DNA of 64,000 nucleotides from Allochromatium vinosum DSM 180. GTDB taxonomy: Bacteria; Pseudomonadota; Gammaproteobacteria; Chromatiales; Chromatiaceae. Shown in pieces: positions 1 to 64,000 of this stretch. Within the stretch, counting starts at the first letter, position 1. The number at the start of each line of letters is the position of its first letter. Below the pieces are notes generated by a model that did not search any database, was not told the origin of the DNA, and saw only the letters and a list, made by a program, of their open reading frames with translations. The translations under genes were made by a program, and so were the position numbers. The stretch lies in contig NC_013851.1 in NCBI RefSeq assembly GCF_000025485.1, positions 783,154 through 847,153 of the forward strand, in the 5' to 3' direction.

Positions 1-473
1 CGGTGATGCTCAACGAGAAGACAAACGCCAAGAAATCGTCAGCGACTTCGACCGCCAAGGATTCGAACGCCACGATGGATGTCGGCAATGTCACGATCGC
101 GGGCAGAACCGTGCTCGCGGCGGACGCTCAGCTGCTCGGACTCTCGTCCAAAGCTGGACGTACCTTCGACGGCTCGGGAGATTCCAGTCAGAGCAACCAG
201 TTCAGCGGCGAGATCACGGTCACGGTCGCCGAGGTGCTGCCCAACGGCAATCTGGTCATCCAGGGCGAGAAGTGGCTCGGTATCAACCAGGGCAACGAGT
301 TCGTGCGCCTGCGCGGCATCGTCCGTCCGGTCGACATCACGAAAGACAACAAGGTCAATTCGACTCAGATCGCCAATGCCCAACTCTACTATGGCGGCAC
401 GGGCGCCCTGCAGGACAGCAATGCTCAAGGCTGGCTGACGCGCTTCTTCAACAGTCCGATCTTGCCCATTTAA
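1..473 (+). CDS. flgH: Flagellar L-ring protein FlgH, 3' part only
   Basis: This is the C-terminal part of FlgH, the lipoprotein of the flagellar L-ring in the outer membrane. The gene runs in from beyond the left edge, so the signal peptide and lipobox are not seen. The readable part holds the family's '[12 protein letters not shown]' stretch, then the conserved beta-rich region ending '[22 protein letters not shown]' in pieces and a C-terminal '[20 protein letters not shown]' segment. The TAA stop is at 471-473. flgI follows 17 bases later in the same direction, in the usual flgH-I-J-K-L order. Confidence 0.95.
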
Positions 474-490
474 TCAACCGGGAGATATCG

Positions 491-1669
491 ATGAACAGCC
501 TCCTGACGTGCACTGGCCTGGCCCTCGTGGTGGCTGGATCGCTACTCGGCACGGCCGTGGTACTGGCCGGCAACGAAGCCGATGTGGCCGATCTCGGTCG
601 TTTCGGCAACTGGAACGCCGGTGGTGCGGAACGGATCAAGGATCTGGCCACCATCGCCGGTGTGCGCGACAACCAGCTGATCGGCTATGGCCTGGTGGTG
701 GGATTGGACGGTACGGGCGATCAGACGACCCAGGCGCCCTTCAGCACCCAGAGTCTCAAGAACATGCTCAGTCAACTGGGTGTAACCATTCCCGAGGGCG
801 TCAACCCCCAGACCAAGAACATGGCGGCGGTCATGATCACGGCCGATCTGCCGCCCTTCGCCAAGCCGGGGCAGCGCATGGACATCACCGTCTCCTCGCT
901 CGGTAACGCCAAGAGCCTGCGCGGCGGCACTCTGCTGATGACGCCGCTCAAGGGGGCCGACGGTCAGGTCTATGCCATCGCCCAGGGCAATCTCACCGTG
1001 GGCGGCTTCGGGGCCGGCGGGGCCGACGGCAGCCGGATCACGGTCAATGTGCCGAGCGTGGGGCGGGTGCCGAATGGGGCCACGGTCGAGCGCGAGGTGC
1101 CGACCAGCTTTTCCCAGGGCGATCACCTGACACTCAATCTGCGCCGACCCGACTTCACCACCGCCTACCGCATGGTCGATGTCATCAATTCGCGCTTCGG
1201 CGATGATGTCGCCCAGTCGATCGATGGCTCATCGGTGCAGGTCCGTGCGCCGCGCGATCCGAATCAGCGCGTGGCCTTCGTCTCCATGCTCGAGAACCTC
1301 ACGCTCGAAGCGGCTGAGCCGCCGGCACGGGTCGTCATCAATGCGCGTACGGGCACCATCGTGATGGGGGCCGGCGTCACCGTGCGTCCGGCAGCCATCT
1401 CGCACGGCAATCTCACGGTCACCATCAGCGAAAATCCAGCCGTTTCGCAGCCCGGCGCGCTGGCCGGCGGCCAGACCGCCGTAGTTCCGCAAACCGATGT
1501 CGCCATCGAGCAGGACAAGAATCGCATGTTCCTGTTCGAGCCGGGGACGGCACTCGGCGACATCGTCGAGGCCGTCAACGAGGTCGGGGCGGCGCCCGGC
1601 GATCTGGTCGCCATCCTGGAAGCGCTGCGCGAGGCCGGTGCCCTGCGCGCCGAACTGGTCGTGATCTGA
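491..1669 (+). CDS. flgI: Flagellar P-ring protein FlgI
   Basis: FlgI builds the periplasmic P-ring bushing around the flagellar rod. The 392-residue protein has a Sec signal peptide (hydrophobic residues about 5-27, ending near 'VVLAG'). The conserved '[22 protein letters not shown]' region follows, read here in parts, then '[16 protein letters not shown]' and the C-terminal '[15 protein letters not shown]' motif. I chose ATG 491 because it gives the signal peptide and follows a 'gggaga' Shine-Dalgarno. An upstream in-frame extension to 272 would run through flgH and is rejected. Length and order match other flagellar operons. Confidence 0.97.
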
Positions 1670-1676
1670 GGCGGGC

Positions 1677-2793
1677 ATGATCGGCAGCGGCGCCATGTCC
1701 GGTCTGGGAGCGGGTCAATCGCTGACCAATGGGCTGGTCGTCGATCCGGCCGCCTATCAAGGGACTGTCGCGCCTTGCGCGCGACAGTGGCACCGAGGGG
1801 CTGGAAGCCGCCGCGCGCGCCTTCGAGTCACTGCTGATCGGGCAGATGCTCAAGCAGATGCGCTCGACCGCCTTTGGCGGCGGACTCTTCGACTCGGCCC
1901 AAACCCAACTCTATCAGGATCTCTACGATCAACAGATCGCGGCGGCGCTGAGCGAGGGCGAGGGGCTGGGCATCCGCAAGGCGTTGCTGCGTCAGCTGGC
2001 GCCCGAATTGACCGAGGAAGGGCGTGCCGGGCGTGATCCCGCGACTCTGGCGGTCCCGGAGCGCAATCCGCTGCTCAAGAGCTTCAAACAGCGCCAGGTC
2101 GAAGCGGCGGTGGAGAGCGCCGACGCCAAGCCGGCGAGCGCTCTGCCCGGTCAACCGCAGAGCACGGCCAGTGGCTCAGCCGTCACATCCGGTGCTTCGG
2201 GCACCGCCGGCCTTGCAGTCACAGGCAGCCGTCAGGGACGCTGGCCGCCACGCAATGCCGAAGAGTTCGTCGCCTATCTCAAGCCCTATGCCGAGCAGGC
2301 GGCCGAGATCCTGGGGATGGACACCAGTGTGCTGCTGGCGCAGAGCGCACTGGAGACCGGCTGGGGGCGTCACATCCCACGCCGGGCCGATGGGCGCAGC
2401 AGCTTCAACCTCTTCGGCATCAAGGCCGATCGCAGCTGGACGGGCGACAGCGTCGGTGTGGGCACGCTCGAATATCGCAACGGTGTGGCACAGCGCGAAC
2501 AGGCGCGTTTTCGTGCCTACGAGACTCCGGCCGAATCCTTCGTCGATTATGTCGCCTTTCTCAACCGCAATCCACGTTATGGCGATGCACTCAAGAGCCG
2601 TACTGGCGAAGAGTTCATCCGCGGGCTGCAAAAAGCCGGCTATGCCACGGATCCGCGCTATGCTAACAAGGTCTTGGGTATTCGCGATCGGGTTCTCGCG
2701 ATCAGCGCCGCTGTCGACGTACAGTCCACGCCTCAAACCAAGAGCGACACTCAAGTTTCCGCCGCTCCAGCCGATAATCCGGCAAAGGGCTGA
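1677..2793 (+). CDS. flgJ: Flagellar rod assembly protein/peptidoglycan hydrolase FlgJ, with apparent +1 frameshift
   Basis: FlgJ caps the growing rod and opens the peptidoglycan. The C-terminal half is a glucosaminidase (GH73) domain with 'QSALETGWGRHIP' carrying the likely catalytic Glu, and 'FNLFGIKAD'. The N-terminal rod-binding domain reads 'AARAFESLLIGQMLKQMRS'. The expected N-terminus ('MIGSGAMSGLGAGQSL' to 'DPAAYQG') starts at ATG 1677 behind 'gaggcggg', but it lies in another frame from the rest. The frames join if one G of the GGG at 1761-1763 is removed, giving 'AAYQ|GLSRLARDSG'. An ATG at 1729 in the downstream frame could give a 354-residue product with an odd first 11 residues, but it has no good Shine-Dalgarno. 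Sequencing error or true mutation are both possible. Confidence 0.9.
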
Positions 2794-2870
2794 GTCGGGT
2801 GCTCGTGCCGATCACGGCGTGTCGAGACCATGACGGGCCATCATGAATCAACGACGAACGGGGTGCAGCC

Positions 2871-5042
2871 ATGAGCGTCTTGGGTACCGGGATCACCGGT
2901 CTGCTGGCCTTCCAGCGCGCCCTGGCGACGACCAGCCACAACATCTCCAACGCGGCGACCGAGGGTTACAGCCGTCAGCGTGTCGATCTGGCGACCAATA
3001 TCCCACAGCGTCTCGGGAGCGGCTATATCGGGCAAGGTGTCAACGTCGATGGCATCCGGCGCCTCCAGAACGACTGGATCGATGCTCAGCTGCGCACCAG
3101 CCTCAGTGACAATGCCAGCGCTACGACACGCGCCGACTTCGCCGAGCGCGTCGACAATCTGCTGGCCGATCAGAGTACCGGACTGGCGCCGACACTGGAG
3201 AGTTTCTTTGCCGCCGGGCAGGACGTCGCCAGTGACCCGACGGCGTTGCCGGCGCGCATGGTGCTGCTCAACGAGGCTGAGACGCTGACCGGCCGATTCG
3301 AAGCGATCAATGGTCGGCTCGATGAACAACGGCGCTTGGCCAATGGCCAGATCGAGACCTCGATCGAGGAAATCAATCAATACGCCGAATCGGTTGCCGA
3401 TCTCAACAAGCAGATCATTGCCCGATCCACGGCGGGGTCTCCGCCCAACGATCTGCTCGACCGGCGCGACACCATTCTGCGCAAGCTCTCCGAAAAGGTC
3501 GATGTCTCGCTCAGCACGCAGGACGATGGGGCGGTCAATGTCTTCATCGGCAGTGGTCAGGGACTGGTGGTCGGTACCAACGCCAGTGAGCTGACCTTCT
3601 CGAATCTGTCCGGCGATCCCGTCAATTGGGATATCGGTCTGAGGGCGGCTCAAGGCAATGAGCCGATCAACATCACCCGTTTCGTGACGGGCGGCGAGAT
3701 CGGCGGCCTGCTGGAGACCCGTTCCAATCTGCTCGACAAGGCGCAGAACGAACTCGGTCTCACGGCGCTGAATCTGGCAGATCGGTTCAACGAGCAGAAC
3801 CGGCTTGGTCTCGATCTGGACGGTGAACTCGGCGGCGACATCTTCGAGCTGCCCGAAGTCGTGGTCAATCCGGCGCTCAACAATAGCATCAATGCTGAAC
3901 CGGCTGTGACGTTCTCGGATGTCAGCCAGCTTACACCCAGCGATTATCGGCTGCGTTACGACGGCGCCAACTTTCAATTGACACGGCTGCCCGAAAACAC
4001 ATCTGTAACCCTCGTGCCGGATGCGGCCGACCCCAATGTCCGGTTTGCCGATGGTCTGCGCATCGATACCACAGCCATTGCAGGTTCCGCCTCGGGTGAT
4101 TCCTGGCTGATCCAGCCGACACGCTTTGCTGCCAGCGGTCTGGACATGACGATGACCGATCCGGCCAAGATCGCGGCGACCTCCGGCGCGCTGGCCGAGG
4201 CGAGCAATACGGGTGAGGCGCGACCCGTGGCACTGCGCATGAGCAGCGATCCGCTCAATCCCGCCTCCCCCGACACCTATCTGCCGGCGGCCATAGTGGC
4301 TGGCACGGATGCCGTGACAGGGGCCGATGTGTTCAATCGGTTGGCGCCGCGCTATGGCACCGAGGCCGGATCGGCCACGGTCGAGTCTTTCCGCGTGCTC
4401 GATACCCAACATGCCGACCTGTCCACGCCTGTGTCCGTGACCTTCGATGCCGCCAACAATCAGTTCGTGGTCGGCCAGGAACGCTTCGCACTCGACCCGA
4501 CCGGAACCACCACCATCCAGGCCAACGGTTGGGAGCTGAAGATCCAGGGTACGCCCAACACCGGCACGACAGGTTCGGTGATCGACATCCAGGTCGACAC
4601 GACTCCAGTCGCGACGCCACAGCCGGCGGACACCACCATTACAGGCCCCGGCTGGGAGCTGGACATCCGCGGCACGCCGGCAGCGGGCGATCTGTTCACG
4701 GTCGAACTCGGCAAGGATCGTCCGGGCGACAACCGCAACATGCTGGAGATGACGGGTATCCAGGGTGAGCGTCTCATTCAGGGACGCACCACCCTCCAGG
4801 GTGGCTACAACACCCTCATCGCCGATGTCGGCACCCAGACACGCCGTGCCCAGATAAGCCGTGATTCGAGTGCGGTCCAGCTGGAGTCGGCGCAACAGCA
4901 GCGCGAGTCACTCTCGGGCGTCAATCTCGATGAAGAGGCCGCGAACATGATTCGGTTCCAGCAAGCCTATCGGGCGGCCGCTCAGGTGATCACGACCTCG
5001 GGTGAGATGTTTGATACCCTGCTCAATGCTGTGCGTCGCTGA
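2871..5042 (+). CDS. flgK: Flagellar hook-associated protein 1, FlgK
   Basis: FlgK is the first hook-filament junction protein, exported by the flagellar type III system. The 723-residue protein begins with the conserved amphipathic segment 'GITGLLAFQRALATTSHNIS' followed by 'NAATEGYSRQRV', the flagellar rod/hook N-terminal signature. It ends with the coiled-coil partner 'GVNLDEEAANMIRFQQAYRA' and 'AAQVITTSGEMFDTLLNAV'. The central region (about 350-600) is a variable domain, which makes the protein longer than the E. coli form of about 547 residues. It lies between flgJ and flgL in the same direction. Confidence 0.97.
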   Translation: MSVLGTGITGLLAFQRALATTSHNISNAATEGYSRQRVDLATNIPQRLGSGYIGQGVNVDGIRRLQNDWIDAQLRTSLSDNASATTRADFAERVDNLLADQSTGLAPTLESFFAAGQDVASDPTALPARMVLLNEAETLTGRFEAINGRLDEQRRLANGQIETSIEEINQYAESVADLNKQIIARSTAGSPPNDLLDRRDTILRKLSEKVDVSLSTQDDGAVNVFIGSGQGLVVGTNASELTFSNLSGDPVNWDIGLRAAQGNEPINITRFVTGGEIGGLLETRSNLLDKAQNELGLTALNLADRFNEQNRLGLDLDGELGGDIFELPEVVVNPALNNSINAEPAVTFSDVSQLTPSDYRLRYDGANFQLTRLPENTSVTLVPDAADPNVRFADGLRIDTTAIAGSASGDSWLIQPTRFAASGLDMTMTDPAKIAATSGALAEASNTGEARPVALRMSSDPLNPASPDTYLPAAIVAGTDAVTGADVFNRLAPRYGTEAGSATVESFRVLDTQHADLSTPVSVTFDAANNQFVVGQERFALDPTGTTTIQANGWELKIQGTPNTGTTGSVIDIQVDTTPVATPQPADTTITGPGWELDIRGTPAAGDLFTVELGKDRPGDNRNMLEMTGIQGERLIQGRTTLQGGYNTLIADVGTQTRRAQISRDSSAVQLESAQQQRESLSGVNLDEEAANMIRFQQAYRAAAQVITTSGEMFDTLLNAVRR

Positions 5043-5081
5043 GCGCCGCGTCGTATCAGGGTTCCAAGAGGATGTGAGCCG

Positions 5082-6359
5082 ATGAGAATCTCAACCAGCC
5101 AGATCTTCCAGTCGGGTCTGTCGGCCATGCAGGGCGCGCAGTCGAAGTTCAACAAGACCGGCCTGCAACTAGCCACGGGCCAGCGCATTCTGACGCCCGC
5201 CGACGATCCGGGCGGGGCGACCCAGTCCGTGCAGTTCAAGGCCGCCATCAAAGCCACCGAGCAGTATCAGCGCAACGCCGACTACGCCCAGCCAAAACTC
5301 GAATACGAGGAAGCGCAGCTCATCGCCCTGGGTAATGTCTTGCAGCGCGCGCGCGAACTGGTCGTCGCCGGCAACAACGACACCTACAACCCGGAGAACC
5401 GCAAGATCATCGCCAGCGAGATCCGCCAGTTGCGTGAGGACATCCTCGGTCTGGCCAACAGCGAGGACGCCAATGGCGAGTATCTCTTCGCGGGTACGCG
5501 CTCGCAGCATCAGCCGTTCGTCGTCGGTGATGATGGTCGGATCAGCTATGTCGGGGCCGATGGACCGGGGTCCATCCGCGAGGTCGACATCACCAGCAAT
5601 CGCCGTGTCGCTACCGGGGACACGGGGGCGCATGTCTTCATGGACATCCCGGAGCGCAGCGGCCTGCTGACCGAGGCGGTGTTGAAACCGGGCAACAGTC
5701 TCAATGGCGTGGCCGGAGTCGAACTCAAGACCGAGGTCGCCGATCTGCAGCGGTCCCTCAATAGCGCCGGGCAGACTTTCCGTATCCGCTTCGAGGACGA
5801 CGGTGGAACCCTGATGTACAAGGTGCTCGACCCCGATGGCAACGCGGTCAAGGACCAGAACGGCGCGCTCATCGGCGGCCCCTATGTCGCCAATCAGCCG
5901 ATCGAGTTCGCAGGGCGTCGCGTCACCCTGACGGTTCCGACCACCACCCCGCCGACCGTGCCGGCCGATGGTGACGAGATCCTCTCGCGCCCAATCACCC
6001 AGGTCGATATCTTCAAGACACTCGACGACATCGCCACCGCCTTCGAGACGCCCGCAACCGACGAGACGACCCGCGAGAGTCTGTCACAGGCCACCAGCAT
6101 GGCCCTGAGCAATCTCGACTCGGGTCTGGATCGCGTCAACGAGGTCCGGACCTCGGTCGGTCTGCGGCTCGATGCGCTCGACACCCAGGCCGGGCTCAAC
6201 GACGAGCGTCTGGTCGACCTCAACAGCACCCTCTCCGATATCCAGGACCTCGACTATGCCGAGGCCATCAGCCGCTTCATGCTCCAGCGGACCGTCCTGC
6301 AGGCCGCGCAGCAGACCTACACCCAGGTCAGCCGACTCTCACTGTTCGATTTCCTCTGA
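5082..6359 (+). CDS. flgL: Flagellar hook-associated protein 3, FlgL
   Basis: FlgL is the second hook-filament junction protein. The 425-residue product shows the flagellin-like N-terminus 'MRISTSQIFQSGLSAMQGAQ' with 'GQRILTPADDPGGA' and the flagellin-like C-terminus 'LDYAEAISRFMLQRTVLQAA' ending in 'LSLFDFL'. A Shine-Dalgarno (AGAGGAT) precedes ATG 5082. It is the last gene of the visible flg run, and the next gene is convergent. Confidence 0.96.
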   Translation: MRISTSQIFQSGLSAMQGAQSKFNKTGLQLATGQRILTPADDPGGATQSVQFKAAIKATEQYQRNADYAQPKLEYEEAQLIALGNVLQRARELVVAGNNDTYNPENRKIIASEIRQLREDILGLANSEDANGEYLFAGTRSQHQPFVVGDDGRISYVGADGPGSIREVDITSNRRVATGDTGAHVFMDIPERSGLLTEAVLKPGNSLNGVAGVELKTEVADLQRSLNSAGQTFRIRFEDDGGTLMYKVLDPDGNAVKDQNGALIGGPYVANQPIEFAGRRVTLTVPTTTPPTVPADGDEILSRPITQVDIFKTLDDIATAFETPATDETTRESLSQATSMALSNLDSGLDRVNEVRTSVGLRLDALDTQAGLNDERLVDLNSTLSDIQDLDYAEAISRFMLQRTVLQAAQQTYTQVSRLSLFDFL

Positions 6360-6383
6360 CACCGTCGCATCCGGTGCCGGCGC

Positions 6384-8561
6384 TCAGTTGCCGAGCGGCG
6401 TCTGTTTGGCCGCCCAGGACGTCTGTGGCGTCATCCGGGACTCGAACTGAGCCGCTCTCAGCGGCTCGCCGAATAGATCTCCCTGCGCCTTGAGACAGCC
6501 GATGCTGAGCAGCTGATACTGCTGTTCCTTGGTCCGCACGCCATCGGCACGGATCTCCAGTCCCAGTGCCTGCGCCATGGCGATCAGCGCCTCGACCACG
6601 GCCAGTTCGTGATGGGCGTCGGGCAGGGCCTCGATGAAATTCGAGTGGATCTTGAGCGCACGGATCGGAAGTCGTTGCAACAGAGCCGGTGCCGTCCAGC
6701 CGATGCCGACCTCGCCCAGACAGATGCCGACACCCAGTTCGTTCAGCCCCTGAAAGACCTCGGCGATCTGTTCGCGGTGTTTGACCAGGAGCCGCTCACT
6801 GAACTCCAGATCCAGGCGCGTGGCGGCGGCTGGATAGTCCTCCAGGCGCTGGGCCACCGTCCGGGCCAGATCTCCGCGTGTGAGTTGCGCCTCACTGATC
6901 TCGACGACCAGACGCTTGATCGACAGACCGCGGTCGATCCAGTCTTGCAGCTGCCGGCAGGCGCCAGTGAGTATCCAGTCGCCCAACTCCAGGATCAGGC
7001 CGCTCTCCTCGGCCAGTGGGAGCAGCCGTTCCTGCGAGATCATACCCAGTTCGGGCGGCTCCCAGTGGATGGACACCGCGACCGAGTCGAGGGTCTCCGT
7101 CGCCATGTCCATGCCGGGGCGATAATGGAGCTGGAACTCGGACGTGCCCAGGGCCGCGCGCAGTCGATCGAGCAGACGCCGATGTTCGCGCGCGACCTGA
7201 TCCGGTGCGCTCGACAGGATCTGGAAGCCGTTGCGTCCCTGACGCTTGACCTGCCGCAACGCGGATTCGGCATTGGCCATGAGCGCCCGGCGATCCTCGC
7301 GCAGTTCGGTACTCACGGCGATGCCGATACTGAGACTGACATGCAACTGATGGCCCCGAATCCAAATGGGCGCGCTCATGAGTGTCTTGAGCCGGTTGGC
7401 GATGAACACGATCTCGTCGAGGTCATCGACCTCTTCGAACAGGAGCGCGAATTGATCGGCGTGCAAGCGGGCCAGGGTGTCGGATGGACGGATCGCCTCG
7501 CGCAGCTTGAGTCCGATGGCACGCAACAGGTCGTCGCCGATCTGATAGCCGAGACTGGCGTTGATGTGCGAGAAATGATCCAGGTCGGCGATGAAGAGTG
7601 CCAGGGGCGATTCCTTGCGCCGACCGAGTTCGATGGCATGATCCAGACGCGACTCCAACAGCAGGCGGTTGGGCAGCTTGGTCAGGGCATCGTAATGGAT
7701 GAGGTGTTCGGCCAGCCGTGGTGTGCCCGGGGAGGCCGTGCGCTCGGCGAAGAGACCGACGAAGTTGATCAGTCTGCCGCGCGGGTCGAGTACGCGCCGG
7801 ATGGTCAGGCGCTGGCGGTAGATCTCGCCGTTCTTGCGCCGGTTCCAGATCTCGCCCTGCCAGGAGCCCTGTCTGAGCAGGCGTCGCCACAGGTTGATGA
7901 AAAAAACCCGGCTGTGCCATTGCGCGTTGAGCAGCGTCGGTTTCTGCCCCAGGATCTCGGACTCGGCATAGCCGGTGATCTGCGTGAAGGCGGCGTTGAC
8001 CGCGACCACGATACCCTCGGAGTCCGTGATCAGGACGCCTTCGGAGGTCGCGGCATAGACGGCCGCCGATTGCAGCATCCGGCGCTCGGCTTCGCGCATG
8101 GCCGTCACGTCACACATTTCTATGACGATCCCTGTGATCTCGCCCTGAAGATCACGGCACGGCAGCAGCCTGACCTCATGCTCGTGCCGGACGCCACTGT
8201 CCGTGGTTTCGAGCCAGTCCGTGACGATGGATCGTCCCTGATCCAGGCAGGTTCCGAGATGGCGGTAGACCAGGGTCGTCAGGGTGCTCGCGCCGCACAG
8301 CGTCATGAAGGATTGGCCGATCGACTCGTCCTGTTCGCGGCCGATAGCGGCGAGGAAGGCCGGATTGGCCGCCAGCAGCCGGCAGCCGCGATCGATCAGG
8401 GCGATGCGACCGGACAGGGCCGCGAAGATAGCGGCGTAGAGCGTCTGGCCGCGCTCGCCGCCATGCCAGACCTCGAGACCGACTGCATCGTTTCGCGCAT
8501 GGTGTTCGTCGTGATCGGGCATCGTGGCGGACAGTGACGTGGATTGGAAAGTAGGGCGCAC
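6384..8561 (-). CDS. PAS-GGDEF-EAL protein with degenerate GGDEF and EAL motifs
   Basis: A cytosolic signalling protein of 725 residues: a first PAS-like segment (about 25-150), a second PAS ('GVLITDSEGIVVAVNAAF', about 170-280), a GGDEF domain ('HYDALTKLPNRLLLESRLDH' to about 450) and an EAL domain (about 465-715). The GGDEF motif reads HADQF. The EAL signature is replaced by 'SVAVSIHW', the DDFGTG loop by 'GEVGIGW', KIDRSF by 'KIHSNF' and AEGVET by 'ADGVRT'. Neither synthesis nor hydrolysis of c-di-GMP is therefore expected. The RxxD inhibitory-site pattern (RPSD, five residues before HADQF) is kept. It is convergent to flgL, so a role in motility control is plausible but inferred. The start is GTG 8561; ATG 8522 is an alternative. 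Confidence 0.85.
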   Translation of the reverse strand: MRPTFQSTSLSATMPDHDEHHARNDAVGLEVWHGGERGQTLYAAIFAALSGRIALIDRGCRLLAANPAFLAAIGREQDESIGQSFMTLCGASTLTTLVYRHLGTCLDQGRSIVTDWLETTDSGVRHEHEVRLLPCRDLQGEITGIVIEMCDVTAMREAERRMLQSAAVYAATSEGVLITDSEGIVVAVNAAFTQITGYAESEILGQKPTLLNAQWHSRVFFINLWRRLLRQGSWQGEIWNRRKNGEIYRQRLTIRRVLDPRGRLINFVGLFAERTASPGTPRLAEHLIHYDALTKLPNRLLLESRLDHAIELGRRKESPLALFIADLDHFSHINASLGYQIGDDLLRAIGLKLREAIRPSDTLARLHADQFALLFEEVDDLDEIVFIANRLKTLMSAPIWIRGHQLHVSLSIGIAVSTELREDRRALMANAESALRQVKRQGRNGFQILSSAPDQVAREHRRLLDRLRAALGTSEFQLHYRPGMDMATETLDSVAVSIHWEPPELGMISQERLLPLAEESGLILELGDWILTGACRQLQDWIDRGLSIKRLVVEISEAQLTRGDLARTVAQRLEDYPAAATRLDLEFSERLLVKHREQIAEVFQGLNELGVGICLGEVGIGWTAPALLQRLPIRALKIHSNFIEALPDAHHELAVVEALIAMAQALGLEIRADGVRTKEQQYQLLSIGCLKAQGDLFGEPLRAAQFESRMTPQTSWAAKQTPLGN

Positions 8562-8681
8562 CCATCACCCATGGCAAGACGTGGAGGACGACCGGCGATC
8601 GGGTGCTCGTCTCGTTCACGCCAAACGGGCGTCTAGTATAGCCATACGGCTCGGCTTGGTAAGTACACAGATTTATGCGCT

Positions 8682-8709
8682 GAGGGGCGCTGTCGGCGGA
8701 GCGCCCCTC
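8682..8709 (+). promoter_or_regulatory. Perfect 10-bp hairpin in the fbp upstream region
   Basis: GAGGGGCGCT (8682-8691) and AGCGCCCCTC (8700-8709) pair perfectly around an 8-base loop. It lies between two divergent genes, so it does not end either one, and it sits about 85 bases before the fbp start. A possible -10 (TATACT, 8739-8744) lies downstream of it with a weak -35. It could be an operator palindrome or a leader structure. Confidence 0.5.
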
Positions 8710-8794
8710 CTGGGTTTCTGTCTGGCCGCCAAGGGCCTTATACTGCGTCACCGACAAAACAATACTTCGGATTGAATTCGAGACGAGGAGCAGT

Positions 8795-9808
8795 ATGCAC
8801 AACGGTACCAGCATCACCCAGTTCATCATTGAGGAGCAGCGCCACATCGCCGGCGCCACCGGCGACTTCACCTCGCTGCTCAACGATGTGGTCACGGCCT
8901 GCAAGGTCATCAGTCACCTGGTCAACCACGGCGCCCTGGTCGGCGTCCTGGGCAGCGCTGACACCGAGAACGTCCAGGGCGAGACGCAGAAGAAGCTCGA
9001 TGTACTCTCCAACGAGGTCTTCATCAAGTCCAACGAATGGGCCGGGCACCTGGCGGCCATGGCCTCCGAGGAGATGGACGACATCTATCCCATCCCCAGG
9101 CAGTATCCGCGCGGCAAGTATCTGCTGACCTTCGATCCGCTCGATGGCTCGTCGAACATCGACGTCAATGTCTCGGTCGGCACCATCTTCTCGATCCTGC
9201 GCTGTCCGGGCGGCGGGGCGGAGCCGAGCGAGCGTGACTTCCTCCAGGCCGGCACCCAGCAGGTCGCGGCCGGTTATGCCCTCTACGGGCCCTCGACCAT
9301 GATGGTCCTGACCACCGGCAATGGCGTCAACGGCTTCACGCTCGATCAGAACATCGGCGAGTTCATCCTCACTCATCCCAGGATGCAGATCCCGGCCGAC
9401 ACGCGCGAGTTCGCGATCAACATGTCCAATATGCGTTTCTGGGAACCGCCGGTAAGGCGCTATGTCCAGGAGTGTCTGGACGGCAAGGAAGGTCCGCGCG
9501 GCGAGGACTTCAACATGCGCTGGATCGCGTCCATGGTCGCCGAGGTGCATCGCATCCTGACCCGTGGCGGCGTCTTCATGTATCCGATGGACTCGAAGAT
9601 GCAGGCCAAGGGGCAGGGCGGCAAACTGCGGTTGCTCTACGAGGCCAACCCCATGTCCTTCATCGTCGAGCAGGCAGGCGGCGGCTCGATCACCGGCCGC
9701 GAGCGCATCCTCGAACTCCAGCCCGAATCCCTGCATCAGCGCGTGCCCGTGATCCTCGGCTCCAAGAACGAGGTCGAGCGTATCCTGGGGTATCATCAGC
9801 CGGATTGA
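8795..9808 (+). CDS. fbp: Fructose-1,6-bisphosphatase, class I
   Basis: Removes the 1-phosphate from fructose 1,6-bisphosphate in gluconeogenesis and, in a phototroph, in the Calvin cycle. The 337-residue protein has the class I metal-binding core '[20 protein letters not shown]', the acidic 'ASEE' of the first metal site, and the C-terminal signature '[20 protein letters not shown]'. The start ATG 8795 is preceded by GAGGAG. No other Calvin-cycle gene lies next to it. A Crp/Fnr regulator gene follows about 100 bases later, so a functional link to it is possible but not shown. Confidence 0.97.
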
Positions 9809-9906
9809 GGCGAGGGTCTGCGAGCGGCGTTTGGTGTCGATCGTCATGGGCGGTTCGGTCGTCCGGCCATCGTCCCCCAGACACTCCAGCGATTGGAGCC
9901 GCTCGT

Positions 9907-10626
9907 ATGATCGATGAACTGCGCTGTGCGCCCCTGCTCTCGCGTCTTGAAGCGACCCAGCTCCAGCGGGTCGCCCGGCACGCGAGCCGGGTCAAGCTGA
10001 ACGCCGAGCAACTGCTCTTCAGTCAGGGCGACCCGGCCACCCGCTTCTATCTCCTGCTCTCGGGCCGGATGCGGCTGTTCCGGCTCTCGCCCGAAGGCGC
10101 CGAGAAGGTCATCGAGATCGTCAGTCCGGGCCAGACCTTCGCCGAGGCGCTGATGTTCCTCAATGCACCCCGTTATCCGGTCTGCTCGGCGGCGCTCGCC
10201 GACTCCGAGCTGATCGCCATCGATTCGTCGGATTTCGCCGCCATGCTGCGCGAGTCGGTCGACACCTGCTTCGTGCTGCTCGGCGCCCTGAGTCAGCGTC
10301 TGCGCGGTCTCATCGGCGAGATCGATGATCTCACGCTCCACACCGCGACCAGTCGCGTCGCCCGTTATCTGGCCTCGCGCCTGCCGCCGGGCGCCCAGTC
10401 GCTCGAACTCGAGGTGCGCAAGGGGGTGCTGGCCTCGCGTCTGTCGGTGCAGCCCGAGACCTTCTCGCGCGTCATCAAGTCGCTCAGCGAGCAGGGTATC
10501 ATCCGTATGGATGGCACTCTGGTGAGCGTGCTCGATCAGCGGGCGTTGCTGGAGATCGCCGAGTTGACCGATGCGCTCGAACCCGGACCCGTCTCGATCG
10601 GTACCCTGGGGTCGCAGCGTCCCTGA
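9907..10626 (+). CDS. Crp/Fnr family transcriptional regulator (Dnr-like)
   Basis: The 239-residue protein has an N-terminal cyclic-nucleotide-binding fold (residues about 15-125, with 'LFSQGDPATRFYLLLSGRMR') and a C-terminal winged helix ('LASRLSVQPETFSRVIKSLSE', about 180-205) of the Crp type. It lacks the N-terminal cysteine cluster of FNR (only Cys7), so oxygen sensing through a [4Fe-4S] cluster is not expected. Dnr/NnrR-like or redox-responsive roles are more likely. The cytochrome c peroxidase gene starts 26 bases downstream, which suggests co-transcription and peroxide or nitrogen-oxide related control. ATG 9907 is chosen because the longer frame runs through fbp. Confidence 0.85.
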   Translation: MIDELRCAPLLSRLEATQLQRVARHASRVKLNAEQLLFSQGDPATRFYLLLSGRMRLFRLSPEGAEKVIEIVSPGQTFAEALMFLNAPRYPVCSAALADSELIAIDSSDFAAMLRESVDTCFVLLGALSQRLRGLIGEIDDLTLHTATSRVARYLASRLPPGAQSLELEVRKGVLASRLSVQPETFSRVIKSLSEQGIIRMDGTLVSVLDQRALLEIAELTDALEPGPVSIGTLGSQRP

Positions 10627-10652
10627 ATCTGCCCAAGCCTAAGGAGACCTGC

Positions 10653-11699
10653 ATGAAACGCTCGACCTTGACGACCTTCGTCTCTCTGGCGCTGTTGCTG
10701 TCCGGCAGTGCCCTGGCCGACGACCAGACCCTGCGCGAAAAGGCCGCGCGCGCCGGACTCGCTCCGCTGCCGGAGACCGTGCCCGATCCGGCCGGCAATC
10801 CGGTCACACCCGAGAAGGTCCAGCTCGGCAAGAAGCTGTTCTTCGAGCCGCGTCTGTCGGCCAGTGGACTCATCAGCTGCAATACCTGCCACAACCTCGG
10901 CATGGGCGGCGATGACAATCTGCCGACCTCGGTCGGTCACGGCTGGCAGAAGGGACCACGCAACGCCCCGACCGTCTACAACGCCGTCTTCAACCGGGCG
11001 CAGTTCTGGGACGGTCGCGCCGCGGATCTGAAGGAGCAGGCCAAGGGACCGATCCAGGCCGGGGTCGAGATGGCCAACAGGCCCGATCAGGTCGTGGCCA
11101 CGCTCAAGAGCCTGCCGGAGTACGTAACCTGGTTCGGCGAGGTCTTCCCCGGCGAGGACGATCCGGTCAATTTCGAGAACGTGGTCAAGGCGATCGAAGC
11201 CTTCGAGGTCAAGCTGGTCACGCCGGGCGCGCCCTTCGACCGCTTCATGAACGGCGCCGACCGCGCCATGAGCGACGAACAGAAAGCCGGGCTGGTGCTC
11301 TTCGTCGATCGTGGCTGCACGGCCTGTCACAACGGCGTCAACGTCGGCGGGCAGAATTATTTCCCGTTCGGACTCATCAAGCGCCCCGGTGCCGACATCC
11401 TGCCGCCGGAGGACAAGGGCCGCTTCGAGGTCACGCACTCGGCCTCGGATGAATACGTCTTCCGTGCCGCGCCGCTGCGCAACGTCGCCCTGACCGCGCC
11501 CTATTTCCACTCCGGGCAGGTGTGGGATCTCAAGCAGGCGGTGTCCGTGATGGGCACGGCGCAGCTCGGCGCCGAACTCGGCGATGCGGAAGCGAGCCAG
11601 ATCGCCGCCTTCCTCAGGTCACTCACGGGTGTCGCGCCCCAGATCCTGTATCCGGAGCTGCCGGTCGAGACGGCCGCCACACCGCGTCCGCAACTCTGA
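10653..11699 (+). CDS. Di-heme cytochrome c peroxidase
   Basis: A periplasmic enzyme of the CcpA/MauG family that reduces hydrogen peroxide to water with electrons from a c-type cytochrome. The 348-residue precursor has a clear Sec signal peptide (residues 1-22, ending 'GSALA'). Two c-type haem motifs are present: CNTCH at 76-80 (peroxidatic haem region) and CTACH at 222-226 (electron-transfer haem). The 'PTVYNAVFNRAQFWDGRA' segment is typical of bacterial cytochrome c peroxidases. 'AAPLRNVALTAPYFHSGQ' carries the region of the distal methionine/histidine ligands. A good Shine-Dalgarno (AAGGAGA) precedes the ATG. It follows the Crp/Fnr regulator. Confidence 0.95.
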   Translation: MKRSTLTTFVSLALLLSGSALADDQTLREKAARAGLAPLPETVPDPAGNPVTPEKVQLGKKLFFEPRLSASGLISCNTCHNLGMGGDDNLPTSVGHGWQKGPRNAPTVYNAVFNRAQFWDGRAADLKEQAKGPIQAGVEMANRPDQVVATLKSLPEYVTWFGEVFPGEDDPVNFENVVKAIEAFEVKLVTPGAPFDRFMNGADRAMSDEQKAGLVLFVDRGCTACHNGVNVGGQNYFPFGLIKRPGADILPPEDKGRFEVTHSASDEYVFRAAPLRNVALTAPYFHSGQVWDLKQAVSVMGTAQLGAELGDAEASQIAAFLRSLTGVAPQILYPELPVETAATPRPQL

Positions 11700-11843
11700 G
11701 CGCACGCTCGGCCCCGCCGGCTTGGATTCCTGGGAGACTCCATCCATATCCAGCCTGGGCCGGGCGACTCGCCACACGGCCTGCCGGTCGCGAACTCACG
11801 GCCTTCCATCCATCGTCATCGCTGAATCATCAGGGGATAGCCA

Positions 11844-12494
11844 ATGAGCAATGAGCCAGTCACCCTCTTCGAGGGCCAGGAGATCGACGTCAGTTGGGAT
11901 GGGCGACTCTGTATCCATCTCGGTGAGTGCGGCAAGGCCGAGGGCGATCTGTTCGTCGGCGGGCGCGAGCCCTGGTGCCGGCCCGATGCGGTTTCGCGCG
12001 CCGAGGTGCGCGAAGTGGTCGAACGCTGCCCGACCGGCGCCCTGAGTTATCGCGACAAGACCGGCGAGCCGGAACCGGCGCCGGGCGAGAATCGGGCCAT
12101 GGTCGCCAACAATGGTCCGCTCTATCTCAGCGGCGATCTGGAGATCGAGGGCGCACCGGACGACATGCCGGGTGTGCGCCGGCGTGTTGCGCTCTGTCGC
12201 TGCGGGGCGTCCAAGAACAAGCCGTTCTGCGACAACAGCCACGCCGAGGCACGGTTCGAGGACGGTGGTGCGGTCGGGTCACGCGGCCCCGGACTGAGCG
12301 AGCACGGCGGCCCGCTGAAGGTGCGGTTGATGCCTGACGGCCCGCTCAAGCTCGAAGGCAATCTGACCATCCAGGCCGGCTCCGGGCGTCTGGCCTGGGA
12401 GGGGACGCAGACCGCGCTCTGTCGCTGCGGGGCGTCGAAGAACAAGCCCTTCTGCGACGGCAGCCATCGCGCCGCCGGGTTCAAGTCGGACTGA
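11844..12494 (+). CDS. Iron-sulfur protein with ferredoxin-like domain and two CDGSH domains
   Basis: The 216-residue cytosolic protein has an N-terminal divergent single-cluster ferredoxin-like domain (residues about 10-75; Cys at 'CIHLGEC', 'WCRPD', 'CPTGAL'). Two CDGSH zinc-finger-type domains follow: 'CRCGASKNKPFCDNSH' and 'CRCGASKNKPFCDGSH'. In the CDGSH family each motif binds one [2Fe-2S] cluster through three Cys and one His. The two motifs are almost identical in DNA as well, pointing to internal duplication. Function is unknown; electron transfer or cluster trafficking is likely. It may be read with the peroxidase upstream (144-base gap), though that is not certain. Confidence 0.85.
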   Translation: MSNEPVTLFEGQEIDVSWDGRLCIHLGECGKAEGDLFVGGREPWCRPDAVSRAEVREVVERCPTGALSYRDKTGEPEPAPGENRAMVANNGPLYLSGDLEIEGAPDDMPGVRRRVALCRCGASKNKPFCDNSHAEARFEDGGAVGSRGPGLSEHGGPLKVRLMPDGPLKLEGNLTIQAGSGRLAWEGTQTALCRCGASKNKPFCDGSHRAAGFKSD

Positions 12495-12527
12495 CGCGCC
12501 AAGACAGGACGTGCGCCAATGGCCTAT

Positions 12528-12561
12528 GCTGACTCCCGCCAACCACACAACGGGAGTCAGC
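12528..12561 (+). promoter_or_regulatory. Perfect 11-bp hairpin masking the ribosome binding site of the SPFH gene
   Basis: GCTGACTCCCG (12528-12538) pairs perfectly with CGGGAGTCAGC (12551-12561) around a 12-base A/C-rich loop. The start codon is at 12563 and the only Shine-Dalgarno-like sequence (GGGAG, 12552-12556) lies in the 3' arm. Folding of the mRNA would hide it. A DNA-level operator palindrome is the alternative. Confidence 0.7.
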
Positions 12562-12562
12562 G

Positions 12563-13543
12563 ATGCAAGTGACAGCCTTTCTGCTCGGCATGCTCGTCTT
12601 CGTCGTCTACACGGTCCTCATCCGCGCCTTCTACACCGTCAAGCCCGATGAACGGGCCATCCTCACTTCCTTTGGACGCGCCCGGCGGATCGGGCGTCTC
12701 ATGGTCGAGGACGCCTCGCTCAACGAGGAGGAGAAGCAACGCTACCGCTTTCCGCGTCTCCAGGTCATCGGTCCCGGCGGACCCTACTTCAAATGGCCCT
12801 GGCAGGAGGTTCACAAGGTCCGGGTCGTCACCGAAGCCATCGACCTGACCTGGGATCCGACCAAGTCCCAGCACACCATCGAGGCCGTCACCAAGGACAA
12901 CCTCACCACGGGCGTCGGCGGTCAGATCCGCTTCCGTGTCTCCGAAAACAACCTCTATGCCTATTTCTTCGGCGTCGACAAGCCGCTGGAGCACGTCATG
13001 GGCTATTTCATCTCGGTGCTGCGCGAGCGCATCGCCAACTTCGTCGATCCCAAGGGCGAGAGCCTGGTCGGCGACACCGAACTGAGCACCGGCAGCGCCG
13101 CCGCCGAACTCTCAGAAGGCGTCTCCATCAACGACCTGCGCAAGAACCTGCCGCTCCTCAACGACTACATGGAACAGCAGTGCCGCTCGACCGGCGCACG
13201 CTACGGCATCGAACTCGACGCCGCCCTCATCACTCAGATCGACCCGCCGCCCGAGGTCGATCGCGCCCTCTCGGCCATCAACACCACGCGCAATCAGGTC
13301 GCCGCCGACATCTCGACCGCGCGCGCCGATGCCGAACAGCAGATCACCATGAGCAAACGTGCCGTCGACATCGCGCGCAACAATGCTCAGGCCGAGGTCG
13401 CCCCCCTGAAGGAGCTGGCCAACACCCTGGCCCAGATCAAGACCACCGGCGGACCGGGCGCGCTACGGACCTATATCCGCAATCTGCGCGTGCCCCTGCT
13501 GAAACGCGCCACGCGCATCGTGCAGACTGCCGCGCCGAAGTAA
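12563..13543 (+). CDS. SPFH/band-7 domain membrane protein
   Basis: The 326-residue protein has one N-terminal membrane segment (about 3-22) followed by an SPFH/band-7 domain (about 28-250, 'FYTVKPDERAILTSFGRARR'). A C-terminal helical region ends in 'IVQTAAPK' and contains 'QVAADISTARADAEQQITMS', typical of the coiled coil after band-7 domains. Such proteins form membrane-bound rings or scaffolds (HflKC, stomatin, prohibitin). It is paired with a second SPFH gene 22 bases downstream, as hflK/hflC are, but the sequences do not look like classical HflK or HflC and no hflX or ftsH is nearby. Start ATG 12563 lies immediately after the hairpin. Confidence 0.85.
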   Translation: MQVTAFLLGMLVFVVYTVLIRAFYTVKPDERAILTSFGRARRIGRLMVEDASLNEEEKQRYRFPRLQVIGPGGPYFKWPWQEVHKVRVVTEAIDLTWDPTKSQHTIEAVTKDNLTTGVGGQIRFRVSENNLYAYFFGVDKPLEHVMGYFISVLRERIANFVDPKGESLVGDTELSTGSAAAELSEGVSINDLRKNLPLLNDYMEQQCRSTGARYGIELDAALITQIDPPPEVDRALSAINTTRNQVAADISTARADAEQQITMSKRAVDIARNNAQAEVAPLKELANTLAQIKTTGGPGALRTYIRNLRVPLLKRATRIVQTAAPK

Positions 13544-13565
13544 CGCGACCCCGGAGGCCATCCTC

Positions 13566-14450
13566 ATGTTCTTCGATTCCGATTTCTCGCTTGGTCCCAT
13601 CGTCGCCTTCGTGATCGGCGTGCTCTATATCCCGATCCTGCTCGCCATCGCGCGCGCGCTCGGACTCTATGCCATCGTGCGCGAGCGCGAGGCCCAGGTG
13701 TTCACGCTTTTCGGTAAGGTGATCGGCACGCTCGACGAACCGGGGCTGCGCTTTCCGCTCGGCTATTTCGGTCTGAAGGCCCTGCTGGTGCCCTTCTTCG
13801 GCAAGCTCTACCGGGTGCCGACCTGTCTGCGTCAGCATTATCTGCGCGATCAGATGGTCAACTCGGAGGAGGGTACGCCCATGGGCGTGGGCATCTGGTA
13901 CGAGATGCAGGTCAGCGATCCGGTTTCGTATCTGTTCAGCAACGCCAATCCCGAAGGCTCGCTCCAGGCCAATGTCGCCAGCTCGACCATCTCGACCCTG
14001 AGCAATCTGGAGATGGACAAGATGCTGGAGGACCGCCATCAGCTCAGCCGTCGGGTGCGCGCGGCCGTCTCGCCGCTCTCGGAGCAGTGGGGTTATGCGC
14101 TCGGCTCGGTCTATATCCGCAAGGTCGCCTTCACCGACCGCCAGATGGTCGACAACATCACCGACAAGGTGGTCAAGCGGCTGGTGCAGGTCACGAGCGC
14201 CATGAAGCAGGACGGCGAGAACCGCGTCGGTCTGATCAAGAGCGAGACGGCCTACAAGGTGTCGCAGAAGATGGCTGAAGCGGCCGCCGCGCGTCCGGCG
14301 ATCGTCGGCGAGGCGCTCAACGCCATCGCCCAGCAGGACCCCGAAGTGCTCAACGCCGTGATGGAGGTCATGGAGACCGAGCAGCTCATCGCTTCTGGGG
14401 CACAGGTCGACGTCTTGCCGGTCGACTCCGAGATCCTGGTGCAGCTGTAA
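13566..14450 (+). CDS. SPFH/band-7 domain membrane protein, second of a pair
   Basis: The 294-residue protein has an N-terminal hydrophobic segment (about 10-35), then 'IVREREAQVFTLFGKVIGTL', the start of a band-7 domain, and a C-terminal helical stretch ending 'QVDVLPVDSEILVQL'. It probably forms a hetero-oligomer with the preceding SPFH protein; this is inferred from tandem arrangement and short spacing. The Shine-Dalgarno (CGGAGG, 13553-13558) is exposed, unlike that of its partner, so the two may be translated at different efficiency unless coupled. Confidence 0.82.
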   Translation: MFFDSDFSLGPIVAFVIGVLYIPILLAIARALGLYAIVREREAQVFTLFGKVIGTLDEPGLRFPLGYFGLKALLVPFFGKLYRVPTCLRQHYLRDQMVNSEEGTPMGVGIWYEMQVSDPVSYLFSNANPEGSLQANVASSTISTLSNLEMDKMLEDRHQLSRRVRAAVSPLSEQWGYALGSVYIRKVAFTDRQMVDNITDKVVKRLVQVTSAMKQDGENRVGLIKSETAYKVSQKMAEAAAARPAIVGEALNAIAQQDPEVLNAVMEVMETEQLIASGAQVDVLPVDSEILVQL

Positions 14451-14520
14451 TTTGGCCGTGTGCGCCTCGGGGGGCGATCACGCTGAAAGTCACGCGTGTC
14501 GCCGAGGATGTCGACCTGCT

Positions 14521-15069
14521 CTATTGATCTGACGGTGCACTGGGGTCGAATACCCCGTGCAGCCGATCGAGATAGGGTCGTATCGACTCGATATGTGCAT
14601 CAGGCACATTCGAAAGCTGCTGGCGGGTCTCTTGCAGCGATTGGGCAAAGGGCATGGCAGCCAAGTTTTCGCGTTCTTCCGGCGTCATGTTCTGCAGGGA
14701 CGCCTCGAATTCATCGAGGTTGAGCAGTGCCGTATGCGCGATATAGGCACGTGTGATATAGGCTGCCTGTTCGGCGAAAACGTCCGGGGAGGCATAGCCG
14801 TTTTGTTCGATGATGCTCAGCGCCTCTGTCTCGCCGGCGAGTGATTTCAGGATCTCCTCCTGGAGGGAGGCGAGATCGAGGAAGTCGTCTTCGTTGTCTG
14901 CGACGTCCAATTCATCGTCTTCGTCTTCTTCCAGGCCATCGAGATACGGCATGAGTTGTGTGTAGGTCGTCATGAATCGTTCGATATCCGGGGCTGTCAG
15001 ATCAGCGGCCAGAGCGTTCCCCGCCAGCCATGACAACAGACAGACGAGAATGGCGGTCCATTTGAGCAT
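14521..15069 (-). CDS. Secreted acidic protein of unknown function
   Basis: I do not recognise a family. The 182-residue product begins with a clear Sec signal peptide ('MLKWTAILVCLLSWLAGNALA'-like, cleavage after Ala21 or 22). The mature part is helical and acidic, with a Glu/Asp-rich stretch near residues 46-62 (GLEEDEDDELDV, DNEDDF). No cysteine is seen in the mature region, so periplasmic location without disulfides is likely. It starts about 100 bases downstream of the end of the coiled-coil membrane protein gene, on the same strand, and the two might be co-transcribed. Confidence 0.7.
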   Translation of the reverse strand: MLKWTAILVCLLSWLAGNALAADLTAPDIERFMTTYTQLMPYLDGLEEDEDDELDVADNEDDFLDLASLQEEILKSLAGETEALSIIEQNGYASPDVFAEQAAYITRAYIAHTALLNLDEFEASLQNMTPEERENLAAMPFAQSLQETRQQLSNVPDAHIESIRPYLDRLHGVFDPSAPSDQ

Positions 15070-15170
15070 GATGATTACCTGGTGTTTTTAGATTCGCGGC
15101 AAAGATTCGACGTGTTCGCGAGAGAGCGCTCTATGGGTTCGAGTGTCAGCTCGCGCCTTGCGCCATGGAT

Positions 15171-17504
15171 TCAGACATCGGTGACGAGCGTTGGCTTGAG
15201 CAGTGTGCTCAGGCTGTCCTCGTGGAATTGGAGGCGGGCCTCGGTCGAGATCAGGCGCATCTCGGCCTCGCGCTGCTCGCTGACAGTGGCCTCCAGATGC
15301 CGCTCGAGCCGATTCAGTTCGTCCTTGAGCTTGGCGAGTTGCTCGGCCTCGGCGCGTTCGGATTTCTCCAGCGCCTTGAGTTCGCGCTCGATGTCACGGG
15401 GGCCGTGGTTGTCGCCGCGCCCCGCGAGCGGCCAAATGTGGAACCTGTGCGGTTCCTCGGTCTTGGCTTCGGACTGGCACCAGCGCAACTGCTCGCGCAG
15501 TGTCGCGATCCGCTGACGCCGCTGGTCCAGCTCGACTTCGCAGACGGCGATGCTCGAGCGCGTCGCGGCGATTTCGTCCTCCAGCTTGCGTCCGTTCTCG
15601 CGCAGCGTCTGGCGTTCGGCACGCTGCTTGGTCTCGAGTGCGCGCAGGCGCGTGAGTTCCTCGCGTGCGGCCGTCACCAGGGCTTTCTGGGTCTCACGCT
15701 GACGGCGCTGATCGAGTTCGGTGAGCTTGCGCTGATGGGCCAGTTGTTCGGCGACCTCGGCCTGACGAACGCGCGCCTGACTGCGCTCACGCACATGCTC
15801 GATCTCCTGCTCGCGCAGGCGGATGGCTTCGAGCGCCTGCTGATGCTCGCGATCCAGACGTTCGCGCTCGCGTTGCAGCTCCTCCTCCTCGTGCAGCCGG
15901 CGCAGGTTCCAGTCCTGACGCGCTTTCTGGAGCTCGACGGCGAGTTGGATGCGCCGCTGGTCCTTGAGCGCCTTGGTCTCGGTGGCCAGTTGCGCCTGGA
16001 GCTGAGTGGTGCGCATCTCCAGTTCGCGCTCGAAGGCCGCCAGTTCGCGCTCGCGTCGCCGGCGTGCGAACAGTAGTTCGTCGACCAGATTTTCGCGCCG
16101 ATGGGCGAAACGGTCGCGCTCCAGTTCGCGCTCGGCCAGATAGCGCAGCAGCGGCTCGCGCACCTCGACGATGGCCTGACGCTCGGCGAAAAAGGCCGTG
16201 GGGTCTTTCTCATAGGCCAGCCACAGTCGGGTGAACTCGACCGGATTGAGCCGGTGTCCACTGTCGCCGAGTGGCGCGAATCCGGGGATGTCGTCGAGGC
16301 CGCCGTCCAGATATTTGCGGTACTGCATCTGGATGGTCTCGCTGTAATAGGCGCGCACCGACCCCGGCTCGAACAGCTTGAGCGCGATCAGCGACAGGAA
16401 GAGCACGCCGAGCGTGGCCTGGGCGAATCCCTCGACCGTCTCGAAGTGCGGCACGCCCTGTTCCTCCGGACTGTCCTGAAGCGCCTGGAGCGCCTTGGAG
16501 CGGGCAGCGAAGGTCAGGCGCGGCGGATTGGGTTCGAGCTGCTGGGCCGCCAGTTCGGCGGCGATGCCGTCGATGCGTCGCTGGTGCTCCCCGGTGAGTC
16601 GTTGCAGGAGCTCGGTGCGTTCGCGCAGAGTGCGCTCCCAGTCGTTGAGGTGTTGATCGATTTCGCCTACGCGGGTATCCAGCTCGGACTGCTTGGCCTC
16701 CAGTTGGCCGGCGAGCAACTGGGCGTTGGCCTCCCATTTGCGCGCCTCGGGTCCGCGCCCCGACGGGCGGCCGTCGCGCCCCAGGATCTCGTCGCCGACG
16801 CGCGCCTGGGTCGCCGCCAGATCACGGCGCAGGATCTCCAGCTCGGGCGCGAACTCGGCCTCGATTTCGTTGCGGCGCTGACGTTCGCGCGCGATCGATT
16901 CGGTCAAACGCTCGATCTCGTGCGTCAGCGGCTCGACGCGCGCGCGGTGATTCTCCTCGATCTGAGCCGTGCGTTCGGCGACCTGAGTGGCGAGCTGAGC
17001 GTCGCGCTCGGCGTAATACTGCTCGACCTGGCGCTGATGATAGGTGGCGATGTCGTCGGCACGGATGAGCTTGCCGAGGAAGGGGGCGGTGACATACAGC
17101 GAGAGTGCGACGATGGCCAGTCGGGCCAGAAAGCCGAACAGCCAGCGCACCAGGGCGAAGAAGCCTTGGTTGGCGCCCGGATTCCAGCGGCGCGCGCGCA
17201 GCAGGGGACGCTCGGACATCACCAGCGAGGCGTCGATGATCCAGACGACCGCGAAGATCAGTACGAACAGCAGCAACCCGGCGAAGGGCTTCAGCCAGAC
17301 GCTGTCCTGGGGCACGATGCTCGCCCCGACCAGCCCCCAGACGAGCCCCTCCAGGGTGGCCATCAGCAGGATGATGACCCAGGCGAAGCCCAGCCAGACC
17401 CGCACGGCCGGCGTCAAGAGGCTGTCGCCATAGGGTTTCAGGCGCAGATGGTCCCAGACCCGGCGCACGGGGAAGGGCTGGCTGGCTTGGTTCTCGTTCG
17501 TCAT
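15171..17504 (-). CDS. Large coiled-coil membrane protein (DUF4407-like)
   Basis: With ATG 17504 the product has about 777 residues. Three hydrophobic segments near the N-terminus ('VWLGFAWVIILLMATLEGLV', 'PFAGLLLFVLIFAVVWIIDA', 'LFGFLARLAIVALSLYV') are followed by a long charged helical region. A fourth hydrophobic segment ('FAQATLGVLFLSLIALKLF') and a very long coiled coil rich in Glu, Arg and Gln lead to the C-terminus. The topology and 'WIIDASLVMSERPLLR' resemble DUF4407 proteins, whose function is unknown. An in-frame extension to 17663 overlaps the divergent gene and lacks a good start context. Shape suggests a membrane-anchored spacer or scaffold. Confidence 0.72.
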   Translation of the reverse strand: MTNENQASQPFPVRRVWDHLRLKPYGDSLLTPAVRVWLGFAWVIILLMATLEGLVWGLVGASIVPQDSVWLKPFAGLLLFVLIFAVVWIIDASLVMSERPLLRARRWNPGANQGFFALVRWLFGFLARLAIVALSLYVTAPFLGKLIRADDIATYHQRQVEQYYAERDAQLATQVAERTAQIEENHRARVEPLTHEIERLTESIARERQRRNEIEAEFAPELEILRRDLAATQARVGDEILGRDGRPSGRGPEARKWEANAQLLAGQLEAKQSELDTRVGEIDQHLNDWERTLRERTELLQRLTGEHQRRIDGIAAELAAQQLEPNPPRLTFAARSKALQALQDSPEEQGVPHFETVEGFAQATLGVLFLSLIALKLFEPGSVRAYYSETIQMQYRKYLDGGLDDIPGFAPLGDSGHRLNPVEFTRLWLAYEKDPTAFFAERQAIVEVREPLLRYLAERELERDRFAHRRENLVDELLFARRRRERELAAFERELEMRTTQLQAQLATETKALKDQRRIQLAVELQKARQDWNLRRLHEEEELQRERERLDREHQQALEAIRLREQEIEHVRERSQARVRQAEVAEQLAHQRKLTELDQRRQRETQKALVTAAREELTRLRALETKQRAERQTLRENGRKLEDEIAATRSSIAVCEVELDQRRQRIATLREQLRWCQSEAKTEEPHRFHIWPLAGRGDNHGPRDIERELKALEKSERAEAEQLAKLKDELNRLERHLEATVSEQREAEMRLISTEARLQFHEDSLSTLLKPTLVTDV

Positions 17505-17662
17505 GACCTGTGTTGCAAGCGGATGGGACGTCTGAAGATAGTTTAACGCGCCGGATTGGGCCGCACCCACTACGATACCAGTCTGACGCACGGCTTGCGT
17601 CGCCCCGTGCCTCGCACGCATCATGTCGGGCTTCGTAACGCACCCAGAGGCCGCCATTCCCA

Positions 17663-18091
17663 ATGGATCGATTGACCCTGACTTCCATCATCGCTTCCGC
17701 CGCGTTCCTGATCTTCCTGATCGTGAGCCTGACCTGGCACAACGACGAGCTGCGCCCGCGCATCTGGCAGCTCAACGAGGTGCTGGAGCAGGATCCGGAG
17801 CTTGCGGAATACCCTTATGACTTCAAAGTGCTGCTCTTTCTCAACGGTGTCGTCACCCTGACCAGCCCCCAGGCCTCGGACGTGCCGCTACGGCCCTTCC
17901 TGAACCGGATCGATCCGTCGCTGGCCGACAAGTCCGCCGACGCCCCCGAGGTGGTCGAGGCCGAGCGCCGCTTCCGCGCCATCGAAATGCAGGCGATCCG
18001 GGTCATGCTCAGTCAGTCCGACGTGGAATCGGTGGTCTGGTCGCTGGATCGGGCCTGGTATCACAAGAATCGTGTGCCGCTGGCCAAATGA
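17663..18091 (+). CDS. Small membrane-anchored protein of unknown function
   Basis: Not recognised. The 142-residue product has one N-terminal transmembrane segment ('LTSIIASAAFLIFLIVSLTW', about 5-24), then a soluble, mostly helical domain with 'YPYDFKVLLFLNGVVTL'. Seventeen bases separate it from the next gene on the same strand, so the two are probably one operon. It is divergent from the coiled-coil membrane protein gene; the promoter region between them holds about 160 bases. Confidence 0.65.
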   Translation: MDRLTLTSIIASAAFLIFLIVSLTWHNDELRPRIWQLNEVLEQDPELAEYPYDFKVLLFLNGVVTLTSPQASDVPLRPFLNRIDPSLADKSADAPEVVEAERRFRAIEMQAIRVMLSQSDVESVVWSLDRAWYHKNRVPLAK

Positions 18092-18108
18092 AGCTCTACG
18101 GGTGGTGA

Positions 18109-18714
18109 ATGGGGCATTTCCATGTCTTGATCGGTCTCGGCGGATGCGTTCTGCTGGCCATGTCGATCGACCTGGCGCGGACGCTTGGCTGGCGCCGGCC
18201 GCGACCCTATGTCTTGCGTGCGCCACTGCTCGACGTGCCCGAACGCGCTCTGCTGGCGGTCCTGGAGCACGTCCTGGGCGCGGACTACCGTCTGCTGGTC
18301 CGCGTGCGCGTGTCCGAGGTGCTGGACATCGCGCCGCGTCTGCGGCGGCGCGAGCGTGAGCGGGCCGCCGAGCGGCTGGAACGCTATCGTTTCGACATCC
18401 TGGTCTGCGAGCGTGAGACCCTGACCCCGCGCTGCGCCCTGAATCTGACGCCGCGTCGGCTCTGGCGCAAGACGCCGGGCAGGGATGGGTTGGACCGGAT
18501 CTGTGCCTCGGTCGGCCTGCCCCTGGTGCGCCTGATCGAGCAGCCGCATTACGCCATCGCCGAAGTCGAGGCGCGGATGCGGGAGGCGCTGTCGGCTTCG
18601 GCGCCGCCGGCCCAATCCGTGCCGGGGCTGACAGTCGAACTCACGAAGTCGCCGGCGTTTGATGATGAACCGAGGTTCAGGATCGACCCCGATCTCGACC
18701 TCGACGACCCGTGA
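18109..18714 (+). CDS. DUF2726-like membrane-anchored protein
   Basis: The 201-residue protein has an N-terminal hydrophobic segment ('VLIGLGGCVLLAMSIDLA'). The domain after it has 'LLVRVRVSEVLDIAP' and 'ERLERYRFDILVCERET', a layout like DUF2726, a restriction-endonuclease-like fold in which the predicted catalytic residues sit in this strand-turn-strand region. The D in 'FDILVCE' would be the metal ligand. The C-terminal 40 residues are acidic. Whether it cuts nucleic acid is unknown. The start is GTG or ATG near 18109 with weak signals; ATG is in frame at the reported start. Confidence 0.65.
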   Translation: MGHFHVLIGLGGCVLLAMSIDLARTLGWRRPRPYVLRAPLLDVPERALLAVLEHVLGADYRLLVRVRVSEVLDIAPRLRRRERERAAERLERYRFDILVCERETLTPRCALNLTPRRLWRKTPGRDGLDRICASVGLPLVRLIEQPHYAIAEVEARMREALSASAPPAQSVPGLTVELTKSPAFDDEPRFRIDPDLDLDDP

Positions 18715-18755
18715 CAGCTTGCAGTGTGGGCTTTTACCGTGGAGGGACCACATTC

Positions 18756-20861
18756 ATGGCAACGGCACGGCGCTTGCGGCTCAGGTCCATTCTGATCGCC
18801 GCGCTCTTCGGCCCGCTGCCGGCGATCGCCGGACCGTTGAGCAAACCGGCCGGCTCGGACCAGGGGGCGGCCGTGGGCGACCAGGCCGCGAGAGCGGATC
18901 TGTTGTCCGTGCTCGGTGACGTGTCGGCCCTGGCGACCAAGACCCGCCTGAATGCCGACTATGTCCCCGGCATCCTGAGCGTCCTGGACGGCGACGAGCT
19001 GGTCGCGCTGGGGGTGCGGACTGTCTGGGAGGCTCTGGAGCTGGTTCCCGGCGTGCAGATCGACCGCAATCGCAATGGTGCGCTGCGTGTGGCCATCCGC
19101 GGCTTCCAGCACAGCAATGGCAACGTCAAGCTGCTGCTCAACTCAGTGGCGATGAACAATGCCTTCGCCGGCTATTCCAACATCCTCTACATCCCGATCG
19201 AGCAGGTGGAACGCATCGAGGTGATTCGCGGCCCCGGCTCGGCGGTGCATGGCGAGTTCGCCTTCGCGGGCGTCATCAACGTCCTCACCCGCCAGAACGA
19301 AAATCGCGCCTATGTGGAGGCCGGAAGCGGTGAAACCTATGGGACGGGCGCCGTGCTCTCGGCGCAATCGCCTGACGGGGACTGGCGTCTCAACCTGAAC
19401 GCCTCGGGCTGGAGCCGGCAGGGCACAGAGATCACGGCCGGTCCCGACCGGCTCTACACCCTGGGCCTGAGCGAACGCTCCCAGGCTCCAGGCCGGATCA
19501 ACAATGCCGAGAACTACCGGCTGGCCGTCTTCGCCCTGGATTACAGGAAACTCTCCGTACTCGCGCAGTACAGCCGCAGTCAGGGCGGCACCTTTTTCGG
19601 GCCGCTGGACGTACTGCCTGAGGCGAACACGGGCGCGGATGCCTCCCTGGCCGAACAGAGCCTGATCCAGCTGCGTCACAGCTTCGAGCCGACCCAGACA
19701 CTCAGCGCCGAGCTCAGGCTCACCTGGTCGGAGTACATCGGCAACTGGGCCGTGGATGTACTGCCCTCGGGCGTGGCCTACCCGCTGGGATCGCGGAACA
19801 TCTATCCCGACGGCGTCTTCATCGAGGACTATGTGCGCATCGGCCGCCAGGAGGCCGAACTCGATCTCGACTGGCACGGCTGGAGCGGGCATCGCTGGCA
19901 GTTGAGCCTCTCGGCGGCCGAGGCGCGCATCGACGAAGCCTGGTGGGCCTTCAACGGCGATGCCGAGACCCTGGAACCACTCCCGAGCGTGCGTCGCTAC
20001 AGTGGCGACCAGAACTACCTCGACGAAGGGGCGCGCCGCTCGATCCACAGCATCGCCGTTCAGGATCAGTTCCACCTCCTGGAGCCATTGGCGGTGACGG
20101 CCGGTCTGCGCTATGACAACTACAGCGACGTCGGTGAGAACCTCTCGCCACGCCTAGGCGCCGTCTGGACGCTCAGTGACAAACACCTCGTCAAGGCGCA
20201 ATATGCCGAGGCCTTCTTTCCGCCAACCCTGTATCAGGTCTACGGCAACTCCGAAAGTCGCGTGCGCGACAGCTTCACACTCGATCCCGAGACCGTGTCC
20301 ACCACGGAACTCGGATACATTTTCCGGCATGGAACCCGTGTCGCGCGCGCCACGCTCTATCACTCCAGGGTCAGAGATCTGATCGTCCTCGAGAACAACC
20401 GCTATCAGAACCGCGGTCGGGTGCGCCTTCAGGGCTTCGAGGCGGAATGGGAACAGCGCCTGAGTCCAGCCTGGAAACTGACGGCCAACCTCAGTTACAG
20501 CGACACCCTGGACGAGGAGACGGGCGATGCGCTGACCGGCGCGGCCGATTGGCTGGGCAACCTCAGTCTGCTCTATCGCCCGCGTCCCGACATCCTGCTG
20601 AGCGGCCACTGGCGTGCCGTCGGCGACCGTCATCGCGCGGCCGACGATCCGCGTCGCGGCCGGCTCCCCGGCTATCAGGATCTGTCACTGACGCTGAACT
20701 GGTTCGACTTCGGCACCCCCGGCCTCACCCTGCGCGCAGGCGTCGACAATCTCCTGGGGCAGCAGATCAAATCGCCCGCCGCGGCCTACACCTACGCGGA
20801 AGATTATCTGCGGCTGGATGAGCGCATCTGGTGGATACAGCTCTCCTACGAATGGCGTTAG
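18756..20861 (+). CDS. TonB-dependent outer-membrane receptor
   Basis: The 701-residue precursor has a signal peptide (about 1-29), a plug domain (about 60-180, with 'VWEALELVPGVQIDRN', 'IRGFQ', 'VERIEVIRGPGSAVHGEFAF', 'GVINVLTR') and a 22-strand-type beta barrel ending 'RIWWIQLSYEWR' with the expected C-terminal aromatic. The substrate is not evident. The Shine-Dalgarno GGAGGGA (18741-18747) fixes ATG 18756 rather than the earlier in-frame start. The next gene, convergent, codes for a YfiR-like protein; such receptor/YfiR-like pairs occur in several Proteobacteria. Confidence 0.9.
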   Translation: MATARRLRLRSILIAALFGPLPAIAGPLSKPAGSDQGAAVGDQAARADLLSVLGDVSALATKTRLNADYVPGILSVLDGDELVALGVRTVWEALELVPGVQIDRNRNGALRVAIRGFQHSNGNVKLLLNSVAMNNAFAGYSNILYIPIEQVERIEVIRGPGSAVHGEFAFAGVINVLTRQNENRAYVEAGSGETYGTGAVLSAQSPDGDWRLNLNASGWSRQGTEITAGPDRLYTLGLSERSQAPGRINNAENYRLAVFALDYRKLSVLAQYSRSQGGTFFGPLDVLPEANTGADASLAEQSLIQLRHSFEPTQTLSAELRLTWSEYIGNWAVDVLPSGVAYPLGSRNIYPDGVFIEDYVRIGRQEAELDLDWHGWSGHRWQLSLSAAEARIDEAWWAFNGDAETLEPLPSVRRYSGDQNYLDEGARRSIHSIAVQDQFHLLEPLAVTAGLRYDNYSDVGENLSPRLGAVWTLSDKHLVKAQYAEAFFPPTLYQVYGNSESRVRDSFTLDPETVSTTELGYIFRHGTRVARATLYHSRVRDLIVLENNRYQNRGRVRLQGFEAEWEQRLSPAWKLTANLSYSDTLDEETGDALTGAADWLGNLSLLYRPRPDILLSGHWRAVGDRHRAADDPRRGRLPGYQDLSLTLNWFDFGTPGLTLRAGVDNLLGQQIKSPAAAYTYAEDYLRLDERIWWIQLSYEWR

Positions 20862-21997
20862 CGCGTCCTCGATTCCGGGACTAGGGTTGCCAGACGCAGC
20901 AGCTTGGAGCTGATCTGGATACCGGCGCGCGCGGCCGTCTCGCGATTGATCATGGGGTGCAGTCGCCCGTTCTCGCGCACCAGCGACACCATGCCACCTG
21001 CCTGTACCAGATCCTGCGTATCGCCGACGGTGAGCACGGGCGCTTCCCGGACCTCGGCGAGCACCCTGGACATGGACTCAGCCACCCGATGATCGAGATA
21101 GAGCACATGACAGCGGCGCCACGGCGTTTGCTCCTGGACGCTGGCGAGCTGCAATGGCCGGCCCGCAGCCCGTTCACCGGCCAGGGTCCGTTGCAGACTG
21201 GCGGACAGCTCCGGGTTGCCGAGCACACAGTAGCGCAGCGGCGCGGACGCCGAGTCGAACGCCGAGGCCGGCCACTGGATGAAGAAGGCGAAGTTGAGCA
21301 GAAAGTTCGCGCGCCGGTCGATCTCGTCGAAGGACTCATAGTGGCGCGCCTCGGCGAGGAAATAGGGCTTGAACCGGACGCCGGCGCGCTCGGCCTGGGT
21401 CAGGTTGACGATGGGCAGGATACGATCGGTCACATGCAGACCGACCACGGCGCCATCCTCGACGGCGCCGTCGAACGGCGAAAAGACGAGCGTGCGTTGA
21501 CGCTCCGACCAGGCGCGCAGACGATTGGGGGCCAGACCGACACTGGCGATGAAGATACCGCCCGGACGCGGGCCGGTATAGGCGTCCAGGTCCGCCGCCG
21601 AGAGCACCTCGACCCGCAATCCATGACCGCGGACCTTCGCGGCCGTCTCGAAATGGGCCGCGACCTGGAGCGCCGGATTCCGGGGGCCTTCGTAGGCCAC
21701 CAGCACCAGCAGCCGGCCGTCCGGGCCGAGCGCGCTCTCGAACGCTTCCAGCGCGCCGATACTGACGGGGAAGAGCTTCAGCCCCAGCCGCATCCGCTGC
21801 TCGTCCTCGTGCCACAGGGTTTGGGGATTGCCGAATGCGTTCAGGGGGACGAGCAACACCGGGACACAGAGGGCGAGACACAGGAGTACGCCGCGAACGA
21901 GGCTGAGGCTGAATTCACTCCGAGTCGATACGGCGTGTCCTGTCGCTGTCATCGGTGTCGAATGGCCGATCCGGTCTCGGTCCAGCCCTCTCCTCAT
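20858..21997 (-). CDS. YfiR-like (DUF4154) secreted protein with N-terminal extension
   Basis: The C-terminal part (residues about 225-365) matches the YfiR/DUF4154 pattern: 'FLLNFAFFIQWPASAF', 'LRYCVLGNPELSASL', 'CHVLYLDHRV', 'PVLTVGDTQDLVQAGGMVSL' and 'INRETAARAGIQISSKLLRL'. YfiR is a periplasmic repressor of the diguanylate cyclase YfiN. The N-terminal 200 residues resemble a further periplasmic domain ('GPRPGGIFIASVGLAPNRL', 'GLHVTDRILPIVNLTQAE'). A hydrophobic signal segment occupies about 33-55 from ATG 21997; ATG 21952 is an alternative. It overlaps the convergent receptor gene by 4 bases. No YfiN-like cyclase is adjacent. Confidence 0.75.
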   Translation of the reverse strand: MRRGLDRDRIGHSTPMTATGHAVSTRSEFSLSLVRGVLLCLALCVPVLLVPLNAFGNPQTLWHEDEQRMRLGLKLFPVSIGALEAFESALGPDGRLLVLVAYEGPRNPALQVAAHFETAAKVRGHGLRVEVLSAADLDAYTGPRPGGIFIASVGLAPNRLRAWSERQRTLVFSPFDGAVEDGAVVGLHVTDRILPIVNLTQAERAGVRFKPYFLAEARHYESFDEIDRRANFLLNFAFFIQWPASAFDSASAPLRYCVLGNPELSASLQRTLAGERAAGRPLQLASVQEQTPWRRCHVLYLDHRVAESMSRVLAEVREAPVLTVGDTQDLVQAGGMVSLVRENGRLHPMINRETAARAGIQISSKLLRLATLVPESRTR

Positions 21998-22019
21998 GCA
22001 GCCTGTATCCCCTGTTGTT

Positions 22020-22054
22020 TGACATCCTCCCGTCCTGAAGAACGGGGCTCCCAG
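22020..22054. mobile_element. Possible IS200/IS605-type right-end remnant
   Basis: The minus strand reads GCCCCGTTCTTCAGGACGGG followed by AGGATGTC. This is the hairpin-plus-GGAGGATG pattern common at the right end of IS605-type elements after tnpB. The stem is 7 bp (CCCGTTC/GGACGGG, one G-T pair) with a TTCA loop. No tnpA or tnpB reading frame is present within several kb, so this would be a remnant or a lone end. Confidence 0.45.
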
Positions 22055-22139
22055 CGCACCTGCCGCGCGATCCTAGAGCCTATCCAGGGCACAGACTACC
22101 GCATTCCGGGGCAGATACGCGACGTTCGCTGGAAGAGGG

Positions 22140-22457
22140 TCAAGCGGTCGGATCGATCCACACCCGGCCGTCCATCACCTTGACTGGAAAGACCCGGATC
22201 GGGCAGTCGGCCGGTTCGTCGAGCGGCTCGCCGGTTTCCAGGCTGAAGCGGCTGCCGTGCAGCGAGCACTTGATCCGGTCGCCATCGAGACAGCCGAAGG
22301 AGAGCGGATAGTCCTCGTGGCTGCAATTGTCCTCGACGGCATGATAGCGCCCGGCGACGTGCGCGAGAATGACAGCTCTCCCGGCGACACTGACCTTGAT
22401 GAACTTGCCCTCCGCAATGTCGCCGCAGGCGGCGACGACGACGAAGTGGTCCGACAT
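22140..22457 (-). CDS. Rieske [2Fe-2S] ferredoxin-like protein
   Basis: The 105-residue cytosolic protein has the Rieske ligand pairs Cys45-Ser-His47 and Cys64-x2-His67 ('NCSHEDYPLSFG' and 'IKCSLHGSRFSLETGEP'), as in the small Rieske subunits of dioxygenase systems and NirD. No partner oxygenase is seen. It starts at the last base of the upstream TrpD-like gene (TGATG overlap of 1 base), so translational coupling is likely and a shared role with that protein is inferred. Confidence 0.92.
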   Translation of the reverse strand: MSDHFVVVAACGDIAEGKFIKVSVAGRAVILAHVAGRYHAVEDNCSHEDYPLSFGCLDGDRIKCSLHGSRFSLETGEPLDEPADCPIRVFPVKVMDGRVWIDPTA

Positions 22458-23566
22458 CAGCGTACCCTCCGTGCCGCCCGGCCCGAATCCAGCACGTCGC
22501 GGACGCGATCGGCGGCCACTTCCAGCGAGCGCGCACGTCCCAGATGCCAGAGGATGAGCGCGCCGGTGCAGACCAGGCTGTCATAGGTCGGCCCCTTGGC
22601 CCCGTCGAGCGCCGCCAGTCCGGCCTCAGCCGCCGCCTGAGCGGTGGCCTCCACATCCACCGCCACCGCGATCTCATCGCCCGGCCGGGTGGTCTGGGGC
22701 AGATCCTCGGGCAGGGGCACCGAGCGCACCGTCTGTTCGATGCCGAGCGCGGTCGGGTCGATCTCGAAGGACTGTTCCTCGGAATGGTGCTGATAGCTGA
22801 AACAGACGCCCTGCTGACGCAGCGAGGGGATGACGCCGCCCTCGACGCCGCGAATCAGCAACGCCGAATCAAACCCGGCATGACGCGCGAGCATGGCATA
22901 GATGCGCGGATAGGGCTTGTGGACATAGCCGGTGACGAGATGGGTGTGCCGGCGTCCGTGGATGGGGCGCGCCAGCACCTCAGTCGTCGTGATGACCTGA
23001 CGCTTGACGATGGTCGAGCGCAGGTCGACCAAATGGTGCAGCGGGGCGCAGAAGGCGCGCTGGTCGACATAGCTCCAGCCGAGTTCGGGGTCGGCGAGGC
23101 GCTCGGCGGCCTCGACCGGGGTCAGATCGACCGGCGCCCCAGCGGCCTCCAGTACATGCCGATGGGTGACGCCGAACTTGGGTCCGACGGCGTGCGCGCC
23201 ATGGCTGATGCTCGTCACGCTGCACTCGGCCAGCACCGGCATCAGGAAGGGCGCGGCCGGCAGACAGCGGTTGTAGCCGTCATAGGGATCGGCGATGTCG
23301 ACCACCTCGTCGACCCCGGCGACCACGTGCCCCGTGGCCTCACGGATGGCGTCCAGCACACCCTTCATCTCGTCGTCGGTCTCGCGCTTCATGCGCAGCG
23401 CGATCAGGAAGATGCCGGCCTGGACCGGATCGACCGCGTTGTCGAGGATGGCGCGCATTCCGGCGCGCGCCTCGTCGAGCGAAATGTCCTTGGAGAGTTC
23501 GGGGCCGGTGGCGATGCGCTGGATGATCGAGCGCATCAGGAGCTTGGGATCATCGGTCTGGGTCAT
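22457..23566 (-). CDS. TrpD-like (anthranilate phosphoribosyltransferase family) protein
   Basis: The 369-residue product matches the glycosyltransferase family 3/TrpD fold. The N-terminal helical domain contains 'LSLDEARAGMRAILDN'-type sequence ('ISLDEARAGMRAILDN') and 'QAGIFLIALRMKRETDDEM'. The catalytic domain follows with 'SHGAHAVGPKFGVTHRHVLE', lacking the classical GTGGD. The phosphoribosyl pyrophosphate motif is not clearly kept, so anthranilate activity is doubtful and it is more likely a divergent paralogue than the tryptophan enzyme. ATG 23566 has an upstream GAGGA. It is coupled to the Rieske gene downstream. Confidence 0.8.
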   Translation of the reverse strand: MTQTDDPKLLMRSIIQRIATGPELSKDISLDEARAGMRAILDNAVDPVQAGIFLIALRMKRETDDEMKGVLDAIREATGHVVAGVDEVVDIADPYDGYNRCLPAAPFLMPVLAECSVTSISHGAHAVGPKFGVTHRHVLEAAGAPVDLTPVEAAERLADPELGWSYVDQRAFCAPLHHLVDLRSTIVKRQVITTTEVLARPIHGRRHTHLVTGYVHKPYPRIYAMLARHAGFDSALLIRGVEGGVIPSLRQQGVCFSYQHHSEEQSFEIDPTALGIEQTVRSVPLPEDLPQTTRPGDEIAVAVDVEATAQAAAEAGLAALDGAKGPTYDSLVCTGALILWHLGRARSLEVAADRVRDVLDSGRAARRVR

Positions 23567-23641
23567 GGCTGTCCTCGGGGATGTCGGTTGTCGTCGTTGG
23601 TTCACTCAAAGCAAACCATATGGCGAATCCGGGCGGCATTC

Positions 23642-24532
23642 TCAATCACGGAAGCGCCGCGCCAGATCGCCATAGGCTTCGATGCGCCGGTCACGCAGAA
23701 AGGGCCAGAGCCGGCGCACCGGCTCGGTGCGTGCCAGATCGACCTCGGCGACCAGCAGCTTGGGCGCCTGATCGTCGGCCTGGGCGAGGATCTCGCCCTG
23801 CGGGCCGCAGACGAAGGAGCTGCCCCAGAAGCGCGTGCCCGGCGCGGCCCCGCTCGGGTCCGGCTCATAGCCGACGCGGTTGCAGGCAGCCAGGCTCAGG
23901 CCATTGGCGATCGCCTGTCCGCGCTGGACGGTGATCCAGGACTGGATCTGACGCTGCTGCTCCTCGGGCGTGTCGTTGGGATTGGAGCCGATGGTGCTCG
24001 GTGCGAGCAGGATCTGGGCGCCGCCGAGCGCCATGGCGCGCGCGGCCTCTGGAAACCACTGATCCCAGCCCATGAGCACGCCCAGCCGTCCCACGGCGGT
24101 GTCGATCGGATTGAAGCCCAGATCGCCCGGTGTGAAATAGAATTTCTCGTAGCCGCCGGGCACGTCCGGAATGTGCATCTTGCGATAGATCCCGGCCAGC
24201 GCGCCGTCGGTGTCCAGGACCACGGCGGTGCTGTGATAGAGACCGGGGGCGCGCTGCTCGAACAGCGAGCCGACGATCACCAGTTCCAGCTCGCGCGCCA
24301 GCGCGCTCAGACGCTCGGTGGTCGGACCCGGGATGGACTCGGCCAGATCGAACAGATCCGGGTTCTCGGTCTGGCAGAAATAAGGGCCGTTGTGCAGCTC
24401 CTGGAGCAGCACCAGATCGCAGCCACGGATCGAGGCGGCGCGGATGGCCGCCTCGCAGTCCTCCAGATTGGCGGCAGTACTGCCTTGATCGGATTGCTGG
24501 ACGAGCGCGAGTGTCAGTGACGAGCGGGGCAT
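23642..24532 (-). CDS. Carbon-nitrogen hydrolase (N-carbamoylputrescine amidase-like) lacking the catalytic Cys
   Basis: The 296-residue protein belongs to the nitrilase superfamily and resembles AguB, which turns N-carbamoylputrescine into putrescine. Two of the three catalytic residues are in place: Glu45 ('LLQELHNGPYFC') and Lys118 ('IYRKMHIPD'). The third site reads 'LGVLMGWDQWFPEAARAM', so Gly155 stands where the family has Cys. The codon is GGC, one base from TGC. The rest, including 'GSSFVCGPQGEILAQ', is well kept. Either the enzyme is inactive and serves another role, or a base error is present. The TrpD-like gene follows on the same strand. Confidence 0.88.
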   Translation of the reverse strand: MPRSSLTLALVQQSDQGSTAANLEDCEAAIRAASIRGCDLVLLQELHNGPYFCQTENPDLFDLAESIPGPTTERLSALARELELVIVGSLFEQRAPGLYHSTAVVLDTDGALAGIYRKMHIPDVPGGYEKFYFTPGDLGFNPIDTAVGRLGVLMGWDQWFPEAARAMALGGAQILLAPSTIGSNPNDTPEEQQRQIQSWITVQRGQAIANGLSLAACNRVGYEPDPSGAAPGTRFWGSSFVCGPQGEILAQADDQAPKLLVAEVDLARTEPVRRLWPFLRDRRIEAYGDLARRFRD

Positions 24533-24554
24533 GGGGCTGAGACTCCAAAATGTT

Positions 24555-24583
24555 TTGCTTCGGGGCGAAGCCTTGTTTATAAC
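24555..24583 (+). promoter_or_regulatory. Possible sigma-70 promoter for the YdjM-like gene
   Basis: TTGCTT (24555-24560) and TATAAC (24578-24583) are 17 bases apart, upstream of the plus-strand gene starting at 24668. A small hairpin (GCTTCG-GGG-CGAAGC, 24557-24571) overlaps the -35 and spacer. Signal strength is moderate. Confidence 0.35.
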
Positions 24584-24667
24584 ATCGCGCTCGTCATTCG
24601 GTGACAGGCAGGGCGGACGCAAGGCTGAGGTTGGCCGGGGCGCGACGTTTGCATGGGGCGCGATAAC

Positions 24668-25456
24668 ATGGCCAATTTCCAGACTCATCTCAATGTCGGC
24701 ATCCTCGTCAGTGCTGCCGCCGCGCTCTCGCTGCACATGGGCGGTCTGGTCGCGCGCTCCGAGACCCCGGCGCTGTTCGTGCTCGGCGTGGCCGGCAGTC
24801 TGCTGCCGGACATCGATTCGGATCGGTCCAAGCCGATCGGCCTGCTGTTCAACGTCCTGGGCGCCTCGCTGGCCTTTGCCGTCACGCTGCCGCTGACGGC
24901 GCGTCTTCTGCCGCTGGAGCTGGTGGCGCTCTGGATCGGCGTCTTTCTGGGCGTGCGCTATGGCCTGCTCAAGCTCTTCACCCGCTTTACGGTCCATCGC
25001 GGTGTCTGGCACTCCTGGCTGGCGATCGCCGCCGTGTCGCTGGCGGCGACCAATCTCGCCTACTGGTTGTGGGAGCACTCACCCGAGGGCGCCTGGATCG
25101 CCGGCCTGATGGTCGGGATCGGCTATCTGACCCATCTGACGCTCGACGAGTTTTCGAGCGTCGACCTCTTCAATTCCAGGATCAAGCGTTCCTTCGGCAC
25201 TGCACTCAAGCCGGCGAGCCTGAAATACCCGTGCAGCAGCCTGGGCATGGCGGCGATGGTCGTCGCCCTGGCCTGGTTCGCGCCTCCGGCCGATGGTCTG
25301 ATGCAGCGGCTCGACGTCGATCCACAGCACACCCTGGCGGTTCTGGAGACGCAGCTTCGCGATGGGGTGCACTGGGTGGCCGATTCCGTGCGCGACTGGT
25401 GGACGCAGCTCAGCCGGTCGCTTCAGGCCGGACTGCCTCCGGAGTCGCGTGGCTGA
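24668..25456 (+). CDS. YdjM-like inner-membrane metal-dependent hydrolase family protein (DUF457)
   Basis: The 262-residue protein has an N-terminal 'ANFQTHLNVG' that is typical for this family, the acidic motif 'LLPDIDSDRSKP', 'VHRGVWHSW' and 'LTHLTLDEFSS'. These are the conserved His and Asp residues of the LexA-regulated membrane hydrolase YdjM group. About four hydrophobic segments lie between and around them. Substrate is unknown. I chose ATG 24668 because homologues start here; ATG 24653, five codons upstream, is the alternative. Confidence 0.82.
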   Translation: MANFQTHLNVGILVSAAAALSLHMGGLVARSETPALFVLGVAGSLLPDIDSDRSKPIGLLFNVLGASLAFAVTLPLTARLLPLELVALWIGVFLGVRYGLLKLFTRFTVHRGVWHSWLAIAAVSLAATNLAYWLWEHSPEGAWIAGLMVGIGYLTHLTLDEFSSVDLFNSRIKRSFGTALKPASLKYPCSSLGMAAMVVALAWFAPPADGLMQRLDVDPQHTLAVLETQLRDGVHWVADSVRDWWTQLSRSLQAGLPPESRG

Positions 25457-25631
25457 GCGGCGCGTACCGGGATCGACCAGCGGCGGTGAGTCCGCGATGA
25501 CGTCGGGCGCTGTACTCAGAGGCCGGGGTGCGCTAGATTAACGACCCTTTGCCTCGCGGCACTCGGTCGCGGGCCGACGACGCTAACACCAGCCTCCAGC
25601 AGGCGCGATTCAGACAAACGATCTCGGGGCC

Positions 25632-26591
25632 ATGGATCTCAATTTTCTCGATTTTGAACAACCCATCGCTGAACTCGAGGCGAAGATCGAAGAGCTTCGG
25701 CTGGTGGGGCACGACAATGCACTCAACATCCAGGAGGAGATCGAGCGGTTGCAGTCCAAGTGTCGGACGCTGACCGAGTCGATCTTCACCTCGCTCACGC
25801 CCTGGCAGATCTCGCAGCTGTCGCGTCATCCGCAGCGTCCCTATCTGCTCGACTATGTGCGGCGGATCTTCGACGAATTCCACGAGCTGCACGGCGATCG
25901 CGCCTTTGCCGACGATCACGCCATCGTCGGCGGACTGGCCCGGCTCGATGGGCGTCCGGTGATGGCCATCGGGCATCAGAAGGGGCGCGACACCAAGGAA
26001 AAGATCCTGCGCAACTTCGGCATGCCGCGTCCCGAGGGCTATCGCAAGGCGCTGCGGTTGATGGAGACGGCCGAACGCTTCCGGATGCCGATCCTGACCT
26101 TCATCGACACGCCGGGCGCCTATCCGGGCGTCGGCGCCGAGGAGCGCGGCCAGAGCGAGGCCATCGCGCGCAATCTGCGCGAGATGTCGCGTCTGCGCAC
26201 GCCCATCCTCAGCACCGTGGTCGGGGAGGGCGGTTCGGGCGGCGCGCTGGCCATCGGCGTGGGCGACTGGCTCGGCATGTTGCAGTTCAGCACCTATTCG
26301 GTGATCTCGCCCGAGGGTTGTGCCTCGATCCTGTGGAAGAGCGCCGACAAGGCGCAGCTGGCCGCCGAGGCCATGGCCATCACCTCCGACAAGCTGATGG
26401 AACAGGGGTTGGTCGACGAGATCATCGAGGAACCGCTGGGCGGTGCGCACCGCAACCCGGATGCCATGGCCAGGACGCTGAAACAGGCGCTACTGGCGCG
26501 TCTGGAGACGCTGGACAAGATCGACATGGATGCACTGATCGCAGCGCGTTACAAGCGTCTGATGGGCTTCGGGCGCTTCAAGGAGGCCTGA
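25632..26591 (+). CDS. accA: Acetyl-CoA carboxylase carboxyltransferase subunit alpha
   Basis: With AccD this protein transfers the carboxyl group from biotin on AccB to acetyl-CoA, giving malonyl-CoA for fatty acid synthesis. The 319-residue length is the usual one. The start '[19 protein letters not shown]' and the core '[19 protein letters not shown]', '[20 protein letters not shown]' and '[15 protein letters not shown]' are typical AccA motifs. The gene is followed after 33 bases by tilS, an order also found in other gammaproteobacteria. Confidence 0.98.
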
Positions 26592-26624
26592 CCCAGGCGA
26601 CCTGATCCGGCTGGCCGCGCTGGT

Positions 26625-28054
26625 GTGACGAGTCCGTTCTCGCCCGAAGCGCTGCTGGAACGCCTCGTTCCCCTGGGGGCGGTCCGGCGCTACTGGATCG
26701 CCTACAGCGGGGGGCTGGATTCCAGCGTCCTGCTCGCGGCGGCCGCCGTCATCCGCGCGCGGCTGCCAGGCGAAGATTCATCCGGGAGGCTCAGGGCCGT
26801 GCATGTCGATCACGGACTGCAAACGGCCTCGGCCGACTGGGCCAGACACTGTGCCGCGCGTTGCGCCGCGCTGCGCCTCCCGCTATCCATCGAACGTCCG
26901 ACCTCGACTCCCGGCCCCGGCGAGAGCCTGGAAGCCTGGGCGCGCGAGGCGCGTTACGCGATCTTTCGTCGTCTGCTCGCGCCGGGCGACCTTCTGCTCA
27001 CCGCCCAGCATCGCGACGATCAGGCCGAGACCCTGCTGCTGGCGCTGCTGCGCGGCAGCGGCCCCCATGGATTGGCCGCCATGCCGGTCGTCGCGCCGCT
27101 CGGTGCCGGACGGCTCGTCAGACCCCTGCTCGACTTCGGCCGCCAGTCGCTCGCCGACTATGCGTGCCGCCAGGGTCTCGACTGGCTCCAAGACCCCAGC
27201 AACGATCACACCGCGTTCGATCGCAACTATCTGCGCCACCGCGTGCTGCCGCTCCTGCGCGCGCGCTGGCCGTCGGCGTCGGCGACCCTGGCGCGCAGTG
27301 CGCGCCATTGCGCCGAGGCGGCCGAACTGGTCGACCAGTATGCCGAGCGAGCGCTCGCCGAGGTGCGCGGTGTCCAGCCAGGCGCGCTCTCACTGGCCGC
27401 GCTCGGGCGTCTCGATCGGCCATTGCGCAAGGCCGTGGTCCGGCACTGGCTGGTCCAACGTGGTTTCAGACCGCCGGACACCCGGCATCTCGACCGTCTG
27501 CTCGACGAGCTGCCGGCCGCCCGTGCCGATGCCAATCCAGTCGTTGTCTGGGAGGGGTGCCAGGTGCGGCGTTATCGTGGCGCGCTGCTGGCTTTGCGTC
27601 CGCTGCCGCCACCGCCATCGAGCGGGACGCGTCTCATCTGGCGTATCAGCGGAGAGCATGGTGTCCTGGAGCTGCCGGATGGATTCGGGCGGCTGGAGTG
27701 GCGCCGATACCCTGACTCGGACACGTTGCCGTCAGCCAAGGCGGCGAAGGTGATCGAGCTTCAGGTTCGCTTCGGTCATGTCGGTCATGTCTGCCGTGCT
27801 GGAGCGAACCGGCCGCACCGAACTTTGAAAAATCTGTTCCAGGAATCGGGTGTCCCGGCCTGGCTCCGAGGTCATGTGCCCCTGATATTCCGGGACGAAC
27901 GGCTCATCGCGGTCGCCGGGGTGGCGGCGTGTCATGGTCAGTGCGACGATACGGGACTAAGCTTTCAACTTCTGTGGTCCGGATTTGCCTGGGAGTCCGA
28001 CTGGTCGTGGCTCGGTCGCCTTCTGGAGTGCAAACGGGATAAGAGTATTCATCC

Positions 28055-28058
<4 letters not shown>
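26625..28058 (+). CDS. tilS: tRNA(Ile)-lysidine synthetase
   Basis: TilS converts C34 of tRNA-Ile(CAU) to lysidine so that it reads AUA. The 477-residue protein has the N-type ATP pyrophosphatase P-loop 'YSGGLDSSVLL' (about 28-38), the downstream 'AQHRDDQAETLLLALLRGSG' motif and 'DPSNDHTAFDRNYLRHRVLP'. A C-terminal TilS domain ends near 'LSFQLLWSGF'. The start is GTG 26625 after accA. Its last four bases overlap the start of the hybrid kinase gene (ATGA), which suggests coupled translation. Confidence 0.95.
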
Positions 28059-30244
<2,186 letters not shown>

Positions 30245-30283
30245 AGCCGGTATGGGATGTCTGGGCCGCCGTTCCCGAGACGA

Positions 30284-31147
30284 TCAATACAACGCCGTCA
30301 TCATCTTGGCCCGATAGCGCGCGACCAGATCGTTGCCGCCGCCGAGCAAGTCGAACACGGCCAGCATCCCCTTGCGACCGGCATCCTCGCCATAGGCGCG
30401 ATCGCGTTTCATGAGTTCGAGCAGATGTTCGAGCGCGCGCTCGTAATCACCGCGCAGGACGCGATGAGCCGCGATCTGGTAGCGTGCCTCGCTGTCGCGC
30501 GGATCGGCGTCGAGACGCGCGTTCAGTTCGGTCTCGCCCGGCGCGCCCTCGATGGCGGCGGCGAAGTTCAATTGACCGCGCAACGCGGCGACCTCGGGAT
30601 CGCTGACGAATTCGAGCGGCAGACCGTCGATCGCCTCCAGTGCTTTGGCGATCTCGCCTGAGCTGGCCAGGAGCCTGACTTCGATCAGCGGCAGACGCTT
30701 GTTGTCCGGATCCTCGGCGCGCGCCCGGTCGATCAGCGCCCGCGCGCCTGCCGGATCACCGCCCGCCATGGCGGCTTCGGCCTGCTGGAGCAGTCCATCG
30801 GAAGCACGCGGCAGATGACGGTCGAGGAATTCACGTACCTGCGGTTCGGGCAGCGCACCCATGAATTGGTCCACGACCTGGCCGTTGCGGAAGAGCTGCA
30901 CCGTCGGCAGGCTGCGGATACCGAACTGGGCGGCGAGCGCCTGCTCGGCCTCGGTGTCGACCTTGGCCAGGAGGAAGCGTCCGCCGTACTGTTCGGCCAG
31001 TTTGGCCAGCATCGGCATCAGCATCCGGCAGGGTGCGCACCAGTCGGCCCAGAAGTCGACCAGCACGGGGCGCTCATAGGAACCCTCGATGACGACGGCG
31101 TGAAAATTGGCGGCGGTGACGGTGACGACGTGCGGTGAATGGCTCAT
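30284..31147 (-). CDS. cnoX: Thioredoxin with TPR-like C-terminus (CnoX/YbbN family)
   Basis: The 287-residue protein has a thioredoxin domain (1-110) with 'LVDFWADWCAPCRMLMPML' and a C-terminal tetratricopeptide-like half ('AGARALIDRARAEDPDN' to the end), as in the chaperone-redox protein CnoX. Both Cys of WCAPC are kept, unlike E. coli YbbN (SxxC), so dithiol activity is possible. It would protect proteins from oxidation, for example by hypochlorous acid or peroxide. It is divergent from trxC across a 232-base gap. ATG 31147 is chosen; the longer frame is not supported. Confidence 0.9.
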   Translation of the reverse strand: MSHSPHVVTVTAANFHAVVIEGSYERPVLVDFWADWCAPCRMLMPMLAKLAEQYGGRFLLAKVDTEAEQALAAQFGIRSLPTVQLFRNGQVVDQFMGALPEPQVREFLDRHLPRASDGLLQQAEAAMAGGDPAGARALIDRARAEDPDNKRLPLIEVRLLASSGEIAKALEAIDGLPLEFVSDPEVAALRGQLNFAAAIEGAPGETELNARLDADPRDSEARYQIAAHRVLRGDYERALEHLLELMKRDRAYGEDAGRKGMLAVFDLLGGGNDLVARYRAKMMTALY

Positions 31148-31379
31148 AAGGATTCTTGGAATTTGGGATTCGGTAGCGGATCTTGAGAGCGCGCGCTCCG
31201 GCTCGCCCTGGTTCAGGGTGACTGGCATGAAACGCGCATACGAGTACTCAACATAGCCATCGACCCGGTTCGATTCAAGTGCGCGGCTTGCCGGTGAGGC
31301 GCGCACTCTGGGATGATTTCAGCCTTCTGGCGAATCCATCTGTCGGGGCGATGTCCGGCATCGCCCGGAGTGTCGAAGC

Positions 31380-31820
31380 ATGTCCCAATCCCTGCATGTC
31401 GTTTGTCCACAATGTGATGCAATCAATCGGCTGCCCGCCGAGCGTCTCGGGTCCGACCCCAAGTGCGGCAAGTGCCGTGCACCGCTGTTTGCCAGTCATC
31501 CGCTGGCGCTCGACGCCGCGCGCTTCGAGCGGCATCTCACGCGCAGCGATCTGCCGCTCCTGGTCGATTTCTGGGCGCCCTGGTGCGGACCCTGCCGGAT
31601 GATGGCGCCGGCCTTCGAGTCGGCGGCAGGGCGTTTGGAGCCGGCCGTGCGGCTGATCAAGGTCAATACCGAGGAGGAACAGGTCTTGGCCGGGCGGTTG
31701 GGCATCCGGAGCATCCCGACCCTGATTCTGTTCCGCAACGGGGCCGAGGTCGCCCGTCAGGCCGGCGCCATGGATGCCGCCGGTATCGAGACTTGGGCGC
31801 GGCGCCAGATCGGTCGCTAG
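31380..31820 (+). CDS. trxC: Thioredoxin 2 (TrxC) with zinc ribbon
   Basis: The 146-residue protein has an N-terminal zinc ribbon with two CxxC pairs ('VCPQCD' and 'KCGKCRA') and then a thioredoxin domain with the canonical active site 'FWAPWCGPCRMM'. This architecture is that of TrxC, which is linked with oxidative stress in enterobacteria. The gene is alone on the plus strand between cnoX and the FixJ-like regulator. Confidence 0.95.
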   Translation: MSQSLHVVCPQCDAINRLPAERLGSDPKCGKCRAPLFASHPLALDAARFERHLTRSDLPLLVDFWAPWCGPCRMMAPAFESAAGRLEPAVRLIKVNTEEEQVLAGRLGIRSIPTLILFRNGAEVARQAGAMDAAGIETWARRQIGR

Positions 31821-31845
31821 TGGCGCCGGTCGATCACGGCGGAAC

Positions 31846-32490
31846 TCATGCTCCGCGCTGACCCAGGCGGCTCTCGATGGTCACCCGGGCCAGCGTGAGA
31901 TCGGCGAGGTTGTGGGCGTCCATCTTCTTCATGATGCGCGCGCGATGGAACTCGGCTGTGCGCACACTGATGCCGAGTGCGTCGGCGACCTCCTTGTTGG
32001 ACTGTCCGGCCGTGATGGAGCGAAAGACCTGCTGTTGGCGCGGCGTGAGCTCGTTGAAGCGTTTGAGCAGATCGTCCGCTTCCTCGTCGTCGACCGCGAG
32101 GCCAGGCGTCACGGCGTTGGCGCGCAGGGTGTCCTGCACCAGATCGATGAGCGCCTGATGATTGACCGGCTTGGTGATGAAGTCGATCGCGCCGAGCTTC
32201 ATGGCGCGCACTGCCATGGGGATGTCGCCATAGCCCGTGATGAGGATGGTCGGTATCCGGATACCATCCTCGCGCAGACGCTCCAGCAGAGCGATGCCGC
32301 TGATGCCGGGCATGCGCACGTCGGCGAGCAGACAGGCCGGGCGCGGCGCGTGCAGCAGGCCCGATTGCAGCAAATCCTCCGCGCGGGCGAACGCCTTGGA
32401 TTCGATCTCGACCGATTCGAGCAGCAGACTCAGCGCGTCGCGCAGGGCGGGGTCGTCATCGACGATATAGGCGATCGGGGTGGTGTTCAT
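31846..32490 (-). CDS. FixJ/NarL-type response regulator
   Basis: The 214-residue protein has a receiver domain (about 5-120; acidic pair 'IVDDDP', acceptor Asp in 'CLLADVRMPGISG', 'ITKPV') and a LuxR-type helix-turn-helix ('LTPRQQQVFRSITAGQSNKEVA', shown in part, to 'VRTAEFHRARIMKKM'). This is the FixJ/FixJ-like layout. It is the last gene of the kai/histidine-kinase run, 81 bases after the hybrid kinase, whose terminal DHp-like module resembles FixL, so the two are probably partners. ATG 32490 is chosen; the frame opens at 32520. Confidence 0.92.
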   Translation of the reverse strand: MNTTPIAYIVDDDPALRDALSLLLESVEIESKAFARAEDLLQSGLLHAPRPACLLADVRMPGISGIALLERLREDGIRIPTILITGYGDIPMAVRAMKLGAIDFITKPVNHQALIDLVQDTLRANAVTPGLAVDDEEADDLLKRFNELTPRQQQVFRSITAGQSNKEVADALGISVRTAEFHRARIMKKMDAHNLADLTLARVTIESRLGQRGA

Positions 32491-32571
32491 CAGTTCAACT
32501 TCGAGTCCTGGGGCACACATCGAACAGAGCCGGCGCTGAGCGAGGATCGCGCATCCTCCAGGTCATTGTCG

Positions 32572-34668
32572 TCATGATGGGCGATTCTTTGCAACCTTCG
32601 TGTCATCTTGGCACGTCTGGCGCTTGGTCTCGTGCAGGAAACCCCTGAGCCGATCCAGACCGGCCCCGGCGATCCGGATCTGCTGTTCGATGCCGCACAA
32701 TGCATTGTACAGGGGGCCGGACTCATGGCCGGACTTCGCCAACAGATTGCGCGCCGCGACCGCGTAGCAGCCGACAGTGTTCAGGGGTTGCGCCAGATCA
32801 TGCACGAGTGAGGCGGCCGCCGGCGTAAGTGTGGCCCCGTTGACGGCGTCTCCTGAATCCAGGGTATCTCCAGGGTCGCGCGCCCTGAGCTGAGCCGCTG
32901 GATCGCCTGCCCGGTCCAGCAGCCGATCGAGCACATCGAGCGCCACCGGCTTGACCAGATGATCGTCGAACCCGGCCTGGAGCGAGCGATGCCGATCCGA
33001 AGCCTGCCCCAGCCCGCTCATGGCAATGAGTCGGGTGTGCGCGAGTTCCGGTTGCCGGCGGATGCGCCGCGCGACCTCGTGGCCGTCCATGCCCGGCATC
33101 CCGATGTCCAGGATCACCAGATCCGCACCGTCCTCGGCGAGCTGCGCGAGCGCCGAGGGACCATCGAAGGCTGTGCGTGTCGTCGCTCCCTTGCGCCTGA
33201 GCAGCGCGGCGAGACTGTTGGCGGCGTCCCGGTTGTCGTCGACGATCAGCACGCGCCGACGTCCGGACGGATCGATCGCCGGCTCCACCCGATGCACTGG
33301 GGGTCGGACCTCGCATGCTGGCGGCGCGGCCGTCGCCGGCAGGAACACGCGAATCTCGCTGCCCTGTCCCGGCCCCGCGCTCCGGGCCTCGACCCAGCCG
33401 CCGTGCAGCTCGGTCAGCCGCTTGACCAGCGAGAGACCGATGCCGAGTCCGCCCGCCCCCGGCGACTGTCCCGGATCGCCCTGACGAAAGAGCTCGAACA
33501 GATGCGGCAGCAGGTCGGCGGGGATGCCGATCCCGGTGTCGATCACCCGGACCAGTACGCCGCCGTCGCGCGGCTCGGCCTCCAGGCGGATCTCGCCCTG
33601 GGGTTCGCTGTACTTGATGGCATTGTCGAGCAGATTGCCGAAGACCTGAGTCAGGCGTACCGGATCGGCTTCGAGCCACAGCGGCTCGGGAGGCAGCCGG
33701 ATCGCCAGATGCAGATCGGCGGCCGCGATCTGGGGCCGGATCGTCTCCAGCGCGCCCCGGATGACGCCGGACAGTTCCACCGGCTGCGTGCGCAGGTCGA
33801 TCTTGCCGCAGGTGATGCGCGAGACCTCCAGCAGATCGTCGAGCAGCCGCACCAGATGCGCGAACTGCCGCTCGATGATCGCCAGGGCCTCCAGGGCCTC
33901 GCTTCCATCCTCGCCGCCGAAGAGCCGCAGGGCGCCCAGCGCATGACCGATCGAGGCGAGCGGATTGCGCAGTTCATGTGACAGGGTGGCGAGAAAGGCA
34001 TCCTTGCGCCTGTCCATCTCCAGGAGTTCCTGGGCCGAGCGGGCCGCGCGTTCCTGGGCCGCGAGCGCCTGTTCGGCCATGGCCAGGGCTTCGGCGCGCG
34101 AGGCGCTCAGGGCCTGTTGCTGCTCTTCGAGTTGCGCGATCAGGGCGCGCTCGGCCTCCAGACGGGTCAGATCAGTGCCGACCAGACAGATCATGGATCC
34201 CTCTGGCCGCACGAGCCGGCTGGCCCAGAGATGCAGCGGCACGGCCCCTCCATCCGGGGTACAGAAAACGATCCGGTCGTCGGCCCGCCCCCGGCCGGAG
34301 GCGCCGAGCAGCGCCTCGAAGCGCTGGTGATCCTGGGGCGCCACGAATTCACCGAGCCGATATCCCAGCAGCGCGGCGCGCGGTCGACGCAGCAGGGTGG
34401 CGGCGCGCTCGTTGCAATAGAGCAGCAGACCGTCCGGTGAGATGGCCAGACCGGCCTCGTTCATGGTCTCGACCATCTGACGATGGAGGTTCTCGGTCTC
34501 GGTCAGCGAGAAGACTCGGTCGCCCTGACTGCCGCTGACGATGATGGCGTCGACCTCGCCCTCGCGGATCGCCCGCAGAGTGTCCTCGGCCTCCTCCAGG
34601 CGAGCGCTCAGTTCGGCGTTCTCGGCACGCAGTCGGTCAATGGATGACGGATGACGGCGGTGTGACAT
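32572..34668 (-). CDS. Hybrid histidine kinase with receiver and extra C-terminal DHp-like module
   Basis: The 698-residue protein shows an N-terminal coiled coil, a PAS domain ('VETMNEAGLAISPDGLLLYC', about 65-175), a second coiled coil, HisKA ('LSHELRNPLASIGHALGALR'), HATPase ('GNLLDNAIKYSEPQGEI', 'DTGIGIPAD', 'GGLGIGLSLVKRL') and a receiver ('VLIVDDNRD', 'LVILDIGMPGMDG', 'LVKPV', about 470-590). The last 80 residues contain 'LVHDLAQPLNTVGCYAVAAR', a FixL-like H-box with the His, and no ATP-binding domain after it. It could act as a phosphotransfer module from the receiver to the FixJ-like regulator. The gene begins 8 bases after the second kaiB. Confidence 0.9.
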   Translation of the reverse strand: MSHRRHPSSIDRLRAENAELSARLEEAEDTLRAIREGEVDAIIVSGSQGDRVFSLTETENLHRQMVETMNEAGLAISPDGLLLYCNERAATLLRRPRAALLGYRLGEFVAPQDHQRFEALLGASGRGRADDRIVFCTPDGGAVPLHLWASRLVRPEGSMICLVGTDLTRLEAERALIAQLEEQQQALSASRAEALAMAEQALAAQERAARSAQELLEMDRRKDAFLATLSHELRNPLASIGHALGALRLFGGEDGSEALEALAIIERQFAHLVRLLDDLLEVSRITCGKIDLRTQPVELSGVIRGALETIRPQIAAADLHLAIRLPPEPLWLEADPVRLTQVFGNLLDNAIKYSEPQGEIRLEAEPRDGGVLVRVIDTGIGIPADLLPHLFELFRQGDPGQSPGAGGLGIGLSLVKRLTELHGGWVEARSAGPGQGSEIRVFLPATAAPPACEVRPPVHRVEPAIDPSGRRRVLIVDDNRDAANSLAALLRRKGATTRTAFDGPSALAQLAEDGADLVILDIGMPGMDGHEVARRIRRQPELAHTRLIAMSGLGQASDRHRSLQAGFDDHLVKPVALDVLDRLLDRAGDPAAQLRARDPGDTLDSGDAVNGATLTPAAASLVHDLAQPLNTVGCYAVAARNLLAKSGHESGPLYNALCGIEQQIRIAGAGLDRLRGFLHETKRQTCQDDTKVAKNRPS

Positions 34669-34676
34669 GAAGGCGC

Positions 34677-35060
34677 TCAGGTCGGCGGCCGGCCTCCGGC
34701 GTCCTTGAGCCTGAGATCCAGGCCGACCAGGACGCGCTCCTGATCGGCCATGTCGCCGATGAGACGTCGCAGCGGCAGCGGCAGTTGCTTGATCAGGGTC
34801 GGGGCGGCGACGATCTGCTGATCCCTGGCCAGGCTGGGATGCTCGTAGATGTCGATGATCTCCAGCTCATAGCGCCCCTGGAGATGGCGCTCGCAGATGT
34901 CCTTGACCGAGCGCAGGGCCGTGGTGGAGCGCGGCGTCAGTCCGGCGACATAGAGCTTGAGTACATAGCGGGCGCGCGTGCCGGATTCGCGGTTCTCGGT
35001 CGTCTCCCAGGGCGTATCCGGTGACGGGTGATCCTCGGGCGGAAATTCAGGGGTGCTCAT
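34677..35060 (-). CDS. kaiB: KaiB-family protein, second copy (with N-terminal extension)
   Basis: The 127-residue protein has a 30-residue acidic, proline-rich N-terminal extension and a KaiB/thioredoxin-like domain ('YVLKLYVAGLTPRSTTALRS', 'YELEIIDIYEHPSLARDQQI', 'VAAPTLIKQLPLPLRRLIGD'). KaiB switches fold to bind the CI ring of KaiC. The 26-base gap from the first kaiB and the same direction indicate one operon. The paralogues differ, with the extension only here, so different KaiC states or partners may be bound. ATG 35060 is chosen as the longer frame runs across the previous gene. Confidence 0.92.
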   Translation of the reverse strand: MSTPEFPPEDHPSPDTPWETTENRESGTRARYVLKLYVAGLTPRSTTALRSVKDICERHLQGRYELEIIDIYEHPSLARDQQIVAAPTLIKQLPLPLRRLIGDMADQERVLVGLDLRLKDAGGRPPT

Positions 35061-35086
35061 GGTCGATCGACTCGCGGCTCGCGGGT

Positions 35087-35413
35087 TCAGGTACGGCGTC
35101 TGGGGCGCAGATCCAGACCGACAAGGACGCGGTCCGAATCGGAGAGATCGCCGATGATCTTGCGCACGGGTTCCGGCAGCTTGCGCACCAGGGTGGGCAC
35201 GGCCACGATCTGATCGCCGCGCGCCAGCTTGGGGTTCTCCATGAGATCGATGATCTCGATCTGATAGCGTCCGGCCAGATGGGTCTCGCACAGTTCCTTG
35301 AGGTTCTCGAAGGCCCGCAGCGAGCGCGGACTCTGGCCGGCGACATAGAGCCGCAGACACCAGGATTCAGCGCCCGGATCGGCGATCGATCCGTCCCTGT
35401 TCGAGTCGATCAT
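35087..35413 (-). CDS. kaiB: KaiB-family protein, first copy
   Basis: The 108-residue protein has the size of cyanobacterial KaiB and the same motifs: '[20 protein letters not shown]', '[20 protein letters not shown]' and '[20 protein letters not shown]', ending in a basic tail. It starts 11 bases after the end of kaiC. Its sequence shares the KaiB pattern with the next gene but lacks that protein's N-terminal extension. Partner binding to KaiC is inferred from family and gene order. Confidence 0.93.
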
Positions 35414-35424
35414 GGATGGCTCCC

Positions 35425-36888
35425 TCATGCCGGACCGGGCTCCCGGTCGCCGTCCGCCGGCGGGTCGGTCAATTCGATCCCGGCCTCGCTCAGTTGCAGG
35501 ATCCGCACCTCGGTCGAATGGGCCATGCCGCGGCTCTTGAGCACCGAGAGCAGGCGTCGGCGACGGCCGGCGACTTCCACCTGACGCACCGACAGCCAGG
35601 TGTCGATGAGCGTCCCGATACCCTCGTCGGTCCGTTCCAGGTCGGTCCCCGAGGACAGGCTGGTGAAGATCGCCGTGATCTCGGACTTCTTCAGGAAATC
35701 GATCATCCGTGTCAGCATCAGCTTGACCTCGGACGGATCGCCGATCGTGGTGAAGTTGGTGATGGGATCCAGGATCAGGGCCTGTGGTCGCCAGGTCTCC
35801 ACCAGCTTGTGGAGACTCATCAGATGGCTCTCCAGTCCGTGCAGCGTCGGGCGCACCGCGTGACAATGGAGTCGGCCGCCGGCGAAGTGCGGCTCCAGGT
35901 CGAAGCCGATCGACCCCATGTTGCGCAGGATCTGGTCGCTCGACTCTTCCGAAGCCCAGTACAGACAACGCTCGCCGCGCCGGCAGAGACTGTCGGCGAA
36001 GGCGACCGCCAGACTGCTCTTGCCCGCGCCGGCGGTCCCCGAGATCAGGATGCTGCTGCCCTTGAAATAGCCGCGACCGCCGAGCATGGCGTCCAGCGTC
36101 GGGACGCCGGTGGAGATACGCTCGCGCGAGACCCGGTGTTCGAGCGTGACCGAGCTGATCGGTAGCACGCTGAGGCCGTGTTCGTCGATGAGCGCCGGAT
36201 ATTCGTTGGTGCCGTGGCGCGAACCACGATACTTGACGACCCGCAGACGGCGTGTGGCGACCTGACCGTGCACGCGATGATCGAGAAAGAGCACACAGTC
36301 GCTGACGTATTCTTCAAGCCCGTGCCGGGTGAGCGTCTTCTCGCCCTGTTCGCCGGTGATGACGGCGGTGACGCCCTGTTCCTTGAGCCAGCGGAACAGC
36401 CGGCGCAGTTCGGCGCGCAGGATGCCCTCGCTGGGCAGGGCGGCGAAGAGCGCCTCGATGCCGTCGAGCGCGACGCGGCGGGCGCCGGTCTCCTCGATCA
36501 TGCTGCCGAGCCGCACGAAGAGTCCGTCGAGACCATAGTCGCCGGTCTCCTCGATCTCACTGCGTTCGAGATAGACATAGTCGAGCGCGACCCGGCCCTG
36601 ATCGACCAGGGCGTCGAGCGCAAAGCCCAGCGAGCCGACGTTCTCGATCAGCTCGCCCTCGGTCTCTTCGAAGGCCATGAACACGCCAGGCTCATCGAAT
36701 TCACGCGCCCCGCGCACGATGAACTCCATGGCCAGCAGCGTCTTGCCGCAACCGGCCGCGCCGCAGATCAGAGTCGGCCGACCGCGCGGCAGGCCGCCTT
36801 CGGTGATCTCGTCGAGTCCGCGAACGCCGGTGGGGCATTTCGCGATGCGTGGCAGGTCGACATGGGGGGCTTGGGAAGCGACTGGCAT
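35425..36888 (-). CDS. kaiC: KaiC-family circadian ATPase/kinase (KaiA-independent type)
   Basis: The 487-residue protein has two RecA-like domains. Walker A motifs are GAAGCGKT (43-50) and GTAGAGKS (284-291), and the paired glutamates are E74-E75 and E314-E315. The phosphorylation region in the second domain reads '[14 protein letters not shown]': the site of cyanobacterial Ser431 is Gly425, while the Thr432 position is kept as Thr426. The C-terminal KaiA-binding tail of cyanobacterial KaiC is not present. No kaiA gene is seen. Start ATG 36888 fits homologues; a longer in-frame TTG start at 36954 is unlikely. It leads the kaiC-kaiB-kaiB-kinase-regulator run. Confidence 0.93.
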
Positions 36889-37131
36889 CCGAGGGTTGCA
36901 TCCAAGTCGATGAGTGGAACCAGGGATCGTTCGGAGGGACGCGCTCTTTCTCAAGGCTGAGGTGAGCCGGCGTGCATCCTCGTCGCCATACTAACACTGA
37001 TGCGTAGAGAAACGCGTGGATTCCAGCGGGCGCGGGAGGCGTGATCGGAAGTCGAGGCGGGACGTTCACCGTGAGAGGCGCTCGGAGGCGCCTCTCTCGG
37101 AAGCCAGGTCGGGCCTAGCCAGGGTTGGATC
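36889..37131. other. Intergenic region between the third puc pair and kaiC
   Basis: 243 bases with no supported gene. It contains the hairpin at 37073-37096 near the end of the puc genes. A kaiC promoter could lie here, but I see no convincing -35/-10 pair and no TGT-N12-ACA palindrome. Confidence 0.6.
37073..37096 (-). terminator. Stem-loop after pucA3, possible transcript end or stabiliser
   Basis: GAGAGGCGC (37073-37081) and GCGCCTCTC (37088-37096) form a perfect 9-bp stem with a 6-base loop, 36 bases beyond the pucA3 stop on the minus strand. There is no T-run after it, so it may act as a 3' mRNA stabiliser or partial terminator rather than a strong terminator. Confidence 0.5.
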
Positions 37132-37293
37132 TCAACCCCAGGTGAACCAGCCGAGCTGCAGCACGGTGATGTGCACGGTCAGCACGATGGCCAGCACGGC
37201 GAACAGGATCGGCATCAGCCAGGTGGAAGGATTGACGACCAGCCAAATCTTCCAATCGTCGGCGGGGTTGCTGGGCTTGTTGATGTCGCTCAT
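37132..37293 (-). CDS. pucA: LH2 antenna alpha subunit, third copy
   Basis: The 53-residue membrane peptide has the light-harvesting alpha pattern: a polar N-terminus ('MSDINKPSNPADDWKIWLVV'), 'NPSTWLMPI', a single transmembrane helix and the bacteriochlorophyll-binding His in 'IVLTVHITVLQLGWFTWG'. It is too short for standard gene finders with a 60-residue limit. It follows pucB3 after 28 bases with SD-like GAGACGAAGAC upstream. The C-terminal WFTWG is close to that of the first pair and unlike the second. Confidence 0.9.
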   Translation of the reverse strand: MSDINKPSNPADDWKIWLVVNPSTWLMPILFAVLAIVLTVHITVLQLGWFTWG

Positions 37294-37321
37294 TGTCTTC
37301 GTCTCTCGTGTTGGGCCGGTC

Positions 37322-37447
37322 TTAGAACCAGGGGTTGTTCGCCAGAACCATCAGGTGCGCAAGCGCGGCCAGGCCGACGAATGCGGTGTAAGTCACCTTG
37401 AACTGTGCGTGGAATTCTTTCGCCTGCTGTTCGGTCAAGCCATTCAT
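37322..37447 (-). CDS. pucB: LH2 antenna beta subunit, third copy
   Basis: The 41-residue peptide reads 'MNGLTEQQAKEFHAQFKVTY' then 'TAFVGLAALAHLMVLANNPWF'. The conserved EFH and the His of 'ALAHLMV' are BChl ligands typical for beta subunits, and the NPWF end is of LH2 type rather than LH1 type. It lacks the first seven or so residues found in the other two copies, so its N-terminus is shorter. The start ATG 37447 is the only one in frame before the conserved core. Confidence 0.9.
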   Translation of the reverse strand: MNGLTEQQAKEFHAQFKVTYTAFVGLAALAHLMVLANNPWF

Positions 37448-37511
37448 GTGCCGTTTACTCCCAAGTGGGGCTAGGTTTTCGCGTCATGCGTCGCATGAGG
37501 CGATTCGAAGT

Positions 37512-37533
37512 GTCATGACGCCATCGTCATGAC
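37512..37533 (-). promoter_or_regulatory. 8-bp hairpin between pucA2 and pucB3
   Basis: GTCATGAC (37512-37519) repeats at 37526-37533 around GCCATC. Each copy is itself palindromic, so they also pair with each other. In puc and puf transcripts such intercistronic hairpins change segment stability and subunit ratio; that role here is inferred. Confidence 0.5.
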
Positions 37534-37544
37534 CCATGGATTCA

Positions 37545-37754
37545 TCATTCGGCCGGAGCGGCTGCCGCAGGCGCGGCTTCAGCCGGAGCGGCGCTGAAAC
37601 CCTGGCCGGGCAGCGAGAAGGCATAGAAATGCACCAGGACCGCCACCAGGGCCACGGCGATCAGGATCGGCATCAACCAAGTAGCCGGATTGACGACCAT
37701 CCAGAAGCGATGATCCTGCTCGAGTGGCTTGTAGCCCATGAATTCGATGTTCAT
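37545..37754 (-). CDS. pucA: LH2 antenna alpha subunit, second copy with long Ala/Pro C-terminal tail
   Basis: The 69-residue peptide has 'GYKPLEQDHRFWMVVNPATW', then the transmembrane helix with the BChl-ligand His in 'AVLVHFYAFSLPGQGFS' and a C-terminal tail of Ala, Pro and Glu ('AAPAEAAPAAAAPAE'). The aromatic pair found about 13-14 residues after the His in B800-850 alpha subunits (Tyr/Trp) is not here, and the GWFTWG end of the other copies is also absent. That suggests altered absorption, for example a B800-820-like form. The start is ATG 37754. Confidence 0.9.
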   Translation of the reverse strand: MNIEFMGYKPLEQDHRFWMVVNPATWLMPILIAVALVAVLVHFYAFSLPGQGFSAAPAEAAPAAAAPAE

Positions 37755-37771
37755 TTGATCAGCCTCTCGTA

Positions 37772-37918
37772 TTACCACCAGGGGTTGGCGGCGATGACCA
37801 TCATGTGCGCAAGCGCGGCCAGGCCGACGAATGCGGTGTAGGTCACTTTGAACTGCTCGTGGAATTCCTTCGCTTGCTGCTCGGTCAGTCCGGACAGACT
37901 CTTCTGCTGCTCAGCCAT
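37772..37918 (-). CDS. pucB: LH2 antenna beta subunit, second copy
   Basis: The 48-residue peptide reads 'MAEQQKSLSGLTEQQAKEFH', 'EQFKVTYTAFVGLAALAH' and 'MMVIAANPWW'. The His residues of EFH and 'ALAHMM' are the expected BChl ligands. A strong Shine-Dalgarno (GGAGG) lies before ATG 37918, in a leader segment almost identical to that of pucB1. It is the first gene after the second PpsR-type operator pair, so it starts a pucB2A2B3A3 unit. Confidence 0.92.
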   Translation of the reverse strand: MAEQQKSLSGLTEQQAKEFHEQFKVTYTAFVGLAALAHMMVIAANPWW

Positions 37919-38041
37919 GATTGGCCTCCAGTTGCGTGGATGATGGTCCCAGACGTCCCGCCGCCAGGGAGATCGCGTCTCTCTCGGTGAGTCCGGCTGG
38001 TCTCCTCGGGCTAGTCGACTCAGGGCCGTCTAGCGTTTTTG

Positions 38042-38109
38042 TTAGCATCAACCAGTGATACTACGTGTCAGTATGACTTGACACTCTAGAATGTCAAGTG
38101 AATTTTACA
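38042..38109 (-). promoter_or_regulatory. puc promoter 2 with two TGT-N12-ACA palindromes (PpsR/CrtJ-type)
   Basis: Two 18-base palindromes, TGT-N12-ACA, lie at 38066-38083 and 38092-38109, exactly 8 bases apart. On the minus strand, -35 CTGACA (38071-38066) lies in the promoter-proximal palindrome and -10 TGCTAA (38047-38042) follows after 18 bases, about 124 bases before pucB2. PpsR/CrtJ binds TGT-N12-ACA and represses puc, bch and crt genes under oxygen; protein binding here is inferred. Confidence 0.8.
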
Positions 38110-38634
38110 GTCGCCGTACGCATTCGACCCTGAACGCTGGAATCCGGCCCGATGGGACGGCGCGCCTGCGCCCTGACGGGCCTCTTTCCAGTCCATGCCC
38201 AAGCGTTTGACGACCTGTCGAATCGTCTCCTCACTGACCTCGCGGTCGGTCAGCCCCTGCTCGAAGGCGACCCGCGCGAGCACGGCCAGGGTCCAGCGGC
38301 CCCGGGCCTTGCCGAATTCACTCGGACAGCGCCGCAGCATCGAACGGATCTGCTCGGCCGAAAAACCGCCGATCAGGGCGCGCGTGTTCTTCGGACGGTG
38401 CGATTTCGCGATCAGACACCCCAGTCCATCGGTCGCGAAGGCGTTGAGCGCGTTGAGTACCGTCTGTTGAGCACAGCCGAGCGAAGTCGCGATGTGCGTG
38501 GCGGTCCGGCCCTCGGCGCTGGCGAGTAGGATCTGACAACGGCGCTGGGTGAAGGCATCCAGTGAATGCAACCCGCCGCGCAGGATCTGAAGTTCCTTGA
38601 GGCTCAGGGGGCGGACGAATAGAGGCGCTTTCAT
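38086..38634 (-). pseudogene. Truncated IS630-family transposase (N-terminal HTH part)
   Basis: The 182-residue frame begins 'MKAPLFVRPLSLKELQILRG' and contains a helix-turn-helix ('GRTATHIATSLGCAQQTVLN') and 'SEETIRQVVKRLGMDWKEAR', as in the N-terminal region of IS630/Tc1-like transposases. The DDE catalytic part is missing: after about residue 150 the sequence leaves the family and runs into the puc operator region. It sits between pucA1 and pucB2. The end of the open frame overlaps the distal palindrome at 38092-38109. Confidence 0.8.
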
Positions 38635-38785
38635 GGTGATTCGACAACCGCTATAAGTCTGATTTTCTAGATAAAAACCATCCGGCTAGCCGAGTTCGCG
38701 GAGCTTGGGTCGCGCCGGCCCGCGATGGTGGCGGTCCCTATGCACGCCGGGGTTCGCCCTGGAGCGAATCCCGGCGGGTTGGGGA
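38635..38785. other. Gap between pucA1 and the transposase remnant
   Basis: 151 bases without a gene. It contains the strong stem-loop at 38745-38776. The AT-rich stretch around 38660-38690 could be the old insertion edge of the element; no clear terminal inverted repeats are seen. Confidence 0.5.
38745..38776 (-). terminator. 13-bp stem-loop after pucA1
   Basis: CGCCGGGGTTCGC (38745-38757) pairs with GCGAATCCCGGCG (38764-38776), with one G-T pair and a 6-base loop, 10 bases after the pucA1 stop. No T-run follows. In puc/puf operons such hairpins protect the antenna mRNA 3' end; it could also reduce read-through toward pucB2. Confidence 0.65.
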
Positions 38786-38944
38786 TCAACCCCAGGTGAA
38801 CCAGCCGAGCGACAGCACGGCCACATGGACCGTGAGCACGATCAGCAGGACGGCGAACAGGATCGGCATCAGCCAGGTGGCCGGATTGACGACCAGCCAG
38901 AAACGATAGTCCTGCTCTTGCGGTTTGTAGCCCATGACTTCCAT
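38786..38944 (-). CDS. pucA: LH2 antenna alpha subunit, first copy
   Basis: The 52-residue peptide reads 'MEVMGYKPQEQDYRFWLVVN', then 'PATWLMPILFAVLLI' and 'VLTVHVAVLSLGWFTWG'. The His is the BChl ligand. It follows pucB1 by 30 bases with an AGAGGTC Shine-Dalgarno. The WFTWG end matches copy 3. It is below 60 residues and would be missed by length-filtered gene calls. Confidence 0.9.
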   Translation of the reverse strand: MEVMGYKPQEQDYRFWLVVNPATWLMPILFAVLLIVLTVHVAVLSLGWFTWG

Positions 38945-38974
38945 CTGCTTGACCTCTTTAGAAAAATGGATCGA

Positions 38975-39118
38975 TTAGAACCATGGATTGGTGGCGAGCA
39001 CGAACAGGTGGACCACCGCCGCCAGACCGACGAAAGCGGTATAGGTCACCTTGAACTGTGCGTGGAATTCCTGGGCCTGCTGGTCGGTGAGACCCGAGAT
39101 GTTTTTCAGTTCAGCCAT
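38975..39118 (-). CDS. pucB: LH2 antenna beta subunit, first copy
   Basis: The 47-residue peptide reads 'MAELKNISGLTDQQAQEFHA', 'QFKVTYTAFVGLAAVVHLF' and 'VLATNPWF'. EFH and the His of 'AVVHLF' are the ligands. GGAGG lies 6-7 bases before ATG 39118. The longer frame to 39184 crosses this leader and is rejected. It is the first structural gene after the first operator pair and lies downstream of the bacteriophytochrome gene on the same strand. Confidence 0.92.
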   Translation of the reverse strand: MAELKNISGLTDQQAQEFHAQFKVTYTAFVGLAAVVHLFVLATNPWF

Positions 39119-39247
39119 GATTGGCCTCCAGTGTGGATGACATCGCCGTGAACGTTGCGCGCCTTCGCCGGGGGAGGCAGGCACGTCGAATACCAGTGTT
39201 GGAGCGAATTTTCTGACTAAAGAACCTGTGGCTCTCTAGTGTTAATT

Positions 39248-39315
39248 ACTGTATCAGCGCGTAAAAATACGTGTCAACCTGGCGCGACAAATATTTGTGT
39301 CAAATTGAATTGACA
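39248..39315 (-). promoter_or_regulatory. puc promoter 1 with two TGT-N12-ACA palindromes (PpsR/CrtJ-type)
   Basis: TGT-N12-ACA occurs at 39272-39289 and 39298-39315, again exactly 8 bases apart. On the minus strand, -35 TTGACA (39277-39272) is inside the proximal palindrome; -10 TACAGT (39253-39248) follows after 18 bases (GATACA at 16 is an alternative). The transcript would have a leader of about 130 bases before pucB1. The geometry is the same as at promoter 2 and fits cooperative binding of CrtJ/PpsR described for bchC, by analogy. Confidence 0.85.
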
Positions 39316-39403
39316 CTTGTGGCCGTCGTGGGAATGCGTCCGAGTGGCGGGTGATCTGCGCGACGCGGTCGGGTCGTCGCCCGTCGCGACCAATCGACGA
39401 GGT

Positions 39404-42400
39404 TCAGGCGTGGTCGGCGAGCAGAGCGAGCAGGGCGGCGAAATCGACGGGTTTGACCAGATGGACGTCGATGCCGGCCTCCCTGGATCGGGCGCGGCTC
39501 TCCGGCTGGCTATAGCCGGTGATGGCGATGATCCGGGGCGGCGGCAGTCCGGGCTGTCGGCGCAGTGCACGCGCAACCGCGTAGCCATCCATGCCGGGCA
39601 GACCGATGTCGAGCAGGACGACCTGGGGTTGTTCGGCGATGGCCAGACGCAGGGCGGTCTCGCCGTCATAGGCCACGAGCACCTCGTAGCCCTCGCCGCC
39701 GAGCAGCAGTTCGAGACTGTCGATGGCGTCTCGATTGTCGTCCACGACCAGGATGCGCCTGTCCCTGGACGGTGTCGGCGCGGGTTCGAGCGAAGCCGGC
39801 GTTGAGCCGGCGACGGGAGCCGTATCCGCCGTCGCGGGCAGGCCGGGCAGTCGAACGCGCAGTTCGGCGCCCTGTCCGAGTCCGGGACTCAGGGCCTCGA
39901 CGCTTCCGCCATGCATCTCGACCAGACGCTTGACGAGCGACAGGCCGATGCCCAAGCCGCCCTCGGTGCGGGCGATGCCGCGATCGACCTGATAGAACAG
40001 ATCGAAGAGCTGCGGCAGGCGCTCGGGCTCGATGCCGAGACCATTGTCGCGCACCCGAATCAGCACTGTTGTCGCCTCGCGCTCGACGTCGATCGCGATG
40101 CAGCCGCCCTCGTCGGTGAACTTGGCGGCATTGGCGAGCAGATTCGAGACGACCTGCGTCAAGCGGACCAGATCGCCCATGAGCCGGATCGGTTCGGTCG
40201 GCGTCCGGATCCGGAGTTCGTGCCGGCGCGCCTCGATCAGGGCGCGACTGGTCTCCACCGCCCGGTCGATGATCTCGGTGACGTCCAGCGGCTCCGGACG
40301 CAGCTCGATCACGCCCCGGGTGATGCGCGAGACATCGAGCAGATCGTCGACGAGTCGCTGCAAATGGGCGGCCTGACGGTCGATGACCGCTAGACACCAG
40401 GCCTCCTGACCGGCGAACCTGGACTGTTTGAGCAGTTGCAGGGCGTTGGAGATGGGTGCGAGCGGATTGCGCAGCTCATGGGCGAGCATGGCGAGGAATT
40501 CGTCCTTGCGCCAGTCGGCCTCGCGCAGTTGGCGCGCCTGTTCGGCGAGCTTGGCCTCGTTGCGCTTGCGCTCGGTGATGTCGTAGTAGAACCCGAACAC
40601 CTGATAGACCTCGCCATGCTCCAGCATGGGCACATAGGTGACCACCAGATCGTAATGGCTGGTCGCCAGTTCCAGGGCGCACTCGAAGCTAACGACCGAG
40701 CGGTTCGCATAGGCCCGACACAAGTGGGGCAGATAGACGTCGCAGACCTCGGGTGGGTGGATCTCCTCGTCACGGCGCCCGAGATACGCGCTCATGGGGC
40801 GACCGGCGCGTTTCAGGCTCACGGCATTGAGAAAGCTGTAGCGCCGCGTCTGATCGTAGATTACCAGGGCGTCCGGCATGTGGTCGACCGCCAGGCGGAA
40901 GCTCTCCTTGCTCAGCCGCAGGGCATTCTCGGCGGCCTGGCGCAGACGTTCCTCGCTCGCGCGCAGGGCCTCTTCGGCCATCTTGCGCCATTCGATGTCG
41001 ATGAGCGCGCCGAGCTTGCGCGCCGACTCCAGTTCCTCCGGTCGCCAGCGCCGACCGTGCCGCTCGACGATCTCGCGCCAGGCGTCGAAGGATCGCCGTG
41101 GGCTCAGGCGTCCATCCGCCGCGACGCTCATCGACTTGTCCGGATTGCCGCCCCATGTCACCTGCCGGAGCTGTTCGCCGCGGAACCAGATCAGCTTGAT
41201 CGATTGACCGGCGTCGAGCGGAAAGAGCGCGACACCGGCGGCCGTCTCCGCCAGTTCGGCCGTCTGTTCCAGATGCGCGCTCAAACAATCGGTCGCGAAC
41301 AGTTGCGAGGGGCTGTTGGGATTCTGGGCGCTCAGTGCTCGGGCGATGTCCCGGACGTGGGGCGCGCTCGGAGTCACGCCGCCCGTGAAGACCTCATCGC
41401 CGCGGATCAACGCCACGCCATCGGCACCGATGGCCCCCAGCACGTCGTCCAGCTCCCGGCCATGGATCAGGTCGGACAGACGTTTGCCCTGGCGCATGGC
41501 CAAGAGCGTGCGCTCGCGGCAATCGCGCAGACTGGACTCGTAGCGCCGGCGGTCGACCTCTTCGGCCAGGGCGATCTGGGTCGCGAGATCCTGTGCCATC
41601 CAGCGCGCGATCTCGCGTCGCTCCCAGTTCAGCCAATGGCGGTCGAGATGATGGCAGGCGATCAGGCCCCAGAGACGCCCCTCGCGCAGAAGCGACAGGG
41701 TGAGCGTCGAGCGCACACCCATGTTGCTCAGATATTCCAGATGGACCGGCGAGACGCTGCGCAGCAGGCTCTGTGACAGATCGAGCGGTGGACCGTTGCT
41801 CGCGTCGTCGACCGGCACCAGCGGACAGGGCCTGTAGTCGACGTCGACGATGAGCCGCAGTGGATTGGTCAGAAAGATCCGGCGTGCCTGGGCCGGGATG
41901 TCCGAGGCCGGAAAGTGCAGTCCCAGATAGGGCTCCAGGTCGGGGCGGCACGACTCGGCGACGACCTCGCCGTGCCAGTCCGGGTCGAAGCGATAGACCA
42001 TGACCCGGTCGTGTCCAGTCAGCGACCGGAACAGTTCGGTGGCGTTCTGGAGTTTGACGCCCAGGTCCAGATGCGCGCGTAGGGCGTGCAGACCACGCAG
42101 GGCATCGGCTAGGGCCGCGCTCAGGTCGGCTCGCGGCATGGCGTTGGGGGAGGGTTCCAGTTCGAGGATCTGGAGGCTCCCGGAGGAGTGGAGATGACCG
42201 GCAAATCTGTCCCCGCCGGTCGCCGGCGTCCATTCGAATGGGCGCGTCGTCTCATACTCGTGGCTGGCGCTCGGTTGGGCCAGAGCCGCGTTGACCGCGT
42301 CCGCCAGTTCCGGGCCAAGGGCCGTGACCAGATCGCGACCCAGCAGACGGTCCGCTGGGATGCCCAACCAATCCATCGTGCTCAGCGAGGCGTGCAGGAT

Positions 42401-42517
42401 GCGCCGTGCTGGTCCACTCAGGGCCAGCAGGACACCGTGCGGCTGGATCGCGCCTGGGATGTGGATGGGTTCGGCCTCGCACAGGAGCGGATCGGCGATG
42501 ATGGAGGGCGGTTGCAT
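39404..42517 (-). CDS. bphP: Bacteriophytochrome hybrid histidine kinase (PAS-GAF-PHY-PAS-HisKA-HATPase-REC)
   Basis: The 1037-residue protein senses red/far-red light through biliverdin. Cys13 in 'LLCEAEPIHIPGAIQPHG' is the expected chromophore-binding residue. The GAF domain has 'HFPASDIPAQARRI' and the PHY tongue has 'SPRRSFDAW' (PRxSF). A further PAS (about 525-650) precedes HisKA ('LAHELRNPLAPISNALQLL'), HATPase ('NLLANAAKFTDEGG', 'GGLGIGLSLV') and a receiver ('VLLDIGLPGMDG', 'LVKPV'). It lies just upstream of the puc genes on the same strand, as phytochrome genes near LH2/LH4 genes do in Rhodopseudomonas palustris; a role in antenna control is inferred. AGGAAC precedes ATG 42517. Confidence 0.93.
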   Translation of the reverse strand: MQPPSIIADPLLCEAEPIHIPGAIQPHGVLLALSGPARRILHASLSTMDWLGIPADRLLGRDLVTALGPELADAVNAALAQPSASHEYETTRPFEWTPATGGDRFAGHLHSSGSLQILELEPSPNAMPRADLSAALADALRGLHALRAHLDLGVKLQNATELFRSLTGHDRVMVYRFDPDWHGEVVAESCRPDLEPYLGLHFPASDIPAQARRIFLTNPLRLIVDVDYRPCPLVPVDDASNGPPLDLSQSLLRSVSPVHLEYLSNMGVRSTLTLSLLREGRLWGLIACHHLDRHWLNWERREIARWMAQDLATQIALAEEVDRRRYESSLRDCRERTLLAMRQGKRLSDLIHGRELDDVLGAIGADGVALIRGDEVFTGGVTPSAPHVRDIARALSAQNPNSPSQLFATDCLSAHLEQTAELAETAAGVALFPLDAGQSIKLIWFRGEQLRQVTWGGNPDKSMSVAADGRLSPRRSFDAWREIVERHGRRWRPEELESARKLGALIDIEWRKMAEEALRASEERLRQAAENALRLSKESFRLAVDHMPDALVIYDQTRRYSFLNAVSLKRAGRPMSAYLGRRDEEIHPPEVCDVYLPHLCRAYANRSVVSFECALELATSHYDLVVTYVPMLEHGEVYQVFGFYYDITERKRNEAKLAEQARQLREADWRKDEFLAMLAHELRNPLAPISNALQLLKQSRFAGQEAWCLAVIDRQAAHLQRLVDDLLDVSRITRGVIELRPEPLDVTEIIDRAVETSRALIEARRHELRIRTPTEPIRLMGDLVRLTQVVSNLLANAAKFTDEGGCIAIDVEREATTVLIRVRDNGLGIEPERLPQLFDLFYQVDRGIARTEGGLGIGLSLVKRLVEMHGGSVEALSPGLGQGAELRVRLPGLPATADTAPVAGSTPASLEPAPTPSRDRRILVVDDNRDAIDSLELLLGGEGYEVLVAYDGETALRLAIAEQPQVVLLDIGLPGMDGYAVARALRRQPGLPPPRIIAITGYSQPESRARSREAGIDVHLVKPVDFAALLALLADHA

Positions 42518-42686
42518 CGATGTTCCTGGGGGCAGGGTTCATGAAGTCGGCGCGCGTGGACAGTCTAGCGGCGATTCTCTAAAATACCGAAGATTTAGCG
42601 CGTCGCGGCCAAAGCGACCTTGAAACGTGCCAGCGTCGTCGATCCAGGACGATCGCGCGTCCTCGCCCCCCGATTCGGAGACACCC

Positions 42687-43832
42687 TTGAGAAAACCCGC
42701 GATTTTGGTTCTGGAAGACGGCTCAGTCTTTCGCGGAACGTCGATCGGCGCCGACGGTTCCAGCGTCGGCGAGGTCGTCTTCAATACGTCCATGTCCGGC
42801 TACCAGGAGATCCTGACCGATCCATCCTATCTGCGCCAGCTCGTCACCCTGACCTATCCGCACATCGGCAACGTCGGTGCCAACCCTGAGGACGAGGAGT
42901 CGGGCGCCATCCAGGCGGCTGGACTCATCGTGCGCGATCTGCCGGCACGGGCGAGCAACTTCCGCCTGACCGAGTCGCTCGACGCCTATCTGACCCGTCA
43001 CAACGTGGTCGGGATCGCCGATATCGACACCCGCCGTCTCACCCGTATCCTGCGTGAGAAAGGCGCCCAGAACGGCTGCATCCAGGCCGGAGACGCCATC
43101 GACGAGGCCGCTGCGCTCGCCGAGGCGCGCGCCTTCCCCGGACTCAAGGGCATGGATCTGGCTCAGCACGCCTCGACCCAGGAAGCCTATCCCTGGACCC
43201 AGGGTTCCTGGACGCTCGACGGCGGACTGCCCGAGCCGCTCAAGCCGGTCGACGGCAAGCTGCCCTATCATGTCGTCGCCTACGACTACGGCATCAAGCG
43301 CAACATCCTGCGGATGCTGGTCGATCGCGGCTGCCATGTCACCGTGGTCCCGGCGCACATGCCGGCGGCGACCGTGCTGGCGCTCGAACCCGATGGCGTC
43401 TTTCTGTCCAATGGGCCGGGCGACCCGGAGCCGTGTGATTACGCCATCGCCGCCATCCGCGAGCTGCTGGAGACCGACATCCCGATCTTTGGCATTTGTC
43501 TCGGTCATCAACTGCTCGGTCTGGCCTGCGGCGCCCGGACGCTCAAGATGAAGTTCGGCCATCACGGCGCCAACCATCCGGTACAGGATCTCAAGACCGG
43601 TGTGGTCATGATCAGCAGCCAGAACCACGGCTTCGCCGTCGACGAGTCGAGCCTGCCCGAGACGCTGGAGGCGACCCATCGCTCGCTGTTCGACGGCTCG
43701 CTCCAGGGTATTCATCATCGTCAGCGTCCGGCCTTCAGCTTCCAGGGGCATCCCGAGGCCAGTCCGGGGCCGCACGACGTGGCGCCCGTCTTCGATCATT
43801 TCATCGACCTGATGCGGGAGCGCAAGTCGTAG
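42687..43832 (+). CDS. carA: Carbamoyl-phosphate synthase small subunit
   Basis: CarA hydrolyses glutamine to supply ammonia to CarB for pyrimidine and arginine synthesis. The product of 381 residues has the CPSase small-chain N-terminal domain ('[15 protein letters not shown]', '[12 protein letters not shown]') and a class I glutamine amidotransferase domain with the Cys in '[13 protein letters not shown]' and His/Glu in '[11 protein letters not shown]'. The start appears to be TTG 42687 after GGAGA; the only earlier in-frame start (42627) has no family support. carB follows. Confidence 0.94.
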
Positions 43833-43970
43833 AGTACGCAGGCGTACCCTAATGCTCAGGGCGTCCCATGACCGACCATCGACCGACAGCCCTGAGTCGA
43901 CCCGCTCCCGAATGCCCGACCGCCCGTGTGCCCGACATCGCCCACCTTTTCGAACCCCGCGTGAGACCCC
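43833..43970. other. Intergenic gap carA-carB
   Basis: 138 bases without a gene. No Rho-independent terminator is obvious, so carA and carB may be co-transcribed. Confidence 0.4.
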
Positions 43971-46900
43971 ATGCCCAAGCGTACCGACATCCATAGCATC
44001 CTGATCATCGGCTCCGGCCCCATCGTCATCGGTCAAGCGTGCGAATTCGACTACTCCGGCGCGCAGGCCTGCAAGGCGCTGCGCGAGGAGGGCTATCGGG
44101 TCATCCTGGTCAACTCCAACCCGGCCACCATCATGACCGACCCCGAGATGGCCGACGCGACCTATATCGAGCCCGTCACCTGGCGCGCGCTCGCCTCCAT
44201 CATCGAGCAGGAGCGCCCGGACGCGCTCTTGCCGACCATGGGCGGTCAGACCGCGCTCAACTGCGCGCTCGATCTGGTGCGCGAAGGGGTGCTGGAGAAG
44301 TTCGGCGTCGAGCTGATCGGCGCCTCGCGCGAGGCCATCGACAAGGCCGAAGACCGCGACCTGTTCCGTCAGGCGATGCGCAAGATCGGGCTCGACATGC
44401 CGCGTTCGGCCATCGCCCACAGTCTGGAAGAGGCGATCCAGGTCCAGGCGCCGATCGGCTTCCCGACCATCATCCGTCCGTCCTTCACCATGGGCGGCAG
44501 CGGCGGCGGCATCGCCTACAACCAGGAAGAGTTCGAGGAGATCTGCCGGCGCGGTCTGGATCTGTCGCCGACCAAGGAGCTGCTGATCGAAGAATCCGTA
44601 CTCGGCTGGAAGGAGTACGAGATGGAGGTGGTCCGCGACCATGCGGACAACTGCATCATCATCTGCTCGATCGAGAACCTCGATCCGATGGGCGTTCACA
44701 CCGGCGACTCGATCACGGTCGCGCCGGCGCAGACGCTGACCGACAAGGAATATCAGATCATGCGCAACGCCTCGATTGCGGTGCTGCGCGAGATCGGGGT
44801 CGACACGGGCGGCTCGAACGTCCAGTTCGCGATCAACCCCGAGAACGGGCGCATGATCGTCATCGAGATGAACCCGCGCGTCTCACGCTCCTCGGCGCTC
44901 GCCTCCAAGGCCACCGGCTTCCCGATCGCCAAGGTCGCAGCCAAGCTCGCCGTCGGTTATACCCTCGACGAGCTGCGCAACGAGATCACCGGCGGCGCGA
45001 CGCCGGCCTCGTTCGAGCCGACCATCGACTATGTCGTCACCAAGATTCCGCGCTTCGCCTTTGAAAAATTCCCGCTGGCCGACGCGCGTCTGACGACTCA
45101 GATGAAGTCGGTCGGCGAGGTCATGGCCATCGGCCGCACCTTCCAGGAATCCTTGCAGAAGGCGCTGCGCGGACTGGAGATCGACCGTTACGGACTCGAC
45201 GAGATCGTGGACCTCAACGACCCGGACGCACTCGACACCATCCGGCTCGAAGTGCGCCAGACCGGCGCCGAGCGGCTGTTCTATGTCGCCGAGGCCTTCC
45301 GCTTCGGCATGAGTCTCGACGAAATCCATGAACTGAGCCGCATCGATCCCTGGTTCCTGGCCCAGATCGAGGATCTGATCCGCGCCGAGTCCGAGACGCG
45401 CGCCGCCGGCCGCGCCGGACTGACCCTGGATCGCCTGCGTGCGCTCAAGCGCCAGGGCTTCGCCGACCGGCGCATCGCGCGTCTGGTCGGCGCTCAGGAA
45501 TCCGAGATCCGCGCCCTGCGTCATGAGATGGGGCTGCATCCGGTCTACAAGCGGGTCGACACCTGCGCGGCCGAGTTCGCCTCCAGCACCGCCTACATGT
45601 ATTCGACCTACGAGGAAGAGTGCGAAGCCGAACCCACTGACCGCGAGAAGATCATGGTCCTGGGCGGCGGACCCAACCGCATCGGCCAGGGTATCGAGTT
45701 CGACTACTGCTGTGTCCATGCCGCTTTCGCCATGCGCGAGGACGGCTACGAGACCATCATGGTCAACTGCAACCCCGAGACGGTCTCGACCGACTACGAC
45801 ACCTCGGATCGACTCTATTTCGAGCCGCTGACCCTCGAAGACGTGCTGGAGATCGTCGAGAAGGAAAAACCGAAGGGTGTCATCGTCCAGTACGGCGGTC
45901 AGACCCCGTTGAAGCTGGCCCGTGCGCTCGAAGCCGCCGGCGTGCCCATCATCGGCACCACGCCCGACAGCATCGACCTGGCCGAGGACCGCGAGCGCTT
46001 CCAGCAGCTCATCCAGGAGCTGGGGCTGCGTCAGCCGCCCAACGCCACCGCGCGCAGCGAGGACGAGGCCGTCGAGCGTGCCGCCGCCATCGGCTATCCG
46101 CTGGTGGTGCGACCGTCCTATGTGCTCGGCGGACGAGCGATGGAGATCGTCTACGACGAGACCGATCTCAAGCGCTACATGCGCGAGGCGGTGCGTGTCT
46201 CCAACGAGTCCCCGGTGCTGCTCGACCGCTTCCTCGACGACGCCATCGAGGTCGACGTCGACGCCATCTGCGACGGCAACGAGGTGCTGATCGGCGGCAT
46301 CATGGAGCACATCGAGCAGGCCGGCGTGCACTCGGGCGACTCGGCCTGTTCGCTGCCGCCCTACACCCTGTCACCCGCGATCCAGGACCGGATGCGCGAA
46401 CAGATGGTCAAGATGGCGCGCGCGCTCAATGTGGTCGGCCTGATGAACGCCCAGTTCGCGATCAAGGGCGACGAGATCTTCATCCTCGAAGTCAACCCGC
46501 GCGCCTCGCGCACCGTGCCCTTCGTCTCCAAGGCGATCGGCGTACCGCTGGCCAAGGTCGCCGCGCGCTGCATGGCCGGGCGCTCGCTGGAGGAGCAGGG
46601 CTGTCGGCGCGAAGTCCGGCCCAAGCACTATTTCGTCAAGGAAGCCGTGTTCCCCTTCGTCAAGTTCCCCGGCGTCGACACCCTGCTCGGGCCGGAGATG
46701 AAGTCCACCGGCGAGGTGATGGGCGTGGGCGAAACCTTCGGTGAAGCCTATGCCAAGGCGCAGGAGGGCGCCGGGAGCCTGCTGCCGCGCAAGGGCGGCA
46801 AGGCGCTGCTGAGCGTGCGCGAGGGCGACAAGGCGCGCCTGATCGAGGTTGCGCGTGATCTGCTCGAGTTCGGCTTCACGCTCTACGGTACCCATGGCAC

Positions 46901-47180
46901 GGCCGCCGCCGTGCGCGCGGCCGGACTGCCCTGTACTGGGGTGAACAAGGTCGCCGAGGGTCGCCCGCACATCGTCGACATGATCAAGAACAACGAGATC
47001 GGCTTCATCGTCAACACGACCGAAGGGGCCAAGGCGATTGCGGATTCAGCCGCCATCCGTCGCGCCGCGCTCCAGTACAAGGTGCCCTATACCACCACCA
47101 TCGCCGGGGCCGAGGCCACCTGCATGGCGCTCAAGCAACTGGACATCCTGAGCGTCAATCGGTTACAAGATCTTTACTGA
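43971..47180 (+). CDS. carB: Carbamoyl-phosphate synthase large subunit
   Basis: CarB makes carbamoyl phosphate from bicarbonate, ammonia and two ATP. The 1069-residue protein has the expected duplicated ATP-grasp halves, with '[19 protein letters not shown]' at the start of the first and '[20 protein letters not shown]' at the start of the second. ATP-grasp glycine loops '[14 protein letters not shown]' and '[14 protein letters not shown]' follow. The C-terminal allosteric MGS-like domain ends '[19 protein letters not shown]'. Confidence 0.98.
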
Positions 47181-47239
47181 ACCCGCCTTGCGCCGCGCCA
47201 TTGAGGTGCGGCGTGAAGCCAACAGACCCGCAAGAGGTC

Positions 47240-47275
47240 AGCGCCGCCTGGGGAGTCCCTTCCCGGCGGCGCTTT
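47240..47275 (+). terminator. Hairpin with short T tract in the greA leader
   Basis: AGCGCCGCC (47240-47248) and GGCGGCGCT (47265-47273) form a perfect 9-bp stem followed by TT. It lies 60 bases after carB and 20 bases before greA. It could end the carAB transcript or attenuate greA. The E. coli greA leader also contains a terminator (source of GraL RNA); similarity here is in arrangement, not in sequence. Confidence 0.55.
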
Positions 47276-47294
47276 CACATACGAGGAAAACACA

Positions 47295-47771
47295 ATGAAC
47301 AAAGTCCCTCTGACCGCCAGGGGTGCCGAGAAATTGCGTGAAGAGTTGGAGCAGCTCAAGCGTGTCGAGCGTCCACGGATCATCGAAGCCATCGCTGAGG
47401 CGCGCGCGCACGGCGATCTGAAGGAGAACGCCGAATATCACGCCGCGCGCGAACAGCAGGGCTTCGTCGAGGGTCGCATCAAGGACATCGAAGGCAAGCT
47501 CTCCCACGCTCAGATCATCGACGTGACCACGATGCCGCACAACGGCAAGGTGATCTTCGGGGCCACGGTCAAGGTGCTCGAACTGGAGACCGACGAGGAA
47601 CACTGCTACCAGATCGTCGGCGAGGACGAGGCGGATCTGAAGCAGGGCCTGATCTCGGTCGGTTCGCCTCTGGCGCGCTGTCTGATCGGCAAGGCCGAGG
47701 GTGACGTCGCCTCGCTCCAGGCGCCGGGCGGGCTGCGCGAGTTCGAGATCCTGGAAGTCCAGTACGTCTGA
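47295..47771 (+). CDS. greA: Transcription elongation factor GreA
   Basis: GreA enters the RNA polymerase secondary channel and stimulates cleavage of backtracked RNA. The 158-residue length is standard. The N-terminal coiled coil has '[19 protein letters not shown]' and '[20 protein letters not shown]', with the acidic tip residues. The C-terminal FKBP-like domain has '[20 protein letters not shown]'. The carAB-greA order is common in gammaproteobacteria. Confidence 0.97.
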
Positions 47772-47790
47772 GTCCGCGCCCGATCTGGCC

Positions 47791-48576
47791 TCAGTGCCCG
47801 ATCAGGCGTTTCAGGAAGCGTCCGAGACTGCTGGTGAGATTGGGTGTCTGGCCGTTGACCAGCCGGGTCGCGGCCTGCTCGATGCACCGGGCGCTCGTCG
47901 AGCCGGGGTTGAGGATCAGATGCGGTTTCTGCGCCAGGATGCTCTTCTCGATGAGACTGTCGACCGGGACATGGCCGACGAACTCGAGCGTGCCGTTCAT
48001 GAACCTGTCGGTCACGCCCGCCAGCCGGGTGGCCACCCGCTTGGCATCGGCGGGCGAGGGCGCGCAGTTGACCAACAGCTTGAGCGGCTTGGCCTCCTGC
48101 GCCAGGATGGTCTTGATGATGCCGTAAGCGTCGGTCAGCGAGGTCGGATGTGGCGTGGTGACGATCAGCACGTCATCGGCCGCCAGCACGAAACGCACGA
48201 CGTTGTCGCCGATGCCGGCGCCGGTGTCGATGATGAGAAAGTCATACCCATTGAGCGCCTCCAGATCCCGCATGACCTGCACGCGCTCGCGTTCCCCCAG
48301 GTCGGCCAGCTCGGCGATGCCGTTGGCCCCGGCGATGAGATCCAGTCCATAGGGCGTCGGGATCACGATCTGGGCCAAAGTCTTGTGGCCACGGATGACG
48401 TCATGGATGGTGTGCTTGGGGATGATCCCCAGCATCACGTTGAGATTGGCCAGCCCCAGATCGCCGTCGAGCAGCAGCACCTTGCGGCCCGCGCGCGCGA
48501 GTGCGATGCCCAGATTGATCGAGAGCGTGGTCTTGCCGACCCCGCCCTTGCCGGATGTGACACAGAGGGTACGCAT
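47791..48576 (-). CDS. MinD/FlhG (FleN)-like P-loop ATPase
   Basis: The 261-residue protein has the deviant Walker A 'TSGKGGVGKTTLSINLG' with both lysines, the switch motif 'LLLDGDLGLANLNVMLG' and 'FLIIDTGAGIGDNVVRFV'. These fit the MinD/FlhG branch: 'LDGDLGLANLNVMLG' is typical for FlhG/FleN, which sets flagellar number and place. It is far from flhF and flhA here and instead follows a SPOR protein and a defective ParA-like protein on the same strand, so a role with those two is possible. It ends with a basic, possibly membrane-binding tail. Confidence 0.85.
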   Translation of the reverse strand: MRTLCVTSGKGGVGKTTLSINLGIALARAGRKVLLLDGDLGLANLNVMLGIIPKHTIHDVIRGHKTLAQIVIPTPYGLDLIAGANGIAELADLGERERVQVMRDLEALNGYDFLIIDTGAGIGDNVVRFVLAADDVLIVTTPHPTSLTDAYGIIKTILAQEAKPLKLLVNCAPSPADAKRVATRLAGVTDRFMNGTLEFVGHVPVDSLIEKSILAQKPHLILNPGSTSARCIEQAATRLVNGQTPNLTSSLGRFLKRLIGH

Positions 48577-48589
48577 GAAACCTGCTTGA

Positions 48590-49522
48590 CTATCTCGTCG
48601 CTGGGGATGGGGATGTGTCGACGGGTGCTGACCCCGGCTCCGGCGATTCATCACCACGCACGACCAGACACTTCAGTCCGGTCGCCGCGCGCAGATCTTT
48701 GCACCAGACGCCGGCCTCCGCCCGGCTCGGCCAGTCGAGCGCCCGCAGTCGATAGAGGCCATTGGGACTCGCTTGGCTGATTGTCAGGGTCAGACCCGCG
48801 ACCCTGTCGCCATGGAAGCGCCGGAGGTCGTCGCGGTCGCGCTCGACCCTGGACAGCGAGCGGCCGGCCAGGAGCTGTACCTGCCAGCGTCCGCCGCTCG
48901 CCGACGGTGCAGCGGGGCCGGCGATCGTTTCCGATGCCGTCTCCAGGGGCGCGCGTCCCGTGTCTTCGCGCGACTCTTCACGGCTTGGAACAGGCGGTGC
49001 CACGGACACCGCTGGTGGCGTTTCCGGCATCGAGGATGGAGCGTCCTCGATGGTTCGGGTGTTCGGTGATGGGCTGTCCGGCATTCTCTCGGGCGCGGCA
49101 TCGAAGGATGTCGGCACCGGCTCGATCGACTCCGGCGCGACGGGCAGAGCTGGCGCGACCGGAATACTGGACTCATCGGGCGGCTCTACGGCTTGCGCTG
49201 ATTGCCGTGTCTGTGGCGCATCGTTCTCGACAGTGCTCGGAGCGGATTCGAAAGCGCCGGACTCGACGCGCGATTCCAGCAGTTTCAGCGCCTCCTGGAG
49301 TGAACAGGTGTCTGACTGCGCCACCTCGATGGGGCGGGGCAGCGGCTGAGTCGCCGGCGGCAGACGCTCCAGCCAGCGCGCCTCATCGCCGGTGGACGCC
49401 GCCGCCGGGCGTGGGAGCGGCTGAACCACATCGGCCCGGATCGATGTCAGGGGGACGCCGGACGCCAGGGTCAGTGCCAGGCTGGCCATGACGCCTCGGC
49501 TCAGTATGCCGTCGTGTGTCAT
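48590..49522 (-). CDS. Periplasmic SPOR-domain protein
   Basis: The 310-residue precursor has a signal peptide (about 1-30, ending 'TSIRA'), a long Pro/Ser/Glu-rich linker (about 75-220) and a C-terminal SPOR domain (about 225-297; 'GRWQVQLLAGRSLSRVERDR', 'GLYRLRALDWPSRAEAGVWC'). SPOR domains bind denuded glycan at sites of septal or polar wall growth. Its start overlaps the stop of the ParA-like gene by four bases (ATGA), which indicates coupled translation. The next gene is MinD/FlhG-like. Confidence 0.85.
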   Translation of the reverse strand: MTHDGILSRGVMASLALTLASGVPLTSIRADVVQPLPRPAAASTGDEARWLERLPPATQPLPRPIEVAQSDTCSLQEALKLLESRVESGAFESAPSTVENDAPQTRQSAQAVEPPDESSIPVAPALPVAPESIEPVPTSFDAAPERMPDSPSPNTRTIEDAPSSMPETPPAVSVAPPVPSREESREDTGRAPLETASETIAGPAAPSASGGRWQVQLLAGRSLSRVERDRDDLRRFHGDRVAGLTLTISQASPNGLYRLRALDWPSRAEAGVWCKDLRAATGLKCLVVRGDESPEPGSAPVDTSPSPATR

Positions 49523-50853
49523 GGGGCAACCTCCATCGATGGCAGTACGACCAGACACTCGGCCGATCCGCTTGACGCGGTGCGCTCGGCGCAGGCGATC
49601 AGGCGCGCGCGATTGGTCTCCAGCAGCCGTGCCGCCAGGAGCAGTTCGCGGTAGGCGCGTTCGTCGGCGCGCGCCAGGAGCCGGCTGCCGGCGTCCCACT
49701 GCCGTTCAGAGCCGATGAGACGCGCCGCCAGTTCTAGGCGTCGCTGTTCGTCGAGCCGCCAGGGCTGGAGCCAGACCGCCAGCGCCCCGACCAGCAGGAT
49801 CAGCGTCAGCATCAACCACATCGCACGGCCCGGACGCCAGTCGAGCGGGAAACGCTGCCGTGGCGCGGCGGCCTCGAACAGAACGCCGAGCGCCTCGGTA
49901 TCCTGATGACGCATGGCCTGCTCCGGATCATAGAGCCGTGACAGCGGGTCGAGCCGCCAGTTCTCGATGCCCTGAGCCAGACGTGCGCGATGGCGTTCCA
50001 GACGCTCGGCGCGCGCATGAGGGCGCCAGCCTCCGTCCGGGCGATCGCCCCGTTCACCCAGCATCAGCCACTCGGCGGTCAGGTTCAGATAGGCCTGACT
50101 GATCTCACGGGTCAGGGCGGACATCAGCAGCGGCTGGGTCGGTGTCTCGGCCTTGCTGAGTCGCGAGTCGAACGGGATCTCGGTGGACAGCGCCATGCGC
50201 CCATGTTCGAGTCGTACCTGAGTGATCAGATTCCTGGAGTTCAGGGTCGCGGTACGCAGGCCGATCAGCAGATAGAACCCGTACAGCGGCTGCCGGCGAC
50301 CGGCTCGCCACGCGTTGACCTGCTGGAGTAGTCTGGGGAGAGTGTCGAGTGTCGGGACATCGGCGGCGAGCGGCAGCAGGATGCGGTGCGCGGCGGTCAG
50401 GGCATTGCCGGTCAGGATGTCGAGCGACGGCGGGCAGTCCAGGATCACATGGTCGAAGTCGAGCGACAGATCGGGCAGGGTCGACAGCGCCTGACAGAGG
50501 CGCGTCAGCGAATCCTCATCCGTGCCGGGATCTGTGTCGAGCGCCGCCAGTTCAGGGCCGGCCGGGGCCAGATAGAGCTGGGGGATCTTGGTGGCGGCGA
50601 TCATGTCGCGCCTGACGGCCCGTTCGCGCAGCACGCGCTCGGTACCGCCGCGCTCGTGTCCCGCCACGCCCATGGTCCGGCTGGCGCCGCCCTCCGGGTC
50701 GAGATCCAGCAACAGCACCGAGCGTCCGGCGGCGGCCAGTCCCATGGCGAGATTGACGGCGGTCGTGGTGGCACCTACGCCCGCGCGCTGACCGAAGACG
50801 GCGACGATCTCGGGCGTGGGGTCTGTTGATTCGGATCTCTGCGTGCGTGTCAT
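49519..50853 (-). CDS. Membrane-anchored ParA/BcsQ-like protein without P-loop lysine
   Basis: The 444-residue protein has a ParA-type N-terminal domain: 'LLLDLDPEGGASRTMGV', 'VILDCPPSLDILTGNALT' and 'LIGLRTATLNSRNLITQV'. The Walker A region reads 'FGQRAGVGATTTAVNLA', so the signature Lys is Arg23 and the P-loop Lys is Ala28. ATP hydrolysis is therefore unlikely. BcsQ/YhjQ proteins also have altered P-loops. A single transmembrane helix (about 345-364, 'MWLMLTLILLVGALAVWLQP') places an 80-residue Arg/Ala-rich helical C-terminus in the periplasm. It is coupled to the SPOR gene. No cellulose synthase genes are nearby. Confidence 0.82.
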   Translation of the reverse strand: MTRTQRSESTDPTPEIVAVFGQRAGVGATTTAVNLAMGLAAAGRSVLLLDLDPEGGASRTMGVAGHERGGTERVLRERAVRRDMIAATKIPQLYLAPAGPELAALDTDPGTDEDSLTRLCQALSTLPDLSLDFDHVILDCPPSLDILTGNALTAAHRILLPLAADVPTLDTLPRLLQQVNAWRAGRRQPLYGFYLLIGLRTATLNSRNLITQVRLEHGRMALSTEIPFDSRLSKAETPTQPLLMSALTREISQAYLNLTAEWLMLGERGDRPDGGWRPHARAERLERHRARLAQGIENWRLDPLSRLYDPEQAMRHQDTEALGVLFEAAAPRQRFPLDWRPGRAMWLMLTLILLVGALAVWLQPWRLDEQRRLELAARLIGSERQWDAGSRLLARADERAYRELLLAARLLETNRARLIACAERTASSGSAECLVVLPSMEVAP

Positions 50854-50870
50854 GCTCTGGCGCTCCTGGC

Positions 50871-51734
50871 TCAGCCTTCTCCACCGCGCGACACCCGCGC
50901 GAGGAACCAGTCCAGCCCGCTGGTCGGCAGCAGACGCTTGAGCGTGCCGAGCAGATGGGTGGGGAAGGTGACATAATACCGCGCCCGCGGGCGCGGACTC
51001 TCCAGGGCATGGATGAGCTTGGCGCAGACCGCTTCCGGCCCGAGGGTGAAGGGCTGGGCCGGACCCTCCTTGGTCAGACGCGACTCGGCCCGGCGGTAGG
51101 CGTCGCGATGGACGCTCGCCTCGCGGTCGATGTTGGACCGGAAGGCGCGATGCGCGTTGTCGCGGAAGCGGCTGAGGATCGGCCCCGGCTCGATCAGTGA
51201 GACCGAGATCCCCGAACCGCGCAGCTCCAGCCGCAGGGTGTCGGTCAGACCTTCGAGCGCGTACTTGCTGGCGACATAGGCACCGCGATAGGGCAGGGGA
51301 ATGAAACCGAGGATGGAGCTGTTCTGCACGATTCGTCCCCGACCCTGGCGGCGCATGAGCGGGATGACGCGACAGGTCAGGTCGTGCCAGCCGAGCAGGT
51401 TGGTTTCGAGCTGGGCGCGCAGCACATCGCGGCTCAGATCCTCGACCGCGCCCGGCTGGCCGTAGGCGCCGTTGTTGAACAGCGCGTCGAGCCGTCCGCC
51501 GGTCAGCTCCAGCGCGCGTTCCAGTGCCGCGCCGATGCTCGCCGGGTCGTCCAGATCCAGTCGCACCGCGCTCAGTCCCTCCGCTTCGAGTCGGGCGACG
51601 TCCTCGGGCCGGCGCGCCGAAGCGATCACCTGCCAGCCGCGCCGTGCCAGTTCATGCGCGCAATGGTGGCCGATCCCGCTGGAGCAGCCGGTGATGAGGA
51701 TGGAACGGGGGCGGGTGGTCGCGTTCGGGGGCAT
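50871..51734 (-). CDS. Short-chain dehydrogenase/reductase
   Basis: The 287-residue protein has the Rossmann motif 'ITGCSSGIGHHCAHEL', the 'FNNGAYG' motif and the catalytic Ser and 'YVASK' (Tyr-x3-Lys). It is a classical SDR; the substrate is not evident. It lies 17 bases before the ParA-like gene on the same strand and may be the first gene of that run, though an unrelated role is as likely. Confidence 0.9.
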   Translation of the reverse strand: MPPNATTRPRSILITGCSSGIGHHCAHELARRGWQVIASARRPEDVARLEAEGLSAVRLDLDDPASIGAALERALELTGGRLDALFNNGAYGQPGAVEDLSRDVLRAQLETNLLGWHDLTCRVIPLMRRQGRGRIVQNSSILGFIPLPYRGAYVASKYALEGLTDTLRLELRGSGISVSLIEPGPILSRFRDNAHRAFRSNIDREASVHRDAYRRAESRLTKEGPAQPFTLGPEAVCAKLIHALESPRPRARYYVTFPTHLLGTLKRLLPTSGLDWFLARVSRGGEG

Positions 51735-51934
51735 CGGAGCGTCTGAACCTTGAGTGACGAGGGGCCGGGTGGCGCACGAACGAGCGTCGAGCGCAGCGGA
51801 AGCCTTCAGGGGAGAGCATTAACGCCAATCTGGCCCTGTCACGCAACCGGATTTGATTTTGCCGGCGCGATCCGCATCTGGGGCGCCGTCGAAAACGTCA
51901 TGTCATCATTCATTGCGAATTGTGAGGAAAAACG

Positions 51935-52240
51935 ATGCCAATCTACGAATATCGCTGCGAACACTGTGGTCATGAGCTGGAGAAGATGCAGAAGATCAGC
52001 GACGCGCCGCTGACCGACTGCCCGGAGTGCGGCCAGCCTGCCCTCAAGAAGCTGATCTCGGCGGCCGGTTTCCGCCTCAAGGGCGGCGGCTGGTACGAGA
52101 CCGACTTCAAGAAGTCCGGCGACAAAAAGAAGAATCTGCACGACGGCGGCGGCGAGAAGAAGGACTCGGCGTCCAAGCCGGACAGCTCCAGCGGTAGCGG
52201 CGCGGCCAAGAGCGATACGGCCGCCAAGAGCGCCGCCTGA
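51935..52240 (+). CDS. FmdB-family zinc ribbon protein
   Basis: The 101-residue protein starts with the FmdB pattern 'MPIYEYRCEHCGHELEKMQK' and a second Cys pair 'CPECGQPALKKLIS', so it has a zinc ribbon. A disordered Lys/Ser/Ala-rich tail follows (residues 60-101). The family is widespread and often lies next to aspS, as it does here (with one gene between). Function is unknown. Confidence 0.93.
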   Translation: MPIYEYRCEHCGHELEKMQKISDAPLTDCPECGQPALKKLISAAGFRLKGGGWYETDFKKSGDKKKNLHDGGGEKKDSASKPDSSSGSGAAKSDTAAKSAA

Positions 52241-52264
52241 GCCGGAGATGGCCGGGTACGGCAT

Positions 52265-53254
52265 TCAGGATTCGACCAGGGTCTCAGCCAGTCCGCTCAG
52301 GCTCAGCGGCGCACAGCCCTCGGCCTTGTTGTTGGCGATGACATAGACCTCGCGTCCGGCGCTCAGCGCGGCGGAGACGAGCCGGGCAATCCGGTCGCGT
52401 GCGGTCGGATCCGGCTCGCGCAGTCGGTCGAAGGGTTGATAGAGCGTGCGGGCCTCGGTGTAACCGCGATTGGCGCGCAGCATCCAGCGCAACACCAATG
52501 GACCGGGTGGAAGATCGGCGAACAGCGCCTGCTGCCGATCGAGCGCGGGCAGGCGCGGATGCAGACTGAGTGCGGCCTGGGCGCCGCCGTGACGCAGGGC
52601 CTCGACCAGATCGCGCGTCAGCAACTCCCGATCGCGCACCTCGACGGCATAACAGGGTCCGGTCGGCAGACGACGCAGGAAGCGGTAGAGATCCTCGGCA
52701 AAGCGGCGCGGGTTGGTGGTGATCGTCTCGCCGAGCGGCGGAAACTGGAGCAGCAGCACACCGCCAAGCATCCCCAGCCCCTCGATGAAGGGCCGGACCG
52801 ACTGCTCGGTCGCCCGCCCAGGGTCGAGAAAACCGGGATTCGCTTCGACCGGACGCCCGCCGTCGGCACGCACGACGGCATCGGTGATCGCCGCCGGCAT
52901 CTTGACCAGAAAGCGGAAATCTTCCGGAACCTGCCCGGCATAGGCGCGCAGGCGTTCGGTCGGCACAGGCGCGTGGTAGGCGCTGTCGACGCCGACGGTG
53001 CGCAGCAGCGGATGCTGGGCATAGGCGTGCAGCCCATGCCGCGACAGGGCGCGCGGATTGGCCGTCGGCGCATAGATCAGCCCGAGCCAGCCCGGAAACG
53101 ACCAGGACGAGGTGCCGAGCCTCAGCCGATCGGGCAGGACATCCGCGAGTGCACGCGCCTGGGTCCAGGCGTCGCGCGCCGGCTCGACGGATACCGGCTC
53201 GGGAGCGGCGTCCGGCGTGCCCGCGAACAGATCCAGTTGGTTCGATGACTTCAT
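52265..53254 (-). CDS. DUF72 (YecE-like) protein
   Basis: The 329-residue protein matches DUF72: 'LRLGTSSWSFPGWLGLIYAP' near residue 40, 'LLRTVGVDSAYHAPVPTERL', 'FRFLVKMPAAITDAV', and a C-terminal 'EVYVIANNKAEGCAPLSLSG', the usual end motif. The fold is a TIM-like barrel; function is not established. ATG 53254 is chosen since the family begins close to 'LRLGTSSW'. It is convergent with the FmdB-family gene and divergent from aspS. Confidence 0.9.
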   Translation of the reverse strand: MKSSNQLDLFAGTPDAAPEPVSVEPARDAWTQARALADVLPDRLRLGTSSWSFPGWLGLIYAPTANPRALSRHGLHAYAQHPLLRTVGVDSAYHAPVPTERLRAYAGQVPEDFRFLVKMPAAITDAVVRADGGRPVEANPGFLDPGRATEQSVRPFIEGLGMLGGVLLLQFPPLGETITTNPRRFAEDLYRFLRRLPTGPCYAVEVRDRELLTRDLVEALRHGGAQAALSLHPRLPALDRQQALFADLPPGPLVLRWMLRANRGYTEARTLYQPFDRLREPDPTARDRIARLVSAALSAGREVYVIANNKAEGCAPLSLSGLAETLVES

Positions 53255-53402
53255 GCGTTCATGATCCCATACAGATGGTCGATTCCGGTCCGCCCTTGCG
53301 CTAAACCGTTGCGACCAGTAATCTTTCACGCTTTTTCATGATGGTTCCGGCCCTGTTCGCGCCGGGTCCGTCCACCTTAGAACAAGACGGGGCGATAGAG
53401 CG

Positions 53403-55181
53403 ATGCGCACGCAGTATTGTGGGGATTTGAACAGCCAGCATACAGGCCAGGAGGTCGTCCTCTGCGGCTGGGTGCAGCGCCGGCGCGACCACGGCGGGGT
53501 TATCTTCATCGACCTGCGCGACCGCGAGGGTCTGGTCCAGGTGGTGTTCGACCCGGATCGTGCCGAGGTGTTTGCGCGCGCCGAACAGGTGCGCAGCGAA
53601 TACGTGCTCAAGATCACCGGACGGGTGCGTCCGCGTCCCGAGGGGACGATCAACCCGGATCTCTCGACCGGCGAGATCGAGATCCTGGGACTCGACCTGG
53701 AGATCCTGAACGCTGCCGAGACCCCGCCGATCCAGCTCGACAGCCATGCGGCGGACGCCTCCGAGGAACTGCGTCTGCGCTATCGCTATCTGGATCTGCG
53801 CCGTCCCGAGATGCAGGCGCGTCTGCGCACCCGCAGCCGTGTCACCCAGGCGATGCGCCGTTTCCTCGACGAGCGCGGCTTCCTCGACATCGAGACGCCC
53901 ATTCTGACCAAGTCCACGCCCGAGGGCGCGCGCGACTATCTGGTGCCCAGCCGCACCCATCCCGGCGAGTTCTTCGCCCTGCCGCAGTCGCCCCAGCTCT
54001 TCAAGCAGTTGCTGATGATGTCGGGCCTGGATCGCTACTATCAGATCGCCCGTTGCTTCCGCGACGAGGATCTGCGCGCCGATCGTCAGCCCGAGTTCAC
54101 CCAGCTCGACATCGAGGTCTCGTTCATGAGCGAGGACGAGCTGATGGGGCTGATGGAGGGCATGATCCGTAGCCTGTTCAGCGAGGTGATCGGCGTCGAA
54201 CTGCCCGATCCCTTCCCGCGCCTGACCTATGCCGAGGCCATGCGCCGCTTCGGCTCCGACCGGCCCGATCTGCGCGTGCCGCTGGAGCTGATCGATGTCG
54301 CCGATCTCATGGACGGTGTCGACTTCCAGGTCTTCGCCGGTCCGGCCAAGGATCCCGAGGGGCGCGTGGTCGCGCTGCGTCTGCCCAAGGGCGGCGAACT
54401 CTCGCGCAAGGAGATCGACGGCTACACCCAGTTCGTCGGCATCTATGGCGCCAAGGGTCTGGCCTATATCAAGGTCAACGAGTGGGCGGCCAAGGGGCGC
54501 GAGGGGCTGCAATCGCCGATCCTCAAGTTCCTGCCCGATGCGACGGTCGAAGGCATCATGGCCCGCACTGGAGCCGTGGACGGCGATCTGATCTTCTTCG
54601 GCGCCGACAAGGCGCGTGTGGTCAACGAGTCGATCGGCGCCCTGCGCGTCAAGCTCGGCCAGGATCGCGGCTTGCTGGAAGGCGAGTGGCGTCCGCTGTG
54701 GGTGGTCGACTTCCCGATGTTCGAGCACGACCCGGCCAACGGGCGCTGGGTGGCGCTGCATCATCCCTTCACCGCGCCCAAGGACGAGCACCTCGGCCTG
54801 CTGGAGAGCGATCCGGGCGCCTGTCTCTCGCGCGCCTATGACATGGTCTTGAACGGCACGGAGCTTGGCGGCGGCTCGATCCGTATCCATCGCGATGCGG
54901 TGCAGCGTCAGGTGTTCAAGCTCCTGAACATCAGCGACGAGCAGGCCGAGGAGCGCTTCGGCTTCCTGCTCAAGGCGCTGCGCTTCGGCTGCCCGCCGCA
55001 CGGTGGTCTGGCCTTCGGTCTGGACCGGCTGGTGATGCTGATGACGGGCGCCGGCTCCATCCGCGACGTCATGGCCTTCCCCAAGACCCAGACGGCGGCC
55101 TGTCTGCTCACCGACGCCCCCTCGACCGTCGACGAGGCCCAGCTCAAGGAACTGTCGCTGCGGCTGCGGACACGCGCTTGA
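53403..55181 (+). CDS. aspS: Aspartyl-tRNA synthetase
   Basis: AspRS charges tRNA-Asp (and maybe tRNA-Asn if asparagine is made by transamidation). The 592-residue protein has an OB-fold anticodon-binding domain ('[20 protein letters not shown]'), the class II motif 2 ('[20 protein letters not shown]'), the bacterial insertion domain and motif 3 ('[20 protein letters not shown]'). The start 'MRTQYCGDL' matches bacterial AspRS. Confidence 0.98.
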
Positions 55182-55630
55182 GCCGCACCGAACGCAAGCG
55201 GGCGCAGTCGGCGCTGGTCGTCGTCTGCACCCGTGGCGGCGAGTTCCTGCTGATGCGCCGCACGCGCCCGGCCGGGTTCTGGCAGTCGGTCACGGGCAGT
55301 CTCGCGCCCGGCGAGACGCCCCGGCACGCGGCCGTGCGCGAGGTCTGGGAAGAGACCGGACTGCGTGCCGGCGGGGCGCTGATCGATCTGCGTCAGTCGG
55401 TGCTGTTTCCGATCATCCCCGCCTGGCGTCATCGCTACGCGCCCAACGTCTGCTTCAACCGCGAATATCGCTTCGCCCTGGTGCTGGACTCACGGCGGCT
55501 GGTGCGGCTCAACCCGCGCGAGCATCTCGAATACCGCTGGCTCCCGGCCCGCGAGGCCGCCGAGCTGACCGGCTCCTGGACCAACCGCGAGACCATCGAA
55601 GCGGTCGAGGCGCGTCGGGCGTGGCTTTGA
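55178..55630 (+). CDS. nudB: Dihydroneopterin triphosphate diphosphatase (Nudix)
   Basis: NudB removes pyrophosphate from dihydroneopterin triphosphate in folate synthesis. The 150-residue protein has the Nudix box '[20 protein letters not shown]' followed by TG. Its start is TTG 55178, overlapping the aspS stop (TTGA), so translation is coupled. The aspS-nudB order is also known in enterobacteria. Confidence 0.9.
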
Positions 55631-55708
55631 GCCTTCGGGCGGTCGCCCCCATCTCCCGTCGACCGCCCGGAGCCTGACCCAACAACCCGCGAACCTCTCG
55701 ACCCATCC

Positions 55709-57496
55709 ATGCGCGACATCAAAGCCAACCTCGTCGACCGACCCGCCACCCGCAATCTGGCCGCGCTCAAGCGGCTGCTCCAGTTCGCCTGGCCCTATCG
55801 GCGTCGGCTGGCGCTGGCGCTGGTCGCGCTGCTGATCGCGGCCGGTTCGGTGCTCGCCTTCGGTCAGGTGATCCGGGTCGTGGTCGATTCGGGACTCGGC
55901 ACCGGCTCGGTCGAGGCGCTCGATCGGTCGCTGATGCTGTTTCTGTTCGTGGTCGTGCTCACGGCGGCGGCGATGATGGTTCGCAGCTATCTGCTCAACT
56001 GGCTCGGCGAGCGGGTGGTGGCCGACATCCGTCAGGCCGTCTTCGAGCGGGTGCTGGCACTGGATGTGGCCTTCTTCGAGACCACGCGCACTGGCGAGGT
56101 CATTTCGCGGTTGACCAGCGACACGGCCATTCTGCAAGTGGTGGTCGGCTCGACCCTGGCGATGGCGATCCGCACGACGCTGCTGATCATCGGCGGCGTG
56201 CTGATGCTGGCGATCACCAGCCCCGGACTCACCGGGCTGGTGCTGGCCGGACTGCCGGTCGTCATCGTTCCGGTCTGGATCTTCGGGCGGCGCGTGCGGC
56301 GGCTCTCGCGCGCCAGTCAGGACCGGGTCGCCGATGTGGGCGCCTATGTCGATGAGGTCATCCACGGCATCCGCACCGTGCAGGCGTTCTGTCACGAGCC
56401 GATCGACAGTCGCCGCTACGGCGATCAGGTCGAGGCGGCGTTCGATGTGGCCATGAGCCGCTCGCTGTCGAGCGCGGCGCTGTCGGGGATCGCGACCCTG
56501 CTGACCTTCGGGGCCATCGGCGTGGTGCTCTGGGTCGGCGGACATCGGGTGCTGGAAGGTACTCTGAGCGGCGGTGAACTCTCGGCGTTTCTGTTCTATG
56601 CCATCGTGGTCGCCGGGGCCGTGGGGTCGCTGAGCGATCTGACCGGGCAACTGTTGCGCGGTGCTGGAGCCAGCGAACGGTTGATGGAGCTGTTGGAGAT
56701 CCAGCCGGCGATCCTGCCGCCCGCCGCGCCCGAGCCGCTGCCCGAGCCGTCGCGCGGTCGGATCGAGTTGCGCGGGGTGCGTTTCGTCTATCCCTCGCGA
56801 CCGGATACGCCGGCGCTTGATGGGCTGGATCTGACGGTCGAGCCGGGCGAGCGGCTGGCGCTGGTCGGCCCCTCGGGGGCGGGCAAGTCGACGCTGTTCC
56901 AGTTGCTGCTGCGTTTCTATGATCCGGCGGCGGGGAGTCTGCTGTTCGATGGGGTCGACATTCGTCGGCTCGATCCGCGCGATCTGCGCAGTCGCATCGC
57001 GCTGGTGCCGCAGGAACCGGTGATCTTCGGCGCCAGCGCCTGGGAGAACATCCGCTATGGTCTGGAGAGCGCGAGCGATGAGGACGTGCGCCGTGCGGCT
57101 GAAGCCGCTCATGCGCTCGAGTTCATCGAACGGCTACCGCAGGGTTTCGACACCCATCTGGGCGAGCGCGGCGTGCGGCTCTCGGGCGGCGAGCGTCAGC
57201 GCATCGCCATCGCCCGCACGCTCCTGCGCGATCCGGCGCTGCTGCTGCTCGACGAGGCCACCAGCGCGCTCGATGCCGAGAGCGAGCGTCTGGTGCAGGA
57301 GGCGCTCGAAACCCTCATGCACGGCCGGACCAGCATCGTCATCGCTCATCGGCTTGCCACGGTGCGCAATGCCGATCGGATTCTGGTGATCGATCAGGGC
57401 CGGATCGTGGCCGCAGGGCGGCATGATGAGCTCATGGCTCAAGGTGAGCTTTATGCGCGATTGGCGGCGCTTCAGTTTCAGGAGCCGTGCGGCTGA
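55709..57496 (+). CDS. ABC exporter (fused membrane and ATP-binding domains)
   Basis: The 595-residue half-transporter has about six transmembrane segments (residues 25-310) and an ATP-binding domain: Walker A 'VGPSGAGKSTLFQLLLRFYD', signature 'RLSGGERQRIAIAR', Walker B 'LLLLDEATSALDAE' and the H-loop 'IVIAHRLATVRNA'. It belongs to the ABCB-type exporters, near MsbA and multidrug half-transporters. The substrate is unknown. It lies 78 bases after nudB and ends near the convergent hybrid kinase gene. Confidence 0.92.
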   Translation: MRDIKANLVDRPATRNLAALKRLLQFAWPYRRRLALALVALLIAAGSVLAFGQVIRVVVDSGLGTGSVEALDRSLMLFLFVVVLTAAAMMVRSYLLNWLGERVVADIRQAVFERVLALDVAFFETTRTGEVISRLTSDTAILQVVVGSTLAMAIRTTLLIIGGVLMLAITSPGLTGLVLAGLPVVIVPVWIFGRRVRRLSRASQDRVADVGAYVDEVIHGIRTVQAFCHEPIDSRRYGDQVEAAFDVAMSRSLSSAALSGIATLLTFGAIGVVLWVGGHRVLEGTLSGGELSAFLFYAIVVAGAVGSLSDLTGQLLRGAGASERLMELLEIQPAILPPAAPEPLPEPSRGRIELRGVRFVYPSRPDTPALDGLDLTVEPGERLALVGPSGAGKSTLFQLLLRFYDPAAGSLLFDGVDIRRLDPRDLRSRIALVPQEPVIFGASAWENIRYGLESASDEDVRRAAEAAHALEFIERLPQGFDTHLGERGVRLSGGERQRIAIARTLLRDPALLLLDEATSALDAESERLVQEALETLMHGRTSIVIAHRLATVRNADRILVIDQGRIVAAGRHDELMAQGELYARLAALQFQEPCG

Positions 57497-57527
57497 ATCC
57501 CTGCCGCGCGACGATCCGGTACGGGCT

Positions 57528-60419
57528 TCAATCCGGACGCGGCGCGCCGAGATACGCTCTCAGCTGCGCCAGCAACTGATCGACTCCGAACGGCTTGGTG
57601 ATGTAAGCCTGGAAATCGGCCTCCAGACTGGCCTGGATCGTCTCGGGTATCGCGTTGGCACTGACGGCGATGACCGGGATGTCGCGTAAATGTGCGTGAT
57701 CGCGCATCCATCGCAGAATCTCGATGCCGCTCATCCCAGGCAGATTGATGTCCATCAGCACCAGATCGGGCCGCCTCTCGGTCAGGAGAGCCATGGCCGT
57801 TTCACCGTCGATGGCGCTCAGGAATTCGACGCCGGGCAGCCGTTCGAACAGGTGCTCCATGACCGCCAGATTCACCGGATTGTCCTCGACATAGAGCACG
57901 CATCCGTGGAGCTGTCCATCCAGGCCATCCTGGAGCGTTGTGACAGTCGGTCGGCGTGCGGTCGGTTCGGGGTGTACCGGCCTCAGCTCGAACCAAAAAC
58001 GGCTCCCCTGGCCAGGGACCGAGTCGAAATCGATGCTCCCTCCCATGACCTCGATCAGATGTTTACAGATGATCAGGCCGATCCCCGTCCCCTCGATCGC
58101 GGTCTTCTCGGCACCCAGGCGCTGGAACGGTTGAAAGATCTCTTCGCGCAGCGACTCATCGATGCCCGCGCCCGTGTCGCTGACACGAATCCGCACCCAT
58201 TCGCCTGCCGGTTCGACGTCGATCGTGACCCGACCGCCCAGGCGGTTGTATTTGATGGCGTTGGAGGTCAGATTGAGCAGCACCTGACGCAAACGGGTGC
58301 GGTCGGCGTAGACATGCAAACCGGCCTCCCCGCCGCGATCGATGCAGATCCGGCGACCGTCGGCGGCGGGACGCGACAGGGCCATGACCTCGTCGATCAG
58401 CGGGTCGAGTGGTATGGCGTCGAGGTTCAACTCGCTCTGTCCCGACTCGATGCGTGCCAGATCCAGGATATCGTTGATCAGCTCGAGCAGATGCCGGCCA
58501 CTGTCCCGGATGTGACTGACGGCGGTCTGCTGTTGGGCGGTGAGCGGGTCGAGCGCCCCCATGTCGAGCATCTGCGAAAAACCGATGATGGCGTTGAGCG
58601 GAGTGCGTAGCTCATGGCTCATGTGCGCCAGGAAGCGGCTCTTGGCCTCGCTCGCCTGCAACGCGGCATTGCGCGCCTCCTCCAGCTCGGTCAGCACGGT
58701 GTGCTGGCTGGTGATGTCGCGTGCGATCCCCAGGACGCCCAGCAGCCGTCCATCCTCGGCGCGCACGGCGGACTTCACCGTTGCCCACAGCACCCGGCGT
58801 GCGTCGCTGACGTAATCGATCCATTCCTCGCACCGGATGGGTGTGGTGCTCTCGGCGGCGCGCCGGTCGTCGGCGCGGAAGGCTTCGGCGACCTCCGGTG
58901 GAAAATAGTCGTCGTCGGATGTGCCGATGATCCTGTCGACATCCTGGCCGAGCATCTGTGCGAACTCGGGGTTGCAGGAGAGAAAGACGCCTTGCGGATC
59001 TTTCATCCAGACGGCATCCGGTATGGCGCTCAACAGACACTGGAGCAGGTAGCGTTGCTGTTCCGAGCGCTCCAGCTCTTCACTGAGCTGCCTGGACAGC
59101 TCGCGCACGTTCTGTTCGGCGCGCGTCTGGTCGGTGACATCGAGAAAGCTCCAGACACGCCCGACCACGGCGGAACCCACCCGTTGCGGATGAGAGAAGC
59201 GGGCGAACACGCGCCCATCGCGAAACAGCAGGGTGTCGCGCGAACTGGCGTCGGGATGCTCGTAGAGCTCGCGGACCTTGCGCACGAACGGCTCGGGGTC
59301 GGCGAGCTGATCGATGACATGGGTCAGGATCTGCGCGTCATCGCCGGTTTCGAGCAGCGCGTGCGGGATGCGCCACATGTCGATGACACGTTGATTGGAC
59401 GAGACCACCCGTCCAGCGAGGTCGATGACCAGGATGCCGTTGTCGGTGGCCTCCAGTGTGGCCTCGGTCAGCGAGAGCGCTTCGGCGGTGCGTTGCGAGA
59501 GCGCGCGTGTCGTGCTCGCGGTGCGGGCCAGTGCCATGGCGGGCAGCAGCACCAGCAGCAGCACGATCAGCAGCGCCAGACGCAATGTCCAGACATTGGC
59601 GGCATGCGCCGGCCAGCCGCCATGCGGTATGGCCGCGATGCGCCAGGAGCCGTGGGGGAGCGGGAGTTCGATCAGGACCGGATCCTCGTCGAAGATCCCG
59701 GCGCGCCCGAAAAAGACATCGCTGTCCGGATCGCCATCGCGGCCACGCATGGCGACTTCGAGTGTCGTCCCGGTCTCCAGCAATCCGCTGTCGCGATAGA
59801 GCTGCTCGCAATCGATGAGTGCCGAGACCAGCCCCCAAAACCGCTCCTCGGCACCCGGCCGTTCCACATGGACCGGAAACCTGGCGGCAAAGCCGCAGCC
59901 GCCCTGGACGAGCTGGATCGGTCCGTTCAGCACCGCCCGGCGGTCACGGCGTGCCTGATCGGCCGCCGACGCTTGATCGGGGCGCGAACGCAGGTCGAGA
60001 CCGAGCGCGGCCGTATTGCCTTCGAGTGGATAGATCAGACGAATGACCATGTCCGGCGCGGCGGCGACGTTGCGCAAACGGGTGCGGCCCGCGAGGATGG
60101 CCCGAGCAGCGTGCGCAAAACGCGCCGCATCCAGCTCCGGCTCGGCGGCGATCAGGGCCACCAGCCCCTGCACGAGCTGGATGTCGCCTCCCAGGTTGAT
60201 GGCCAGACGATCGCGCAGCACAGTGGCTTGAGCCGCGACCGTCTGACGCTGCAACTCCGCCGAATACCGATCGTTGAGCCGCTCGGCCAGGAGCGCCGCC
60301 AGAAACAGACCGAGGGCCAGCAGCAGGACGGCGAATCGGCCCCATCGATCCAGCGGGATCCCGCCCAGTCTGCGAACGGCCGAGGGTTGCACCCGGCCGG
60401 ACTGGGAGTCTGGGGTCAT
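57528..60419 (-). CDS. CHASE-PAS-PAS hybrid histidine kinase with receiver
   Basis: From ATG 60419 the protein has about 963 residues. One membrane segment (about 28-47) precedes a periplasmic CHASE sensor domain (about 75-260, with '[20 protein letters not shown]') and a second membrane segment ('[20 protein letters not shown]'). PAS domains follow ('[17 protein letters not shown]', '[20 protein letters not shown]'), then HisKA ('[19 protein letters not shown]'), HATPase ('[14 protein letters not shown]', '[11 protein letters not shown]') and a receiver ('[13 protein letters not shown]', 'YITKPFG'). Its start overlaps the end of the upstream signalling gene by four bases, so both are one translational unit. 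Confidence 0.92.
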
Positions 60420-63400
60420 CTCGGTGTCGTCTCGTGCAGGCGCAGCCAGTCGATCAAGTCCGCGATCGGCATCGCCCGGGCGATCAGCCAACCCTGCACC
60501 AGGTCACAGCCCAGTCCGCGCACCAGATCCAGCTCGGTCTGGGTTTCGACGCCCTCGGCCACGCTGGTGAGTCCGAGCTTGCGGGCCATGTCGAGGCTGG
60601 AGGACAGGATGGCGCGGCTCTTGGACTGCTCGGCGGCGCCCTGCACGAAACTGCGATCGATCTTCAGTTCACTGAAGGGGATGCGCTGCAACTGATCCAT
60701 CGACGAATAGCCGGTGCCGAAATCGTCGATGGACAGCTTGAAGCCTTTGAGCCGCAGCCGGGTCAGAACGTCCAGCGAGACCGACAGGTCGGACATGAGG
60801 CGGCTTTCGGTGATCTCCAGGATCAGATGTTCCGGTGCCAGACCGGCACTCATGAGACGCTGCTCGATGGTTTCCGGCAGTTCGATGTCCGTCAGCCAGT
60901 CGGCCGAGAGGTTGAAGGCGATGGGCAGCGGAAAACCCGCCGCGATCAGCATCGCGCTGGCGCTGAGCGCCTTGTCGAGGAGCCGCTGCGACAGGGGGAC
61001 GATGAGTCCATGCCGCTCGGCGGCGTCGATGAAGCGATCGGGACGAACCGGCCGGCCCTGGCGCTGCCAGCGCGCCAGAGCCTCCAGGCCGACCGCACGC
61101 AGGCTGTTGGCGCTCACCTTGGGCTGGAAATGGAGGCTGAATTCGTCGTGCTGGAGACCCTGGATGATGTCTTCGGACGAGATCTCAGGTGCCGTCGTCT
61201 GGGCCGGCGTCTGGCGTGGTCGTTCACTGGCCGTCGTCAGCAGCTTGGTCAGGATGGCGCGCGTCAGCGGTTTCCTGACCGCTCCGCGCAGATGCAGTCC
61301 CTTGGCCCGCACCAGGTTGGCGGCCGTGTAGAGCACCTGCTCATCGACACCGCTGACAATGATCAGGCTACCCGGATACGCGTCTGCGGCGAGTCGGCGC
61401 AGAAAGGCGATCCCGTCCATGCCGGGCATCTTGAGGTCGGTGATCAGCAGGTCGATGGCGCGGTTTCCCAAACGGGCGATCTCCGTCAGAGCGTCCTCGC
61501 CGTTGTCGACCGTCAGGATCTCGGGCACGCCCATGGCGGTGAGCAGCAGACCGATCTGACGGCGGGCCATGGCATCGTCGTCGACCACCAGCGCCAGCCG
61601 AGGCGGAGGCGGAGCGGGCGGCGTCTCCGGCTCAGACTCCGGCTGACGCGATGGCTGAGGCAGGCGGATATGCCGCGTGGCTGTCTCCACGTCGCCGAGA
61701 GCCTGTTCGAGTTCGGCGAGCAGAGCGGGCGCCGGCTCCAATCGGCGGCTTCGGGCAGTCTCTTCCAGCCGTTCGGCCAGACCGGCGAAACGCAGGGCAC
61801 CGACCATGCGTGCCGAAGACTTGAGCTTGTGCATCGCCTGCATCAGGCGCGTGGCCTCCTCGTCTCGGTGCAGCCCCTGGCAGGCGATGAGTTCGGCGCG
61901 CGCGGTCGCGGTGAAGAGATCGACGAGATCGCGCATCTGCCGTGGCTGGATGTCGTAACCGAACAGGTGAGTGATATAGTCCAGATTCAGGATCGAGCTG
62001 TCCGGTTCCGGCTCCGGCGCGGTAGCGAGCGGCGGCGCCACGCCGGCTGGAGACAGCCAGCGGTCGAGCCTCAGGCGCAGATCGTCGAGTCCGATCGGTT
62101 TGGTCAGGATCTCGTCCATGCCGCAGGCGCGACAGGCGTCGAGTTCCTCGGGCTGATGCGAGGCGGTGATGCCGATGATCGGGATATGACCGCCGCTGTC
62201 GGCCTCGGCGGCGCGGATGGAGCGGGTGAGTGCCAGCCCATCCATCTGGGGCATGTGACGATCGATCAGGATGAGCGCGTATCCGCCACGCTTCCAGTTG
62301 AGCAGGGCGGCGGCCCCATCGGCGGTGACATCGACCGCAAAACCCAGGGTTTCGAGCTGAATGCGCAACAGCGCCTGATTGGCCTCGTTGTCCTCGGCCA
62401 CCAGGATGCGGAGGCGCCGGGCCGGCTGTTCGTCCGCGATTCGCGGCGGAGTCTGGATCTGGGGGCGTTGCGTGGTGATCGGAGCGAGGCCGAGCCGGTT
62501 CGACAGGGTCGTCATCTGTTCGCCGATCCGGTCGACCAGCGGCCGGATGGAGTCGATCCCCGGCGACGGCGCCTGCATATGGGCACGCAAGCGATCGAGC
62601 GTGGCGTTCAGATCCTCCGACCAGACTTGCAGGAATTCATCCTTGGCCTGGTTGGTACGTTCGGCCATGTCGCGGGCCTGTTGCAGCTCCTCGATGACCA
62701 GTTGCTGGAATCCGCGCAGGCGCTTGGCCTCGATCAGACTGGCATAGGTCGTCGTGAGGGTCTGGAGGAAGTCGATCGTGGAGGCATCGTAACCGCCAGG
62801 GCGGTTGATCAGCCCGACCAGGCCGAACAGCGTTTGGTCGAATCGGATCGGCAGACCCAGAAACGTCTGAATGGGCGCCTGTCCAGGAAGCGGTTCCCCG
62901 TCGCCCGGTTCCAGGACGAGGGCGTTGCAGATCAGGGGTTCGCCCGAGTTCAGAACAGTACCGATCAGGCTGTGTGGATCCTGAGACGCCAGTCCCTGGG
63001 CGGACGGCCGGCGCGGCCCCTGTGTTCTGACCAGCGCCGGACTGCTCATGGCATGGGCCTTGAAATAGGGCGAGCCATCGGCTTCGTAGAGCACTTCGCC
63101 GATGAAGCCATCGGCGCTGTTGGTGAGGGTCAGCATGCCGTCGAGCAGCCGCGCCGAGGTGGACGCGAGATCCTGGGTGGCGATGAAATGCTGGAGTGCC
63201 TGACGCTGCAATTCGAGCAGGCGCAGCTGATGTTCACGCTGCGCCAGAAGCTGCTTGTGCTCGGTGATGTCGGTGCGGATCGAGACATAGCGCTCCGGTC
63301 GGCCCTGTTCGTCCAGGATGGGGGCGATGGTGGCCCGCACCCAGTACGGGCGTCCATTCTTGCGCCGGTTCTGGAGTTCGCCCTGCCAGATGCGACCGCC

Positions 63401-63982
63401 GCTGATCGTCGCCCACAGCTCATCGAACAGGGCCGGCGGATGGTGGCCGGATTTGATGAGACGGTGATTGCGGCCGATCAGCTCCTCGCGGCTGTAACCG
63501 CTGATCTCGATGAATTTGTCGTTGGCTTCGAGAATGGCGCCATCGGCATCGGTGACGGAGACGATGGCATGTCGGTCCAGCGCCTGTTTGATGTCGATCA
63601 GCTCGCGCCATGCTCGCCAGTGCCGCGCGTGCTCGTTGGCCTGAACCGGCCATGTCCAGTCCTGGAGGCGGGTTGGGACACGGCCCCAGTCCACCGGGTC
63701 GGGGAGTGGAGCCGATTCCAGGTGTTGGGCCAGGCTCACGGCCGCCCGCAGCACAGGCGCCAACCGTTGGGTTCCGGGTGTTTCGAGCATGAACTCGCCC
63801 AATACCTGCGTCAGCGCCTCGGCGCGTCCGAGGGTGTCGATCCGGACGGAGGCCGCCTCGCTCTCCAGGATCTGCCTGACGAGTGTGAGCAGCTGCGCTC
63901 CTGCTGGACGATCCCAGCCATCGACCAGCAAACGCTCGGCTAGAATTCGCAGTTGTTTGGCCAGTGACGCTGTGAGATGCAT
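60416..63982 (-). CDS. PAS-GAF-REC-HPt-REC-EAL signalling protein
   Basis: The 1188-residue protein has an unassigned N-terminal 115 residues and a PAS ('[20 protein letters not shown]'). Next come a GAF (about 260-425), a receiver ('[12 protein letters not shown]'), an HPt domain with the phospho-His in '[15 protein letters not shown]', a second receiver ('[13 protein letters not shown]') and an EAL domain. EAL motifs are intact: 'GLEALARW', 'EITES', '[10 protein letters not shown]', 'LKIDRSFV' and '[10 protein letters not shown]'. No kinase domains are present. It probably receives phosphate from the overlapping downstream hybrid kinase and degrades c-di-GMP. ATG 63982 lies 18 bases from the window edge, so an upstream start cannot be excluded. 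Confidence 0.92.
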
Positions 63983-64000
63983 TGTGTGCCGTGTCCTGAC

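Follow-up and report, generated by a model that had tools for sequence, protein, structure and literature searches.

The window analyzed here comprises 64,000 nt of Allochromatium vinosum DSM 180 (NC_013851.1, 783,154–847,153), and the coordinates below are window positions. Within 31846–42517, all on the minus strand, lies an island of genes whose Pfam/NCBIfam families agree with those listed by a first-pass annotation: a bacteriophytochrome hybrid kinase, three LH2 pairs, kaiC, two kaiB genes, a hybrid kinase, and a FixJ-type regulator. A 182-aa helix-turn-helix (HTH) gene between LH2 pairs had been missed.

The LH2 genes are pucB1 (beta chain, 38975–39118, Alvin_0709) and pucA1 (alpha chain, 38786–38944, Alvin_0708), pucB2 (beta, 37772–37918, Alvin_0706) and pucA2 (alpha, 37545–37754, Alvin_0705), and pucB3 (beta, 37322–37447, Alvin_0704) and pucA3 (alpha, 37132–37293, Alvin_0703), with tags assigned by gene order. 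All six chains were placed by a PF00556 scan over the genome and an identity table, pair 3 alone being also included in the Pfam/NCBIfam protein scan. NCBIfam labels pair 3 as LH1, an identity ruled out by the table, in which the island chains group with puc (LH2) and not puf (LH1): they are 42–87% identical to puc chains outside the island vs 17–41% to puf chains of the same genome. During growth on pyrite, the island LH2 genes show log2FC values of −3.0 to −6.9, compared with −2.0 to −3.2 for other puc genes (PMC11267869, Table 2), five of the six being more repressed than the other LH2 genes in this one condition. The HTH gene, by gene order Alvin_0707, drops along with them (log2FC −3.41; PMC11267869). 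Puc genes outside the island include Alvin_2576–2579 and Alvin_2759–2760.

LH2 genes stand beside kaiC in 8 of the 112 loci compared (a number that includes 5 duplicate fetches); these eight form a single KaiC clade with SH-aLRT support of 100 (8 of 101 rows, quick tree method). Because the arrangement recurs in these loci and they make up one clade, the gathering of island genes is more than chance. The LH2 genes are codirectional with kaiC in four loci and divergent in four, and their copy number varies while the linkage is kept. Comparison with kai loci in other Chromatiaceae, which the first-pass annotation had proposed as a check, thus reveals a conserved neighborhood. Searches of open-licence PMC papers for a described kai–LH2 cluster turned up a single mention of kai genes in Chromatiaceae, that of Thiodictyon syntrophicum, with kaiCBB and a diguanylate cyclase upstream (PMC5944118).

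Although carried on one strand, the island does not look like a single transcription unit, judging by its sequence signals. The genes had been read as an unbroken run from sensor to antenna to clock to output; this reading gives way before the separate promoter-operator regions of LH2 pairs 1 and 2 and the presence of bphP upstream of LH2 in only two of the eight LH2-linked loci. One long transcription unit is likewise rejected on those promoter-operator regions, the divergent LH2 genes in four loci, and a 9-bp G+C-rich hairpin lacking a T run between pucA3 and kaiC (37073–37096, minus strand; fold of 37040–37135, z −2.55). Downstream of this hairpin, kaiC, kaiB1, kaiB2, the kinase gene, and fixJ are closely packed into one operon. 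Aligning the sequences upstream of kaiC yielded no convincing element.

The HTH protein (38086–38634) resembles the N-terminus of IS630 transposases by Pfam/NCBIfam and has no catalytic domain, matching model positions 1–118 of 299 with 61.9 bits of the 100 set for a full-length IS630 transposase. Among 146 genomes (E 1e-10), it was found at the four codirectional LH2-linked loci and nowhere else. A decaying transposase is rejected by dN/dS values of 0.12–0.26 over 149 codons in four sequences, with dS of 1.3–2.2 and hence near saturation. The AF2 model has a mean pLDDT of 62.9, and a PDB search returned a single match at E 0.14, which is not credible.

At the other end of the island, bphP (39404–42517) encodes a bacteriophytochrome hybrid kinase of 1037 aa (PAS-GAF-PHY-PAS-HisKA-HATPase-REC by Pfam). 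Its translation contains a PAS-GAF-PHY core with an N-terminal Cys (Cys13) as well as PASDIP and PRxSF motifs, which we take to be bacteriophytochrome signatures, and its score of 391.7 falls short of the 1040 set for the NCBIfam BphP equivalog. As an input, BphP is optional: the two LH2-linked loci that carry bphP upstream of LH2 are two of six with enough flank, since L040 and L041 stop no more than 0.3 kb from the LH2 genes and cannot tell. Next to a third locus lies a phytochrome that has no kinase. In the genome, the kinase-receiver part of BphP is matched best, its self-match aside, by the island kinase (52%, 327.7 bits).

That kinase (32572–34668) has a PAS-HisKA-HATPase-REC architecture followed by a C-terminal FixL-type phospho-acceptor domain, assigned from Pfam, profile, and AF2 evidence. 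Pfam places no domain in this C-terminus, and Foldseek of the receiver plus tail returned mainly receiver matches among the 50 matches listed; a profile built from seven C-terminal sequences matches the FixL part of PDB 4gcz (E 5e-7) and also 8a7f and 8a3u. AF2 models the C-terminal part as a receiver plus a two-helix hairpin, after which the kinase ends, so that no ATPase domain follows the acceptor. All seven LH2-linked loci with a contig long enough to cover the kinase carry the C-terminal domain; the rest of the 112 loci scanned lack it, apart from three further matches that are duplicate fetches of these seven.

The regulator encoded next (31846–32520, REC-GerE by Pfam/NCBIfam) scores 201.1 bits against the FixJ equivalog, below its cut-off of 255, and is therefore named FixJ-type rather than FixJ. 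A FixJ homolog (at least 40% identity, same strand, at most 8 kb downstream) is found in 6/6 LH2-linked loci vs 0/76 others whose downstream sequence reaches at least 5 kb; L037, with 4.6 kb downstream, carries it too, giving 7/7 LH2-linked loci with enough sequence. Together, fixJ and the FixL-type acceptor domain mark the LH2-linked KaiC clade. Separately, in L068, which is not LH2-linked, a 41% FixJ match lies upstream on the opposite strand, and the contig is too short for the downstream count.

Two island LH2 promoters share a further signature. A tandem TGT-N12-ACA operator, presumably of PpsR/CrtJ type by its consensus, lies upstream of pucB1 (39272–39315, minus strand), its right end forming the TTGACA −35 of a promoter-like site, and another lies upstream of pucB2 (38066–38109, minus strand), overlapping the 3′ end of the HTH gene. 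PpsR/CrtJ is encoded in the genome (512.8 bits, cut-off 275.4). Adjoining these operators on the minus strand are the elements CGTATTTTTACG (39260–39271) and CGTAGTATCACT (38054–38065), both candidate FixJ sites. Across 146 family genomes, CGTA-N4-(T/C)AC next to a tandem operator, a pattern derived from the LH2-linked loci themselves, occurs in five genomes at ten sites, all within LH2-linked kai loci; nine precede LH2 genes and one precedes the HTH gene of G033. The reversed-pattern control gave three matches, in three other genomes. The three other tandem operators of the A. vinosum genome (two puc places and one before a polyprenyl-synthetase gene) are without the CGTA element.

The clock-like genes are kaiC (35425–36954), encoding 509 aa from a TTG start (an inner ATG is possible), kaiB1 (35087–35413, 108 aa), and kaiB2 (34677–35060, 127 aa). 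KaiC passes NF006799 (640.1 bits, cut-off 408), matches PF06745 in two stretches, and falls under the cut-off of the other KaiC equivalog, TIGR02655 (296.7 of 546.25). The KaiB proteins match PF07689 with 94.8 and 89.6 bits (cut-off 27), and both are under the NCBIfam KaiB equivalog cut-offs. The closest solved structures are R. sphaeroides KaiC for KaiC (544 bits) and an R. sphaeroides relative for KaiB1 (108 bits). KaiA gave zero matches in the A. vinosum genome, the control being positive in Synechococcus elongatus only, consistent with the independence from KaiA previously put forward.

The phosphosite pair of A. vinosum KaiC is Gly-Thr where R. sphaeroides KaiC has Ser413-Ser414, so that two adjacent phosphorylatable CII residues, SS or ST in the other seven LH2-linked rows, are lacking. 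Only 14 residues extend past the core, leaving no C-terminal coil; five of the other seven LH2-linked KaiCs carry 75–94 aa there, and L041 and L121 are also tailless. The KaiCs of Thiorhodococcus minor and Thiobaca trueperi retain the tail along with both phosphosites. Six rows (L057, L058, L066, L089, L107, and L145), none LH2-linked, were left out of the tail, phosphosite, and tree comparisons, and five of them show SS (L058 apart).

The linkage of kai, relay, and antenna genes with a common promoter element suggests that the Kai proteins help control antenna building. We propose, with a probability of about 0.6, that the island serves as a regulatory cassette for some of the LH2 genes, in which the Kai proteins act on a phosphorelay that ends in FixJ and reaches the adjacent LH2 genes. 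KaiC, KaiB1, and KaiB2 would form an ATP-driven protein switch acting on the PAS hybrid kinase of the same operon, and phosphate would pass from the first kinase histidine to its own receiver and on to the second, FixL-type histidine domain at the C-terminus. This ATPase-less acceptor may then phosphorylate the FixJ-type regulator, which would bind the CGTA-N4-TACG element beside the tandem operator at adjacent LH2 promoters and thereby tune LH2 expression on top of PpsR/CrtJ-type control. Phytochrome, where present, could supply red/far-red input via a kinase resembling the Kai-linked one, perhaps through the same acceptor domain. In this scheme, each step between proteins, the choice of FixJ as the protein that binds the element, and the direction in which control runs are inferred.

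Several observations weigh against this cassette. At E 1e-60, kaiC has no match in five genomes of the same genus, and common ancestry alone could preserve both linkage and element. L041/G015 has FixJ but not the promoter element, and none was found within 450 bp upstream of kaiC at any of the four codirectional loci. A kinase outside the island (3022886–3024016 of the genome; 49%, 317.4 bits) matches the BphP kinase nearly as well as the island kinase does, the next match scoring 191.9. In the pyrite study, Alvin_0708 (log2FC −3.0) lies inside the range of the other puc genes, and the main text mentions no tag for kai, the kinase, fixJ, or bphP (PMC11267869).

A bolder form of the cassette, which we offer tentatively, would have a KaiA-independent timer wired by a His-Asp-His-Asp relay (a captured FixL-type domain and FixJ) to a dedicated LH2 operator, the clade setting antenna size by time or energy state and A. 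vinosum retaining a reduced, single-phosphosite latch. The first-pass annotation had likewise pictured a timing device tied to light harvesting. The functional tie is favored by fixJ, the FixL-type domain, and the clade-confined element, whereas the timing is not borne out: A. vinosum KaiC has Gly-Thr at the Ser413-Ser414 position and is without the coil on which the R. sphaeroides KaiBC, called an hourglass in the available text of PMC10076222, relies. Timekeeping is unproven and has the least to speak for it in A. vinosum DSM 180, whose KaiC lacks this coil and one of the two phosphosites.

It is rather unlikely that the island is a true timing device, a KaiBC hourglass or damped oscillator that anticipates dawn or dusk while the relay passes the time of day on to the LH2 genes. 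The kinship with R. sphaeroides KaiC, the kaiC-dependent proto-circadian system reported for R. palustris in excerpts of PMC4794148, the two Ser/Thr at the phosphosite pair in 7/8 LH2-linked KaiCs, and the long tails of five are consistent with such a device, and are set against the Gly-Thr pair and short C-terminus of A. vinosum KaiC, the tailless L041 and L121, and a genome without KaiA. That Kai operon and LH2 genes are neighbors by descent only, FixJ serving another target and LH2 being left to PpsR/CrtJ and phytochrome, is improbable. The tandem operator is common to other photosynthesis genes, PpsR/CrtJ is present, and the strong LH2 repression on pyrite comes without kai tags in the main text (PMC11267869), but the linkage outlasts changes in orientation and LH2 copy number, FixJ and the FixL-type domain mark LH2-linked loci, and the extra element is found in these loci alone.

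We consider it very unlikely that the IS630-derived HTH protein, rather than FixJ, is the local LH2 regulator reading the CGTA element: its restriction to the four codirectional loci, its low dN/dS (dS near saturation), and its fall with the LH2 genes fit, yet the element occurs in L039, L040, and L121 without the protein at the locus (and with none anywhere in G123, the genome of L121), while FixJ is present in L039 and L121 and the L040 contig ends inside the kinase. It is just as unlikely that the phytochrome acts on LH2 by itself, in the manner of Rhodopseudomonas and Bradyrhizobium, with the Kai part a general stress or energy sensor. The bacteriophytochrome beside and controlling pucBA in Bradyrhizobium BTAi1 (excerpts of PMC3899966) and R. 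palustris titles in the available reference list of PMC5069747 speak for this, but bphP adjoins LH2 in so few loci while kai, kinase, and fixJ stay.

In a model purple sulfur bacterium, the cassette we favor would offer a conserved output path whose genes can each be identified, as far as a candidate operator in the antenna promoters, and related strains supply natural KaiC variants with and without the coil and second phosphosite. To our knowledge, few targets of KaiBC without KaiA are established outside cyanobacteria. The island resembles FixL-FixJ in its FixJ-type regulator (201 bits) and FixL-type phospho-acceptor domain (E 5e-7) and differs from it in having no oxygen-sensing FixL, the acceptor hanging on a hybrid kinase with no ATPase behind it. 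R. palustris LH4 is a bacteriophytochrome-controlled puc operon, and the bacteriophytochrome gene beside LH2 genes is a feature that the island shares with such operons, as in Bradyrhizobium BTAi1; the excerpted text on the latter names no Kai genes beside puc (PMC3899966), whereas in the island clade LH2 always neighbors the Kai operon and only sometimes bphP. Compared with the R. sphaeroides KaiBC hourglass, A. vinosum KaiC has neither the coil nor a Ser413 equivalent. Further parallels are the Rhodopseudomonas and Bradyrhizobium kai operons, which, in the accessible parts of PMC4794148 and PMC3899966, also encode KaiC, KaiB, and a PAS histidine kinase consecutively, with no KaiA, the Bradyrhizobium BTAi1 list reading kaiC, kaiB, PAS kinase, and CheY-like regulator (PMC3899966). 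The island departs from them in its two KaiB proteins, the receiver and FixL-type acceptor on its kinase, its DNA-binding FixJ-type regulator, and the LH2 genes alongside.

As the first-pass annotation had it, a light sensor, LH2 genes, kaiC, two kaiB genes, a hybrid kinase and a FixJ-type regulator (FixJ) all lie on one strand, the minus strand of window 31846-42517. In transcription order the island comprises bphP (39404-42517), pucB1 (38975-39118), pucA1 (38786-38944), an HTH protein gene (38086-38634), pucB2 (37772-37918), pucA2 (37545-37754), pucB3 (37322-37447), pucA3 (37132-37293), kaiC (35425-36954), kaiB1 (35087-35413), kaiB2 (34677-35060), the hybrid kinase gene (32572-34668) and fixJ (31846-32520). 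Because the gaps from kaiC to fixJ are 11, 26, 8 and 51 bp (from coordinates), these five genes look like one operon. The flanking genes are on the plus strand: carbamoyl-phosphate synthase genes at 42627 and 43971 on one side, a thioredoxin 2 gene at 31380 on the other.

We compared 112 kaiC loci, namely the window, 80 from the contig set and 31 family regions; five were later removed as duplicates. LH2 genes adjoin kaiC at eight distinct loci, a count that may miss remote LHC genes at other loci because the LHC profile was made solely from the six LH2 chains of this genome. They are codirectional with kaiC in the window, Thiorhodococcus minor (L037), Thiobaca trueperi (L038) and family genome G132 (L118), and divergent from it in a Thiocapsa MAG (L039), a MAG titled Alphaproteobacteria (L040), a Chromatiaceae MAG (L041) and family genome G123 (L121). 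L040, a 4.2-kb contig, has the same divergent LH2-kai layout as L039, and its title reflects either a binning error or a transfer. The eight LH2-linked KaiCs stand together on one side of a single branch (SH-aLRT 100; 101 rows, quick method), so that the proposed comparison of kai loci did reveal a conserved neighbourhood. A KaiC match at E 1e-60 was found in 30 of the 146 family genomes, and five same-genus genomes in this sample had none at that threshold.

Since LH2 presence itself defined the group, only independent traits were used as tests. Among loci with 5 kb or more of downstream sequence, fixJ follows on the same strand in 6/6 LH2-linked loci versus 0/76 others; FixJ is also present at L037, which falls outside this count. 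The FixL-type tail, a phospho-acceptor domain at the kinase C-terminus, occurs at 7/7 LH2-linked loci and is absent from every other locus scanned. Past the receiver, the seven kinases share an invariant His, Gln-Pro-Leu and further residues; a Pfam scan of this region returned no domain, and a profile of the tail matches 4gcz in its FixL part (E 5e-7) as well as two related constructs. AF2 models the C-terminal part as a receiver plus a two-helix hairpin (seven sequences; mean pLDDT 79.5), and no ATPase follows the tail. Because fixJ comes directly after the tail-bearing kinase at every LH2-linked locus whose sequence extends so far, the simplest reading would be a His-Asp-His-Asp relay from kinase to FixJ.

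The kinase-receiver part of BphP has the island kinase as its best non-self match (52%) among 44 listed. This likeness is made less special by a second hybrid kinase elsewhere (G000:C1:3022886-3024016, main contig; L189:6886-8016), nearly equal at 49%, around which tblastn with the island proteins as queries found no kai gene in a 15-kb stretch. Thiobaca trueperi carries a GAF-PHY phytochrome that lacks a kinase domain (L038:15371-16984), convergent to fixJ and at the opposite island end from bphP in the window. Six of the eight LH2-linked loci have sequence enough to judge bphP, L040 and L041 being the two short ones.

The genome (3,669,074 bases in three contigs, the main one 3,526,903) yields 18 LHC matches at four places and has three puf pairs, a number also given in PMC3368242 for A. 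vinosum DSM 180. Identity over core columns is 42-87% between the island LH2 chains and the remaining puc chains of the genome, against 17-41% between the island LH2 and the puf chains; we therefore dropped the NCBIfam label of pair 3 as LH1. At 11 residues past the conserved His, PucA2 has Phe where the other two island alpha chains, PucA1 and PucA3, have Trp; the C-terminus is Trp-Phe in PucB1 and PucB3 in place of Trp-Trp. The LH2 complexes encoded by the island may thus differ in spectral form. The LH2 make-up of A. vinosum is reported to shift with light quality (PMC10861460).

Five copies of a tandem operator, two TGT-N12-ACA palindromes with an 8-bp gap, occur in the whole genome, where the reversed pattern has 0 matches: four lie at pucB1, pucB2 and the other two puc places, the fifth ahead of a crtE-like polyprenyl-synthetase gene. 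This last copy (L192:4817-4860) is the sole genomic one found outside LH2 promoters. We take TGT-N12-ACA to be the PpsR/CrtJ consensus, and PpsR/CrtJ is encoded in the genome.

Immediately past the second palindrome, 11 of the 12 island promoters tabulated from the eight loci (two identical copies of L118 counted as one) carry CGTA-N4-(T/C)AC-(G/T), L041 being the exception; the three remaining tandem operators in the genome are without it. Across the family the pattern has 10 sites in 5/146 genomes, all within LH2-linked loci: nine precede LH2 genes and the tenth, in G033, the HTH gene. Among the 112 kaiC loci the pattern again matches LH2-linked loci only, all but L041. Since the pattern was derived from those loci, its presence there is by construction; the informative result is that the remaining 141 genomes, counted with or without a tandem operator, have no match. 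The reversed pattern has three matches among the 146, in three other genomes. At L038:7767-7810 of Thiobaca trueperi, a tandem operator with the element precedes the HTH gene rather than an LH2 gene, perhaps as a remnant of a lost LH2 pair.

The HTH protein aligns to the IS630 model over positions 1-118 of 299, has dN/dS of 0.12-0.26 and occurs in 4/146 family genomes (E 1e-10), always at a codirectional LH2-linked locus. From sequence, we read it as a putative DNA-binding fragment, domesticated and probably acting as a local regulator. As candidate reader of the CGTA element, FixJ fits the distribution better than the HTH protein, because the element is present at L039, L040 and L121, loci that lack an HTH protein. 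At L118:6461-8990, two HTH genes of identical translation stand ~1.4 kb apart, and a pucBA pair follows each of them; the HTH-LH2 unit was probably duplicated in tandem recently.

Alvin tags were placed on the island by gene order (A,B,A,B,x,A,B), an exact fit. For pyrite versus sulfide, Table 2 of PMC11267869 gives log2FC of -6.2 to -6.9 for Alvin_0703-0706, -5.8 for Alvin_0709, -3.0 for Alvin_0708, -2.0 to -3.2 for the other six puc genes and -1.6 to -3.1 for puf genes. Alvin_0707, named 'Regulatory protein LuxR', is at -3.41 in the same study, whose main text contains none of the tags Alvin_0698-0702 and 0710.

The solved chains closest to the window KaiC are those of R. sphaeroides KaiC. 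At the position of Ser413-Ser414 the window has Gly-Thr, a pair seen in no other of 101 aligned rows (SS 84, ST 7, TS 4, SA 4, SM one); five of six further rows outside this alignment are SS. Past the core, KaiC has 14 residues in the window, 10 at L041, 11 at L121 and 75-94 at the other five LH2-linked loci; at four other kaiC loci (L042, L046, L048 and L054) it also ends within 8 residues of the core. The R. sphaeroides coil builds the dodecamer and speeds dephosphorylation, and a coil-less form carried phosphate on Ser414 (PMC10076222). We infer that A. vinosum KaiC is a single-site, slowly reset switch rather than an hourglass.

Overall, we give an action of the Kai operon on LH2 by way of FixJ a probability of roughly 0.6; timekeeping by the operon in some members seems doubtful. 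The island is a variant of the kaiBC-kinase operon in which this known arrangement is combined with the phytochrome-puc theme, itself also known. The open-licence PMC papers searched gave no description of such a combination.
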